Notes under the pieces: model-generated
What the model saw: the letters and a program-made list of their open reading frames with translations, nothing else
Database searches by the model: none
What the model was told of the DNA's origin: nothing
Shown here: positions 1-64,000 of the stretch, piece by piece
Numbering within the stretch: position 1 is the first letter of the stretch
Layout of the letters: every line of letters begins with the position of its first letter
Position numbers and translations under genes: made by a program
NCBI GenBank assembly: GCA_015065265.1
Contig: SVQQ01000004.1
Span: forward strand, 1-64,000
Direction of reading: 5' to 3'
Source of the DNA: Oscillospiraceae bacterium
GTDB lineage: Bacteria; Bacillota; Clostridia; Oscillospirales; SIG627
Length of the DNA stretch: 64,000 bases

Positions 1-171
1 AACACCTGCACGTTCAAAAAGGGGCCAGAAGCCACTGAAGTATCTTGCGTTTGCATAGTCAGACTCTGTGCTGACAACAAGCATAACGTCAAGTCCTCTG
101 TCGCGAACCATTTTAGCCGCTTTCTGAATTCTTTCTTTGTACTCGTAATCGGGGATACAAATTCTTGACAT
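1..171 (-). CDS. M24-family metallopeptidase / creatinase-type N-terminus (partial, runs off window)
   Basis: Reverse translation MSRICIPDYEYKERIQKAAKMVRDRGLDVMLVVSTESDYANARYFSGFWPLFERAGV resembles N-termini of aminopeptidase P/M24 proteins; SD-like aaggaga upstream of ATG at 171. Confidence 0.6.
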   Translation of the reverse strand, partial: MSRICIPDYEYKERIQKAAKMVRDRGLDVMLVVSTESDYANARYFSGFWPLFERAGV

Positions 172-360
172 AATTAAATCTCCTTTTTTATTTTTTGTTA
201 AAACGCATTTTCAGCGTTTAATTCTTACATATTCATTATACATAATATATTTATTCTTGTATTTACAATATTTTAAGTTATTTTTGCACAATATAAAATA
301 ATTTTAATATTGCATAAATAAAAAAGGTGTGATAAAATATGTGGTGAGGGGTGGTAAAAA

Positions 361-1233
361 ATGATTTACAAACTTAAAAAATTTGAAAAAGTCGTTGAGA
401 TAAGTAAAATTGCCAACATTCATTATTTTGAATTCACAAGGGAGTTTCACACCTTAAAGGACAGACACGAGTTTCGTGAACTCATTTACGTGGATAGTGG
501 GTACATAGAGGTTGAATCGGACTCCTATTCAGGTATAGTCAACGAGCGTGAGTTAATAGTTCATAAAGAGAATGAGACTCACTCTATCACCTGTCCCCTT
601 GACGATGCGCCAAACGTAATAATTATAGGTTTTGAGTGTAAGAACTCGGAACTTGACCATTTTTCTACCCGCCCTACCCTTTTGTCTGATGAACTTCAAA
701 GGATACTTACAGACATCATCAAAGAGGGACGAAGTGTATTTCTTCCCCCTTACGACGTGCCAAACTTAAAGGATATGAAAAAAAGGCGCGACTATCCTTT
801 CGGGGCTGACCAGATGATAAAGTTGAAACTCGAAGAGTTTTTCATTGAACTTATAAGAAATAAGGACTCCTCGAAAGGTGAAAGTGACGTATTGACGGGG
901 GATGTGAAGATGCACGAGGTATATCACTACATCGAGGAAAACTTCAGGGAAAAAATCGGGCTTGACGAGCTATGTTTCCTCTTTGGAACTAACAAGACTT
1001 CCCTTTGCGCAGGATTTAAAGATGCTTATGGAGACACTATAATAAATCACATAAACAAGTTGAAAATAAAAGAGGCAAAAAGGCTTCTTCGTGAGGGGAA
1101 ATACAACTTGACACAGATTTCTCTGGAGGTGGGATTTTCTTCAATTCACTACTTTTCGAGAATATTCAAGCAATATGAAAATCAATCCCCTTCCTCTTAC
1201 ATAAAGTCGATAAAGTCGAAGTTGATGTTGTAA
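361..1233 (+). CDS. AraC family transcriptional regulator
   Basis: C-terminal AraC HTH (MHEVYHYIEENFREKIGLDELCFLFGTNKTSLCAGFKDAYGDTIINHINKLKIKEAKRLL...ISLEVGFSSIHYFSRIFKQYENQSPSSYI). Confidence 0.9.
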   Translation: MIYKLKKFEKVVEISKIANIHYFEFTREFHTLKDRHEFRELIYVDSGYIEVESDSYSGIVNERELIVHKENETHSITCPLDDAPNVIIIGFECKNSELDHFSTRPTLLSDELQRILTDIIKEGRSVFLPPYDVPNLKDMKKRRDYPFGADQMIKLKLEEFFIELIRNKDSSKGESDVLTGDVKMHEVYHYIEENFREKIGLDELCFLFGTNKTSLCAGFKDAYGDTIINHINKLKIKEAKRLLREGKYNLTQISLEVGFSSIHYFSRIFKQYENQSPSSYIKSIKSKLML

Positions 1234-1562
1234 ATCATAACTACCGGCCGTGCCGGTAGTATGCACTGCCCCCTTAGGACATAAGACCGGCCGAGACTGT
1301 AGGCTCGTCGAAAGATTTGCCAACCGCAACACTTTCACCGGCTGCACCTAAAGGGGCTTTTTATTTGCCTTCTTTTACCTGCTTACCCGTGAACGTGTCT
1401 ATATACTCTACCAGTGACATTTGGTCGTATGATATATCCTCTTGCAATTGATTGCGGATATACTCTGCAATCGCTTTTTTATTTCTTCCTACTCTATCTA
1501 CATACACCAAAAATGTCTGTTTCCATATTTGTTCATATTGGCATATTTCTCAAAAATCATTA
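1234..1562 (-). mobile_element. Truncated IS200-like element remnant (RE side and 3' part of transposase)
   Basis: Near-identical to 4983-5282 of the intact copy (ccaaccgcaacactttcaccggctg.acctaaaggggctttttatttgccttcttttacctgcttaccc... through catattggcatatttctcaaaaatcatta); similarity stops at about 1562. Confidence 0.85.
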
Positions 1563-3360
1563 TTTCACCCATGCGGGTATTAAGCAAATTGGAACAGTAT
1601 ATACTTTTGCAAAATTCCTCCCAGTCAGCCCAAGCATCAAGGTTAGGGTCGGTAATTTTAAAATACCTATGTGGATCTTTAATAACATATTCTTCTTGAT
1701 TAAAACTAATCATATCCGAAGCATAATGTGTGTAATTTGTAAATGTATAATCAAGATCGACAAGTGTTCTTATTTCATCGTAACTAATCTCGATTTGTTC
1801 ATTTTGCTGACTCTTGTTTTGAAACTCATTATTTTGTGTATAGTTGTGAGAAATTACAAAAGTTGCAGAACACATAATTTTATTAAAATCGCCTGTCTCT
1901 GTAAGTCTCATTACTTCTTTATTTATGCGGTAACGACCGGGATAAAGTTTTCCATACAGCCATTCCCAATCTACAGCAAACTCGGTCTCGCCGTTTTCCT
2001 TGATGAGATACGCAACCTCATTCCAATTCACTTCAGCTATCGCATTAATTTTATACCATTCACCGTTTTCGTATTTTTCTATCTCGTACCACGCACCTGT
2101 TTGAAGCTCTCCTTCATTAACGTCTGCACATTCAAATCTTATTGTCAACCCCGTATCGGTCACATTGACTGCATAAACGGAAAGAGGTAAGTCTCCCTCT
2201 TCGATATGCTTGTATCTTTGAGGGCAATGAAAATTGTCAGGGTATACAACAGTTATGTGTTCAGCCTCGCTGTCAAGTATGCCAGTTATCCAATAAAATG
2301 CACCTTCCTTTACTGTATGGTCAACGCAAAAAGATAAGCTTACGGTATATTCTTTATAACTGTCTATATCCCTTACCCTTAACTCCTCCCCGACGGGCGA
2401 TACAACGTATGCACCTATTTGAATTTCACTATCGTTTGTACTTGCACTATCGTTTTCGGATGTCCCTGCATCCTCTATCATACGGTCATAGCAACTCTTT
2501 ATCCACTCATATTCCTTTGTTTTTTCATAGCCGAGCATTTTCGAGAGTAAAACCTCTAAATCTTGAACTGTTATATTAGCCTCTTCATAATCCTGTATAT
2601 TATGAGAAGACAGCCATTCCAAAGAGTATTCTCTGATATTTAAGTCTTCCGTTACAGGGGGCAATTTAACAGCTTTTCCTATAAAATCACTAAGCTTACT
2701 TTGAAAAGCCTTTGCAGCATCATATGTAAAAGAAATTGTGCCGTATAATGAAAGCTTATCTTTTATCATATCAGGTGTAACTCCCGCATTCTTATACGCT
2801 TCGATGGAATTTTCGTATATCCATTGGGGGCTGTATATATTCTCACCTATTACAATTGAGTATTCCGTGGCAAAGCGTTCTATTATTGTGGCTTCATCCT
2901 TTGACAGAATTATGTTAACATCCTCTTCGGACATTGCAATACTCGGATCGTCTGACTTCAGATAGACCGAAAGAGCCGATAAGACATCCTCGTTTGATAT
3001 ATCAAACTCAACGATAAACGAATAGATATTCGTGTAATCTTTAAGTGATGACGGTGCTTTATAAAAAACATTATGGTCATCAGCCCAGCTTTCGTACTTA
3101 CTCTGCTCAACGAGTGAAAGCAACTCCACAGGTACACCGTCAAACAACATTTCGCACGGTTCATAGAAGTTTCTATTCATATCACCGCCTGAAAGTTCAA
3201 AAGGACGAGGCATCACATAGGCTTCAACCTCATTATTTTGCAAATTTTCACCGACAGGTTCACTATTAGGGATGTCGGGGACTTCAGCGGGTGTTTTGCT
3301 ACAACCTGCAAGAAAAACTAACTGTACAACTAACAACAATACTAACCATTTGTTTTTCAT
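1498..3360 (-). CDS. Lipoprotein with bacterial Ig-like region; C-terminus derived from IS200 transposase remnant
   Basis: Lipobox signal MKNKWLVLLLVVQLVFLAGC; Ig-like segment LIKENGETEFAVDWEWLYGKLYPGRYRINKEV; final residues MIFEKYANMNKYGNRHFWCM match transposase MIFEKYANMKYKYGNRHFWCR. Confidence 0.75.
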   Translation of the reverse strand: MKNKWLVLLLVVQLVFLAGCSKTPAEVPDIPNSEPVGENLQNNEVEAYVMPRPFELSGGDMNRNFYEPCEMLFDGVPVELLSLVEQSKYESWADDHNVFYKAPSSLKDYTNIYSFIVEFDISNEDVLSALSVYLKSDDPSIAMSEEDVNIILSKDEATIIERFATEYSIVIGENIYSPQWIYENSIEAYKNAGVTPDMIKDKLSLYGTISFTYDAAKAFQSKLSDFIGKAVKLPPVTEDLNIREYSLEWLSSHNIQDYEEANITVQDLEVLLSKMLGYEKTKEYEWIKSCYDRMIEDAGTSENDSASTNDSEIQIGAYVVSPVGEELRVRDIDSYKEYTVSLSFCVDHTVKEGAFYWITGILDSEAEHITVVYPDNFHCPQRYKHIEEGDLPLSVYAVNVTDTGLTIRFECADVNEGELQTGAWYEIEKYENGEWYKINAIAEVNWNEVAYLIKENGETEFAVDWEWLYGKLYPGRYRINKEVMRLTETGDFNKIMCSATFVISHNYTQNNEFQNKSQQNEQIEISYDEIRTLVDLDYTFTNYTHYASDMISFNQEEYVIKDPHRYFKITDPNLDAWADWEEFCKSIYCSNLLNTRMGEIMIFEKYANMNKYGNRHFWCM

Positions 3361-3488
3361 CTGTTTTCACCTCAGTTTTAATATGTATAAGGTATCTCTC
3401 TACTATATATAACAAATACGGAGTGCTTTTCATTTCCGAAATTACAAAAAATTGTGCTAAATTTTCAAAAAACTTTGCAGGAAGAAGT

Positions 3489-4178
3489 TTATTTAATATT
3501 CTCGGCTATTGATATCAACATATCCGAATGAATATCAGAAGAATATGAATATATCGAATACGCATATTCGTCGTCATGCCAGATGAGTGCTTTGTGACCG
3601 TCATCGTAGGTGAAGAGTACGGCTTTATTTTCATTTATTTCGACATCACTCATTGTGCAGTTTTCATTATCAACATCTGATGATGAATAGGTAATCACGC
3701 TTTGCTGGTATACCAATACTGTTTCATCATCCTTTACATATTGAATAATGTAGTAGTTTGAGTCCTTCATTACAATCTGTTTTACAGTATCACTTGGTTG
3801 AAGGGTTGGCTCGTTATAGTCTTCAATGGTCTCAGGGGTGTTATTATCTGAAACATAGAAAATTGCAGCGAATTTCTCGTATCCGTTAATAAATATCTTA
3901 AAGAACTCTGCACGTACAGGTGCAACAGCCAAACAAGTGAAAAATGCAACGGTACAAATACATAATACAGCAGCGACCGTTCTTCTCATTGCAACGGGTA
4001 ATGTGCTCCACCAATTATGTTCTTTTGTTTTTAGTCGTTTTCGTACTTTGCGTAGTGCTTTTTCTGAAACAACAGTATTTGTGACGTCAACAGAATTTGC
4101 ATATTCAATATCTTCATCAACTAAAGATGATGCTGATGCTTTGATTAGTGCATCGAGCTTGTGATTAGATAAGCTCAC
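3489..4178 (-). CDS. Putative anti-sigma factor, DUF4367-like C-terminal domain
   Basis: Overlaps sigma gene stop; cytosolic N-terminus, one TM helix (MRRTVAAVLCICTVAFFTCLAVA), extracytoplasmic domain. Confidence 0.65.
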   Translation of the reverse strand: MSLSNHKLDALIKASASSLVDEDIEYANSVDVTNTVVSEKALRKVRKRLKTKEHNWWSTLPVAMRRTVAAVLCICTVAFFTCLAVAPVRAEFFKIFINGYEKFAAIFYVSDNNTPETIEDYNEPTLQPSDTVKQIVMKDSNYYIIQYVKDDETVLVYQQSVITYSSSDVDNENCTMSDVEINENKAVLFTYDDGHKALIWHDDEYAYSIYSYSSDIHSDMLISIAENIK

Positions 4179-4737
4179 TTAACTCACCTCCGGCTATTTC
4201 AAGTAATTTCTTTTTTGCCTTGAATAAGCGTAGACCAACGGCATTAGGGGATATATGTAATATTTTTGCAGCCTCAACATTAGAATACCCAAACGAGTAT
4301 ACAAGATTTATTACATCACGATGCTCTTGCGATAATGATTTTAGGTGTCTTTTAATTATTTCAACTATCTCGTTGGAGATAATCAAATCCTCTAAATTGA
4401 ATTCCATATCGGCGAAATCGAGGATTTCGTCCATGCCGTCCTCGTTTGTAACCGTGATTGGTTGTTCCGCTTCATTTCGACGCTTATTTTTATTGTAAAG
4501 ATTTATTGCTGCGTTCCTACTATATATAACAATTTGGGAAGTGATTTCATTTCTGCTTGAGTGCAAAAATTTTTCAATGTTATTCATTACATTGATCATC
4601 ACTTCATCCAAGGTATCTTCTGCATCTTGTGTATTGTTAAGTATGTCGTATGCAATTTTATATATGAGCTTATAGTAATTATCAAATATTTCCTCAGTAC
4701 AATTTCTTTCATCATCAGATAAAGCCGATAGCATCAT
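4165..4737 (-). CDS. RNA polymerase sigma-70 family (ECF-type) factor
   Basis: Sigma region 2 (YYKLIYKIAYDILNNTQDAEDTLDEVMINV) and region 4 (LSQEHRDVINLVYSFGYSNVEAAKILHISPNAVGLRLFKAKKKL). ORF track starts at 4812; ATG at 4737 with upstream ggaggtg preferred. Confidence 0.85.
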   Translation of the reverse strand: MMLSALSDDERNCTEEIFDNYYKLIYKIAYDILNNTQDAEDTLDEVMINVMNNIEKFLHSSRNEITSQIVIYSRNAAINLYNKNKRRNEAEQPITVTNEDGMDEILDFADMEFNLEDLIISNEIVEIIKRHLKSLSQEHRDVINLVYSFGYSNVEAAKILHISPNAVGLRLFKAKKKLLEIAGGELSELI

Positions 4738-4982
4738 AAAGAACAAAAGCACACCTCCAAACGAATTTTTGTGAGTATTATTATATAATATTTTTGTTAA
4801 ACAGTCTACCATTCAGAAACACAAAGAAATTATATTTTCATCAAAATCTTCTGGAATTTGAAAGATGAAATAGAACTTATTTACAAAAGTAAAGTTGCAT
4901 AATTACTATAGACAAAATATCGAACTTATGGTAAATATAATAAATGTGGATTTTTTTCAATAAGAATATATCACATTCCTGC

Positions 4983-5660
4983 AATCATAACTACCGGCCG
5001 AGCCTATAGGCTCGGCGAAAGGTTTGCCAACCGCAACACTTTCACCGGCTGTACCTAAAGGGGCTTTTTATTTGCCTTCTTTTACCTGCTTACCCATGAA
5101 CGAGTCTATATATTCTACCAATGACATTTTGTTGTATGATATATCCTCTTGCAATTGATTTGTATGTATTCTGCAATAGTTTTTTATTTCTTCCTACTGT
5201 ATCTACATAGTATCCTCTGCACCAAAAATGCCTATTCCCGTACTTGTACTTCATATTGGCATATTTCTCAAAAATCATTAAACTACTTTTTCCTTTCAGA
5301 TATCCCATTATTTGTGATACACTATACTTGGGCGGTATAGATACCAGCATGTGTATGTGGTCCTTGCATGCTTCTGCTTCCAATATTTCCACTTGCTTGT
5401 ATTCACATAGCTTTCTTAACATTATTCCTATATCTGCCTTTATCTTTCCATAGATTACTTGGCGACGGTATTTTGGTGCAAAAACTATGTGATATTTGAA
5501 ATTCCATTTTGTGTGTGCTAAACTATCTGTGTCAAGTTTCATACTTGATTCCTCCTTCGTCTTTTTGCTGTGATTGGCAAACCCACTTCTATTTTAGACG
5601 AAGGAGGATTCTTTTTCTACTCATAACTAAAGCTTTTTGGAACTACCAGCACTGCTTCTA
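4983..5660 (-). mobile_element. IS200/IS605-family element, IS200-like, tnpA only
   Basis: Intact Y1 transposase ORF flanked by subterminal hairpins (ccgagcctataggctcgg on RE side); exact ends not resolved. Confidence 0.75.
5090..5542 (-). CDS. tnpA: IS200/IS605 family transposase TnpA (Y1 HUH)
   Basis: KWNFKYHIVFAPKYRRQVIYGKIK, HUH motif DHIHMLVSIPPKYSVSQIMGYLKGKSSLMIFEKYANM, catalytic-Tyr region NRHFWCRGYYVDTVGRN. Confidence 0.95.
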   Translation of the reverse strand: MKLDTDSLAHTKWNFKYHIVFAPKYRRQVIYGKIKADIGIMLRKLCEYKQVEILEAEACKDHIHMLVSIPPKYSVSQIMGYLKGKSSLMIFEKYANMKYKYGNRHFWCRGYYVDTVGRNKKLLQNTYKSIARGYIIQQNVIGRIYRLVHG

Positions 5661-5679
5661 GTATTCGTTACACAACGAA

Positions 5680-5706
5680 AAAAGCAGAAGTTTTCACTTC
5701 TGCTTT
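5680..5706 (-). terminator. Rho-independent terminator after vanZ-like gene
   Basis: aaaagcagaagt-tttc-acttctgctttt hairpin with T tract in minus orientation; touches the stop codon. Confidence 0.75.
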
Positions 5707-6182
5707 TATGCTTTTTTCTTAAAGAATTTATATGAATAAGTGATTATGACAAATATCATATGGGCAATAAATGCGCCCGACAAATCTACCCATACGTCTG
5801 TAATTTCTGCTCCCCTGCCCTGTGAGAAAAGTTGCAGAGTTTCGTCGATAAAGGCGGTGAAGAGGGAGAGTGACAGGGTATAAAAAAGTCGTGAAGGTTT
5901 GACACCTTTAAAAAACAGAGTACCAAGGCTATAAAGAAGTCCTAAAACAAAGAACTCGAAAAAGTGGGCACCTGTTCTGATGAGGTCTGTTTCCACCATA
6001 ACTTCGGAATCGAAAAACTGTGTAATTTTACGGACAAGTTCTACAATTCTGTCGCTTTGGATTGTGGACTCATACCCGTTTGCCAGAGAATTTGAGAAAA
6101 TGAAAGTGAGCCACAAAATTACGAAGATTATGTAAAGTGCAAGGGTAATTTTTCTGTATTTTCCGTGAAATAAATTTTCCAT
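5706..6182 (-). CDS. VanZ-like family membrane protein
   Basis: VanZ-like pattern FSNSLANGYESTIQS...TGAHFFEFFVLGLLYSL...DETLQLFSQGRGAEITDVWVDLSGAFIAH. Confidence 0.9.
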   Translation of the reverse strand: MENLFHGKYRKITLALYIIFVILWLTFIFSNSLANGYESTIQSDRIVELVRKITQFFDSEVMVETDLIRTGAHFFEFFVLGLLYSLGTLFFKGVKPSRLFYTLSLSLFTAFIDETLQLFSQGRGAEITDVWVDLSGAFIAHMIFVIITYSYKFFKKKA

Positions 6183-6767
6183 TTATCTTTTACCTTGTAT
6201 AATGGGTGAAATACGTTTATAGAGTAAAAAGGTCACAAGGGCGTTGAGTGCGCCTTTTAACAGTGTGAAGGGGAAATTAAAAATTAAAACTACCTTTAAG
6301 GTACTGTCTATCCAAGGGATAATTTTAGAGGACATACCGATTATAACTTCAATGGGCATAATTCTTGAATATGCGGGGTATACAAGGAAATAGTTTGTGA
6401 ATATTGCGGAGAACGCCATAACGAACATTCCTATAAGTGAAGCGGTAAGTGCGCCCTTTTTAGTTCTGTGTTTTTTATAGTACAAACCTGCGAAAAGGAC
6501 AAAGAGTGAACTTAAAATAAAGTTAGAAAGTTCTCCTACAAAGCCTGTAGACGAGGCAGGAAGACTGACAAGGTTCTTAATAAGGCAGACTGCAAGTCCA
6601 CTGAGTGGTCCTACCGAAAAAGAGGCAAGGAGTGCGGGAAAGTCTGAAAAGTCAATCTTCAGGTATGACGGTGCAAAAGGGAGAGCGAAATTCAAGTACA
6701 TTAAAACGCTTGAAAGTGCTGCAAGAAGTCCCGTTACAACGATTTTACGGGTATAATTTCTTTTCAT
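6183..6767 (-). CDS. ECF transporter S component, RibU-like
   Basis: Polytopic protein; KIVVTGLLAALSSVLMYLNFALPFAPSYLKIDFSDFPALLASFSVGPLSGLAVCLIKNL is typical of the RibU-type S component. Confidence 0.8.
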   Translation of the reverse strand: MKRNYTRKIVVTGLLAALSSVLMYLNFALPFAPSYLKIDFSDFPALLASFSVGPLSGLAVCLIKNLVSLPASSTGFVGELSNFILSSLFVLFAGLYYKKHRTKKGALTASLIGMFVMAFSAIFTNYFLVYPAYSRIMPIEVIIGMSSKIIPWIDSTLKVVLIFNFPFTLLKGALNALVTFLLYKRISPIIQGKR

Positions 6768-6897
6768 TGGTGCCTCCTGTTATAACTTTTATTCGAAGTT
6801 TTAACAAAGTTTTTTCTTCTACAAGTATATTATAAAGGCTAAAAAATGTCAACAGAAATTTGTCGGTACAGTTTGGTATTTAAACACCGTTTAATCC

Positions 6898-8793
6898 TTA
6901 TCGTCTGAAGAGATTTTTGTACTGTAAAACTCTATATTCGTTTATAAGGTCATACTCCTCCCCTTGTGCCTCTGAAACACGTCTTATTTTCCTGTCTGTC
7001 ACGGTGTTATATCCGTAGAAGTTTATGGCGGGGATTTTTTCACTTAAAGCGTCAAGATATGAAAAGTAGGGAGTCAGTCCTATTCCCGCTTTTTTAAGCA
7101 TTAAAACGGGAAGGAAATTGAGACTTGTAAGTTCAACTTCTTCTTCGGGAGTATCGTAGTTTGTCCATATGAAGAAGGGCACTTTATGTTTTTCCATTGT
7201 GCCTTCAAAGGTTGTTGACCTATCCCCCATTACATACGTATAAAAATCACGATTGAGGCTTGGGAAGTGGTCACCGAAAAAGACAATCATCGTTTTTTCG
7301 TCGTAATTTTCAAAATAGGAAATGAGATTTTTAAGTGCGTCGTCACTTTTGTTCATAAGGGTGAGATACTGATTTGCACTTAATACGTCGATGCCCGAGA
7401 CGGTCACCTCCGAGGGAAAATTGCCATATTCGTAGCCACCGTGGTTTTGCATAGTTATGCAAAAGTTGAATATTTTTTCGTTTTCCTTTTTATTCTCAAA
7501 TCTTTTAATTATGTCGGAGAAAAGGGTTTCGTCACTTACGAGACCGCGGATTTTTTTATCTTTTGAAAGTTCTTCTTCAAAGTATATTTCGTCAAAACCG
7601 AAAATCTCATATATTACGTCTCTTTTCCACCCTGTCGCACGATAGGGGTGCATAGAAATCGTTGTGTATCCGTTTTCGTTCATTATATCAACAATGGAGT
7701 CTGCGCTCTTCTTTATGTACTGCTGATAAGCCACAGAGCCATAGGGTAAAAAGGCTTGTGTGTTACCTGTCAAGAATTCCCATTCTGAAACTGCGGTATT
7801 GCCACCGTAAACCGAGGAAAGAGCGTAACCTTTCGTGATATCTTCATCAAGGGAATGGTAATATTCCAGCGGGTCTTCCGATGTATTGAAGTCACCTAAA
7901 ATGGACAAGTCTGAAAAGGCTTCTGACATAATAACGATAACGTGTGGGGTGTCTTCCTTACTTTCGGTTCCTGTGTAGGCGGACAAAATTTCCTCTGCCC
8001 TCTCGTCGCTGTAACCTTCGGGGACTTTTACACGACTGTCACGGGCTTCTATTAAGAAGTTATAGGTAAGTCCGTTGTATTTCGTTCCGTCAAAAGCCCA
8101 GAGTTGCATATAGTTGGTACTGTTATTCATACACCAGGAAACAGTAAAGAGGGACAGTCCAAGGAAGATGGCTCCTGCAAGTCTTGGAAGTTGACTTTTC
8201 TTTGATTTGTGTGTGAATTTGGTAATAGACACAACGAAAATAAAGAGCAAGAAAAGTAATATTGAATAATTGACTTTTGAGGTGAATTCTATTTTATACT
8301 GACCTACCACCGAGGCTGCGGTGCGAAGCGAATAGAAGTCGCTTATCTTGATTTCACTGCCTCTGAAACTTATTACCATATACTCTATAAAAGCGAAGAT
8401 AAAGAGTGCGGTATTTGATACTATGAGTGCCCATTTTATGCGGTTAAAGATAAGAAGTAAGAGATAAGTTAACGCCACGTTCAAGGCGACGTTTCCAAGT
8501 AGTGTTACGTCGTTTAAGAGTCTTGGGTCGGCACCTACTAAAATCTGCATTAAAACTGTAAAAGCAAAAGAAGATAGGGTTGCCAATATAAAGGCGGTAA
8601 CGGGGTTTTCTCTCAGTTCAAGTCTTACGAAGGAAAAGAATATAAACAAAAGCGAGATTATAGAAAATCCCTGTCTTGAAAAAGGTAAAAGAGAACATTC
8701 ACAAAGTATTACGAAAAAATATACTAAAACAAAGGTTATATAAAAGGTCTTTGTGGGTTTAAGATTTATTTTTATAAAAGGTTTTCTTTCCAT
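6898..8793 (-). CDS. LTA synthase family protein (sulfatase fold)
   Basis: N-terminal TM helices and sulfatase domain (PHVIVIMSEAFSDLS, YGGNTAVSEWEFLTGN, MIVFFGDHFPSL). ORF track begins at 9099; ATG at 8793 follows ggaggg. Confidence 0.9.
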   Translation of the reverse strand: MERKPFIKINLKPTKTFYITFVLVYFFVILCECSLLPFSRQGFSIISLLFIFFSFVRLELRENPVTAFILATLSSFAFTVLMQILVGADPRLLNDVTLLGNVALNVALTYLLLLIFNRIKWALIVSNTALFIFAFIEYMVISFRGSEIKISDFYSLRTAASVVGQYKIEFTSKVNYSILLFLLFIFVVSITKFTHKSKKSQLPRLAGAIFLGLSLFTVSWCMNNSTNYMQLWAFDGTKYNGLTYNFLIEARDSRVKVPEGYSDERAEEILSAYTGTESKEDTPHVIVIMSEAFSDLSILGDFNTSEDPLEYYHSLDEDITKGYALSSVYGGNTAVSEWEFLTGNTQAFLPYGSVAYQQYIKKSADSIVDIMNENGYTTISMHPYRATGWKRDVIYEIFGFDEIYFEEELSKDKKIRGLVSDETLFSDIIKRFENKKENEKIFNFCITMQNHGGYEYGNFPSEVTVSGIDVLSANQYLTLMNKSDDALKNLISYFENYDEKTMIVFFGDHFPSLNRDFYTYVMGDRSTTFEGTMEKHKVPFFIWTNYDTPEEEVELTSLNFLPVLMLKKAGIGLTPYFSYLDALSEKIPAINFYGYNTVTDRKIRRVSEAQGEEYDLINEYRVLQYKNLFRR

Positions 8794-8967
8794 ACCTTTT
8801 CCCTCCTTTTTAAAATTCTGAATTATTTTATCATAAAATAATGAATAATTCAACACAAAGCACAATTTTACAACGGTTTTTTGCCCCTTTGTTGAATTTG
8901 ACCGATTTTGTTCAAAGTTTATACACAACATTATGCAATAATACAAAGAGAATTTTCTATTTACATA

Positions 8968-8996
8968 TTGACAAGTTTTATAAACTGTTGTATAAT
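8968..8996 (+). promoter_or_regulatory. SigA-type promoter of argGH
   Basis: TTGACA-N17-TATAAT, 39 bp upstream of argG ATG. Confidence 0.8.
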
Positions 8997-9034
8997 TATG
9001 CAAAGAAAATGAATAAATACAAGAGGTGCTTAAC

Positions 9035-10264
9035 ATGGACAAGACAAAAATCAAAAAGGTAGTTCTGGCGTATTCAGGCGGACTTGACACTTCAATCATT
9101 ATTCCGTGGTTGAAAGAAAACTACAATAATCCCGAAGTAATTGCAGTATCGGGAAACGTAGGACAGGCAAGTGAACTTGAAGGTCTTGAAGAAAAGGCTA
9201 TAAAGACCGGTGCTTCAAAATTATACGTAGAGGACCTTACAAAAGAATTTCTTGAAGATTACGTATTCCCTTGCGTTCAGGCAGGGGCAAAATATGAAGA
9301 TTATCTTCTTGGTACTGCTTTCGCACGTCCCCCTATTGCAAAGAGAGTTGCAGAAATTGCTATTGCAGAGGGCGCTGATGCAATCTGTCACGGATGTACA
9401 GGTAAGGGTAACGACCAGGTAAGATTTGAAATGGCAATCAAGGCTTTTGCTCCCGATATGCCTATTATCGCTCCTTGGAGAGAGTGGGATATCAAATCCC
9501 GTGAAGAAGAAATCGATTATGCAGAAGCGCATAACGTTCCTCTTAAGATAAGCCGTGAGACTAACTATTCAAAGGACAAGAACATCTGGCATCTTTCACA
9601 TGAAGGACTTGACCTTGAAGACCCTGCAAACGAACCTCTTTATAATAAAGAAGGATTTCTTGAAATGGGCGTTTCACCCGAAATGGCTCCCGACAAGCCT
9701 ACCTACGTAACAATTCACTTTGAACAGGGTGTTCCTACTGCTATTGACGGTGTTAAGATGGGTTCTGTTGAAATCGTTACAAAACTTAACGAACTTGGCG
9801 GTGCAAACGGTATCGGACTTCTCGATATTGTTGAAAACAGACTTGTTGGTATGAAATGTCGCGGTGTATATGAAACTCCAGGTGGAGCAATTCTCTACAA
9901 GGCTCACGAAGTACTTGAAACAATTACTCTTGACAAGGAAACTGCACACTACAAGTCACTTGTAGCGCAGAAACTTGGCGAAATGGTTTACAACGCTCAG
10001 TGGTTTACACCTTTGACAGAGGCAATTCTCGCTTTCGTTAAGACAACTCAGAAGACTGTAACAGGTGACGTTACACTAAAACTTTACAAGGGTAATATGA
10101 TAAATGCAGGTGTTACATCACCCTATTCACTTTACGACCCTGAAATTGCAACCTTCGACGAAGACAACGTTTATGACCAGGCGGAAAGTGCCGGATTTAT
10201 CAACCTTTACGGACTTCCTGTTAAGGTTTACGCTAAGATGAAGGCTAAAAACAACTTAAAATAA
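9035..10264 (+). CDS. argG: Argininosuccinate synthase
   Basis: [20 protein letters not shown]; full-length; ATG at 9035 preceded by agaggtg. Confidence 0.97.
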
Positions 10265-10273
10265 GAGGTTAAA

Positions 10274-11647
10274 ATGGAAAAACTTTGGGCGGGAAGATTT
10301 ACAAAGGAACTTGACAAGATTGCCTTTGGCTTTAATTCTTCCATTGACGTAGATTCAAGAATGTACCGTCAGGACATTACAGGTTCAATGGTACACGCCG
10401 AAATGCTCTCAAAACAAGGGATTATCTCCCCTGTTGAACTTAAAGAAATTCTTGATGGGCTTAGTAGTATTCTTGAAGATATTGAGTCGGGAAAACTTGA
10501 AATTTCAAGTGATGCAGAGGACATTCACTCCTTTGTTGAAACCGAACTTACCTCCCGCATAGGAAACTCGGGAAAGAAGTTACATACTGCACGTAGCAGA
10601 AACGACCAAGTGGCTGTTGATTTAAGGCTCTATCTTCGTGATGAGGCCGAGAAAGTTATAAGCCTCATTGACGCTCTTCTTTTGGCAATTTGCTCTCAGG
10701 CAGAGCGTAACCGCGATACTATAATGCCAGGTTACACTCACCTGCAAAGAGCACAGCCTATTTCCTTTGCACATCACATTCTTGCTTATGCAATGATGCT
10801 GACAAGGGACAAGGACAGAATCAAAGATGCAGTAAAGAGAATGAACGTGTCCCCTCTTGGAAGTTGCGCTTTGTCGGGAACTACCTACAACACTGACAGA
10901 GAATACACTGCCAAAAACCTTGGATTTGACGACTACTGCAAAAACAGTATTGACGGTGTATCCGACCGTGATTTCTGTGTTGAACTTCTCTCTGCCCTCT
11001 CTATAATTATGACTCATCTGTCACGTCTTTCAGAGGAAATAATACTTTGGTCAAGTTGGGAATTTAAGTTTGTGGAACTTGACGATTCATATACTACGGG
11101 TTCAAGTATTATGCCACAAAAGAAAAATCCCGATATGGCGGAACTTGTAAGAGGTAAGACGGGAAGAGTTTACGGAAACCTTATGTCAACTCTTACTATG
11201 CTTAAAGGTATTCCCCTTGCTTACAACAAGGATATGCAAGAAGATAAGGAGTCGATTTTCGACAGTTTTGACACAGTTAAGGTTTGTCTTCAGGTTACTG
11301 CCCCTATGATTGAGACAATGACTGTATTAAAGGAAAACACTCTTGCGGCGGCAAAGAGAGGATTCATCAATGCTACCGACCTTGCAGACTATCTTACAAA
11401 AAAAGGTATGCCTTTCCGCGAGGCTTACAAACTAACGGGACAGATTGTACGTCACTGTATAGAAAATTCTCTCGTTCTTGACAATATGGAACTTGATGAA
11501 TACAAGAAGTTTTCCAATATGTTTGAGGAAGACTTGTATGAAGAAATTGAACTTGCCACTTGTGTAAAGAAGAGAATTTCACAAGGCGGAACGGGTCCTG
11601 AATCGGTAGACAATCAAATTAAATTCATAAAAGAGAATTTGAAGTAA
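10274..11647 (+). CDS. argH: Argininosuccinate lyase
   Basis: MEKLWAGRFTKELDK; GSSIMPQKKNPDMAELVRGK signature. Confidence 0.97.
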   Translation: MEKLWAGRFTKELDKIAFGFNSSIDVDSRMYRQDITGSMVHAEMLSKQGIISPVELKEILDGLSSILEDIESGKLEISSDAEDIHSFVETELTSRIGNSGKKLHTARSRNDQVAVDLRLYLRDEAEKVISLIDALLLAICSQAERNRDTIMPGYTHLQRAQPISFAHHILAYAMMLTRDKDRIKDAVKRMNVSPLGSCALSGTTYNTDREYTAKNLGFDDYCKNSIDGVSDRDFCVELLSALSIIMTHLSRLSEEIILWSSWEFKFVELDDSYTTGSSIMPQKKNPDMAELVRGKTGRVYGNLMSTLTMLKGIPLAYNKDMQEDKESIFDSFDTVKVCLQVTAPMIETMTVLKENTLAAAKRGFINATDLADYLTKKGMPFREAYKLTGQIVRHCIENSLVLDNMELDEYKKFSNMFEEDLYEEIELATCVKKRISQGGTGPESVDNQIKFIKENLK

Positions 11648-11649
11648 TA

Positions 11650-11682
11650 AAAAATTCTGCACTTAAAAGTGCAGAATTTTTT
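11650..11682. terminator. Bidirectional terminator between argH and D-Ala-D-Ala carboxypeptidase gene
   Basis: aaaaattctgcactt-aa-aagtgcagaattttttt. Confidence 0.85.
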
Positions 11683-13064
11683 TATCTCATATTTTGTTTT
11701 ATATTTCGTCTTGCGCGATTCATTTTGCGCATTCTTTCCGCCCTTTGACGTTCAAGGCGTCTTTTTTTGCGTATGTAATAGATAAGTGAAAGCACTGTTA
11801 CTGCAAAAAGTAAAAGCGAAAGTGTTAAATTTATAACTCCTCTGACTGTGTCGAGGGCAAAGAAGTTTGCAATAACTCCTGTGACAAATGCAAAGTAGTC
11901 ACGTTTAATATTAGCCTGTGTTACAAGGGGGACACTTCCCACAAGTTCGCCCTCGTAATAGACGTTATAAGAGCCGAACTCGGCACCCTTGGTGACAGGG
12001 GCTATAAACTCATCTTGGGTGATGGTATAGTCAAAAGTGATGTTATTTTCATCGTAGTCGTCGGGAAGAAGAACTGTAATTTCACTTTTAGTTGTGAGAA
12101 GTACGTGGTCGGTATCCTTTCCGTAAAGGACACTCATATCTGCAACGGGTTTGTCCTTTGAAACGAGAGTTGAGTAACTGTAACTTTCGGAAGTATAGTC
12201 AATTAAGGTTCTCGCGTCGTTAAAATAGTGGTAGTCGAAGCCTTCACTCTTACCGCCTACGATTATAACTATATTGGTAAGTCCGTCGTTATCGTAGACT
12301 GTGGCAAGGGTATATCCCGCCTCTTGTGTCATACCTACGTTCATACCAGACGTTCCGCTTTTATAGTGGCGAAGCCAGTGGGTTGGATTAAGAAGCAGAT
12401 TTGAGTTTGTAAATGTTCGCTCTTTTGAAAGGTTAGTTTGGGGCATTTTATAGGTCAGAGTTGAAGAGAGTTTCATAAACTCTTGATTTTTATTTGCCCA
12501 ATTGCAAATTTTTACAAGGTCCGTAATTGTAGAATACATATAGGGAGAATGGAAGCCTGTGGGATTTGCAAAAACCGTATTTACTGCGCCAAGGCTTTCG
12601 GCTTTTTTATTCATCAAGTCAACAAACTTATCAACTGAGCCTGAAATATGTTCGGCAAGGACAAGGGCTGCGTCGTTTGCACCGCCGATTACCACTGCGG
12701 CTATAAGGTCGTAAAATGACACCTTCTCCCCTACTTCAAGGTTTATGTCGTTTCCCTTTAGCGTTTCAAGAGCAGAGGCAGTTACCTCAATTTCAGTACC
12801 CGAATTCTTATTCTTTTCATAGTATTCAAGGGCAAGGGTGGCGGTCATAATCTTAACCAGAGACGCGGGGTAAATTATGGTATTAGCATTTTTCTCAAAG
12901 AGCATCTCCCCTGACTCGACGTTATAGACTCCCGCAAAGTCTGCAGAGATGGTCACCTCTTCCGTGTCACTTTCTTCTGTAGCAAAGGCGGTGAAAGAAA
13001 GTGCGGAGAATAAAAGGGAGAAAATCAAGACAAAAGAAAGTGTGTTTTTTATAAATCCTGTCAT
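11682..13064 (-). CDS. D-alanyl-D-alanine carboxypeptidase family protein (divergent SxN and KTG motifs)
   Basis: Signal peptide; SxxK motif SLVK; GGANDAALVLAEH; HYKSGTSGMN; C-terminal TM helix. Confidence 0.85.
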   Translation of the reverse strand: MTGFIKNTLSFVLIFSLLFSALSFTAFATEESDTEEVTISADFAGVYNVESGEMLFEKNANTIIYPASLVKIMTATLALEYYEKNKNSGTEIEVTASALETLKGNDINLEVGEKVSFYDLIAAVVIGGANDAALVLAEHISGSVDKFVDLMNKKAESLGAVNTVFANPTGFHSPYMYSTITDLVKICNWANKNQEFMKLSSTLTYKMPQTNLSKERTFTNSNLLLNPTHWLRHYKSGTSGMNVGMTQEAGYTLATVYDNDGLTNIVIIVGGKSEGFDYHYFNDARTLIDYTSESYSYSTLVSKDKPVADMSVLYGKDTDHVLLTTKSEITVLLPDDYDENNITFDYTITQDEFIAPVTKGAEFGSYNVYYEGELVGSVPLVTQANIKRDYFAFVTGVIANFFALDTVRGVINLTLSLLLFAVTVLSLIYYIRKKRRLERQRAERMRKMNRARRNIKQNMR

Positions 13065-13987
13065 ATTTCACCTTTCAAAAAATAACTTTTACAATTTGAA
13101 ATATCTTTTTCTATCTGTTTTTTAAGTTCTTCAACCGTGGGGAATTTAATTTCGTCACGGCTCTTTTTCATAAACTCAATTCTTACCTTTTTCTCATAAA
13201 GGTCGCCGTCGAAGTCGATAATATGGGCTTCCACCGAAGGTGTTTTGTCGGTGCTATTTACCGTTGGTCTAACTCCTACGTTTATAACTGCAAAGTACTC
13301 TTTTTTCTCCTCGGGGATAACACAACGCCCGAAATATACTCCAAAGGGTATTACAAGTCTTGAAGAGTTAATTTTTTCGTTAATTGTGGGGAAACCGAGT
13401 TTTCTGCCCAGGGCTTTTCCGTGGACTACCTTTGAAGATAGAAAATATGGGTGTCCCATAAGTTCTGATGCTTCTTCCATATTCCCATTACTGAGAGCCT
13501 GTCTTACTGCACTTGAAGATGCGGTTTTCCCATTTACCATAACTTCGTCAATAACTGTGAGTTTTACGCCGAAGGCTTCAAGAAGGTTTCTCAAAACCGA
13601 AACGTCGCCTGTGTTATTTTTTCCGAACTTATAGTTAAATCCGCAAACGATTTCCTTTGCCAAAAGTCTATCTACGAGTACTGTCTTGACAAACTCTTCG
13701 GGGGTCAGGTATCTGACTTCACCAAAATCTTGAAAAATGAGGTTTTCAACGCCCATTTCCTCGAAAAGTTCTGCTTTTTCGGTATTTGTATTGATGTACT
13801 TCACCTTACCATCTCCGAAAAGTTCACAAAGAGGGTGTTTTGAGAAGGTGTAGACGACACTTTCAAGGTCTTTATTTTCCACAAGTGTTTTTATTAGTTT
13901 TTCATGTCCCAAATGTACGCCGTCAAAGTTACCCAGAGCAACTATTGTAGGTTTTTTAAAAGACGGGGTTTCAAAAAATATTTGCAT
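13061..13987 (-). CDS. ribF: Bifunctional riboflavin kinase/FAD synthetase
   Basis: VALGNFDGVHLGHEKLI; GRKLGFPTINEKI; FGVYFGR. Confidence 0.93.
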   Translation of the reverse strand: MQIFFETPSFKKPTIVALGNFDGVHLGHEKLIKTLVENKDLESVVYTFSKHPLCELFGDGKVKYINTNTEKAELFEEMGVENLIFQDFGEVRYLTPEEFVKTVLVDRLLAKEIVCGFNYKFGKNNTGDVSVLRNLLEAFGVKLTVIDEVMVNGKTASSSAVRQALSNGNMEEASELMGHPYFLSSKVVHGKALGRKLGFPTINEKINSSRLVIPFGVYFGRCVIPEEKKEYFAVINVGVRPTVNSTDKTPSVEAHIIDFDGDLYEKKVRIEFMKKSRDEIKFPTVEELKKQIEKDISNCKSYFLKGEI

Positions 13988-14107
13988 ATAAACTGTTCTT
14001 TCGATTTATATTTTTTATAGTATAACACAGAGTAAAATCTTTTTCAAGTAAAAGGAAAAAAGGAATGTTATTTTATTTGACATTAACCCTCATATGAAGT
14101 ATAATAA

Positions 14108-16120
<2,013 letters not shown>

Positions 16121-16192
16121 ATGTTAATTAAATGTGAACATTGTAAAAAACACTTGATTTTTATTCCATATTGTGTAAAATAATAACTGTGG

Positions 16193-16219
16193 TTAGCACT
16201 CTAATCATAAGAGTGCTAA
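16193..16219. promoter_or_regulatory. CIRCE element (HrcA operator) upstream of groESL
   Basis: TTAGCACTC-N9-GAGTGCTAA, perfect. Confidence 0.97.
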
Positions 16220-16244
16220 ACTTTTTAAAAATTAAAATAATTAA

Positions 16245-16553
<309 letters not shown>

Positions 16554-16566
16554 TAATCGGAGGTAA

Positions 16567-18195
<1,629 letters not shown>

Positions 18196-18276
18196 AAAGA
18201 AGATGTAAAAAAAGTCCAGACCGTCAAAAACAAAAAATTAAGTCTGAAACATTTTTTCCTATCTCCTAAAAAATCA

Positions 18277-18314
18277 GGGGCTGTAAAAAACTCGATAGAG
18301 TTTTTTACAGCCCC
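18277..18314. terminator. Terminator downstream of groEL
   Basis: ggggctgtaaaaaactc-gata-gagttttttacagcccc followed by ttttt. Confidence 0.85.
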
Positions 18315-18324
18315 TTTTTGTTTG

Positions 18325-18912
18325 TTATTTCGCCCAGTCGGGAAGTGATTCAAAGGTAACGGTTTCATTTTTATAAGGGAAGGTGATTTTTGAAGAATAG
18401 AGGAAGGGGGCGGAAAATTCGTCTTTTGCGCCATACTTCTTATCGCCGAGAAGTGCAAACTTGCGACTTGCAAACTGCACTCTTATCTGGTGGCTTCGTC
18501 CTGTATAGAGACGAATTCTCACAAGGGAATTCTCCCCTTTTATCAGAGTCCAATATTCAAGTTTTGCACTCTTTACACCTTTGCGCAGACGGTCCACTAC
18601 GTAGACTTTATTCTTTTTTGAGTCTTTAAAAAGTAGGTCTTCAAAAAATCCGTGCTCGTCGGGAGTACCGTGAACTTTTGCTACGTACTCCTTTATCATT
18701 TTTGAGTTCTGAATAAGGTGGGACAGTTTGGCGGCGCTTTCTTTATTTCCTGCATACACCATTACTCCGCCGACGTTTTTGTCAAGGCGGTGGACTGTGT
18801 AAAAGGGTGTGCCGTATTTTTCTTCAAGAAGTCTTGGCAGGTCCTTTTCCGAGTCCATTCCCACTTCTTTTATTACTGCGGTGATATTATCGTCGTGAAA
18901 CAGAATTTGCAT
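18325..18912 (-). CDS. RluA-family pseudouridine synthase
   Basis: YTVHRLDKNVGGVMVYA; YTGRSHQIRVQFA. Confidence 0.9.
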   Translation of the reverse strand: MQILFHDDNITAVIKEVGMDSEKDLPRLLEEKYGTPFYTVHRLDKNVGGVMVYAGNKESAAKLSHLIQNSKMIKEYVAKVHGTPDEHGFFEDLLFKDSKKNKVYVVDRLRKGVKSAKLEYWTLIKGENSLVRIRLYTGRSHQIRVQFASRKFALLGDKKYGAKDEFSAPFLYSSKITFPYKNETVTFESLPDWAK

Positions 18913-18962
18913 TTTTCTTCTCCAATAGATAAGGTTGTTGCAAAAAGCAACAACCTTAATTT

Positions 18963-19976
18963 TTACTCTTCGGGGTAACCGATTTCACTTTCAAATTCCA
19001 TCATTTTATCAAACACGCGAAGTCCGTCGATAGAATTGATTTCCGTAAGACAGCATCCTGCGGCACTAAGGGAAACTCTAAGGGAATATTCGGGGTCGAA
19101 CTCACTGTAAAGTGAGTAGAGCATTCCTGCACAGTAGGCGTCACCCGCCCCTACCCTACCTTTTATCATATCTTGTGGCAAGTTCAATGAGGGTTGATAA
19201 TATATTCCGCTACCCTTTTGCGAATACCAGCCACCCTCTTTTGAATGGATACTGATAACTTCACGCACACCCATTTCAAACAGGGCGCTTATGACGGTTT
19301 TTATAGCGTTTTGGGATATGTTTCCCTCTTCGTCTCTCACGGGAATTCCTGTAATGAGTGAGGCTTCGACCTCGTTTATAATGAGGTAGTCGCAATATTT
19401 TAAAGAGGGGGTTATAACCTCAACGAAACGTGGGGTGTCTTCGTTTACTATGTCCATAGCGGTTTTGATGCCAAGTTCACTGACTTTTGCAAGAGTTTTT
19501 GCCATTACGGTTGTATATTCTGCGTCTTCGGCATCGAATTTGTCAAGGGAGAGGGTGTAACCTATATGGAATATATCAACGTTCAAATTTGAAAAATCAA
19601 TATCGTCAATGGAAAACTCGGCGTTTGCGCCGTTTGACTTTAAGAAGGTGCGTTCGGACTCTGTCATATCTGACATAACTTCTGTAAAAGAGGTACTCTT
19701 TTCACTTGAAGTGACAATTCCTTCCACGTCTACACCAAGTTCGGACAGGGCGGTTTTTATGTATTCACCGTTAGGGTCGTCTCCGACTCTTCCTATAACT
19801 GCGATATTTATAGAGGGGTCTATCTTGGCGAGGTCTGCGGCAGTATTACCTGCACAACCACCGATAGAAACCAACGTCTCTTTTATGTTTGAAAGTTCCC
19901 CTTCGGATAAACTGCTGTCTAAAAGGTTTATTTTATCAACAATCAGGTTACCTGCAAGGGCAATACCTTTATTCAT
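18963..19976 (-). CDS. PfkB-family carbohydrate kinase
   Basis: GGCAGNTAADLAKI; GRVGAGDAYCAGML; start refined to ATG at 19976. Confidence 0.88.
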   Translation of the reverse strand: MNKGIALAGNLIVDKINLLDSSLSEGELSNIKETLVSIGGCAGNTAADLAKIDPSINIAVIGRVGDDPNGEYIKTALSELGVDVEGIVTSSEKSTSFTEVMSDMTESERTFLKSNGANAEFSIDDIDFSNLNVDIFHIGYTLSLDKFDAEDAEYTTVMAKTLAKVSELGIKTAMDIVNEDTPRFVEVITPSLKYCDYLIINEVEASLITGIPVRDEEGNISQNAIKTVISALFEMGVREVISIHSKEGGWYSQKGSGIYYQPSLNLPQDMIKGRVGAGDAYCAGMLYSLYSEFDPEYSLRVSLSAAGCCLTEINSIDGLRVFDKMMEFESEIGYPEE

Positions 19977-20061
19977 AACAAATCCTTTCTTTTGAATTAA
20001 ATCAAAATCTAAGGATAGTATATCATATTTTGACGCTTTTTGCAAGTGTTTTAAATTCTCA

Positions 20062-21264
20062 CTATTCTCCGCCGTAAATTCCTTTAAGAATTCGTGCAAA
20101 TCTATCTAAAAAAGTTGCTTTTTTAACGTCGTGCTCGGCTTTAATTTCACTTGTTGCAATCAACTTTCCGTCTACCGAAAACGTTATCGTTCCAATGACG
20201 TCCCCTTTCTTTACAGGTGCTGTGACGTCTTTTTTCATTTCCACCTTTTCCTCTACTCTGCCCCTCTCCCCTTTGTTCATTACAATGGGACTAAGGTCGT
20301 AGGTGCATTTGACGTGATTTTCTTTTCCGCCCCATACTTTTATGGTGTCGGGAAGTTCGCTTTTAGGGTGATAGACTGAAAAGTTTGCAAAACCGTAGTC
20401 AAGAAGTCCTTTGGCTGCGGAAAACCTGTCGGCGCTTGTCTTGGCTCCAAGTACTACTGCAATAAGCGGGAGTCCGTCGCGCTCGGCGGTGGCAGACAGA
20501 CAATATCTTGCCTTTGAGGTTGAGCCAGTTTTGAGTCCCGTGGCGCCTTTATAAAAGCGGATGAGTTTATTAGTGTTTGACAGTCCGAACTCACCGTTAC
20601 GAATTGTGTCCATCCAGATGGTTGTGTAATCGAAGATGAGAGGGTGGGATATGAGTTCCTTTGACATAAGGGATACGTCTCTTGCGGAAGAATAGTGCAT
20701 TTCATTGTCGTCGAGTCCTGTACAGTTGACAAATTCGGTAGAGGTCATTTTAAGTTTCTCTGCCCTCTCGTTCATTTTCTCAACGAAGGCTTCTTCACTT
20801 CCCGAAAGGTGTTCGGCAAGTGCTACTGCGGCATCGTTACAACTTGACACCGCTACCGCTTTGAGCATATCGTGGACGCTCATTGTCTCCCCTGCTTCCA
20901 TAAACGCCTGACTTCCGCCCATTGAGGCGGCGTATTCACTGACGGTGACGGAGTCGGTGAGTTTGATTTTGCCATCGTCTATGGCTTCCATTGTGAGAAG
21001 TAAGGTCATAACTTTTGTAACCGAGGCGATTGGGAGTCTTTCGTCGGCGTTTGACTCATATAGGACTTGTCCGCTTTCTGCCTCTATTAAAATTGCCGCC
21101 GCGGCGGAATTTTCAATTTTCGCAACAGGCATTGAGTCGGTGGGGTCGATGAGATAATCGTCGGCGGAAAATACAGGTCTTTCATCTTCTAAAAGGTCTG
21201 CTTTTACAGGTATAAAAGAAAGGGACAAAATTAATACAAGCAAAATACAAAAAATTCTTTTCAT
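20062..21264 (-). CDS. D-alanyl-D-alanine carboxypeptidase (DacF/PBP5-type)
   Basis: SVTK (SxxK), SCN (SxN), LKTGST (KTG); C-terminal PBP5-type region. Confidence 0.92.
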   Translation of the reverse strand: MKRIFCILLVLILSLSFIPVKADLLEDERPVFSADDYLIDPTDSMPVAKIENSAAAAILIEAESGQVLYESNADERLPIASVTKVMTLLLTMEAIDDGKIKLTDSVTVSEYAASMGGSQAFMEAGETMSVHDMLKAVAVSSCNDAAVALAEHLSGSEEAFVEKMNERAEKLKMTSTEFVNCTGLDDNEMHYSSARDVSLMSKELISHPLIFDYTTIWMDTIRNGEFGLSNTNKLIRFYKGATGLKTGSTSKARYCLSATAERDGLPLIAVVLGAKTSADRFSAAKGLLDYGFANFSVYHPKSELPDTIKVWGGKENHVKCTYDLSPIVMNKGERGRVEEKVEMKKDVTAPVKKGDVIGTITFSVDGKLIATSEIKAEHDVKKATFLDRFARILKGIYGGE

Positions 21265-21438
21265 AAAACTAACTCCTTATTTTTTGTAACATTTTATGGG
21301 AGTGAGCGGAGTTTTATGAATGGAGAAAAATAAAGGAAAAAGTTCTTTTTCACCAAAAAAAAAATTAAAGATTGAAAAATCTATGACATTATGATAAAAT
21401 TTTAATAGCAGAAATACACTATAAAAAAAGGAGTAATT

Positions 21439-23211
21439 ATGAAAAAATTTTTCTTTTTAACATTTATCATTTTAACAGTCATTTGTTACACTTTTTTTGC
21501 AAATGCAGAACACCTGCCTCTACAAACAACAGTAGACTCATCTGATGTCTTCACCGACGTCAGCGAAGATGCTTGGTTCAAAAGTTCAGTCGACGGTGTT
21601 CTCACTTTCTCCCTGATGGACGGCATTAGCGCAGAGGAATTTGCCCCTGACATTCCCACTAACCGTGCTACACTGGTTAATATTCTGTGGAGACTTTCGG
21701 GAAAGCCCATCACCTCGTCGGACACAGTTTTTACTGATCTTCAAGAAGATTGGTACGTTGATGCTGTTAAATGGGCATACGAAAACAACATCGTAAACGG
21801 AACTTCAAAAACACATTTCAGCCCTAACGCGACACTATCCAGAGAAACTTTGGCAACCATACTTTTCAGATATCTTAAATATATTGAAGCACCCACGTCA
21901 TCTTTTGCCGATTTAAGTGTGTTCCCAGATGCAAAGTCAGTAAGCTCTTGGGCACAAGAGGCTTTATCGTGGGCATATGCAGAGGGTATTGTAAACGGAG
22001 GAAGCGGAGCAGACGGAATTGTACGTCTTATGCCACAAAACAGTACCACGAGAGCACAGGTTGCCGCAATGGTAATGAGATTTTGCGAGAAATATCAAGA
22101 TTTTTTTGACTCATCGGACGATCCTAATGAAGATAAAAAATTTGAAAGCATTAAATCACGTTGGACGACTCAATTTACTCGCAATTACTATGCTGCCAAA
22201 GACTCAAATTACGTGCTTAATTTGAGATATCCGTCTAACTGGAAAATAGAAAAAAATGAAAGTGGCAACTTCACTATTTTAAGAGAGGAAAAAGTTATCG
22301 GAGAACTTCTTTTTGGAAAAGCAGACGACCTTGACTCTTGGAAAATAGTAGACAAGCAAACGTACGACGACTATTACGTATACGTTGAAAAATACGGGAC
22401 AGGAATAACTCTTCGTTTCAGATACAGATTCATATACGATTATAAAGAAAACAATCGAAAAAACACTATAACCATAACGCTTGACTATACAGAAGCAAAC
22501 TCAACTATAGCAAAAAGGCTATTAAAGGAATCGCCAATAGAATCTATCTATACCGATGCAATGTTAGGTGCGTTATCTGAGCTTGAAGATAAAAACATAC
22601 TGATTATCGGTAACAGTTTTATAGGAACGTCAGGTGTTGGAAGTACACTGAAAGAAATGGTCAGCAACAAATCCAAATCACTGAAAGTTACCGCGATATC
22701 AAGAGGTTATGCAAAGGTAGAAACTTATACCTCTGACAGTAATTTAATGGATAGAATAGAAAGTGGAGAATTTGACGGGGTCTTTGTATGTGGTTTGTAT
22801 TCCAATACACAGATAGAGCATATTGGAATAATGAAAGATGCTTGTGACGAGTCAAAAACGACCCTTGTTATCTTCCCTGCACACAACGAGTCACGCGATA
22901 CAATTGAAAAGGTAAAAAAAGAGTATCCTACTCTTATGATATTGGATTGGAAAAATGAAATTGATACGTTTATAAACAAAGGCATAAGCAAATGGGCTTT
23001 TTGTATAGACGATCAACATCTTCACAGTAATTACCTTGCAGGTTACATAGGTGCTCATATGATATTCAGAGCAATATATAATAAAACTCCCGGAGACATA
23101 AGCATTGGAACTATCGATAGAAGAACAGTAAACAAGTACCTTGGAGACTATCCTGATAAAGGATGCGTTCAACTGATTGACAAAAAGGATTTCATTTATT
23201 TTGGAAAGTAA
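21439..23211 (+). CDS. SLH-domain surface protein with SGNH-like C-terminal region
   Basis: Signal peptide; SLH repeats (FTDVSEDAWFKSSVDGVLTFSLMDGIS..., FTDLQEDWYVDAVKWAYENNIVNGT..., WAQEALSWAYAEGIVNGG...); C-terminal NILIIGNSFIGTSGVGSTLKEM...DDQHLHSNYLAG. Confidence 0.8.
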   Translation: MKKFFFLTFIILTVICYTFFANAEHLPLQTTVDSSDVFTDVSEDAWFKSSVDGVLTFSLMDGISAEEFAPDIPTNRATLVNILWRLSGKPITSSDTVFTDLQEDWYVDAVKWAYENNIVNGTSKTHFSPNATLSRETLATILFRYLKYIEAPTSSFADLSVFPDAKSVSSWAQEALSWAYAEGIVNGGSGADGIVRLMPQNSTTRAQVAAMVMRFCEKYQDFFDSSDDPNEDKKFESIKSRWTTQFTRNYYAAKDSNYVLNLRYPSNWKIEKNESGNFTILREEKVIGELLFGKADDLDSWKIVDKQTYDDYYVYVEKYGTGITLRFRYRFIYDYKENNRKNTITITLDYTEANSTIAKRLLKESPIESIYTDAMLGALSELEDKNILIIGNSFIGTSGVGSTLKEMVSNKSKSLKVTAISRGYAKVETYTSDSNLMDRIESGEFDGVFVCGLYSNTQIEHIGIMKDACDESKTTLVIFPAHNESRDTIEKVKKEYPTLMILDWKNEIDTFINKGISKWAFCIDDQHLHSNYLAGYIGAHMIFRAIYNKTPGDISIGTIDRRTVNKYLGDYPDKGCVQLIDKKDFIYFGK

Positions 23212-23272
23212 AAAATAAGATTCACAAAACGAAAATTTACTTAAACAAAGGTTAAGCGATAAGGCTTGAACC

Positions 23273-23301
23273 TTGACAATTATGGGGGATTAGGGTACAA
23301 T
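23273..23301 (+). promoter_or_regulatory. SigA-type promoter
   Basis: TTGACA-N17-TACAAT upstream of the ORF at 23339. Confidence 0.65.
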
Positions 23302-23338
23302 TTAGTGGTAATTTTATCAATTTGAAAGGGCGCTTTAT

Positions 23339-23809
23339 ATGAAGATTTTTTCTAAAATTATAGCACTTGTAATGGCAATACTTACTATCTTTGCGCTTGT
23401 GTCTTGTGACGGTGAGACAAAGGACAGTGAGGGCAAAAAGAGCGACAAAAACAAGGTTACCACAGTATAAGTTTCCAACTCTATTAAGGCGGCAATGGAA
23501 GCAAATAATAGTCTTTCGTGGTCCAACTACTTCCTTGCGGAAGATGGAAGTATAATTGCAAGAGACTCGGACAGTGACAGAAAAGAGGCAGGTTATACTA
23601 ACGGCGTAAACATAGATTATATAGTAACAGCACTTGATTCAAACGGTGTATTCCACTATGCAAATCTTATAAACGACAGATATAGTGCAAACGTCGGCTC
23701 GGCGTCCCTTGACAGTGTAAACGACGACTCAACCTGGCACAAATACACTCCCGACGGAAAAGAATACTATTCCGACTATAACGGAACTTGGGTTGAAGAT
23801 GAATATTGA
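23339..23809 (+). pseudogene. Small lipoprotein gene interrupted by in-frame TAA at 23468-23470
   Basis: MKIFSKIIALVMAILTIFALVSC... continues in the same frame past TAA as VSNSIKAAMEANNSLSWSNYFLAEDG...WVEDEY. Confidence 0.7.
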
Positions 23810-23826
23810 TTTGAAACTTGACTAGT

Positions 23827-23869
23827 AAAAAATAAGTACCTCGCAGAAATGCGAGGTACTTATTTTTTT
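23827..23869. terminator. Bidirectional terminator
   Basis: aaaaaataagtacctcgca-gaaa-tgcgaggtacttattttttt. Confidence 0.9.
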
Positions 23870-23976
23870 ACTTTGTCAATAGGCAAATTTCATGCCTCTT
23901 CTGTTCAACTGCGCATTAGGCGGTCATATGAGTCTCGGGGTTGTTGTCTTTAATGATGAGTCCAATTGATAGAATA

Positions 23977-24234
23977 CTATTTGTTTTCAAGTAGCTCATC
24001 GCAGCTTATATTAAAAATTTTAGATAGGGCCAATAATTCAATGTCAGTCACAAACCGCTTACCGCACTCAATACGCTGAATAGCATTTTTATCTACATCA
24101 ATTCCATTAACTTGAAGTTTCTCGGCTAAAATGCGTTGAGACATCTTAGGCGACATACTTTTTCTCAACGTGTAAACATTTTTGCCACAGATATTATTTT
24201 TTCCATTTTCAACTTTATTTTTAAACATATTCAT
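23977..24234 (-). CDS. XRE-family HTH transcriptional regulator
   Basis: NVYTLRKSMSPKMSQRILAEKLQVNGIDVDKNAIQRIECGKRFVTDIELLALSKIFNISCDELL. Confidence 0.85.
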   Translation of the reverse strand: MNMFKNKVENGKNNICGKNVYTLRKSMSPKMSQRILAEKLQVNGIDVDKNAIQRIECGKRFVTDIELLALSKIFNISCDELLENK

Positions 24235-24242
24235 CACCACTT

Positions 24243-24265
24243 TTTTGACATTTAGTGCTTGACAA
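24243..24265. promoter_or_regulatory. Imperfect dyad overlapping -35, putative XRE operator 1
   Basis: TTTGACATTTAGTGCTTGACAAA (TTTGnCA...TGnCAAA). Confidence 0.45.
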
Positions 24266-24287
24266 ATATATTATACCATGTTATAAT
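24259..24287 (+). promoter_or_regulatory. SigA consensus promoter of 26-aa peptide gene
   Basis: TTGACA-N17-TATAAT, exact consensus in both boxes. Confidence 0.85.
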
Positions 24288-24295
24288 TTAAAAAA

Positions 24296-24314
24296 TGACA
24301 TTCACTGAATGTCA
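24296..24314. promoter_or_regulatory. Perfect 9-1-9 palindrome at the expected transcription start, putative XRE operator 2
   Basis: TGACATTCA-C-TGAATGTCA. Confidence 0.6.
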
Positions 24315-24331
24315 AAAAAGGAGGTGAGTTT

Positions 24332-24412
24332 ATGACTTGGGGTGCAGTTATTTGGGGAGCAATTGCTTTAGGTAATGCAATCGGTTGGCCTCTCGCATTT
24401 TGGATTTGCTAA
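24332..24412 (+). CDS. 26-aa hydrophobic Trp-rich peptide MTWGAVIWGAIALGNAIGWPLAFWIC
   Basis: Not in the ORF track (too short). Preceded by consensus SD aaggaggtga and SigA promoter, followed by dedicated terminator. Confidence 0.65.
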   Translation: MTWGAVIWGAIALGNAIGWPLAFWIC

Positions 24413-24431
24413 TTTTGTAAATCCATAAAAT

Positions 24432-24486
24432 AAAACCAGACACATCACAAGGAGTGTACTCCAAATGATATGTCTGGTTTTTATTT
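24432..24486 (+). terminator. Terminator of the 26-aa peptide gene, with nested hairpin
   Basis: aaaaccagacacatca ... ggagtgtactcc ... tgatatgtctggtttt then ttattt. Confidence 0.75.
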
Positions 24487-24571
24487 AAATTTTTGCTCAA
24501 CTTTTTTCGAGATTAGATATAAAACTCATAAGGCTCTCAAAAAGTCGTATAAATCAAGGGGGAACCCTTAC

Positions 24572-25579
24572 TTATTTCATTGCCTCTTCGATAGCAACGG
24601 CACACGCAACGGTCATACCAACCATGGGGTTGTTACCTGCGCCGATAAGTCCCATCATTTCTACGTGTGCGGGAACGGATGATGAACCTGCGAACTGAGC
24701 GTCACCGTGCATACGTCCCATTGTGTCTGTAAGACCGTAAGAAGCGGGGCCTGCTGCCATATTGTCGGGGTGGAGTGTTCTTCCTGTACCGCCGCCTGAT
24801 GCAACAGAGAAGTATTTAACGTTGTTTTCGATTGCCCACTTCTTATAGGTTCCTGCAACAGGGTGCTGGAAGCGAGTGGGGTTAGTTGAGTTACCTGTGA
24901 TAGATACGCCAACGTTTTCCGCCTTCATGATAGCAACGCCTTCTGAAACGTCGTTAGCACCGTAGCAACGAACCTTTGACTTATCTCCGTCGGAGAACTT
25001 AACTTCACGAACAACTTTAAGTTCGTCTGTATAGGGGTCGTAGTCAGTTTCAACGTAGGTGAAACCGTTGATACGAGCGATGATATATGCTGCGTCCTTA
25101 CCAAGACCGTTAAGAACGACACGAAGGGGTTCTTTTCTTACCTTGTTAGCATTTCTTGCGATACCGATAGCGCCTTCTGCCGCTGCAAAAGATTCATGTC
25201 CTGCAAGGAAACAGAAACATTTGGTTTCTTCTCTGAGGAGCATTGCGCCAAGGTTTCCGTGGCCGAGACCAACCTTACGGTTAGCGGCAACTGAACCGGG
25301 GATACAGAAAGCCTGAAGACCTACACCGATAAGTTCGGCAGCGTCTGCGGCAGTTTTAACGCCACGCTTAATTGCAACTGCGCATCCAAGGGTATAAGCC
25401 CAAGCGGCGTTTTCAAATGCGATAGGCTGAATACCTTTAACGATAGCGTCAGGGTCAACACCTTTATCAAGGCAGATCTGACGTGCTTCTTCAAGGTCTT
25501 TAATGCCATACTCGTTCATACAAGCGATTATGCCTGCAATTCTTCTTTCTTTACCTTCAAATTTTACTTCGTTAGACAT
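24572..25579 (-). CDS. GGGtGRT family protein
   Basis: Contains signature ASGGGTGRTLHPDNMAAGPASYGLTDTMGRMHGDAQFAGSS. Confidence 0.9.
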   Translation of the reverse strand: MSNEVKFEGKERRIAGIIACMNEYGIKDLEEARQICLDKGVDPDAIVKGIQPIAFENAAWAYTLGCAVAIKRGVKTAADAAELIGVGLQAFCIPGSVAANRKVGLGHGNLGAMLLREETKCFCFLAGHESFAAAEGAIGIARNANKVRKEPLRVVLNGLGKDAAYIIARINGFTYVETDYDPYTDELKVVREVKFSDGDKSKVRCYGANDVSEGVAIMKAENVGVSITGNSTNPTRFQHPVAGTYKKWAIENNVKYFSVASGGGTGRTLHPDNMAAGPASYGLTDTMGRMHGDAQFAGSSSVPAHVEMMGLIGAGNNPMVGMTVACAVAIEEAMK

Positions 25580-25596
25580 TTGTTCTGCCTCCTTTC

Positions 25597-26301
25597 TTAT
25601 TCGTGTCTTGGGTCGATATATTTAGCAGCGCCATCATATCTACCGTAAGTTTTGATATTTGATTCGTATGCTTCCTTGGGGTCTTTACCTGCCTTGATGG
25701 CATCCATCATCTTACCAAGGTTTACGAACTTGTAACCTGTAACTTCATTGTTTTCGTCAAGGGCGATATTAAGAACGTAGCCTTCTGCCATTTCAAGATA
25801 TCTTACACCCTTTGCTTTTGTACCGAACATAGTACCAACCTGTGAACGAAGTCCTTTACCGAGGTCTTCAAGAGAAGCGCCGATGGGAAGTCCGTTTTCT
25901 GAGAATGCGGTCTGGCTACGTCCGTAAACGAGTTGTTTGAAAATCTCGCGCATAGCAACATTGATAGCGTCACAAACAAGGTCTGTATTAAGGGCTTCAA
26001 GGAGAGTTTTACCTTGAAGGATTTCAGCAGCCATAGCGGCTGAGTGGGTCATACCTGAACAACCAAGCGTTTCAACCAAGGCTTCTTCGATGATACCGTC
26101 CTTAACGTTAAGAGTGAGTTTACAGCAACCCTGCTGAGGTGCGCACCAGCCTATACCATGTGAAAGACCTGAAATATCTTTGATTTCATAAGCCTTTACC
26201 CATCTGCCCTCTTCGGGAATGGGAGCGGGACCGTGGTGAGGACCCTTGGCAACGGTACACATATTTTCCACTTCGTGTGAATAAAAAATGTGGTCTGTCA
26301 T
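25597..26301 (-). CDS. NifU-like iron-sulfur cluster scaffold family protein
   Basis: IGWCAPQQGCCKLTLNVKDGIIEEALVETLGCSGMTHSAAMAAEIL; adjacent to GGGtGRT gene. Confidence 0.8.
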   Translation of the reverse strand: MTDHIFYSHEVENMCTVAKGPHHGPAPIPEEGRWVKAYEIKDISGLSHGIGWCAPQQGCCKLTLNVKDGIIEEALVETLGCSGMTHSAAMAAEILQGKTLLEALNTDLVCDAINVAMREIFKQLVYGRSQTAFSENGLPIGASLEDLGKGLRSQVGTMFGTKAKGVRYLEMAEGYVLNIALDENNEVTGYKFVNLGKMMDAIKAGKDPKEAYESNIKTYGRYDGAAKYIDPRHE

Positions 26302-26333
26302 TTTTATATCTCCTTATATTTTTTATTTTTTGT

Positions 26334-26906
26334 TTACTTTATGATTTCGCCCCAAACTTCGCCAAATGCAGATGCAGCGTTTGACTCGTCGGTGTCGATG
26401 TGCATTGCAGCGGCAAAGTTCTTGTTAACTCTTACTACAACTTCACCAAAGGTGAGTCCTCTTTCGGTGTTAACTTCAACTTTTACAATCTGCTTATCTT
26501 CTACGCCGAATTTTTCTGCGTCTGCGGGAGTGAGGTGGATATGTCTCTTTGCAGCAATAACGCCTTCTTTGATTTCAACTTCACCTGCAGGGCCGATGAT
26601 TTTACAACCTGGAGTATTTGCGATATCTCCTGATTCTCTGATAGGTGCGGAAATTCCAATAGTTCTGGCGTCGGTGAGAGAAAGTTCAACCTGTGTTGCA
26701 GGTCTTACGGGGCCAAGAATACTAACGTTTTTTATAGCGTTCTTGGGGCCTTCTACAGTAACTCTTTCCTCGCAGGCAAACTGGCCGGGCTGGGAAAGCA
26801 TTTTCTTTACGGTAAGTTCTGCGCCCTTACCGAAAAGAATTTCAAGATGTTCAGCGCTGAGGTGAACGTGTCTTGCTGATGTTTCTACAATAACCTTATT
26901 ACTCAT
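26334..26906 (-). CDS. pduL: Phosphate propanoyltransferase, PduL-like
   Basis: VIVETSARHVHLSAEHLEILFGKGAELTVKKMLSQPGQFACEERV; AAKRHIHLTPADAEKFG. Confidence 0.9.
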   Translation of the reverse strand: MSNKVIVETSARHVHLSAEHLEILFGKGAELTVKKMLSQPGQFACEERVTVEGPKNAIKNVSILGPVRPATQVELSLTDARTIGISAPIRESGDIANTPGCKIIGPAGEVEIKEGVIAAKRHIHLTPADAEKFGVEDKQIVKVEVNTERGLTFGEVVVRVNKNFAAAMHIDTDESNAASAFGEVWGEIIK

Positions 26907-27090
26907 TTTTCATCATCCTTCTTTAAAGTATTCACATTATTATACATTATTTTGACAGTTTTGTAAATATTGATTTTGAAAATTATTCAAGTTTTTAAAA
27001 AATAAATTCCTAATAATTCACAAATTTATCGGTAATACTCTAAACAGTGTAAAAGGACGTCTTCGTCCTCAAAAAACAGGAGGCAATAAA

Positions 27091-27393
27091 ATGTATAATA
27101 AAGTTGAAATTTGCGGTGTAAATACATCTAAACTTAAAGTATTGACAAACAGTGAAAAGACAGAACTTTTAAAGAGAATGAAAGAGGGAGACCAAGGGGC
27201 GAGAGAAGAACTTATATGCGGTAATTTAAGACTTGTGCTGAGTGTTATACAAAAGTTTACAGGTAGAGGTGAGTGTTCAGACGACCTGTTTCAAGTTGGG
27301 TGTGTGGGACTAATTAAAGCGGTAGATAACTTTGACGTGAGTCAAAACGTGCTTTTTTCTACCTATGCCGTGCCAATGAGTGTCAATTGTTGA
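27091..27393 (+). pseudogene. sigG: Truncated sporulation sigma factor (SigG-like N-terminal fragment)
   Basis: KVEICGVNTSKLKVLTNSEKTELLKRMKEGDQGAREELICGNLRLVLSVIQKFTGRGECSDDLFQVGCVGLIKAVDNFDVSQNVLFSTYAVPM then SVNC stop; regions 3-4 absent. Confidence 0.8.
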
Positions 27394-27520
27394 AAATGGG
27401 ACTTTTGAATGCAGAGTGATGAGTGCAGAATTACGGTTGATTTTGCAAGGCAAAATCTTCAAAATAAAACGAGGGAATGCGAAGGGTATGGTTTAGCGGA
27501 TTTTCCGCTAAACGTATTAA
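27394..27520. repeat. Hairpin-rich intergenic element abutting truncated sigG
   Basis: GATTTTGC-N3-GCAAAATC (27439-27457) and GTTTAGCGGA-TTT-TCCGCTAAAC (27491-27513), plus gaatgcagagtgatgagtgcagaatta. Confidence 0.4.
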
Positions 27521-27550
27521 AAACTTTTGAGGGATTTTAGGTTGTGAAAT

Positions 27551-27582
27551 AAAAAATCAGCCGTCAATTGACGGCTGATTTT
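27551..27582. terminator. Terminator overlapping folC stop codon
   Basis: aaaaatcagccgtcaattgacggctgattttt; folC TGA lies in its centre. Confidence 0.85.
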
Positions 27583-28829
27583 TCTATATCCGATACCATA
27601 TAAAGTGAGCCGAAGGCAACTACTGCGCCATTCTTCCCTGCTTTTTCTTTTGCTAAGGTTACTCCCTCGGGGATAGTTTTTACAGAGGTGGCTTTCGCGT
27701 TTAATGAAGTGAGATACTTTGCGAGGTCCTCGGCGGGAAGTGTTCTGGGGTTTGGTACTGTGACTGTGACAAATTCGTCGGCAATATTTACAAAATCCCT
27801 ATACATACTGTCAAAGTCCTTATCGCGAAGGACGCCTGTGAGGATTATGAGAGGGCGTTTTGTTACGTAACTTTTTACGTTCTCCAGAAGTGATGCGATA
27901 CACTGTGGGTTATGTCCTCCGTCAACGATAAAGAGGGGGTCGTGTGTGAGGACTTCAAATCTTCCCTGCCAGAGTGACGCTTCAATTCCTTCTTTTATGT
28001 CGTGGTCGGTTATATTATATCCTTTCAGTCTTAAAACTTCCACAAGGGTGAGGACGGTTGCAACGTTTTTAAGTTGGTGTTCGCCGAGAAGTTTTAATTT
28101 AATATTCTCAATATACTTCCACGAGAATATCTGTTCGTCAAGGGTATGGCTATGAGGGATTACCGCATTAAAATCCGAGAGATAAAAGTCGGAATTTACT
28201 TCTTTACATCTGTCTTTAAAGATTTTTTCAACCTCGGGGGAATTTGGATAAACAACAGCCGAGGAATTTTCCTTTATAATTTTGGATTTAGTGGTAGCAA
28301 TTTTTTCTACGGTATCTCCCAGAAAGTCGGTGTGGTCCAGTCCGATATTTGTAATTACCGATGCTACGGGGGATGAGATGACGTTGGTGGAGTCAAGTTC
28401 CCCGCCCATACCTACTTCAAGGCAGACGATGTCGCAAGAGTGTCTTTTAAAATACTCAAAGCCGATACAGGTAACAAGTTCAAACTCGGTAGGTTTATCC
28501 TGCATACTTTCGGCAAGGGGTTTAATAAATTCGGTAATCTCACCTAGTTCCTCGTCGGAAATATTTACCCCGTCAACTCTCATACGCTCGTTAAATTCGA
28601 AAATATAGGGAGAAGTATAGAGTCCCGTTTTATAACCCGCTTTAATTAAGATATTCGAGGTCATAAGTGCGGTAGAGCCTTTTCCGTTAGTACCTGCTAT
28701 GTGTATAAATTTAAGTTTATCCTGTGGGTTTCCCATAAGGGCGAGAAGTTCTCTTGTTCTTTCAAGGCCTGGGACACTTCCCTTCCAGGAAACAGAATGG
28801 ATATATTCAAGTGCTTCGTTTACGTTCAT
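27564..28829 (-). CDS. folC: Folylpolyglutamate synthase/dihydrofolate synthase
   Basis: HIAGTNGKGSTALMTSNIL; FIVDGGHNPQ; ATGA overlap with folT at 28829. Confidence 0.93.
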   Translation of the reverse strand: MNVNEALEYIHSVSWKGSVPGLERTRELLALMGNPQDKLKFIHIAGTNGKGSTALMTSNILIKAGYKTGLYTSPYIFEFNERMRVDGVNISDEELGEITEFIKPLAESMQDKPTEFELVTCIGFEYFKRHSCDIVCLEVGMGGELDSTNVISSPVASVITNIGLDHTDFLGDTVEKIATTKSKIIKENSSAVVYPNSPEVEKIFKDRCKEVNSDFYLSDFNAVIPHSHTLDEQIFSWKYIENIKLKLLGEHQLKNVATVLTLVEVLRLKGYNITDHDIKEGIEASLWQGRFEVLTHDPLFIVDGGHNPQCIASLLENVKSYVTKRPLIILTGVLRDKDFDSMYRDFVNIADEFVTVTVPNPRTLPAEDLAKYLTSLNAKATSVKTIPEGVTLAKEKAGKNGAVVAFGSLYMVSDIEKSAVN

Positions 28830-29359
28830 TTCTTTTTCTCCGTCCAAAGACCAAGTCTGTAAAACATATTTGAATCGAATAGCATTTTTATGACGATAGC
28901 ATCAACTACTGTAACTACCGTAAATTGTAAAAGTCGCGTGGAAACGAGAAGTAAAAATCCGTTTCCGTAGACAAAATCCAGAGCAAAACTCTGATAGAGA
29001 ACCGAGCCGAGAATGGCAGGAATTCCTACTGTTAAAAGAAGTTTTACGAAGGTGACGCCCTTCTTCAAAAGCGGGGCGAATAGCCCTGCTGTAATTCCGT
29101 AAAGGATTGGCGGAATTGAAAAAATCGGGTTGTAACCGAAGGGTGAAAACTGGCAACCGATAAAGTCGGCGGCAAAGCCTACAAGCGCTCCGTGTATTGG
29201 TCCGAAAAGTATTCCTGAAAGGACGATGGGAACTGTCTCGATAGAAAATCGGCTATACTCGTTTGGGGCAAGAGAAAAAAGACTTGCCAGAAGCACACTT
29301 ACTGCTACAAGTAGTGCCGAAGAAGTCAAGGCTTTGGTGTCAAACTTATTTTTGGGCAT
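28826..29359 (-). CDS. folT: ECF transporter S component, folate type (FolT)
   Basis: Polytopic; IVLSGILFGPIHGALVGFAADFIGC; linked to folC and THF riboswitch-like leader. Confidence 0.85.
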   Translation of the reverse strand: MPKNKFDTKALTSSALLVAVSVLLASLFSLAPNEYSRFSIETVPIVLSGILFGPIHGALVGFAADFIGCQFSPFGYNPIFSIPPILYGITAGLFAPLLKKGVTFVKLLLTVGIPAILGSVLYQSFALDFVYGNGFLLLVSTRLLQFTVVTVVDAIVIKMLFDSNMFYRLGLWTEKKK

Positions 29360-29411
29360 AAAAAAACCTCCTCAAAGTAACGTTTCGCTACACAGGGAGA
29401 CAAGTTTTCCT

Positions 29412-29516
29412 TATGTAGCAGCGGGATGCGAGTTAAACTACCGCAGGCGTACCCTTCGTCAAATCGGCAACTCCCCGTCCGATAAGCACTTTACGCAGTT
29501 AACTCTACTCTGCATG
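29412..29516 (-). ncRNA. THF riboswitch-like leader upstream of folT-folC
   Basis: Reverse strand gcagagtagagttaactgcgtaaagtgcttatcggacggggagttgccgatttgacgaagggtacgcctgcggtagtttaactcgcatcccgctgc matches the THF riboswitch landmarks. Confidence 0.85.
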
Positions 29517-29564
29517 GGATAAATATATCACAAGTTGGGATTTTTGTCAATATAACGGTAAAAA

Positions 29565-29588
29565 AAGGTTGACCTATCGGTCAACCTT
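29565..29588 (-). terminator. Terminator overlapping lrp-like stop codon
   Basis: aaggttgacc-tatc-ggtcaacctt with T run on minus strand. Confidence 0.8.
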
Positions 29589-30027
29589 CTATCGTTGTAA
29601 AATCGTTTTTGGTGGTGGTCATAACTACGAGAGTTTTGGTGTGGCTGACACCTTTTATACTCTTGACACAGTTAATGAGGTCCTCAAGGGTTTTACTGGA
29701 TGCGGTAATGCCTTTAAGCATATAGTCGTAGTCCCCTGTAACGTAGTGACATTCTACAATTTCGTCGTTCTGAGAAATAACCTCGCGGAAAGACTCGTCA
29801 AACTTGGGGTGTTCAAGGCTAACCGATATAAACACGGTGATGCCCTTTCCGATTTTTTCATTGTCAATAACCGTGGTATATTTAACAATGACCTTGCTTG
29901 TTTCAAGTTTTTTAATTCTTTCAAGAACTGCTGACGTAGAAAGGTTAATTCTATCTCCGATAGCAGTTGCATTCATTCTGGAATTTTCTTTAAGACAACT
30001 TAAAATTTTATAATCTGTACTGTCCAT
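29581..30027 (-). CDS. Lrp/AsnC family transcriptional regulator
   Basis: MDSTDYKILSCLKENSRMNATAIGDRINLSTSAVLERIKKLE; RAM-like C-terminus; start refined to 30027. Confidence 0.92.
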   Translation of the reverse strand: MDSTDYKILSCLKENSRMNATAIGDRINLSTSAVLERIKKLETSKVIVKYTTVIDNEKIGKGITVFISVSLEHPKFDESFREVISQNDEIVECHYVTGDYDYMLKGITASSKTLEDLINCVKSIKGVSHTKTLVVMTTTKNDFTTIEG

Positions 30028-30134
30028 TACGTTTCCTCCGACACCGCAATATTTCTCTTGGTAAATTATATCAAAAAAACAAAGAAAAAGCAAGTCTTTT
30101 TGTCAAAAAAACAAAGATTTTTCACAAAAACAAC

Positions 30135-30162
30135 AAAAAAGAGCATATATGTGCTCTTTTTT
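30135..30162. terminator. Terminator after SGNH hydrolase gene
   Basis: aaaaaagagcatatatgtgctctttttt. Confidence 0.8.
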
Positions 30163-30171
30163 CGTTATTTT

Positions 30172-31176
30172 TTAGTTGATTTTTGATATGAGGTTATTGA
30201 AATAGTGGTCAAAGCCCTCGTCATTTGGGTGAAGTCTGAAATCGGCGTAGAGGTTCTCATCGTGAGGTACGAGGTCGAAACCTTTTACAATAGTGGCATT
30301 AGGGATATCTGACACAACACTTGTTATGTAGTCGTGTACCTTAGAAAAATCCCAACCGTTTTTATTTACACCCATTTCTTTTCGCCAGATAGGTGTTATT
30401 ACAAAGATTTTTGAGTTCTTGTAGTTTTCTGCAATATTTTCAAAAAAGGCTTTGCAGTCCTTTGTGAAGGTTTCCCAATCGGACTTATACCAGTCGTTTG
30501 TACCGTAGGCAACAGAGACGTAGTCGAAATCGTGCTCTTCCTTTGACTTTGCAAGTTCGGGGAAAAAGACCTCTCCGCCTATTGCCTTATTGTATTCTTC
30601 GGCGCCGAGGTATTCGGCAAATCTCGTGATATACTTGTTCGAGGGGTGGAGAGAATCATAGCCTTGGGTGATAGAGTCTCCGAAGCACAAAATCTTCTTA
30701 TCTCTCTTTATAGGGGTAATTGTCGAGTTATCGTCGAGAGTGAGTTCTTTTACGGTTGCTTCGCAAGACCAAGGGAAGTAGAGATTTACTTCCTTTTCGC
30801 CTTCTCCTAAATTAAATTCCTTTGACACCTCAGAGCTGATGAATTTGTGATGGGAATAAGGGATGGGAAGGGGCTCGTGGGAATAGTTATCTATTGTGTC
30901 AACGAGTTTCCCGTTTACAAAAAGGTCAAAGCAAAAATAAAATCTGCTATGGAATTTTGCGGGGACTACATTTAAAAACATTTTTGCGCTGTTTGTTTTA
31001 AAGTGAAATCTGATACCGCTTGTTGAATAGACTTTATTTACAAGTTCGGTTTTGTTGTTTACGTAGAGTTCTTCCTGTTCCTTGGTGAAGCGAAGAAAGT
31101 GAAATCCGTCTTCCCTTTCTTCAATTCTTTCGGCACCTGAGGTAATTGACAAAAAGTGTGACAAATTTAGTTTCAT
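30172..31176 (-). CDS. SGNH/GDSL hydrolase family protein
   Basis: KILCFGDSITQGYDSLHPSNKY; GTNDWYKSDWE; DFRLHPNDEGFDHY. Confidence 0.88.
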   Translation of the reverse strand: MKLNLSHFLSITSGAERIEEREDGFHFLRFTKEQEELYVNNKTELVNKVYSTSGIRFHFKTNSAKMFLNVVPAKFHSRFYFCFDLFVNGKLVDTIDNYSHEPLPIPYSHHKFISSEVSKEFNLGEGEKEVNLYFPWSCEATVKELTLDDNSTITPIKRDKKILCFGDSITQGYDSLHPSNKYITRFAEYLGAEEYNKAIGGEVFFPELAKSKEEHDFDYVSVAYGTNDWYKSDWETFTKDCKAFFENIAENYKNSKIFVITPIWRKEMGVNKNGWDFSKVHDYITSVVSDIPNATIVKGFDLVPHDENLYADFRLHPNDEGFDHYFNNLISKIN

Positions 31177-31251
31177 AATACTTTTTCCTTTTTACGTATT
31201 TTTATTCCAAGTAAAATAAAATAAGGACTACCTATGTAGTCCTTGATTTTT

Positions 31252-31327
31252 TGGAGCTGATAACCAGAGTCGAACTGGTGACCTCATCCTTACCAAGGAT
31301 GTGCTCTACCAACTGAGCTATATCAGC
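31252..31327 (-). tRNA. tRNA-Thr(GGT)
   Basis: 76-nt cloverleaf, anticodon loop TTGGTAA, encoded CCA. Confidence 0.95.
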
Positions 31328-31333
31328 ACGACT

Positions 31334-31410
31334 TGGCGACCTGGATGGGACTCGAACCCACGACCTCTAGCGTGACAGGCTAGCGTTCTAACCAACTGAA
31401 CTACCAGGCC
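31334..31410 (-). tRNA. tRNA-Asp(GTC)
   Basis: 77-nt cloverleaf, anticodon loop CTGTCAC, encoded CCA. Confidence 0.95.
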
Positions 31411-31415
31411 GTATA

Positions 31416-31491
31416 TGGTGGGGACTACAGGGCTCGAACCTGTGACCCTCTGCTTGTAAGGCAGATGCTCTCCCAGCTGAGCTAAACCCCC
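31416..31491 (-). tRNA. tRNA-Val(TAC)
   Basis: 76-nt cloverleaf, anticodon loop CTTACAA, encoded CCA. Confidence 0.95.
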
Positions 31492-31496
31492 ACATA

Positions 31497-31572
31497 TGGA
31501 GCGGATTACGGGGCTCGAACCCGCCACCTCGACCTTGGCAAGGTCGCGCTCTACCAAATGAGCTAAATCCGC
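31497..31572 (-). tRNA. tRNA-Gly(GCC)
   Basis: 76-nt cloverleaf, anticodon loop TTGCCAA, encoded CCA. Confidence 0.95.
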
Positions 31573-31593
31573 AAATGTGAGTCGCACGTAACG

Positions 31594-31669
<76 letters not shown>

Positions 31670-31736
31670 ATATGCGACTCAACGCTATACATAATATCAT
31701 AAGTAGAAGAATTTGTCAAGATATTATTTTTATTTT

Positions 31737-32552
31737 TTAAAAATTTTTTCTTGAATGAGTTAGTATCTCCTCCATTGTGGTGAAGAAGGGATAGTTTTTC
31801 TCTATCAAGAGGTTTTCCGCGTCTTCTACAAAAGAGTTAATTGTGTCTGTTTTATGGGTATCCGTTGTGATAACGAGTTTTCCCCCGCCTGTTACAATTT
31901 CAGAAAGTATAAATTCTTCGGGATAGAATGACGTTCTGTAGCCTCGTGAAATTGCCCCTGTGTTGACTTCGAAGGTGACGGGGCTTTTCAAAAGATTGCG
32001 ACAGGCGTCAAGGGCAGATTTTCTATACCTTTTGGAGTTTGTGTCAAAGACTTTTTCCCTCTCTTGAAACTTCGTGATAAGGTCGAAGTGACCTACTATG
32101 TGGCAAGACGTTTTATTATAGAGGTCACCTACAAGGTTATAGTAATCTTCTGCCAAAGCGTCGGCGTCACCGTTATAGAGTTCTTTTATGGCGTTTTTTA
32201 GAATTTTAGCGCTTTCGTCAAGGGCAATATACTGCGAGTCCTTTTTAACGTAGTGTACCGAGCCTATAACGTAATCATAGTCACTTATGTCAGTATTTGA
32301 ATAGTAGTCGTACTCTATACCTAAAAAAATCTTGATTTTATCGGAATACTTGTCCTTCAGGCGAAGTATTTCGTCCTTATACTTACCCTCTCCTTCTTTT
32401 GACATACACCATCTTGAGTCGTGTTCTGTAAAAGAATGAGAGGAAAAGCCGATTTCCGAAAGCCCAAGTTCTATCGCCTTTTTTACCATTTCTTCGGCGG
32501 TGTTTTTTCCGTCGCAGAAGGTGGTATGGGTATGGAAGGGAGAAAAGTTCAT
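31737..32552 (-). CDS. PHP-family histidinol-phosphatase
   Basis: [35 protein letters not shown]; last gene of his operon. Confidence 0.9.
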
Positions 32553-33199
32553 TTTGTCATTTTCTCCTGTTTTACCTTTTTGTCAATAATGTGACGTGAG
32601 GCAAGTTCTCTGTGTACTTCTTCAACGCTAATGCCCATTTCGGTCATAAGGACCATTACGTGATAGGCAAGGTCGGCAATTTCGTAGATAGTTTCTTTTT
32701 TATCGTCTGCTTTACCTGCGATGATAACTTCTGTACATTCTTCGCCTACTTTTTTGAGGATTTTATCTACGCCTTTATCAAAAAGGTAGGTTGTATATGA
32801 GCCCTCGGGTCTGTCCTTTCTTCTTCCCTCAAGAAGAGTTGCAAGAGAGTCAAGGGTGAACTGATGAAGTTCGGGACTTTGGTAAAGGGTATTTGTGAAA
32901 CAGGAATTAGTGCCTGTGTGACAGGCAGGGCCGTCCTTTTCGACAACTACCACAAGGGCATCTTTATCACAGTCGGCTGTAATAGAAACCACGTGCTGAT
33001 AATTACCGCTGGTCTCCCCTTTCAGCCAGAGTTCTTCTCTTGAACGACTCCAAAAACAAGTCAGTCCCTTTTCTATAGATATTTTAAGGCTTTCCTTGTT
33101 CATATAGGCAAGTGTCAAGACTTCACCGTTTATTGAGTCAACTACTACGGCGGGAATAAGTCCGTATTTATCAAATTTAAGTTCGTCAATATTTATCAT
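32549..33199 (-). CDS. hisIE: Bifunctional phosphoribosyl-AMP cyclohydrolase/phosphoribosyl-ATP pyrophosphatase
   Basis: [24 protein letters not shown] plus HisE region [12 protein letters not shown]. Confidence 0.95.
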
Positions 33200-33201
33200 T
33201 T

Positions 33202-33960
33202 TTATAACCTCACAGTAATATTGTTTTTACGAAGTTCTTTCTTCAAATCTTTTATTTCAATTTCACCGAAATGGAATACCGATGCGGCAAGTCCTGCGTC
33301 GATATCGGGGAGTGTTTTGAAAAGTGTTACAAAGTCCTCTTTTGACCCTGCGCCACCCGACGCGATAACAGGAACGTTGACAGAGTTTAAAACTGCGTCA
33401 AGCATTTCAAGGTCGAAGCCTTTTTTTACACCGTCGGTGTCAATAGAATTGACAACGACTTCCCCTGCGCCAAGGTCAACGGCGTGTTTTATCCAGTCGA
33501 TTGCTTCCATACCTGTGTTCTCTCTTCCGCCTTTGGAAAACACTCGGAAAACTCCGTCAACACGTTTTACGTCGGCGGAAATTACAACACATTGATTTCC
33601 GTATTTTTTGGCGGCTTCTTCGATGAGTTTAGGGTTTTTGATAGCACCTGAATTTACGCTGACTTTATCTGCTCCGCATTTGAGAACTCTGTCAAAGTCA
33701 GAAACGGTATTTATTCCCCCTCCAACTGTGAGAGGGACGAAAATCTTACTTGCAACCTCAGTCAGTATATCTGTAAAAAGGGCTCTCCCCTCGCTTGATG
33801 CGGTTATATCATAAAAGACAAGTTCGTCTGCACCGCTATCGGAATAAAATTTTGCGAGTTTTACAGGTGATGACACGTCCGAGAGCCCAAGAAAGTTTAC
33901 TCCTTTTACTACCCTTCCGTCTTTGACGTCGAGGCAGGGTATAATTCTTTTTGTTATCAT
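33202..33960 (-). CDS. hisF: Imidazole glycerol phosphate synthase subunit HisF
   Basis: [23 protein letters not shown]. Confidence 0.97.
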
Positions 33961-34670
33961 CGTGACACCTCAATTGCTTCTTTAAGGTTTATAGCGCCCG
34001 TATAATAGGCTTTTCCGATTATGGCTCCGTACAAATTCATTTTGCGAAGTGCCTTTACGTCTTCGATGGTAGATACGCCACCTGATGCTACTATATTCAT
34101 TTTATATTTTTCTGAAAGTTCGCGGTACATTTCAAGGTTTGTGCCTGACATGGCTCCGTCTTTTGAAATGTCGGTGCATATGACGGTGTTAACCCCCATA
34201 TTTTCCATTTTACTTAAAAATTCGTCAAGGGTAACAGATGAGGTTTCAAGCCATCCCTTTATAGCAATATAGCCTTCTTTTACGTCGGCACCTACTGCAA
34301 CTTTGTCCGTGTATTTTTCAAGGGCGGTTTTTAGAAAAGCGGTGTCGTTTATGGCGGCAGTGCCGAGAATTACTCTGTCAACTCCTGCCTCAAGGTATTT
34401 TTCAAGAGTTTCAAGGTTTCTCACTCCTCCCCCTATTTCAACGAAGAGGTTAGTTTTTTCGGCTATTTCTCTGACAACTGAAAGATTAGGGGTAGTTGCG
34501 TCCTTTGCGCCTTCAAGGTCTACCATATGTATAAAACTCGCACCCTGTCTTTCAAAGTCACGTGCAACGTCAAGAGGGTTATCGCTATATACTGTCATAT
34601 TTTTATAGTCGCCTTTAAAAAGGCGTACTGCTTTTTTATCGTATAAATCTATTGCAGGGAAAATATTCAT
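33957..34670 (-). CDS. hisA: ProFAR isomerase HisA
   Basis: FPAIDLYDKKAVRLFKGDY. Confidence 0.95.
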   Translation of the reverse strand: MNIFPAIDLYDKKAVRLFKGDYKNMTVYSDNPLDVARDFERQGASFIHMVDLEGAKDATTPNLSVVREIAEKTNLFVEIGGGVRNLETLEKYLEAGVDRVILGTAAINDTAFLKTALEKYTDKVAVGADVKEGYIAIKGWLETSSVTLDEFLSKMENMGVNTVICTDISKDGAMSGTNLEMYRELSEKYKMNIVASGGVSTIEDVKALRKMNLYGAIIGKAYYTGAINLKEAIEVSR

Positions 34671-34677
34671 TTGTTAT

Positions 34678-35292
34678 TTAGTCCTCCCATTCAGCAAAGG
34701 CGCGAAGAATACCCAGCCCTACTTCACCGCTTTTTTCGGGGTGAAACTGGGTGCCTGAAACGTTGTTGTAGGCAACTGCGGCGGTGAGTTCTTTTCCGTA
34801 TTCTGCTGTCATAATAAGGCTATCTTCACAGTCGGTTGCAAAATAAGAATGGACAAAGTACACACAGTCGCCTTCTTTTGTATATTTGAAAACAGGGTGT
34901 TCCTTTTTCTTTATCAGGGCATTCCAACCGATGTGTGGAATTTTCAGGTGGGCGGGAATAGTGCCTTTCATTGAAACGACTTTTCCTTTTAAGAGTCCAA
35001 GTCCCCGATGCTCTCCATACTCAAAACTTTTCTCAAATAAAAGTTGCATACCAAGGCATATACCGAAAATCTTTTTGCCCTTTTCAACTTCGTCTACAAT
35101 AACTTTATCAAGTCCGCTTTCGCGAAGTTTTTTTATGGCATCTCCAAAAGCGCCAACTCCCGGAAGTATTATTTTATCGGCTTTTTCAATATCCTCTTTT
35201 AAAGACGTTACCTTTACTTCTGCTCCGATTGCTTTAAGAGATGATGTAAGAGAAAAGAGATTTCCTACTCCATAGTCAATAAGTGCAATCAT
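34678..35292 (-). CDS. hisH: Imidazole glycerol phosphate synthase subunit HisH
   Basis: GVGNLFSLTSSLKAIG; GICLGMQLLFEKS; GTQFHPEKS. Confidence 0.96.
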   Translation of the reverse strand: MIALIDYGVGNLFSLTSSLKAIGAEVKVTSLKEDIEKADKIILPGVGAFGDAIKKLRESGLDKVIVDEVEKGKKIFGICLGMQLLFEKSFEYGEHRGLGLLKGKVVSMKGTIPAHLKIPHIGWNALIKKKEHPVFKYTKEGDCVYFVHSYFATDCEDSLIMTAEYGKELTAAVAYNNVSGTQFHPEKSGEVGLGILRAFAEWED

Positions 35293-35879
35293 TAAAGGAC
35301 TCCTTTTGTGGAAGGGATTTCACCATTGAGTTTGAGGTCGATGGCGGTGGCTTTATTAAGTGTTCTTGCAACCGATTTAAAAACGCCCTCGATTATGTGG
35401 TGGGAGTTTGTTCCTGCAAGTTTTGTAACGTGGAGGGTGACTCCTGCTTCTCTTACAAAACCTTGCCAGAATTCTTCTGAGAGTTCTGTGTCAAACTCTC
35501 CTACTTTTGTAGTAGGAGTTGTGGCGTTATAGGAAAGGTACGCTCTGCCCGAAATATCAACTGCCGACATTATAAGGCTTTCGTCCATAGGAAGAGTTGT
35601 GTCGGCGTAACGGCATATGCCTTTTTTATCACCGATAGCCTCAAAAAACGCTTTTCCAAGGGCTATTCCTATATCTTCTGCTGTGTGGTGGTAGTCAACC
35701 CAACTATCCCCTGCACATATAACGTCAAGGTCAAAGCGTGAGTGCTTTGAAAAAAGGGTAAGCATATGGTCAAGGAAGCCTGAACCGGTCTTTATATTGC
35801 TCTCCCCTTTTCCGTCGAGATTTAAGGTGAGTTGTATATCTGTTTCTGCTGTTTTACGTACTATTTTTGAAGTTCTCAT
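35292..35879 (-). CDS. hisB: Imidazoleglycerol-phosphate dehydratase
   Basis: GFLDHMLTLFSKHSRFDL; DYHHTAEDIGIALG. Confidence 0.97.
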   Translation of the reverse strand: MRTSKIVRKTAETDIQLTLNLDGKGESNIKTGSGFLDHMLTLFSKHSRFDLDVICAGDSWVDYHHTAEDIGIALGKAFFEAIGDKKGICRYADTTLPMDESLIMSAVDISGRAYLSYNATTPTTKVGEFDTELSEEFWQGFVREAGVTLHVTKLAGTNSHHIIEGVFKSVARTLNKATAIDLKLNGEIPSTKGVL

Positions 35880-36940
35880 TTTTCTTCCTCCAAAATTTCT
35901 AAAACTTTTGATATAAATATTTCCATCTGTTCTTGTGTGCCGATAGTTATGCGGTTGAAATTACTTATTCTATCGCTCTCAAAGTGTCTTATCAGGACAC
36001 CTTTTTCTTTGAGTTTTACATAGAGGTCCGAGCCTTTTATTCTTTTGCTTTCGGCAAACAGGAAATTGGCTTTTGAATCGGTGACAAAGAAGCCGAGTTC
36101 TTTAAGTGAAGATGCAGTATAGTCTCGGGTTAACTGAATTTTCTTGCAGTTATTCATATAATAGTCGTCGTCTTCTATTGCCGAAACTCCTGCTTTCATA
36201 GTCATTCGATTTACGTTATAGGGGTTAGTGGAATACCTTAGAGTATTTATGTCCTTTATAAGTTCAGGAGAAGCAAAGCCCATACCAAGACGTGCTCCTG
36301 CAAGGGAACGTGACTTCGAGAAGGTCTGTGTTACAAGCAAATTGTCATACTTATTCACAAGTGACACCGCACTTTCTGTACCAAAATCCACGTATGCTTC
36401 GTCAATTATTACAACATTGTCGGGATTGGCTTTTACAATCTTTTCAATTTCAGAAAGTTCAAGTGCAATTCCCGTGGGGGCATTGGGGTTTGCCAAAAAG
36501 ACTGTGGCGTTATTTAGCATATAGTCTTCTGGTGAAACTGTAAAGTCCTTGTTTAAAGGAATTTCAGTATATGGCAGGTTATAAAGGTTTGCAAAAACTT
36601 TATAAAAGCCATAGGTCAGGTCGGGGAAAATGGCGGGGTGAGTACTGTCACAGAAAGCAAGAAAGGCGAAATTGAGAATTTCGTCAGAGCCATTTGTAAC
36701 GACGACGCAATCTTCTGGAAGATTGTACCTTTTGGCAAGAGCCGAGACAAGCTCCTTGGAGTCGGGGTCTGAATAGAGCATAAGGCGTGAAACTTCCTCG
36801 GACACTGCCTTTTTCACTTTATCTGACGGGGGGTAAGGCGACTCGTTGGTATTGAGTTTTATGTATTTTTTATCGTTTAACTGTTCGCCCGGAACGTATG
36901 GGACAAGATTTTTATGAGTGGTAGAAAAAAATCTGCTCAT
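35876..36940 (-). CDS. hisC: Histidinol-phosphate aminotransferase
   Basis: KLNTNESPYPPSDKVKKAV; QTFSKSRSLAGARLGMG. Confidence 0.95.
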   Translation of the reverse strand: MSRFFSTTHKNLVPYVPGEQLNDKKYIKLNTNESPYPPSDKVKKAVSEEVSRLMLYSDPDSKELVSALAKRYNLPEDCVVVTNGSDEILNFAFLAFCDSTHPAIFPDLTYGFYKVFANLYNLPYTEIPLNKDFTVSPEDYMLNNATVFLANPNAPTGIALELSEIEKIVKANPDNVVIIDEAYVDFGTESAVSLVNKYDNLLVTQTFSKSRSLAGARLGMGFASPELIKDINTLRYSTNPYNVNRMTMKAGVSAIEDDDYYMNNCKKIQLTRDYTASSLKELGFFVTDSKANFLFAESKRIKGSDLYVKLKEKGVLIRHFESDRISNFNRITIGTQEQMEIFISKVLEILEEEK

Positions 36941-38217
36941 TACTTCTCACCTCTTACCTCAACGCTTCTGGCGTGGGCGTCAAGTCCCTCTTTTCTTGCA
37001 AAATAAGCAACTTTGCTCTCTACTTTATCAAGAGCGTCCTTTGTATAATAAATTATCTGGGACTTCTTTACAAAGTCGTCTACGCTGAGAGGAGAAGAAA
37101 ATCTTGCAGTACCGCTTGTGGGAAGTGTGTGGTTGGGACCTGCAAAATAGTCTCCCAAGGCTTCGGGACAGTATTTGCCCATAAAAATCGAACCTGCGTG
37201 ATGAACTTTATCAAGATAATCAAAAGGGTTATCTACGCTGAGTTCAAGGTGTTCGGGGGCAATAGCGTTGGCGATATCGATAGCCAAAAGAAGATTGTCC
37301 TCTGCTACGATAATTTTTCCGTTATTATCAATAGACTGACGGGCAATATCTGCACGTGGAAGCAGTGGAATTTGTCTTTCAAGTTCTTCGCTGACTTTTT
37401 TCGCGAATTCAAAACTGTCGCACACCAAAACTGCACTTGCCATTTTATCGTGTTCTGCCTGAGAGAGCATATCGGCGGCAATATTTTTAGGTATGGAAGT
37501 TCTGTCTGCTACAACTAAAATTTCACTGGGACCTGCTATCATATCAATGGAAACTTTACCGAAGACCTGTTTTTTCGCTTCGGCAACATAGGCGTTTCCG
37601 GGGCCTACGATTTTGTCCACCTTGGGAACGGTGTCGGTACCGTATGCAAGGGCTGCAACTGCCTGTGCACCACCAACTTTAAATATTCTGTCGACTCCTG
37701 CAATTTTGGCAGCGGCAAGAATTACAGGGTTAACCTTTCCGCTTGTCATTGGGGGGGTTACCATTACAATCTCTTTGCAACCTGCAATTTTTGCAGGAAT
37801 TGAATCCATTAAAACGGTTGAGGGATAGGCGGCGGTACCTCCAGGTACGTAGAGGCCTACTTTTTCAATAGGCGTTACACGTTGGCCTGTAACAACTCCG
37901 TCCTTTTCGTTTATAAAGAAACTGTTTGCGACCTGTCTTTTGTGAAAGTTTCTGATGTTCTCGGCACTTTCTTTTAAAACGTCAATAAATTTTTTTTCCA
38001 CCGATGAGAAAGCCTCGTCGATTTCTTCGGGAGTCACTTCCAGTGTTGAAAGTTTTACTTTATCGAACTTTTCGCAATATTCAAAAAGTGCTCTGTCTCC
38101 GTTTTTTATTACGTTATCTATTATTTCTTTAACTGTGCCTTCTACGTTTTGTGAGATGTTTTCTCTTTTATAGATTTCGCTGTTTGGCACGTCTCCATAT
38201 TTATAAATACTAATCAT
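36940..38217 (-). CDS. hisD: Histidinol dehydrogenase
   Basis: VGLYVPGGTAAYPSTVLM; IAGPSEILVVAD; GPNHTLPTSGTARF. Confidence 0.97.
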   Translation of the reverse strand: MISIYKYGDVPNSEIYKRENISQNVEGTVKEIIDNVIKNGDRALFEYCEKFDKVKLSTLEVTPEEIDEAFSSVEKKFIDVLKESAENIRNFHKRQVANSFFINEKDGVVTGQRVTPIEKVGLYVPGGTAAYPSTVLMDSIPAKIAGCKEIVMVTPPMTSGKVNPVILAAAKIAGVDRIFKVGGAQAVAALAYGTDTVPKVDKIVGPGNAYVAEAKKQVFGKVSIDMIAGPSEILVVADRTSIPKNIAADMLSQAEHDKMASAVLVCDSFEFAKKVSEELERQIPLLPRADIARQSIDNNGKIIVAEDNLLLAIDIANAIAPEHLELSVDNPFDYLDKVHHAGSIFMGKYCPEALGDYFAGPNHTLPTSGTARFSSPLSVDDFVKKSQIIYYTKDALDKVESKVAYFARKEGLDAHARSVEVRGEK

Positions 38218-38839
38218 CTGTCTTTACCTGTGCTTTCATACTCTCAACTATTTTTTCTATTTCCTGTGTTTTGAATTTGAAACTTGATTTATTGGAAATG
38301 AGTCTTGCACTGATGGGCACAACTGTTTCAACTACCTCAAGGTCGTTTTCCTTTAGGGTTGTGCCTGTCTCTACGATATCCACGATAACGTCAGAGAGTT
38401 TAAGAATAGGTGCAAGTTCTATTGAACCGTTGAGTTTGATAATGTCTATATCGCGACAACGTGACGAATAAAAGTTTTTTGCGATATTGACAAATTTAGT
38501 TGCCACCTTCAAGGTACGTGTGTTGTCGTCGTAAAAACCTTTTTTAGCGGCTACTGCCATTTTGCATTTGCCTATATTAAGGTCTAAAAGTTCGTATATT
38601 TCGGGTGTATATTCAAGGAGTATATCCTTTCCCGCAACACCTATATCGGCGGCTCCCCTTTCAACGTATATAGACACGTCAGAGGGTTTTACCCAAAAGT
38701 AGCGTACTCCCTTTTCTTTATTTTCAAATATGAGTTTGCGGTTGTTCTCGTGAATGGAAGGACATTCGTATCCTGCTCTTTCGAACATTGAATAAACCTT
38801 TTCACCGAGTCTTCCTTTGGGAAGGGCTATATTTAACAT
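38210..38839 (-). CDS. hisG: ATP phosphoribosyltransferase, short form
   Basis: LNIALPKGRLGEKVYSMFERAG; DVIVDIVETGTTLKENDL. Confidence 0.96.
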   Translation of the reverse strand: MLNIALPKGRLGEKVYSMFERAGYECPSIHENNRKLIFENKEKGVRYFWVKPSDVSIYVERGAADIGVAGKDILLEYTPEIYELLDLNIGKCKMAVAAKKGFYDDNTRTLKVATKFVNIAKNFYSSRCRDIDIIKLNGSIELAPILKLSDVIVDIVETGTTLKENDLEVVETVVPISARLISNKSSFKFKTQEIEKIVESMKAQVKTDD

Positions 38840-38840
38840 T

Positions 38841-39947
38841 TTATTTTACCTCCCCGTAAAAGTTTTCTGTCATTTTATATCTGAGTTTTTCGGGTATGAC
38901 TTTTTGGGCTGAAACTGTAAGTCCTGATTCTGTAAGTGCCATAACTCTGTCAAGGACCTTGGCGATATCGTCACTCTCTTTGTACAGCAAAAGCACGTCC
39001 ACATCCCACGTTTTTGTATCTGTGTTTAAATCTTCAAGCAAGTCTAAATACAAAGCAAAACCCAAGGCTCCTGAACGGCGTCCCATTCTCTCCATTAAGG
39101 CGTCGTACTGTCCCCCTGCAAGTACTCCTTCGGGTATTCCTTTTAAAAATCCTTTGAACACTATTCCGTTATAGTAGTTCATATCGTTGATTACTGAAAA
39201 ATCAATTCGTATTCTGTCGGCGTACTGTGTTTTTGAAAGGAGTTTGCATATATCGGAAAGTTCTTTCAAGGCTTCTTTTTCTCTGTCTGTTTCTACCAAA
39301 ACTTCAAGTTTTGACAAAACTTTATCGGGGGCACCGTAAAGGTCGATAAAAGAAAGAAGTTGCATAGATTTTTCGGGGTCAACGTTATAGTCTTTTAAGA
39401 GTTTTTCGGCTTCGTGGCGGTTCTTTTCGGAAACAAGGCGAATAAATTCTTTTTTGAAGACGTCGTCTTTACCTGTGTTATCGAGGAACGCTTTGAAAAT
39501 GCCCATATGGGACAGGTCAAGAGCAAAATCGGACGTAACTGTATCAAGGCTTTTTGCCGCAAGGAAAATTACTTCAAAAACGTCGTACAGGTCTACGTCT
39601 CCTATACATTCAAGTCCCGTTTGCATTATCTCTTTAAAGCGGTGGGTACTTCCTGAAACTCTATATACGTTTTCGTTATAGTAAACTTTTTCTTTCACAC
39701 CTGGGGTGTCTGTGGTGTTCTTAATTATCGACAAGGTCACGTCGGGTTTTAAGGCAAGGAGGTCTCCGTTTGTATCGTTAAAAGTAATAACAGAATCGGA
39801 AACTAAAAAGTCCTTGTTTTTAACGTAAAGGTCGTAGGGCTCGAACTTGCTCATTTTAAAGGGTAGATAGCCATACTGTTTATAAAGACCGCGAAGGGCA
39901 AAGACTGCCTTTTCTTCGTTCTTTAATATATCTTCTCTCATAGTCAT
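38841..39947 (-). CDS. hisZ: ATP phosphoribosyltransferase regulatory subunit
   Basis: HisRS-like paralog with FALRGLYKQYGYLPFKMSKFEPYDLY; adjacent to short hisG. Confidence 0.9.
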   Translation of the reverse strand: MTMREDILKNEEKAVFALRGLYKQYGYLPFKMSKFEPYDLYVKNKDFLVSDSVITFNDTNGDLLALKPDVTLSIIKNTTDTPGVKEKVYYNENVYRVSGSTHRFKEIMQTGLECIGDVDLYDVFEVIFLAAKSLDTVTSDFALDLSHMGIFKAFLDNTGKDDVFKKEFIRLVSEKNRHEAEKLLKDYNVDPEKSMQLLSFIDLYGAPDKVLSKLEVLVETDREKEALKELSDICKLLSKTQYADRIRIDFSVINDMNYYNGIVFKGFLKGIPEGVLAGGQYDALMERMGRRSGALGFALYLDLLEDLNTDTKTWDVDVLLLYKESDDIAKVLDRVMALTESGLTVSAQKVIPEKLRYKMTENFYGEVK

Positions 39948-40246
39948 TTTTCCTCTTTTTCAAGTTTGTCAAGTTTTTCAAGAACTGCTTTGTATCCTCC
40001 GCCTCCGTATTCAAGGCATTTGTTTACTCGGCTGATTGTTGCAGTACTCATTCCTGTAGTTTTACTTACTACTACGTAATTTTCTCCGTCCATAAGCATC
40101 TTCGCCGCTTTAAGTCTTTGGGATATATCAAGTATCTCCTTAACTGTACAGGCGTCTTCAAAAAACTTATAGCACTCCTCTACACTTTCAAGGCAAAGAA
40201 TCGCACGGAAAAGATTGTCAACTTCAGGGGTATGTAATTTATCCAT
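39944..40246 (-). CDS. YerC/TrpR-like regulator, candidate histidine repressor
   Basis: LFRAILCLESVEECYKFFEDACTVKEILDISQRLKAAKMLMDGENYVVVSKTTGMSTATISRVNKCLEYGGGGY; first gene of his operon. Confidence 0.88.
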   Translation of the reverse strand: MDKLHTPEVDNLFRAILCLESVEECYKFFEDACTVKEILDISQRLKAAKMLMDGENYVVVSKTTGMSTATISRVNKCLEYGGGGYKAVLEKLDKLEKEEK

Positions 40247-40267
40247 AATTGTTCCTCACTTTATCGC

Positions 40268-40281
40268 TTTAATATGCTAAA
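40268..40281. promoter_or_regulatory. Dyad in his operon promoter region, possible HisR-type operator
   Basis: TTTAATATGCTAAA (TTTAnnATnnTAAA) next to a minus-strand TATAAT. Confidence 0.35.
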
Positions 40282-40327
40282 TTATAATACTTGTCTTTCC
40301 CTTTGTCAAGGCTTTTTAATAAAAAAA

Positions 40328-40356
40328 TTGATGCATCACGAAATTGATGCATCAAT
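40328..40356 (-). terminator. Terminator overlapping the stop region of the DUF6472-like gene
   Basis: ttgatgcatca-cgaaat-tgatgcatcaa with minus-strand T run. Confidence 0.75.
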
Positions 40357-40555
40357 TCTGGCGTCTTACTGTTTTATACTCGTCATAAAGTTGATAATAA
40401 GGGCAGAAATCGAAGGATTCTTCCATATATTTCAGGTACTCATCTTCGTCAAGTTCAACCATACACACGTTTGCTCCGATTTCGTCGTCGTAGACGAAGT
40501 TGAGACAGGTTTCGCAGTTGGTGGGGGTTCTTTTTTTCTTATTCATATTTAACAC
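40352..40555 (-). CDS. Small Cys-containing protein, DUF6472-like
   Basis: TNCETCLNFVYDDEIGANVCMVELDEDEYLKYMEESFDFCPYYQLYDEYKTVRRQN; likely metal-binding Cys motif. Confidence 0.6.
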   Translation of the reverse strand: MLNMNKKKRTPTNCETCLNFVYDDEIGANVCMVELDEDEYLKYMEESFDFCPYYQLYDEYKTVRRQN

Positions 40556-40658
40556 CTCACTGTATTTTACTATCTTTTTCTTCTTATGTCAATCATTTGA
40601 GTTGACAATATTCGATGTTATATGATAAAATTTATATATAAAAAAGAGGAGAGAAAAC

Positions 40659-41225
40659 ATGAAAAAGAAGATAAACGTGCTAAAACTTACAAGAGTTGCC
40701 CTTTCTGTTGCCTTTATTTCCATTGGGGCTATGCTTTCTTTTCCTACTACTCCTGCCTTTTCATTACAAACTTTATGTATCTTTATAGTATCTGTTTTTC
40801 TGACGCCGACTGAGGCTTTATGGGCGGGATTTGTCTATATACTTTTAGGTATTGTAGGACTTCCGATTTTCTCAAACTTCGGCTCGGGAATTGGTGTTAT
40901 TTTATCGTTGTCGGGGGGATTTATTATTTCCTTCCCTCTCGTTTTATTCATTATAAGTAAAATGATACGAAAGTTTCAGAAGACCACCTTTGTTTATGCT
41001 TTTGTTTTTGGAGTTGCTACCCTTATCACCTACGTATTTGGTGCTATATGGATAGAAGCCTTGAATTACTATGACGGAACTTTCCTTCAAATGCTACCTG
41101 CTTGTATATTGCCTTTTATACCCTTTGACGCTTTGAAGATTTTCGTGGCTATTTTGTGCATAAAAAAACTTGGGAGTGCGCTTGGACATAATGAAGAAAA
41201 AAATAATTCATCTAAAAACGGTTGA
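40659..41225 (+). CDS. bioY: Biotin transporter BioY (ECF S component)
   Basis: SLQTLCIFIVSVFLTPTEALWAGFVYILLGIVGLPIFSNFGSGIGVI. Confidence 0.93.
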   Translation: MKKKINVLKLTRVALSVAFISIGAMLSFPTTPAFSLQTLCIFIVSVFLTPTEALWAGFVYILLGIVGLPIFSNFGSGIGVILSLSGGFIISFPLVLFIISKMIRKFQKTTFVYAFVFGVATLITYVFGAIWIEALNYYDGTFLQMLPACILPFIPFDALKIFVAILCIKKLGSALGHNEEKNNSSKNG

Positions 41226-41916
41226 CTCCACTAATACTTATTTAAAACTTCTTGCCGAAAAGGGTGAAAAAGAAGGCTGTGTAGTTGTGTCCGACAAACA
41301 GACGTCAGGACGCGGAAGACGTGGAAAAAGTTTCTTTTCCCCTGATGGCACAGGACTTTATATGAGTTTCTTACTTCAGCCCGAATTTTCTCCCGACGAG
41401 GCTTTGTTTATTACCCCGTGTGCTGCAGTTGCCACTGCCCGTGCAATCGAGTTTATGACGAAAAAACCTTGTCTTATAAAATGGGTAAACGATATTTACG
41501 TTGACTCAAAAAAGGTTGCGGGAATTCTCACTGAGGGGTCTTTTGATTTTGAAAAAGATAAGACAAACTACGTAATTGTAGGTGTCGGTGTAAACGTGCT
41601 CTCCCCTTTGGGTGATTTTCCCGAAGAATTACGAACTCTGGCTACAAGTCTTGACTGCGGGGACATAAGGGAAAAACTTTCCCACAAGATTTTAGAGGAA
41701 TTTTTCAAATTATATAAAGATTTTAAAAGTCATTCTTTTATAAAGGAATACAAGGAACGCTCTTTTATTGTAGGAAAGACCATAGAGGTTATGGGGTATG
41801 AAAACATTAAAGGTCGTGTTCTGGAAATTGACGACTGTTGTCGACTTGTAATTGAACTTCCTGACAAGACGAAAAAAGTACTCACTTCGGGAGAAGTGAG
41901 TACAAAAATAATATAG
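41191..41916 (+). CDS. birA: Biotin-[acetyl-CoA-carboxylase] ligase without HTH domain
   Basis: SGRGRRGKSFFSPDGTGLYMSFLL; KWVNDIYVDSKKVAGILTE; protein begins directly with the ligase domain. Confidence 0.94.
   Translation: MKKKIIHLKTVDSTNTYLKLLAEKGEKEGCVVVSDKQTSGRGRRGKSFFSPDGTGLYMSFLLQPEFSPDEALFITPCAAVATARAIEFMTKKPCLIKWVNDIYVDSKKVAGILTEGSFDFEKDKTNYVIVGVGVNVLSPLGDFPEELRTLATSLDCGDIREKLSHKILEEFFKLYKDFKSHSFIKEYKERSFIVGKTIEVMGYENIKGRVLEIDDCCRLVIELPDKTKKVLTSGEVSTKII
41872..41903 (-). terminator. Terminator of the convergent 41917-42201 gene, embedded in birA coding sequence
   Basis: gtactcacttc-ggga-gaagtgagtac, followed on minus strand by six T (41872-41877). Confidence 0.65.
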
Positions 41917-42201
41917 TTATTTGTTTTTACAATACTCTAAGATGGCATCGCTCATATAATGGGCGGTGCCTTTTCCAAACACGTCAATCTTTGGAGCGAA
42001 GTCGTCGCCTCTGTACATACGTCCAAGACACTCTAAAAGTTCGTCGGTACATTCGTAATGGTTTTCGGTCATATACTTCTGCCAGATTCTTACAAGTTTC
42101 AAGGTGTCGGGGTGGTTTGGGGGGTATTTATCCTTATACTCTGCAAAAGTATAGACGATATCGGCAAGAGCATCGTCAAAACCGTGATTATCTCTTTTCA
42201 T
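41917..42201 (-). CDS. Standalone TipAS-like domain protein
   Basis: LVRIWQKYMTENHYECTDELLECLGRMYRGDDFAPKIDVFGKGTAHYMSDAILEYCKNK resembles the TipAS antibiotic-recognition domain; no MerR HTH. Confidence 0.55.
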   Translation of the reverse strand: MKRDNHGFDDALADIVYTFAEYKDKYPPNHPDTLKLVRIWQKYMTENHYECTDELLECLGRMYRGDDFAPKIDVFGKGTAHYMSDAILEYCKNK

Positions 42202-42211
42202 TGTATCTCCT

Positions 42212-43942
42212 TTACACAGGCTCTACCTGACTGTTATACAGTTTTGTGTAAAATCCGTTTTCCAAAAGAAGTTCTTTATGGTTTCCTTTTTCAATAACGT
42301 TTCCGTCAAACATTACAAGGATTGTGTCTGCCTCCTTAACTGTAGAGAGGCGGTGGGCAACGATAAAGGAAGTTTTGCCTTTCATAAGTTTTGCAAAGGC
42401 GTCCTGTATCTTCTTTTCGGTACGGGTGTCGATTGAGGAAGTTGCTTCGTCTAAAATGAGCATTGGCGGTGGGGAAAGCATTATACGGCTTATACATATA
42501 AGTTGTTTTTGTCCCAAGGACAGTTGTCCGTCGCCATCTGTTATCTCGGTGTCGTAGCCCTTGGGAAGACGTTTTATAAAGTTGTGGGCATGACAGGCTT
42601 TTGCCGCTTCGATTATTTCTTCACGTGTGGCATCCTCTTTACCCATTGCGATATTTTCGGCAACGGTTCCTTTCTTTATCCAGGTATCTTGAAGTACCAT
42701 ACCGAAGTTCTCTCTAAGATTTTTGCGGGAGAGAGTCTTCGCATCAATTTCGTCGATACAAATCTCGCCTTTATCGGTGTCGTAAAATCTCATAAGAAGA
42801 TTTATGAGGGTGGTTTTTCCCGAACCTGTTGGGCCTACAATTGCAACACGTTGACCTGATTTTACTGACAGGTTGAAGTTCTCGATAAGGGTTTTCTCTT
42901 TATCGTAAGAGAAAGAGACGTTATCAAAGGTTACGTCACCTTTTGGAGAAGTGAGAGTATTTGTAGGGGTATCCTTTTCACTTTCCTCGCCTATAAATTC
43001 AAAGACTCTTGCGGCACAGGCAAGGGAGTTCTGAAGTTCGGTAACAACTCCTGAAATTTCGTTGAAGGGTTTTGTGTACTGACCTGCATAACTCAAAAAG
43101 CAGGTAAGTCCGCCAACTGTCATAGTTCCTGACACAACTGAAAATGCGCCAAAACCCCCTACAAAGGCATAAACAAGGCTATTTACGAAGCGGGTGGTGG
43201 GGTTTGTGATAGAGGAGAAGAAGATAGCACGAAGAGAATGTTTTTCGAGTTTTTCGTTAACTTTATCAAAGTCAGAAAGTGTTTCTTCCTCGTGACAAAA
43301 GGCTCTTACTACCTTTTGATTACTTATCACTTCGTCGATAATTGAGGTAACCTCTCCCCTTGTGACGCTTTGCTTTTGGAACATACTGTGGGTGTTTTTA
43401 GCAATAAATGATGCGGCAAATAGAGACAGCGGGGTGAGAAGTATTACAATCAATGCAATTTTCAGGTTGATGCTTATCATAAAGACGATAGTTGCAAGGA
43501 TTGTGACAACTCCTGTGAAAAACTGGGTAAATCCCATAATAAGTCCGTCGGCAAACTGTCCTGCATCGGCTATTACTCGGCTGACGACGTCACCGTGAGG
43601 GTGAGAGTCGATATATGACAGTGGAAGGCGTACAAGTTTTTTAAAGGCTTCCTGTCTTATGTTTCGGACTGTGGAAAAGGTGATTTTATTGGCTATGATA
43701 CTTACAAGCCATTGGAAGATTGCTGTAATTATTGCCACAATCACAATTTCTATTACAAGTGGGATAATTTTATCAATTTCCACATTTCCTTTCCCTACCG
43801 CAAGGTCAATTGCTTCGGAAACGATGATGGGAATATAGAGAGAAAGAATACTAAATGATGCTGAAAAAATTATCAAAAGTGCCAAAAGAAACTTATGTCT
43901 TGAAACGTAGGAAAGAACGGTTTTTAAGGTGCTTTTTTTCAT
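42212..43942 (-). CDS. ABC transporter ATP-binding/permease protein
   Basis: TM domain plus Walker A GPTGSGKTT, LSLGQKQ, Walker B LILDEATSS. Confidence 0.95.
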   Translation of the reverse strand: MKKSTLKTVLSYVSRHKFLLALLIIFSASFSILSLYIPIIVSEAIDLAVGKGNVEIDKIIPLVIEIVIVAIITAIFQWLVSIIANKITFSTVRNIRQEAFKKLVRLPLSYIDSHPHGDVVSRVIADAGQFADGLIMGFTQFFTGVVTILATIVFMISINLKIALIVILLTPLSLFAASFIAKNTHSMFQKQSVTRGEVTSIIDEVISNQKVVRAFCHEEETLSDFDKVNEKLEKHSLRAIFFSSITNPTTRFVNSLVYAFVGGFGAFSVVSGTMTVGGLTCFLSYAGQYTKPFNEISGVVTELQNSLACAARVFEFIGEESEKDTPTNTLTSPKGDVTFDNVSFSYDKEKTLIENFNLSVKSGQRVAIVGPTGSGKTTLINLLMRFYDTDKGEICIDEIDAKTLSRKNLRENFGMVLQDTWIKKGTVAENIAMGKEDATREEIIEAAKACHAHNFIKRLPKGYDTEITDGDGQLSLGQKQLICISRIMLSPPPMLILDEATSSIDTRTEKKIQDAFAKLMKGKTSFIVAHRLSTVKEADTILVMFDGNVIEKGNHKELLLENGFYTKLYNSQVEPV

Positions 43943-45663
43943 TTTGTTCCCTCCTGTGAAGAATACTGGGTGTCATATATCTCTTTATAGGCAACACAAG
44001 TGTCTAAAAGGTCCTTGTGAGTACCTTCGCCTACCACGACTCCGTCTTCAAGGACGATAATCTTGTCGGCGTGAAGTACAGATGAGGCACGTTGAGAAAC
44101 AATAAAGACTGTTGGGTTTTGAGGCAAGGTGGAAATGGCGCGACGTAAATTCAAGTCGGTGAGATAGTCAAGTGCCGACGATGAGTCGTCGAGGATAAGT
44201 ATTTTCGGGTTTCCTACTATGGCACGTGCGATAGTCAGTCTCTGACGTTGACCGCCTGACAGGTTCTTACCACCTGCTTCAATTTCAAAGTCCAGACCAC
44301 CTTCTTTTTCCATAACAAAGTCTTTTGCCTGTGCTATTTCAAGGGCGGTTATAATTTCTTCGTCTGTGGCATCTTTTTTGCCCCACTTCATATTGTCACG
44401 GACGCTTCCGTGAAAGAGGGTGGCTTTCTGCGGGACGATACCGATTTTTGAACGCAAAGATTTCTCTGAATAGTCGTTTACGTTTTTGCCTCCTACTTTA
44501 ACTACGCCCTCTGTGGCTTTATAAAAGGCGGGAATAAGGTTTATAAGGGTGGTTTTTCCGTCTCCCGTTCCCCCTATTACGCCTATTGTTTCACCTTCTT
44601 TGGCACTAAAGGTAATACCCGTTAGCGACAGGTCTCCTGCCCCCTCATATCTGAATGACACGTTTTCAAAGGACACGTCCCCTTGGGATGTGTATTCCTC
44701 TCCCTTGTCTTCTATAAAGGGGATTTCAAGTACGTCACTTATTCTGGTAGCACAAGCAAGAGATTTGGAAATTGTAACGATAAGGTTTGCAAGTTTTACA
44801 AGTTCCACAAGGATTTGGGACATATAGTTATAAAGGGCTACAACGTCGCCCTGTGACAAGGTTCCGATATTGATTTTTATACTTCCGCTCCATACAAGGA
44901 CTGCGATACCTGTATTTATGATAATAAAGGTAAGGGGGTTTGTCAGTGCGGAAATTTTGCCGACAAAACTTTCACCTTTTGCAAAAAGGTCGTTGTTTTT
45001 TCCAAAAGATGACACTTCATCGTCCTCTTTACAAAAGGCTCTGATAACTCTTGCGCCTGTAAGGTTTTCCTTGGTTGAATGGGTAAGAGTTTCAAGGTTA
45101 GTTTGCACCTTTTTATGTAAGGGCATTGTAATGAGGGTTATACCGAATACTACTACGGAAAGTAATATGATAACTACAAGGAAGATAAGTGAAATTTTCA
45201 CGTCTATGGTGAATGCCATAATCATAGCGCCAAATACTACGAAGGGTGAACGTAAAAGGAGTCGAAGCGCCAAGTTCATACCTGTCTGCACTTGGTTTAC
45301 GTCGCTGGTCATTCTGGTGATAAATTTTGCAGTTCCTACTTTATCAAGTTCGGAATAGGAAAGTTTACCGATGTGAGAGAAAAGGGCGTGGCGGATACGT
45401 GTAACGAAGCCTACCGATGCTTTTGCGGCAAAGTATTGGGCAGTAACTGAAAAAACAAAGCCAACAAATGCAAGTGCTACCAAGAGGAGCATATACTTTA
45501 TAATGTCCCCTTTGCCCTCTTGTCCTTTTGCTATGCCAATATCGATGATATCTGCCACTACCAGAGGCACAAAAAGTTCAAAGAGTGCTTCCAGTAATTT
45601 AAAAAGTGGACCAAGTACCGCTTCTTTTTTATATGATGACATATATTTAAAAAGTTTGTTCAC
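43939..45663 (-). CDS. ABC transporter ATP-binding/permease protein (likely heterodimer partner)
   Basis: Walker A GGTGDGKTT, LSGGQRQR, Walker B ILILDDSSSALD; 4-bp overlap with neighbour. Confidence 0.95.
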   Translation of the reverse strand: MNKLFKYMSSYKKEAVLGPLFKLLEALFELFVPLVVADIIDIGIAKGQEGKGDIIKYMLLLVALAFVGFVFSVTAQYFAAKASVGFVTRIRHALFSHIGKLSYSELDKVGTAKFITRMTSDVNQVQTGMNLALRLLLRSPFVVFGAMIMAFTIDVKISLIFLVVIILLSVVVFGITLITMPLHKKVQTNLETLTHSTKENLTGARVIRAFCKEDDEVSSFGKNNDLFAKGESFVGKISALTNPLTFIIINTGIAVLVWSGSIKINIGTLSQGDVVALYNYMSQILVELVKLANLIVTISKSLACATRISDVLEIPFIEDKGEEYTSQGDVSFENVSFRYEGAGDLSLTGITFSAKEGETIGVIGGTGDGKTTLINLIPAFYKATEGVVKVGGKNVNDYSEKSLRSKIGIVPQKATLFHGSVRDNMKWGKKDATDEEIITALEIAQAKDFVMEKEGGLDFEIEAGGKNLSGGQRQRLTIARAIVGNPKILILDDSSSALDYLTDLNLRRAISTLPQNPTVFIVSQRASSVLHADKIIVLEDGVVVGEGTHKDLLDTCVAYKEIYDTQYSSQEGTK

Positions 45664-45808
45664 GTTTTTCTCCTTGATAAATAGTTTGACATCTATATTT
45701 TACCACATTTAAAAATATTAGCAATTATTTTTGATAAATTTCTTCAACTATTTGAAAATTTCATACTTTTGTGTTAAAATAAATTAAGATAATGAAAGGA
45801 GTTATATT

Positions 45809-46801
45809 ATGAAAAACACTCTTTTGAAGGTTTTTGTTATTTTTTCTTGTATTTTTGTCCTTCTTTTATCTTCTTGCTCGAATAAAAGCAGGAACATTGC
45901 CACAGATGCCTTTGATGCTGTGGTGGAAGGTGACAAAGAGGGATTTTACGAACTTATAAAATTTGACGACTACAATGAACTATTAAGTTTTGAAAATTTC
46001 GAGTATTTCTTTGACACTTTGAAACTTGAAAAAGATTACAAGGTTAAAAAGGTAAGTAATTTAGTTTGGGTTGCCGAGTCTAAGGCTGGAAGTGTAGAAA
46101 TTAAACTTACTCCCGATGAAAGTTATATAGACCCTGACGCCTTTCTCTTGAAGGAATCTACTGTTACGGTGCCTCTTGGGTCAAAGGTATTACTCAATTC
46201 CAATGAACTAACGTCCCTTGTTAACTCAACAAGACAGGGGGACGAATATTCTCTGCCTGTGATTTTTGACGGTGGAAAATATGACCTTGAAGTAATCCTG
46301 CCTTATGCAGAAAGTAAAACTTTCAATTTGGACAGTGAAAATCTAGTTATAACTCCTGCGCGTATGACTCTAAATGAAGACAGTGAAGGTGAACTTATTG
46401 CCTTTGCGGACAGTTTTGTTAAAGCACTTTATTATAATGCTCAGAGTGCCAAGTTGTTTTATGAACTGCAAGTTCCCTTTGTTTCAAGTGTAATATCTGA
46501 AACGGAACTTATGGAACTTAAAGAAGAATATAACGAAGTGTCCGACATATTCGTGGTGTATGACGATGAAGGTAATTTACTAAAGGACGGTATATTTGAC
46601 CTGCTCTTTACAGACTCTTTGGCGAATATAAGTCATAACGGTGAAAACTTTATTGTAAATCTCACTCTTGATTTTTCTTACCAGATGAAAGGTGAATCGG
46701 GTGACGTTCAAGACGTTTTTGACGATATACAAGTTGAGGTTACCTTAGTTTTTGATGGAGAAAAATGGGGAGTTGTTGCTTTTGACGGTGACACTTTATA
46801 A
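45809..46801 (+). CDS. Uncharacterised lipoprotein
   Basis: Lipobox MKNTLLKVFVIFSCIFVLLLSSC. Confidence 0.8.
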   Translation: MKNTLLKVFVIFSCIFVLLLSSCSNKSRNIATDAFDAVVEGDKEGFYELIKFDDYNELLSFENFEYFFDTLKLEKDYKVKKVSNLVWVAESKAGSVEIKLTPDESYIDPDAFLLKESTVTVPLGSKVLLNSNELTSLVNSTRQGDEYSLPVIFDGGKYDLEVILPYAESKTFNLDSENLVITPARMTLNEDSEGELIAFADSFVKALYYNAQSAKLFYELQVPFVSSVISETELMELKEEYNEVSDIFVVYDDEGNLLKDGIFDLLFTDSLANISHNGENFIVNLTLDFSYQMKGESGDVQDVFDDIQVEVTLVFDGEKWGVVAFDGDTL

Positions 46802-46806
46802 AAGAC

Positions 46807-46836
46807 CAGGGCATCATCATTATTGATGATGCCCTG
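46807..46836. terminator. Terminator between lipoprotein and MocR-like genes
   Basis: cagggcatcatca-ttat-tgatgatgccctg followed by ttttt. Confidence 0.85.
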
Positions 46837-47917
46837 TTTTTGTGCTTTCTTTTCTTCTTTTTCTTCTTACTGAATTTATGTGGCGTTCAAAGGCTGACGT
46901 GTTTATAAGATGCGCTATAAGGTACTGCTCGAAAGCGGGTACGGTGCAGGAATAAAAGCCCAAAGCCTTTTTGAAGTCCTCGCATAAGTTTTGAGGTAAC
47001 ACCATATATGCGACTCTCAAAGAGGGTGATATGGTCTTTGAAAAGGTGTTAATGTAAATTACGTTACCGCCGTCAGATAATGAAAAGAGGGTTTCTTCAG
47101 TTTTTTTTGACAGTGTAAATTCAGATTCAAAATCGTCCTCTACTATAATTCCGTTGTTCTTTTGTGACCAGGTTATATATTCGCGTCTTTTGGAGGCAGA
47201 TGCCGTAACGCCCGACGGGTAACTTCTGTACGGAGAAATATGTAAAACGTCAACGTTACTGTTTTTGAGGGCTTTAGAAGTTATTCCGTTTTTACCGAGG
47301 GGAAGTAATTTTACATTTACACCCTTTGCTTTATATACTTGATAAATTTTTTGATAAGAGGGGTTTTCTATGCCCCATATTTTTTCTCTTCCGAGAAATT
47401 CGACTATCATTCCGTAAAGATATTCTGCTCCCGACCCTATGAAAATCTGTTCGGGGGACGCCACAATTCCCCTACTTCTATTTAAATATCTTGAAATTGA
47501 CTGCCTTAATTCCATAGTACCGAAGTTCTCGGATTTTTCCATCAACAGTTCACCATAATCAGAGATAACGCGTCTCATTGAACGGGCAATAACTGAATAC
47601 GGAAAAGAAAAAGTGTCGCTTGTATATTTTTTGTGATATACTACCTGTGTTTCTTCGGCTACCGAATAGTTTTCATCTTCGCTGTATATGACAAAATATC
47701 CGCTACGTTGTTTTCCTTCGATATATCCTTCGTCAACAAGAAGAGTATATGCACGTTCTACGGTTATAACACTGACGCCCGTTTCTTCGGCTACAAGTCT
47801 TTTTGAAGGAAGTTTTTCACCGAATTTATATACTCCGTTTATAATATCATCTCTTATTTGCTTATATAATGTTATATAGGCGTATTTATCACTTTGTTTA
47901 TCGATTACGTACTTCAT
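46820..47917 (-). CDS. MocR/PdxR-family (GntR HTH + aminotransferase) regulator, C-terminally truncated
   Basis: GVYKFGEKLPSKRLVAEETGVSVITVERAYTLLVDEGYIEGKQRSGYFV; PLP-Lys region NTFSKTISPSLRVAYMVLP; only 365 aa, ends inside a terminator hairpin. Confidence 0.85.
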   Translation of the reverse strand: MKYVIDKQSDKYAYITLYKQIRDDIINGVYKFGEKLPSKRLVAEETGVSVITVERAYTLLVDEGYIEGKQRSGYFVIYSEDENYSVAEETQVVYHKKYTSDTFSFPYSVIARSMRRVISDYGELLMEKSENFGTMELRQSISRYLNRSRGIVASPEQIFIGSGAEYLYGMIVEFLGREKIWGIENPSYQKIYQVYKAKGVNVKLLPLGKNGITSKALKNSNVDVLHISPYRSYPSGVTASASKRREYITWSQKNNGIIVEDDFESEFTLSKKTEETLFSLSDGGNVIYINTFSKTISPSLRVAYMVLPQNLCEDFKKALGFYSCTVPAFEQYLIAHLINTSAFERHINSVRRKRRKESTKTGHHQ

Positions 47918-48008
47918 CTGGTATTATAAAAAACTCCTGATTTGATTATTTTAATATATCCAGAATTATTTTATAATTTTCTTATCAAGTTGTCAAGGAG
48001 TAATTATA

Positions 48009-48487
48009 TGAAAGAGAAAAGATTAAACGGATTAAGACTTATGTGTCTTACCGCCATTTTTATGGCTATGAACGTTGCCTTTAGTTCCTTTGGTATACCA
48101 GTGCCTGCGGGTAGGATTTATCTGTGTGATGCTGTGATTTGTACCGCCGCGCTTTCCTTAAATCCTTTATGTGCTTTCTTTGTGGGCGGCGTAGGTTCGT
48201 TTTTAGGAGACTTTTTCTTCTACCCTGCCGCTATGTTCGTGTCACTTGTGGTTCACGGACTGCAAGGAATTATGATATCGCTAATTGGAAGAAAAACTGA
48301 TAGTCTTATAAGAAAAGTTTTTGCGGTATGTGTAGGTGCGATAATTATGGTGGTCGGATACACCCTTGGCTGTGCCTTTGTTTACGGAACGCCCGAGGGG
48401 GCAATTATCAATATTCCTTATGAAGCATTACAGGCGACAGTTGGCGGAGTGTTAGGGCTTTTGGTACATAAAAGAATTAAGTTTTAG
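48009..48487 (+). CDS. ECF transporter S component, possibly vitamin B6-related
   Basis: Polytopic; LTAIFMAMNVAFSSFGIPVPAGRIYLCDAVICTAALSLNPLCAFFVGGVGSFLGDFFFYP; divergent from MocR-type regulator; ATG at 48009 after aaggag. Confidence 0.75.
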
Positions 48488-48501
48488 AAAGTAAAAAATT
48501 A

Positions 48502-48531
48502 AAGCCGAGAAAGTTAAAACTTTCTCGGCTT
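48502..48531. terminator. Bidirectional terminator after rplQ / S component gene
   Basis: aagccgagaaagttaaaactttctcggctt. Confidence 0.85.
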
Positions 48532-48544
48532 ATCTTTTTGTAAA

Positions 48545-48889
48545 TTACTTTACAAGTTCAATAATAGCCATTTCAGCAGCGTCACCGCGTCTGGGTCCTT
48601 TACGAAGGATTCTTGTATAGCCACCATTTCTTTCTGCATATGCAGGAGCGATTTCGTTGAACAGTTTTGTTACAACTTCCTCTTTAGTGATAAATGCAAG
48701 TGCCTGTCTTCTGGCTGCAAGTGTATTTGTTTTACCAAGCGTAATCATTTTTTCAGCAAGGCTTCTTACTTCCTTTGCTCTTGTTACGGTGGTTTCTATT
48801 GAACCGTTTTCTAAAAGGTATGTTGTCATACCTCTGAGCATTGCCATTCTTTGTTCGGTTGTACGACCTAACTTTCTTGTTCCTGGCAT
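48545..48889 (-). CDS. rplQ: 50S ribosomal protein L17
   Basis: [17 protein letters not shown]. Confidence 0.97.
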
Positions 48890-48932
48890 TTTGTGTTCCT
48901 CCTTTACTCAGTATTACAAACGCTGTGCGTCC

Positions 48933-49889
48933 TTATTCGTCCTCTTTTTTAAGAGAAAGTCCCATATCTTCAAGTTTTTTGATAACTTCCTCGAGAGACT
49001 TCTTACCAAGGTTACGCACCTTAATCATTTCGTCTTGTGTATGATTTGTCAGGTCGCCTACTGTATCAATTCCTGCTCTCTTCAAGCAGTTGAATGAACG
49101 AACTGACAAGTCAAGTTCCTCAATGGTCATCTCAAGTTGAATTTTCTTGACGGTATCATCACCATCTACCATTCCAACAGCAGGCGAGTTCGCACTGTCT
49201 GAAAGATTGATAAACAGTTCAAGATGATCGTTGAGAATCTTGGCGGCAATTGAAACTGCTTCTTTTGCCGTAAGAGTTCCGTCGGTCTGAATTTCGATAG
49301 TAAGTTTATCAAAATCAATACTGTTTCCTACACGGGCAGGTGTAACGGTATAGTTCGCGTTATACACAGGCGTATAGATTGAGTCAGTATATATAATACC
49401 GATAGTTCCGGGGCCGTTCTGCTTATTCTTATCTGCGCTTACATAGCCTCTGCCCTGTTCAAAGGTGAGTTCCATATAAAACCTTGAATCTGCGGCAAGA
49501 GTTGCGATGTGGTGGTCGGGATTGATAATTTCGATATCTGAATCGATTTTTATATCACCCGCTGTTACCTCACACTCTCCTGTCATATCAATGATTACTG
49601 TTTTAGGACAGTCGCAGAAAAGTTTTGCTGTGATACCCTTGACGTTTAAGATGATTTCGGTAACGTCTTCCTTCACACCGGGGATTGTTGAGATTTCATG
49701 TAAAACACCATCAATTTTTACACAGGTTACAGCAACACCCGGAAGAGAACTGAGAAGCACTCTGCGGAGGGAATTTCCTAATGTTATACCAAATCCTCTT
49801 TCAAGGGGTTCAATTTCAAATTTGCCATATGAACCGTTTTCACTTAATTCAACGGTTTCAATACTCGGTCTCTTAAACTCTATCATCAT
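48933..49889 (-). CDS. rpoA: RNA polymerase alpha subunit
   Basis: [18 protein letters not shown]; alpha-[25 protein letters not shown]. Confidence 0.98.
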
Positions 49890-49990
49890 TTTCCTCCTCT
49901 GATTTAGTTTGTTAATAAACTAATACCCATTACGCCGCACACTGAATTGTACTGCGTAAATAAAAGTATCGGGCCATTTGATGATATCTC

Positions 49991-50620
49991 TTATTTTGAG
50001 TACAATTCGACGATAAGATGTTCCTGAATCTCGAAGTCAACGTCTTCTCTTGCAGGAAGAGTAACTACCTTAGCTGTAAGGTTCTGCTTGTTTACGTCGA
50101 GCCACTGAGGGTTCTTCTTATTGTCAATGTTTTCAACAAGTGACTTAAACTTAGGAAGAGATTTGCTCTTGTCCTTAACTGCGATCTCGTCACCAACTTT
50201 TACAAGTTGTGAAGGGATATTAGCCTTTGAGCCATTCAATGTGAAGTGACCGTGGCGAACGAGCTGTCTTGCGTCTCTTCTGCTTTCAGCAAGTCCCATT
50301 CTGTAAACTACGTTATCAAGTCTTCTTTCAATGAGTTTGAGAAGGTTTTCACCTGTCATACCCTCTTGTGCATCTGCCTTTGTAAAGTAGTTTCTGAACT
50401 GCTTTTCAAGAACGCCATAATATCTCTTTGCTTTCTGTTTTTCACGAAGCTGAAGTCCGTATTCTTTCATCATTCCTCTACGTGCTGAGCCATGCTGACC
50501 GGGGATTGTGCTTCTTCTTACAATAGCGCACTTATCGGTGAAACATCTGTCTCCTTTGAGGAACATTTTAACGCCTTCTCTACGACACTGTCTGCATGAA
50601 GGTCCTGTATATTTTGCCAT
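49991..50620 (-). CDS. rpsD: 30S ribosomal protein S4
   Basis: [17 protein letters not shown]4 domain [22 protein letters not shown]. Confidence 0.97.
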
Positions 50621-50642
50621 ATTCTTGCACCTCCTTCTTTAA

Positions 50643-51044
50643 TTATACACGTCTTCTCTTGGGAGGACGGCATCCGTTATGCGGAATAGGTGTTACGTCT
50701 TTAATAAGTGTTATGTCAAGACCTGCTGTCTGAAGAGCTCTGATTGCAGATTCTCTTCCCTGACCGGGGCCTTTTACAAATACTTCAACTGTTTTAAGTC
50801 CGTGTTCCATTGCTGCCTTTGCTGCCTGTTCTGCTGCCATCTGTGCTGCAAAAGGTGTGGACTTCTTTGAACCCTTGAATCCGAGTTCTCCGGCTGATGC
50901 CCATGAAAGAGCATTTCCGTCTACGTCTGTAAGAGTAACTATTGTATTATTGTATGTGGAGCAGATGTGTGCCGCGCCCTTTTCAATGTTTTTTCTCTCA
51001 CGACGTCTCTTTACAGTCTTTTTAGCCTGTACTTTAGCTGCCAT
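50643..51044 (-). CDS. rpsK: 30S ribosomal protein S11
   Basis: [10 protein letters not shown]-like segment [32 protein letters not shown]. Confidence 0.97.
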
Positions 51045-51059
51045 TTAACTTGTCACTCC

Positions 51060-51428
51060 TTACTTCTTCTTATTAGCAATTGTCTTTGCGGGACCCTTGC
51101 GTGTTCTCGCGTTGGTCTTTGTTCTCTGACCTCTTACGGGAAGACCCTTACGATGACGGATTCCTTTGTAACATCCAATGTCTGTCATTGTCTTGATGTC
51201 ATAAGCAATCTTTCTTCTAAGGTCTCCTTCTACAACGAAATCGTTTTCAATAGCTTCACGAAGCTTTGCAAGTTCGTCGTCTGTAAGGTCCTTAACGCGT
51301 GTGTCGGGATTTATACCTGTTTTCTCAAGTAATTTGTTGGAAGCTGTTTTGCCGATACCGAAAATGTATGTCAATCCGATTTCGACACGCTTTTCTCTAG
51401 GAATATCTACGCCTGCTATACGAGCCAT
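51060..51428 (-). CDS. rpsM: 30S ribosomal protein S13
   Basis: [26 protein letters not shown]. Confidence 0.97.
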
Positions 51429-51443
51429 TAATTACACCTCCAA

Positions 51444-51557
51444 TCAGCCTTGTTTCTGCTTATGCTTAGGATTTTCGCATATAACCATTACAACGCCTTT
51501 TCTTCTGATAATCTTACACTTCTCGCAAATTTTTTTTACAGAAGGCTTAACTTTCAT
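51444..51557 (-). CDS. rpmJ: 50S ribosomal protein L36 (not in ORF track)
   Basis: [37 protein letters not shown]. Confidence 0.96.
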
Positions 51558-51607
51558 ATCAGTAACCTCCATTGTGTTATGATTTTTTAGTTTTTTGTTT
51601 TGCAGAA

Positions 51608-51823
51608 TTACAGTCTTCTGGTAATTCTGCCCTTAGTGGTGTCGTAAACTGATATATCTACCAGTACACGGTCACCGGGTACGATTTTAATATAATTCAT
51701 TCTCATTTTGCCCGAGATGTGAGCGAGAATGACAAGTTCGTTTTGAAGTTTTACTTTGAAGCACGCATTGGGAAGTGTTTCCACAACAAGTCCTTCAAAC
51801 TCCATTACGTCTTCTTTTCCCAA
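51608..51823 (-). CDS. infA: Translation initiation factor IF-1
   Basis: [41 protein letters not shown]. Confidence 0.96.
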
Positions 51824-51834
51824 AATATTACCTC

Positions 51835-52116
51835 CTAATCGAAACTTTCAAACTTATTCTTTAAACTTTCTTTTATGTCGCGGTAAAGCTTTTTGTTGGT
51901 GATTTCTCCTGACAGGAGTTCTTTTTTTATTTCCTCTGACAAGGTCAGATTCAAATCTTCAACATGCTTTATCTGTTTTAGTTTTGGTTTTTCGAGTCTG
52001 CGTTTTCTGCCGTCAGATAAAAGGAGTTTTCCGTCGCGTTTGTCAATTACTGCAAACACGTAGCCTTTGTCTCTTCCTGAGGTGGATTTGACAATGCTTC
52101 CAAAATTCAATGACAC
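51835..52116 (-). CDS. KOW domain RNA-binding (L14e-like) protein
   Basis: [42 protein letters not shown]; likely GTG start at 52116 next to map stop. Confidence 0.8.
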
Positions 52117-52117
52117 G

Positions 52118-52864
52118 TTACGCCTCGGTGAGTATCTCGACACCCGTTTCGGTAATGAGTACCGTATTTTCATAATGGGCGGCGAGTTTTCCGTCTTTTG
52201 TTACCACTGTCCATTCGTTATCAAGTGTTCTCACGTGGTGAAGTCCTTGACAAACCATAGGCTCTATGGCAATCGTTGTGCCTTTATAAATTCTGGGGCC
52301 ATGACCCGCTCTGCCGTAGTTTGGTACGTCGGGTTCTTCGTGAAGGTGTTCACCTACACCATGACCTATATAGTCTCTGACAACTGAATAACCATTCATC
52401 TCAACATAGTTCTGAATCTGGGAACCAATGTCCCCTACTCTTGAACCGTCTTTGATGCCCTTTACGCCTTCGAAGAAACTCTGTCGTGTGACGTCGATAA
52501 GGTGCAACGCCTCATCGCTTACGTCACCTACGGGGAAAGTGTTGGCACAGTCTCCGTGGAAGCCGAGGTAATATGCTCCGACGTCCACTTTGACGATATC
52601 GCCCTCAAGCAGAACCCTGTTACCCGGAATTCCGTGTATCACCTCGTCGTTTACACTGACACAAGCTGATGCCGGAAATCCGTTGTAGTTAAGGAACGAG
52701 GGCTTTGCTCCGTTTTGTTCGATAAAATTTCTTATAATGCGGTCAAGTTCTGACGTGGTCATTCCGGGTTTAATAGATTGACCTGCCAGTTTTAAGGCGC
52801 CTGCCGTGATTCGACACGCCTTACGCATTTTTTCGATATCTGTTTGATTTTTAATGTTAATCAT
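52118..52864 (-). CDS. map: Type I methionyl aminopeptidase
   Basis: GFPASACVSVNDEVIHGIPG; GHGVGEHLHEEPDVPNYG. Confidence 0.97.
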   Translation of the reverse strand: MINIKNQTDIEKMRKACRITAGALKLAGQSIKPGMTTSELDRIIRNFIEQNGAKPSFLNYNGFPASACVSVNDEVIHGIPGNRVLLEGDIVKVDVGAYYLGFHGDCANTFPVGDVSDEALHLIDVTRQSFFEGVKGIKDGSRVGDIGSQIQNYVEMNGYSVVRDYIGHGVGEHLHEEPDVPNYGRAGHGPRIYKGTTIAIEPMVCQGLHHVRTLDNEWTVVTKDGKLAAHYENTVLITETGVEILTEA

Positions 52865-53496
52865 TTAAGACCCAAAACCTTCATTGTAAGCGCTGTTGTA
52901 TCTTCAAGTTCTTCTTGACCTACAACGTCGCACAAAATACCGCGATTTCTGTAAAACTCCTCAAGGGGTGCTGTCTGTTTGTGATAAACTTCAAGTCTGT
53001 TGAGGATAGTTTCAGGTTTATCGTCTGTTCGCTGAGTAAGTTCGCTTGTACACTTTGTACAGTGAACACCGTCTTCAGACGGGTTATAAACTACGTGATA
53101 AGTTGCACCGCACGAAGGACATGAACGTCTTCCTGCAAGTCTTTCCACGATTTTTTCGTCGGGCACGTAGATGTTTACAACCTTGTCGATTTTAATGTTC
53201 ATCTTATCGAGTGCCTCAGCCTGAGCGATTGTTCTCGGAAAACCGTCGAGGATATAACCGTCTTTGCAATCGGGTTGCATAAGTCGGTCTGTTAAGATAT
53301 CAATGACAAGTTCATCGGGAACGAGTTGCCCTTTTTCGATATAGGACTGTGCCGATACTCCCAAAGGAGTTTTGTTTTTGATTGCTTCCCTTAAAATGAC
53401 GCCTGTGGAAATTGTGGGGATTCCTGCTTTTTTTGAAACAAGTTCCGCCTGTGTTCCCTTACCTGCACCGGGGGCACCCAAAAAAATTATTCTCAT
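52861..53496 (-). CDS. adk: Adenylate kinase
   Basis: LGAPGAGKGTQAE; DGFPRTIAQAE; zinc motif CPSC...CTKC. Confidence 0.97.
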   Translation of the reverse strand: MRIIFLGAPGAGKGTQAELVSKKAGIPTISTGVILREAIKNKTPLGVSAQSYIEKGQLVPDELVIDILTDRLMQPDCKDGYILDGFPRTIAQAEALDKMNIKIDKVVNIYVPDEKIVERLAGRRSCPSCGATYHVVYNPSEDGVHCTKCTSELTQRTDDKPETILNRLEVYHKQTAPLEEFYRNRGILCDVVGQEELEDTTALTMKVLGLK

Positions 53497-53527
53497 AATT
53501 TATCCTTTCTGTGAGTCGGACACTGTT

Positions 53528-54811
53528 TTAATCAAGAAATCCTGAATAGTTGCGAAGCATGAGCTGACTCTCAATTTCTCTTACTGTCTCAAGGGCAACA
53601 CCAACTACGATAAGAAGTGACGTACCGCCGAATGAGATATTTCCGAGTGAGGGAACAACTATTGCAACGACCATGGGAAGTATAGCAATTACTCCAAGGA
53701 AGAGTGCACCGATGAGAGTTACACGTGAAAGAATTTTCGTGATGTAATCTGCGGTGGGCTTTCCGGGACGGATACCGAGTACCACGCCACCGTTCTTCTT
53801 GATGTTGTTTGCTACTTCAACAGGATTAAATGAAATCGCAAGATAGAAGTATGCAAAAGCGATAATAAGCAAGAAGAGTACTATCGCATAAACAGGAGAC
53901 TGGTAAGAAACCGCGTTGAACGCTTTGTACCAGAATGAACCTGCTTCGGGGTTGAATATAAGTTGAAGTGTTGCGGGGATAGAAACTATCGACTGTGCGA
54001 AGATGATGGGCATAACGCCTGACATATTCAGCTTAATGGGAAGCGATGAGTTCTGTCCGCCGTACATCTTTCTTCCTACAACCTTCTTAGCATACTGAAC
54101 GGGGATTCTTCTCTCTGAGTTAGTAACGAATACTACGAAAGCTACGATAAGGATTATGATAACTGCTGTGAGAACAGCGGCAATAATCTTAAAGATAATG
54201 CTGTCGGGATTGAGTACTATACCGAGAATCATTGAGGGAAGGCTTGAAACGATGTTTGCGAAAAGAATCATTGAAATACCGTTTCCGATACCGTGTTCGT
54301 TGATTTTTTCAGCAAGCCACATAACAAGCGCTGCACCTGCAGTATAAGTGGCAACTATTACTATTCCTGCGAAAGCACCTGTGTCGGTGAGAACGCCTGT
54401 CAAAGATTTGAGCCATGCGTAATATCCGTATGCAGTAATAACTGCGAGAATAACTGTCACGTATCTTGTCCAGGCTTCTATTTTCTTTCTGCCTTCTTCG
54501 CCCTCTTTTGCTACGCGTTCAAGTGCGGGAATGGCGATAGTTAAAAGTTGCATGATAATTTGTGCTGTGATATAGGGTGAAACTGAAAGCGCAAAAAGTG
54601 TACCTCTTGCAAATGCTTCACCTGAAAGAATGTTCAAGTACTGGAATACAGAGCCTTCTGCTGAGTTAAACGTTGCCTGAAGTACTGCTGAATCGAAGTA
54701 CGGAACGGGGATTACGCAACCTAAACGGAAGAGTACGAGGATTATCGCTGTGAATATGAGTTTTGCTCTCATATCAGCAACTTTCCAAGCGTTAATAAAA
54801 GTTTTAAGCAC
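53528..54811 (-). CDS. secY: Preprotein translocase subunit SecY
   Basis: Ten-TM SecY; GGQNSSLPIKLNMSGVMPIIFAQS. Confidence 0.97.
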   Translation of the reverse strand: MLKTFINAWKVADMRAKLIFTAIILVLFRLGCVIPVPYFDSAVLQATFNSAEGSVFQYLNILSGEAFARGTLFALSVSPYITAQIIMQLLTIAIPALERVAKEGEEGRKKIEAWTRYVTVILAVITAYGYYAWLKSLTGVLTDTGAFAGIVIVATYTAGAALVMWLAEKINEHGIGNGISMILFANIVSSLPSMILGIVLNPDSIIFKIIAAVLTAVIIILIVAFVVFVTNSERRIPVQYAKKVVGRKMYGGQNSSLPIKLNMSGVMPIIFAQSIVSIPATLQLIFNPEAGSFWYKAFNAVSYQSPVYAIVLFLLIIAFAYFYLAISFNPVEVANNIKKNGGVVLGIRPGKPTADYITKILSRVTLIGALFLGVIAILPMVVAIVVPSLGNISFGGTSLLIVVGVALETVREIESQLMLRNYSGFLD

Positions 54812-55255
54812 TTAGATCACCTCTGCTTTTCCGCCTGCGGCTTCAATTTTCTCTTTAGCTGCAGCTGAAAAGACAGTTGCCTTTACAGTAACTTTTTTAG
54901 TGAGTTCGCCGCCTCCAAGAATTTTAAGACCGTCATATGCTTTTTTAATAACCTTTGCTTCGAGGAGTGTTTCGAGTGAAATCTCGTCACCGTCGTTATA
55001 TTTTTCAAGGTCACAAACATTTATGATTGCATATTTAGTAGCGAATTTGCTATTGTCAAAACCTCTTTTGGGGAGTCTTCTGTACGCAGGAATCTGACCA
55101 CCTTCAAAACCGGGTCTTACTCCTCCGCCGGAGCGCGCATTCTGTCCTTTATGTCCCTTGCCGGCGGTTTTACCATTGCCGGAGCCAGCTCCTCTACCCT
55201 TGCGCCATGCAGGAGTTGCAGAACCGGGTGCGGGTGAAAGTTCATGAAGCTTCAT
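54812..55255 (-). CDS. rplO: 50S ribosomal protein L15
   Basis: [38 protein letters not shown]. Confidence 0.97.
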
Positions 55256-55288
55256 AGTTTTCCTCCTTTGCTTTATGAAATTTGTTTG

Positions 55289-55465
55289 TTAATCTACCTG
55301 TTCAACCTTTACAAGATGTTTAATTACAAAAATCTTGCCCTGCAAAGCCGGAGAGTCTTCAAGTACTTTTGAATCTCCGATTTTCTTCAATCCGAGAGAA
55401 CCGGCAGTTTTAACCTGTTTGTCAAGTCTGCCTATGAGACTTTTTACAAGTGTTATCTTTACCAT
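55289..55465 (-). CDS. rpmD: 50S ribosomal protein L30 (not in ORF track)
   Basis: MVKITLVKSLIGRLDKQVKTAGSLGLKKIGDSKVLEDSPALQGKIFVIKHLVKVEQVD. Confidence 0.95.
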   Translation of the reverse strand: MVKITLVKSLIGRLDKQVKTAGSLGLKKIGDSKVLEDSPALQGKIFVIKHLVKVEQVD

Positions 55466-55476
55466 TGTTTTTCTCC

Positions 55477-55980
55477 TTACTTAAGAATTTCTTCGGGCGT
55501 CTTATTTCTGATTGCTGCTACATCTTCAACAGTTCTCAGGTTTCTAAGGCCTTCAAAGGTTGCCTTTACTACGTTTGTGGGATTGTTGGATCTGAGGCAT
55601 TTTGTTCTAACGTCCTTGATACCTACCATCTCAATAACGCTTCTTACTTTACCGCCTGCAATAACTCCGGTACCGGGTGCGGCGGGTTTGAGGAGGACTC
55701 TACCTGCTCCGAATTCACCGATGATTTCGTGAGGGATTGTTGTTCCCTTCATTGATACTTCGATGATGTTCTTCTTGGCATCTTCCATTCCTTTTCTAAC
55801 AGCCTCGGGACGTTCTGCGGCTTTGCCCAGACCGTAACCTACGTGACCGTTTCCATCTCCAACTACAACAAGGGCTGTGAACTTTCTTACACGACCGCCC
55901 TTAACTGTCTTGGAAACGCTTTTTACATCAACAACGACTTCTTTGAGGTCGAGTGTTGCAGCATCTATTTTACGAGCCAT
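55477..55980 (-). CDS. rpsE: 30S ribosomal protein S5
   Basis: [17 protein letters not shown]...[26 protein letters not shown]. Confidence 0.97.
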
Positions 55981-56001
55981 GAATGTAACCGTTCCTTTCA
56001 A

Positions 56002-56361
56002 TTAGAATTTCAAGCCGCCTTCGCGCGCTGCTTCAGCAAGTGCCTGTACGCGTCCGTGATATACATATCCGCCGCGGTCAAAAACTACTTCTGTGATGCC
56101 ACGCTCAAGGGCTCTCTTTGCGATCATTGTACCTACAGCCTTAGCTGCTTCTTTGTTTCCGCCGTATCCTTCAAATTCTTTATCAAGAGTTGAAGCAGAA
56201 AGAAGTGTTACGCCGTTTTCGTCGTCAATGATTTGTGCATAGATGTTCGCGTTTGAACGGAAAACGTCAAGACGGGGTCTTGCTGCTGTTCCTGAAATCT
56301 TAGCACGGATTCTCTTATGTCTGCGAAGACGCTGTTTGTTTGTATCAACTTTACTAAACAT
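56002..56361 (-). CDS. rplR: 50S ribosomal protein L18
   Basis: [34 protein letters not shown]. Confidence 0.97.
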
Positions 56362-56379
56362 TTACATACACTCCTTTCA

Positions 56380-56916
56380 TTATTTACCGGCTTTACCGGA
56401 TTTACGACGAATAACTTCGTCAGAGTACTTGATACCCTTGCCAAGATAAGGTTCGGGAGGTCTCTTGCCTCTGAGTTCAGCTGCTACCTGACCTACGAGC
56501 TGCTTATCTGCTCCGGATACTACGAGCTGGTTGGGTGTGGGGCACTCAATCTTAATTCCCTTAGGTGCATCATACTTTACGTCGTGTGAGTAACCGAGGT
56601 TCATAACGAGTGTATTTCCGTTCATCTGTGCTCTGTATCCGCCTTCACTGATTTCAAGAGTCTTCTTGTAACCGTTTGTTACACCTTCTACCATATTGGC
56701 AATAAGTGTACGGGTAAGACCGTGAAGTGATCTGTTGAGTTTTTCGTCGTTAGGACGATTTACCTTGATTTCGTTTGCTGAAATTTCAAGGATCATATTG
56801 CTGTGTACAGCCTGTGAAAGCTTTCCGTTAGGGCCTTCAACGGTGATTATACCGTCGTTGAAGTTTACCTTTACGCCGGCAGGAATAGCGATTGGCTGTT
56901 TACCAATTCTTGACAT
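56380..56916 (-). CDS. rplF: 50S ribosomal protein L6
   Basis: MSRIGKQPIAIPAGVKV; RPPEPYLGKGIKY. Confidence 0.97.
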   Translation of the reverse strand: MSRIGKQPIAIPAGVKVNFNDGIITVEGPNGKLSQAVHSNMILEISANEIKVNRPNDEKLNRSLHGLTRTLIANMVEGVTNGYKKTLEISEGGYRAQMNGNTLVMNLGYSHDVKYDAPKGIKIECPTPNQLVVSGADKQLVGQVAAELRGKRPPEPYLGKGIKYSDEVIRRKSGKAGK

Positions 56917-56929
56917 AGTCTATTCCTCC

Positions 56930-57328
56930 TTACCAAACGTATGCGAGCACTTCGCCGCCAACGTTTTCTTTTCTTGCTTTCTTGTCTGTCATGATTCCCT
57001 TGGGTGTTGAAATGATTGCAACACCAAGTCCTCTCATAACACTGGGAAGGTCTTCACAACTTGCGTAGATACGAAGACCGGGTTTTGATACACGGCGGAG
57101 ACCTGAAATAATTCTTGTCTTACCGGGGCCGTATTTGAGCGTAACTTTGATAACGCCCTGCTTTGTGTCGTCGATAACCGTATAGCTCTTGATGTAGCCT
57201 TCTTCGAGAAGAATCTCTGCGATGGCTTTCTTTACATTTGAGCAAGGGATATCAACAGTTTCGTGCTTTGCTGAGTTAGCGTTACGAATTCTTGTAAGCA
57301 TATCAGCAATTGCGTCTGTGATTTGCAT
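56930..57328 (-). CDS. rpsH: 30S ribosomal protein S8
   Basis: [51 protein letters not shown]. Confidence 0.97.
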
Positions 57329-57422
57329 CTTTTTTCCTCCTAATTAGCAATCAGTTTGTTACTTGGCTTTTTGCCTTTCGCACTTAATATGCTCTAACCC
57401 AATCTTGCGATTGGACCGGCTT

Positions 57423-57608
57423 TTACCAACTTGCCTTTCTTACGCCGGGGATTTCACCCTTGTAAGCAAGTTCTCTGAAGCAGATACGGCAGATACCGTA
57501 TTTACGAAGATATGCATGAGGTCTGCCACAGATTTTGCATCTTGTGTACTCTCTTGTGGAGAACTTCTGCGGTCTCTGCTGCTTGATAATCATTGACTTC
57601 TTAGCCAT
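57423..57608 (-). CDS. rpsZ: 30S ribosomal protein S14 type Z
   Basis: [38 protein letters not shown]. Confidence 0.96.
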
Positions 57609-57620
57609 ACTATATCCTCC

Positions 57621-58160
57621 TTACTTCTGGAAAGGGGCGCCCATCAGAGCAAGGAAATCACGTGCTTCCTCGTCTGTTTTTGAACTTGTAACGAATACAA
57701 TGTCCATGCCTCTTATCTTGTCGATTTTTTCATATTCGATTTCAGGGAATATGAGTTGTTCTTTAAGTCCAAGTGTATAGTTTCCTCTACCGTCGAATGC
57801 GTTGGGGTTGATACCCTTGAAGTCACGTACTCTGGGAAGAGCAAGGTTGAAGAGTCTGTCTGCGAATTCATACATTCTCTCACCTCTGAGCGTAACCTTG
57901 GCACCAATCTTTGTGCCCTGACGGAGTTTGAAGTTTGCTACTGACTTCTTTGCGATAGTGGGAACTGCTCTCTGTCCTGTGATAGCAGAAAGGTCTTCGA
58001 TAACGCTGTCGATGATCTTGGAGTTATCCTTTGCATCACCTGCACCAACGTTGATTACTATCTTTTCAAGTCTGGGAATCTGCATAACGCTTTTGTAGTT
58101 ATACTTCTTCATGAGTTCAGGAGCAACTTCGTTTTTATAAACTTCTGCAAGTCTTGCCAT
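57621..58160 (-). CDS. rplE: 50S ribosomal protein L5
   Basis: [32 protein letters not shown]. Confidence 0.97.
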
Positions 58161-58178
58161 TCTTATTGTCCTCCCTCA

Positions 58179-58496
58179 TTATAATGTTTCGCCGCATTTT
58201 GCACAAATGCGCTCGGTCTTACCGTTTTCGAGTTTCTTATTTTTTACTCTTGTGCCTTTACCGCACTTGTTGCAATAGAGCTGTACTTTTGAAGCATACA
58301 TTGCTCCCTCAACCTTGACGATGCTACCTGCTTCGCCTTGACGACGAGGCTTAACGTGCTTTGTCACGATGTTTGCACCTTCAACGATTACCTTGTTTTC
58401 TTTGGGAGAAACTTCAAGTACCTTACCCTTTGTTCCCTTTGAGTTACCGGAAACAACAATAACGGTATCATCTTTTCTTACATGAATTTTATTCAT
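58179..58496 (-). CDS. rplX: 50S ribosomal protein L24
   Basis: DDTVIVVSGNSKGTKGKVLEVSPKENKVIVEGANI. Confidence 0.97.
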   Translation of the reverse strand: MNKIHVRKDDTVIVVSGNSKGTKGKVLEVSPKENKVIVEGANIVTKHVKPRRQGEAGSIVKVEGAMYASKVQLYCNKCGKGTRVKNKKLENGKTERICAKCGETL

Positions 58497-58509
58497 TATT
58501 TTACCCCCA

Positions 58510-58878
58510 TTAAAGTACTTCGGGTGCCAAGGACAATATCTTCATAAAGTCCTTTTCACGAAGTTCTCTTGCTACCGGGCCAAATATACGGGTACCCTTA
58601 GGTGTCTTGTCTTCCTTTATAACTACGGCTGCGTTTTCATCAAACTTGATGTATGAACCATCATTTCTTCTGATTCCCTTAACGCTGCGTACTATAACAG
58701 CCTTAACAACCTCGCCCTTCTTTACTGCGCCGCCCGGAGCAGCTTTCTTAACAGATGCGACTACGATGTCGCCGATGTTGGCATAACGTCTGCCTGTACC
58801 GCCAAGCACACGGATGCACATCAATTCTTTTGCGCCGCTGTTGTCAGCGACTTTCATAAGTGTCTGTGTTTGTATCAC
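58510..58878 (-). CDS. rplN: 50S ribosomal protein L14
   Basis: [27 protein letters not shown]. Confidence 0.97.
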
Positions 58879-58901
58879 TGTGTGTATCCTCCTTTAACGG
58901 C

Positions 58902-59156
58902 TTATTTTGCTTTTTCGATTATTTTTACCAGACGCCAGTTCTTATCCTTGGAAAGCGGTCTTGTTTCCATGATGAGTACCTTGTCGCCTACACGGCATTC
59001 ATTGTTTTCGTCATGAGCTTTGAATTTTACGGTTCTTCTTACTATCTTGTTGTAAAGAGAATGTTTTACGCTGGTTTCAATTGCTACTACGATGGTCTTA
59101 TCCATCTTGTCGCTAACTACTTTACCAACACGTGTTTTTCTAAGTGTTCTTTCCAT
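58902..59156 (-). CDS. rpsQ: 30S ribosomal protein S17
   Basis: [22 protein letters not shown]. Confidence 0.97.
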
Positions 59157-59175
59157 AATTTATTCTCCTTCCCGC

Positions 59176-59382
59176 TTAATTCTGCTTGCTTTCAGCAAGT
59201 TCTTTCTCTCTGATAATTGTCATAATTCTGGCGATATCCTTCTTTGTTTCAACTATCTTCTGAGGGTTATCAAGCTGATTGATTGCATGCTGGAAGCGAA
59301 GATGTAAGAGTGCGTCCTTCTTTTCGCGAAGCTCCGCGTTAAGCTCTTCGGTAGTCTTTTCTCTTATTTCATTGATTTTCAT
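59176..59382 (-). CDS. rpmC: 50S ribosomal protein L29
   Basis: [31 protein letters not shown]. Confidence 0.96.
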
Positions 59383-59804
59383 TCTGCTACCTCCTCAGCT
59401 TCTTTTTTGATAAATTTGCACTTGATAGGAAGTTTGTGTGTCGCAAGACGCATAGCTTCCTTTGCCTGTTCTTCACTGATTCCGTCCATTTCGAACAAAA
59501 TTCTGCCGGGCTTAACTACTGCTACCCAGTATTCAGGTGAACCTTTACCGGAACCCATTCGAGTTTCAGCAGGTTTTTCTGTTACAGGCTTATCAGGGAA
59601 TATTTTGATCCATACATTACCGCCACGCTTTGTGTAACGAGTCATAGCGATACGGGCTGCTTCGATCTGGTTTGAAGTGATCCATGCGGGTTCTTCTGCT
59701 ACAAGACCGAACTGTCCGTATGTGAGTACGTTACCACGTGTTGCACGACCTTTAAGTCTGCCACGCTGCTGACGTCTGTATTTTACTCTCTTTGGCATTA
59801 ACAT
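59379..59804 (-). CDS. rplP: 50S ribosomal protein L16
   Basis: [23 protein letters not shown]. Confidence 0.97.
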
Positions 59805-60508
59805 TATCTTTTTCCTCCTTCTCTGGAAGAACGTTCTCTACGACGAGGAGCATTTTCTCTTGTTTCTCTCTTTACAGAGGCATTGAGAACTTCGCCCTTG
59901 TAGATCCAAACTTTGATACCGATCTTACCGTAGGTTGTGTTTGCTTCTGCAAAACCGTAATCGATGTCAGCACGGATTGTCTGAAGGGGAATTGTTCCTT
60001 CATGATAGTGCTCTGTACGAGCGATTTCTGCTCCTGCAAGACGTCCTGACGCTGCAATCTTGATACCCTTTGCACCGAGTTTCATTGTTCTGCCGATGCA
60101 CTGTTTCATTGCTCTTCTGAATGCAATTCTGCGTTCAAGCTGTGATGCAATGTTTTCTGCTACAAGCTGTGCGTTAAGGTCAGGGTTCTTAACTTCGTTT
60201 ACGTTTACTGAAACGGGTTTGCCAAGGAAGGTTTCAATGTCCTGTCTGAGTTTTTCAATCTCAGCGCCGCCCTTACCGATTACCATACCGGGCTTTGCAC
60301 AGTGAATGAGAACCTTAACTCTTGAACTATCTCTTTCAATCTCAATCTTAGGAACGCCAGCAAGCTGGAGTTTGTTCTTGAGATATTTTCTTAATTTGTA
60401 ATCTGATACGATTGTATCACCGATGCTCTTTGTATCAAAGAACCATCTTGAATCCCAATCCTTGATTACGCCGACACGGAGTCCGTGAGGATTAACTTTC
60501 TGTCCCAT
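59804..60508 (-). CDS. rpsC: 30S ribosomal protein S3
   Basis: [23 protein letters not shown]. Confidence 0.97.
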
Positions 60509-60532
60509 AAAACTGATTCAACCTCCCTTTCT

Positions 60533-60877
60533 TTAGTTTCTCTCTTTTACCGCGAGGGTAATGTGAGATGTTCTCTTTAAAATACGGTCTGCTCTGCCCT
60601 TTGCTCTCGGCATAATTCTCTTAAGTGTTCTGCCGGGGGTAGCAAAGCATTCTGATACATAAAGTTTATCGCTTGTCATACCGAAGTTGTTTTCAGCATT
60701 TGCGATTGCTTCGTTTAATAACTTTGTAATATAAGGTGCAGCTGCCTTAGGGGTATTCTTGAGAATACCAAGAGCAAGACTTGCATCTTTGTCTCTTATA
60801 AGGTCGAGTACTATCATGACTTTTCTGGTGCTTATACGCACGTCACGACGGTAAACCTTAGACACTTGTTCTGCCAT
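60533..60877 (-). CDS. rplV: 50S ribosomal protein L22
   Basis: RRDVRISTRKVMIVLDLIRDKD; GRTLKRIMPRAKGRADRILKRTSHITLAV. Confidence 0.97.
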   Translation of the reverse strand: MAEQVSKVYRRDVRISTRKVMIVLDLIRDKDASLALGILKNTPKAAAPYITKLLNEAIANAENNFGMTSDKLYVSECFATPGRTLKRIMPRAKGRADRILKRTSHITLAVKERN

Positions 60878-60924
60878 GCAGATCCTCCTTTCGCGGCTTT
60901 ACGCTTGTTACCGCGCTTCCTTTT

Positions 60925-61200
60925 TTAGTTGTTTGATGTTTTAGAGCCTGAGTGACCTTTGAAGGTTCTTGTCAGGGCAAATTCACCAAGTTTGTGACCT
61001 ACCATATCTTCGGTAACATATACGGGAACATGCTTTCTTCCGTCATAAACCGCTATCGTATGTCCTACGAACTCGGGGAATATTGTTGAGGCGCGTGACC
61101 AAGTCTTTATAACCTTCTTTTCGCCTGCCTTGTTCATTGCTTCGATTCTATCGTAAAGCACTTTTTGAACAAAAGGGCCTTTCTTTACGCTTCTACTCAT
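60925..61200 (-). CDS. rpsS: 30S ribosomal protein S19
   Basis: [49 protein letters not shown]. Confidence 0.97.
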
Positions 61201-61226
61201 AATTGTTTCCTCCTTTCGATAACAGC

Positions 61227-62057
61227 TTATTTGTCGTTTCTACGTTTTACTATAAACTTATTGGTGCGAGCCTTCTTGTTACGTGTCTTGTAACCAAGAG
61301 CAGGTTTGCCCCAAGGAGTTACAGGGCCGGGACGACCGATGGGTGAACGTCCTTCACCACCACCGTGAGGGTGGTCTACGGGGTTCATTACTGAACCTCT
61401 TACTGTGGGACGAATACCGAGGTGGCGTGTCTTACCAGCCTTACCGCGTTTAACGTTTTCTGCTTCAACGTTTCCTATCTGACCGATAGTTGCTTTACAA
61501 TCCATACGGATGTATCTTACTTCGCCTGAAGGAAGTCTTACCTGAGCAAGTTCTCCTTCTTTAGCCATAAGCTGTGCTGCGCTTCCTGCAGTTCTTACAA
61601 GCTGTGCGCCCTTACCGGGATAGATTTCAACGTTGTGAATGAAGGTACCAACAGGAATGTTAGCGATAGGAAGTGTGTTACCGGGCTTGATGTCAGCGTC
61701 GGGTGAAGACATAATTGTGTCTCCAACTTTAAGTCCAACGGGAGCGATAACATACGCCTTTGTACCGTCCTCATGCTGAATGAGTGCGATGTAGGGGTTT
61801 CTGTTGGGGTCGTATTCGATTGCAAGTACTGTTGCAGGTGTTGCGTTAAGTCTCTTGAAATCGATTATTCTGTATTTCTTCTTATTTCCGCCGCCTCTGT
61901 GACGAACTGTGATTCTACCGAGATTGTTACGTCCCGCGTTTTTCTTGAGTTCTACAACAAGGCTCTTTTCAGGTGTCTTCTTTGTGATTTCCTCAAATGA
62001 GGGAACAGACATCTGTCTTCTACCGGGAGTTGTGGGTTTATAAACTCTTGTAGCCAT
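61227..62057 (-). CDS. rplB: 50S ribosomal protein L2
   Basis: [36 protein letters not shown]. Confidence 0.98.
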
Positions 62058-62076
62058 TTTTTCACTCCTCCTTCGA

Positions 62077-62370
62077 TTACATCATACCGTCGAAGAACTC
62101 GATTGTCTTTGAATCAGCGGTAAGTGTTACAACCGCTTTCTTCCATTCACTTGTTCTACCAAGGTGAACACCGAGTCTCTTGGGTTTGCTGTTTACGTTT
62201 ATTGTGTTTACGTCGAGAACTTTTACCTTGAAGATTTCTTCAACGGCTTTCTTTATCTCAACTTTGTTTGCATCTTTTGCAACTTTGAAGGTGTACTTCT
62301 TGTCTGCAATACCTTGCATACTTGCTTCTGTGATAATCGGTTTTATGATAATATCGCAGGATGTTTTCAT
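62077..62370 (-). CDS. rplW: 50S ribosomal protein L23
   Basis: [25 protein letters not shown]. Confidence 0.96.
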
Positions 62371-62993
62371 TTTGCATATACCTCCTCGATTATTTCAATT
62401 GCCGGTTTTGCTATAATCAAACTGCCACAGTTGAGAATGTCATAAACATTCAGGTTGTTGGCAAGAGTTGTCTTTACGCCGGGAATGTTTGCAAATGACT
62501 TGATTACCATCTTGTCATTTGTAGGAAGGACAACGAGCGCCTTCTTTGCGGCTCCGATTGCTGCGAGCATATTTACCATGGTCTTTGTCTTGAATTCGCT
62601 TGTTGCGATAGATTCAACTACCTTGATTTCTTCTGCTGCACACTTTGAAGAAAGAGCACTCTGAAGAGCGATTGCACGAACTTTCTTGTTAAGTGAAAGT
62701 CTGTAGCTTCTGGGCTTAGGACCAAGTGCTACACCGCCGTGTGTCCACTGAGGTGAACGGGTTGAACCCTGACGGGCTCTACCAGTACCCTTCTGTCTCC
62801 AAGGCTTGATACCGCCGCCGGAAACTTCTGCTCTTGTAAGGGTTGACTGTGTACCCTGTCTCTGATTTGCAAGATATGTGCGAACTGCCATGTGAAGAAC
62901 AGACTCGTTAACTTCTGCTCCGAAGAGTTTGTCGTTAAGCACTACTTCGCCTGTTTCTTTACCGGTCATATCATATACTTTTACGCTTGGCAT
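62367..62993 (-). CDS. rplD: 50S ribosomal protein L4
   Basis: [25 protein letters not shown]. Confidence 0.97.
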
Positions 62994-63015
62994 TGTATTT
63001 CCTCCTTTCTAAAAG

Positions 63016-63648
63016 TTACGCCTTAACGGAGTTACGGAGGAATACGATACCGCCACGTGCTCCGGGAATTGCTCCCTTAACTGCGATAATGTTCTTTTCC
63101 GCATCTACTTTTACGACGTCGAGGTTCAGTATTGTAATCTGTTCATTACCCCACTGACCAGCCATTTTCTTATTCTTAAATACTCTTGAAGGGCTTGAGT
63201 TAGCACCCATAGAACCTACTTCACGGTGCACAGGGCCGATACCGTGTCCTGCGTCAAGTCCCGCTTCGTTCCATCTCTTGATAACGCCTGTGTAACCGTG
63301 TCCCTTTGAAGTACCTGTTACATCGATCTTGTCGCCGGCAGCAAAGATGTCTGCCTTGATTTCGTCGCCTACGTTATATCCGCTTACGTCTTCGAGGCGG
63401 AATTCCTTAAGATGTCTCTTGAGAGTTACGTTAGCTTTTTTGAAATGTCCCTTAACAGGATTTGTTACCTTCTTTTCGGCAACGTCTGCATATCCGAGCT
63501 GGACTGCATCATAACCATCAGTTTCAACGGTCTTCTTCTGTACTACTGCACAGGGACCTGCTTCAATGATGGTAACGGGAATTACTTCACCGCTTTCGAG
63601 GAAGATCTGTGTCATGCCGATCTTCTTACCGATAATACCTTTTTTCAT
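63016..63648 (-). CDS. rplC: 50S ribosomal protein L3
   Basis: [46 protein letters not shown]. Confidence 0.97.
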
Positions 63649-63710
63649 ATTTTCCTCCTAATTATTGGTTGAGCCTTGCCCAACTTGACTAGTTTGTTTT
63701 GCCGTTTAAA

Positions 63711-64000
63711 TTAAAATACTTTGAGTTCGATTTCAACTCCGGCAGGAAGTTCAAGACTTGTGAGTGCTTCAACAGCGGCCTTTGACGGCTTGATAACGTC
63801 AATAAGTCTCTTGTGAGTACGCATCTCAAACTGCTCACGGGAATCCTTATATTTGTGCACTGCACGAAGGATTGTGATCACTTCCTTTTCAGTGGGCAAC
63901 GGGATAGGTCCTGAAACCTGAGCGCCAAGTCTCTTTGCAGTTTCAACAATCTTTTCCGCTGACTGATCGATAAGTGTGTGGTCGTAAGCTTTAAGTCTTA
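63711..64000 (-). CDS. rpsJ: 30S ribosomal protein S10 (5' end beyond window)
   Basis: [66 protein letters not shown] read through the window edge. Confidence 0.96.

Follow-up and report, generated by a model that had tools for sequence, protein, structure and literature searches.

A two-operator XRE repressor unit of Clostridia and a 26-residue tryptophan-rich peptide gene as its probable cargo

Introduction

The Cro/C1-type (XRE) repressors, including the P22 c2 N-terminal domain, SinR, ImmR and the phage immunity repressors, have a helix-turn-helix (HTH) fold and work with a divergent promoter and paired palindromic operators. The same fold and arrangement were found at a locus within the window analysed here, a stretch of 64,000 nucleotides from an Oscillospiraceae bacterium, although its XRE protein has no C-terminal sensor or oligomerisation domain and shares only 20–30% identity with these repressors. 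It differs from them further in occupying one dedicated locus per genome, in being combined with interchangeable cargo and in being rare in viral contigs.

The controller (C) proteins of restriction-modification systems, such as C.AhdI and C.BclI, are likewise HTH proteins of about 80 aa with a similar fold, and their paired palindromes set transcription of both their own gene and its partner. C genes drive a co-directional nuclease, whereas the XRE gene described here has a divergent partner that encodes no restriction enzyme; no restriction or methylase gene is adjacent, the neighbours being a 26-aa ORF and a 335-aa gene. Type II toxin-antitoxin systems with an XRE antitoxin (HigA, HipB and Y4mF-type) also place a small XRE gene beside a small gene. 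At the present locus the gene order is divergent instead, and the cargos of related loci are mostly not toxin-like and sometimes absent. The XRE protein reached only 15.1 bits against the Y4mF-type antitoxin model (cutoff 71.65), and the peptide falls in no known toxin family. Prophage morons and integron gene cassettes offer another parallel, as self-contained expression units with exchangeable accessory genes, but here the constant part consists of the repressor and its operators, the unit is mostly chromosomal, and neither an integrase nor an attachment site was recognised for it.

A search of open-licence PMC papers found no published description of this switch, which, given that restricted coverage, is weak evidence of novelty. 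From comparison with related loci, the locus is quite probably one copy of a portable repressor switch, with the 26-aa peptide gene as its current cargo, since a block of operator, promoter and operator is conserved while the gene behind it is swapped or lost.

Results and Discussion

The XRE gene encodes 83 aa (MFKNK...ENK) and occupies positions 23977 to 24228 of the minus strand, stop codon included. An earlier note on this DNA had placed a small XRE gene divergent from the peptide gene, and the open reading frame that it described (24240–23977, minus strand) is indeed present. The GTG start at 24240 is less likely to be used, however, because the ATG at 24228 is the start kept in relatives, the MFKNK beginning being retained across a 39-sequence alignment. 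More than 500 relatives were found, and many Clostridia and one Treponema have relatives that are 51–80% identical; the N-terminal stretch reads MFKNK...NNICG, and the recognition region DKNAIQRIExGxRFVTDIE is nearly invariant among them. The match to PF01381 (HTH_3) lies just below the cutoff (E 8.9e-5; 22.9 bits against 23). The AlphaFold2 model (pLDDT 93) has five helices forming a bare Cro/C1-type HTH, with P22 c2, C.AhdI, BldD, ImmR and SinR as the best PDB folds and a TM-score of 0.83–0.86 to P22 c2, normalised to the target. This fold, together with conserved palindromic operators at the controlled promoter, agrees with membership of the XRE/HTH_3 family. A cysteine directly before helix 1, Cys14 (approximately 24189–24187, minus strand), is kept in 108 of 113 relatives, and may serve as a thiol- or metal-based sensor.

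Two copies of one palindrome flank the cargo promoter, a feature overlooked in the earlier note. O1, the imperfect palindrome TGACATTTAGTGCTTGACA, lies at 24246–24264, its right end forming the −35 element of the cargo promoter. O2 is a perfect 19-bp palindrome, TGACATTCACTGAATGTCA, at 24296–24314, with half-sites arranged as TGACATTCA-C-TGAATGTCA; it lies over the predicted transcription start of the cargo, and in the mRNA it also folds as a 5'-terminal hairpin. A search of the 1.65-Mb genome for the O2 palindrome, with up to three mismatches tolerated, found this single copy. Between the operators, the cargo promoter TTGACA-N17-TATAAT (24259–24287, plus strand) matches the consensus at 12 of 12 positions, with −35 beginning at 24259, TATAAT ending at 24287 and a TG preceding the −10. 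Its 17-nt spacing is shared by 92 of the 101 relatives with both hexamers. A putative extended −10 of the XRE gene, TGGTATAAT (24270–24278, minus strand), was read off the opposite strand and overlaps the cargo promoter.

The peptide gene itself extends from 24332 to 24412 on the plus strand, encodes MTWGAVIWGAIALGNAIGWPLAFWIC, and begins 17 nt from O2 (the median among the cargos of relatives is 21 nt). It is preceded by the Shine-Dalgarno sequence AAGGAGGTGA (24318–24327, plus strand), a 10 of 10 match and the best in the 64-kb window, exceeding those of ribosomal-protein genes. The reading frame, consensus promoter and near-ideal Shine-Dalgarno sequence reported in the earlier note were thus all confirmed. 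When this stretch was shuffled with dinucleotide composition preserved, an ORF of at least 26 aa with a Shine-Dalgarno score of at least 8 arose in 0.015% of shuffles, compared with 48% when the Shine-Dalgarno criterion was dropped. It is very unlikely that the functional product is a structured RNA instead of the peptide: the 197-nt transcript does fold better than shuffles (z −5.3), but the O2 operator hairpin and the terminator can supply much of the folding energy, an Rfam search gave no family at gathering score, the corresponding slot in relatives is occupied by protein genes, and a 10 of 10 Shine-Dalgarno sequence makes sense only for translation.

The repressor and operators are conserved together in Clostridia. 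The XRE repressor was recognised at E ≤ 1e-22 in 38 of 391 class-wide genomes, about 10% of those sampled. O2 was found beside 122 distinct XRE loci, 115 of which also carry O1; the end of O1 is TTGWCA in 107 of these 115 copies, and a −10 follows at 17–18 nt in 101. The distance between O1 and O2 is 49–53 bp in nearly all cases and tracks the type of −35. Where O1 ends in TTGACA the spacing is mostly 49–51 bp, and where it ends in TTGTCA mostly 52–53 bp; the two forms are subtypes of one design. The earlier note had proposed that a repressor restrains an otherwise high output, and this proposal is well supported by the anatomy of the locus and by the conservation of the operator block in more than 120 XRE loci.

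A strict O2 pattern was found in 34 of 394 order genomes and at most once in each, while the reversed pattern used as a control was found once, and the XRE gene adjoins 28 of the 29 O2 sites that were fetched. That strict O2 never occurs twice in a genome and has an XRE gene next door points to a switch dedicated to a single locus, not to a regulon. A wider regulon was considered and rejected, with one operator in the source genome and never more than one among the 394 order genomes.

Three further observations concern the distribution of the switch. At locus L145 the O2 palindrome (1501–1519) was found with no XRE gene recognised within the fetched 3 kb; this site is perhaps a decayed copy or a chance occurrence. 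A switch whose cargo is a small transmembrane protein is present in a spirochaete, Treponema socranskii, which suggests transfer between phyla. An origin from a prophage or plasmid is unsupported, viral contigs having yielded five relatives by protein and one by operator pair.

The genes that follow O2 are diverse. In 96 of the 122 loci, an ORF preceded by a Shine-Dalgarno sequence begins no more than 60 nt from O2, compared with approximately 28% of control windows. The 103 called cargos fall into 68 families, 50 of them singletons; calling was automatic, so that a few calls are expected to be wrong. They include TM2, DUF6809 and DUF4190 proteins, zinc-ribbon proteins with a transmembrane segment, BspA-type LRR proteins, DUF4352 lipoproteins, lectin, AbrB-like, XRE and response-regulator proteins and one TIR protein. 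Among cargos of at least 70 aa, 68% have a transmembrane or secretion-type segment, against 32% of neighbouring ORFs (p = 3e-8). Tiny lone transmembrane-peptide cargos are found elsewhere, at L081 (37–40 aa, with a terminator directly after) and L089 (45 aa); few of the cargos seen are as small as the 26-aa peptide gene. One relative's cargo, in cargo alignment A2, matches Pfam Thiol_cytolysin.

This range of cargos bears on whether the peptide is a toxin that harms the membrane and is silenced by the XRE protein as a transcriptional antitoxin, in the manner of an addiction or abortive-infection system. A short, uncharged, tryptophan-rich and hydrophobic product would suit such a role, as would the tight repression predicted from the operators and the TIR-domain cargo of one relative. 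Most cargos in the slot, however, do not resemble toxins (TM2, AbrB, response regulators, DUF4352 lipoproteins), and relatives drop the cargo while retaining the repressor. PADLOC gave only scattered, weak matches with no common theme (TIR-type in one cargo, and HTH or control-protein types) and none for the peptide. Since the repressor outlives its cargo, and non-toxins predominate in the slot, toxin-antitoxin function does not serve as a general explanation of the family, and it is an unlikely one for this locus.

Comparison of related pairs of loci demonstrated that cargo is both replaced and lost next to a constant repressor block. Between L073/L079 and L067/L084, the repressor block is 93–94% identical and the first 54 nt past O2, including the start of a signal peptide, are also shared, beyond which the cargo bodies are unrelated. 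Between L102/L190 and L195 the block is 96% identical and the 3' flank of the XRE gene is kept, with unrelated sequence past O2. L056 and L062 differ by approximately 360 nt directly past O2. On the XRE tree, 73 cargo changes were counted among 95 labelled rows, a number that is merely indicative because the tree, built on 83 columns, is poorly resolved. Seven loci (L044, L052, L056, L062, L102, L103 and L195) have an intact repressor and operators with no convincing cargo.

Compared with L196, L190 seems to have lost its cargo by deletion, and a stub of three codons, ATG AAT TAT TAA, with a surviving start codon, is what remains. By analogy, the 26-aa ORF could be what is left of a once larger cargo after deletion of its main part, and the gap of only about 20 nt between its stop codon and the terminator stem would fit that history. 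The peptide frame, however, is uninterrupted and uncharged throughout, and has no Lys/Arg start, unlike the signal peptides of other cargos. Its promoter and Shine-Dalgarno sequence are undecayed, whereas in L195 the cargo start codon has been lost. A remnant is therefore regarded as improbable, and the peptide gene is best read as the cargo of the switch.

The peptide has four tryptophan residues and no charge. None of the 26-residue stretches of long frames in the window has four tryptophans, and only 0.4% of such stretches in its long open frames are free of charged residues or histidine. The KD maximum of 1.53 is slightly below the transmembrane threshold applied, because tryptophan ranks low on the KD scale. 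The likeliest reading of its composition is that it is probably a small membrane protein. Protein-family searches found no family match, and no homologue was found in approximately 785 order and class genomes (394 + 391), phages or plasmids. A protein search of 22 family genomes and a degenerate-pattern search of viral contigs gave no convincing relative either; across all of these searches the best non-self matches (E 0.02–0.1) lie inside larger frames at which the operator is absent. The roles proposed in the earlier note, namely a membrane-active peptide, a toxin, a signal or a bacteriocin, therefore gain no support from family or homology searches, so that its interpretation is supported only in part. 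The earlier note had proposed conservation of the peptide frame in relatives that keep the XRE gene as a check on its reality. Such conservation was not found, but the check does not discriminate, since these relatives carry other genes in the slot.

A secreted bacteriocin or a signalling peptide would likewise be small, Gly/Trp-rich and hydrophobic. It is nevertheless highly improbable here, given a two-gene unit with no leader, processing, immunity or transporter gene, as would be expected for a class II or leaderless bacteriocin, and no match to a bacteriocin family. The regulator, at 83 aa and HTH only, has no C-terminal TPR peptide-binding domain of the Rgg/PlcR type.

Downstream of the peptide gene, a terminator hairpin lies at 24432–24485 on the plus strand. 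The unit neighbours a 335-aa gene, which we take to be of the GGGtGRT type, and everything past this gene differs between the source locus and the congeners L151–L153. L151 and L153, in which the cassette is absent, carry a hairpin with the same stem (AGACACATC...GATGTGTCT) 3' of the same gene (L151:2629–2656 and L153:866–905). The strong terminator noted earlier behind the peptide gene is present, but its description as the gene's own is in doubt: with a stem common to congeners that have no cassette, it may be a property of the locus rather than of the cassette.

Conclusions

The arrangement of the locus suggests how the switch would work. The stand-alone 83-aa XRE protein would bind O1 and O2, presumably as dimers. 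Occupancy of O1 would hide the predicted XRE transcript start along with the cargo −35 element; occupancy of O2 would hide the start of the cargo transcript and lie near the −35 region of the repressor's own promoter. As the two promoters overlap, the bound repressor should both keep the cargo silent and regulate its own synthesis. We infer that some signal lifts repression, upon which the consensus promoter and the strong Shine-Dalgarno sequence would give a burst of cargo expression, with the O2 hairpin possibly stabilising the mRNA. The cargo released at this locus would be the uncharged 26-aa peptide, most likely inserted in the membrane.

The occurrence of the same unit in about a tenth of sampled genomes, with a different gene almost each time, gives it the look of a reusable on/off socket. 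The chances seem evenly balanced that it serves as an expression socket of Clostridia, a fixed two-operator repressor unit behind which accessory genes as small as 26 aa, chiefly for membrane or secreted products, would be gained, lost and swapped in place. Breakpoints would lie directly past O2 or inside the first codons, which would put an incoming gene immediately under strong but repressed expression. If so, the repressor and operator would mark one dedicated accessory-gene slot in about a tenth of sampled Clostridia; the genes in it probably go unexpressed under standard culture conditions. Genomes can be scanned for the operator itself, and such scans would uncover uncharacterised proteins, most of them membrane-bound or secreted and some of them tiny and missed by annotation. 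The unit might also supply research on gut Clostridia with a promoter that is both strong and under tight control.
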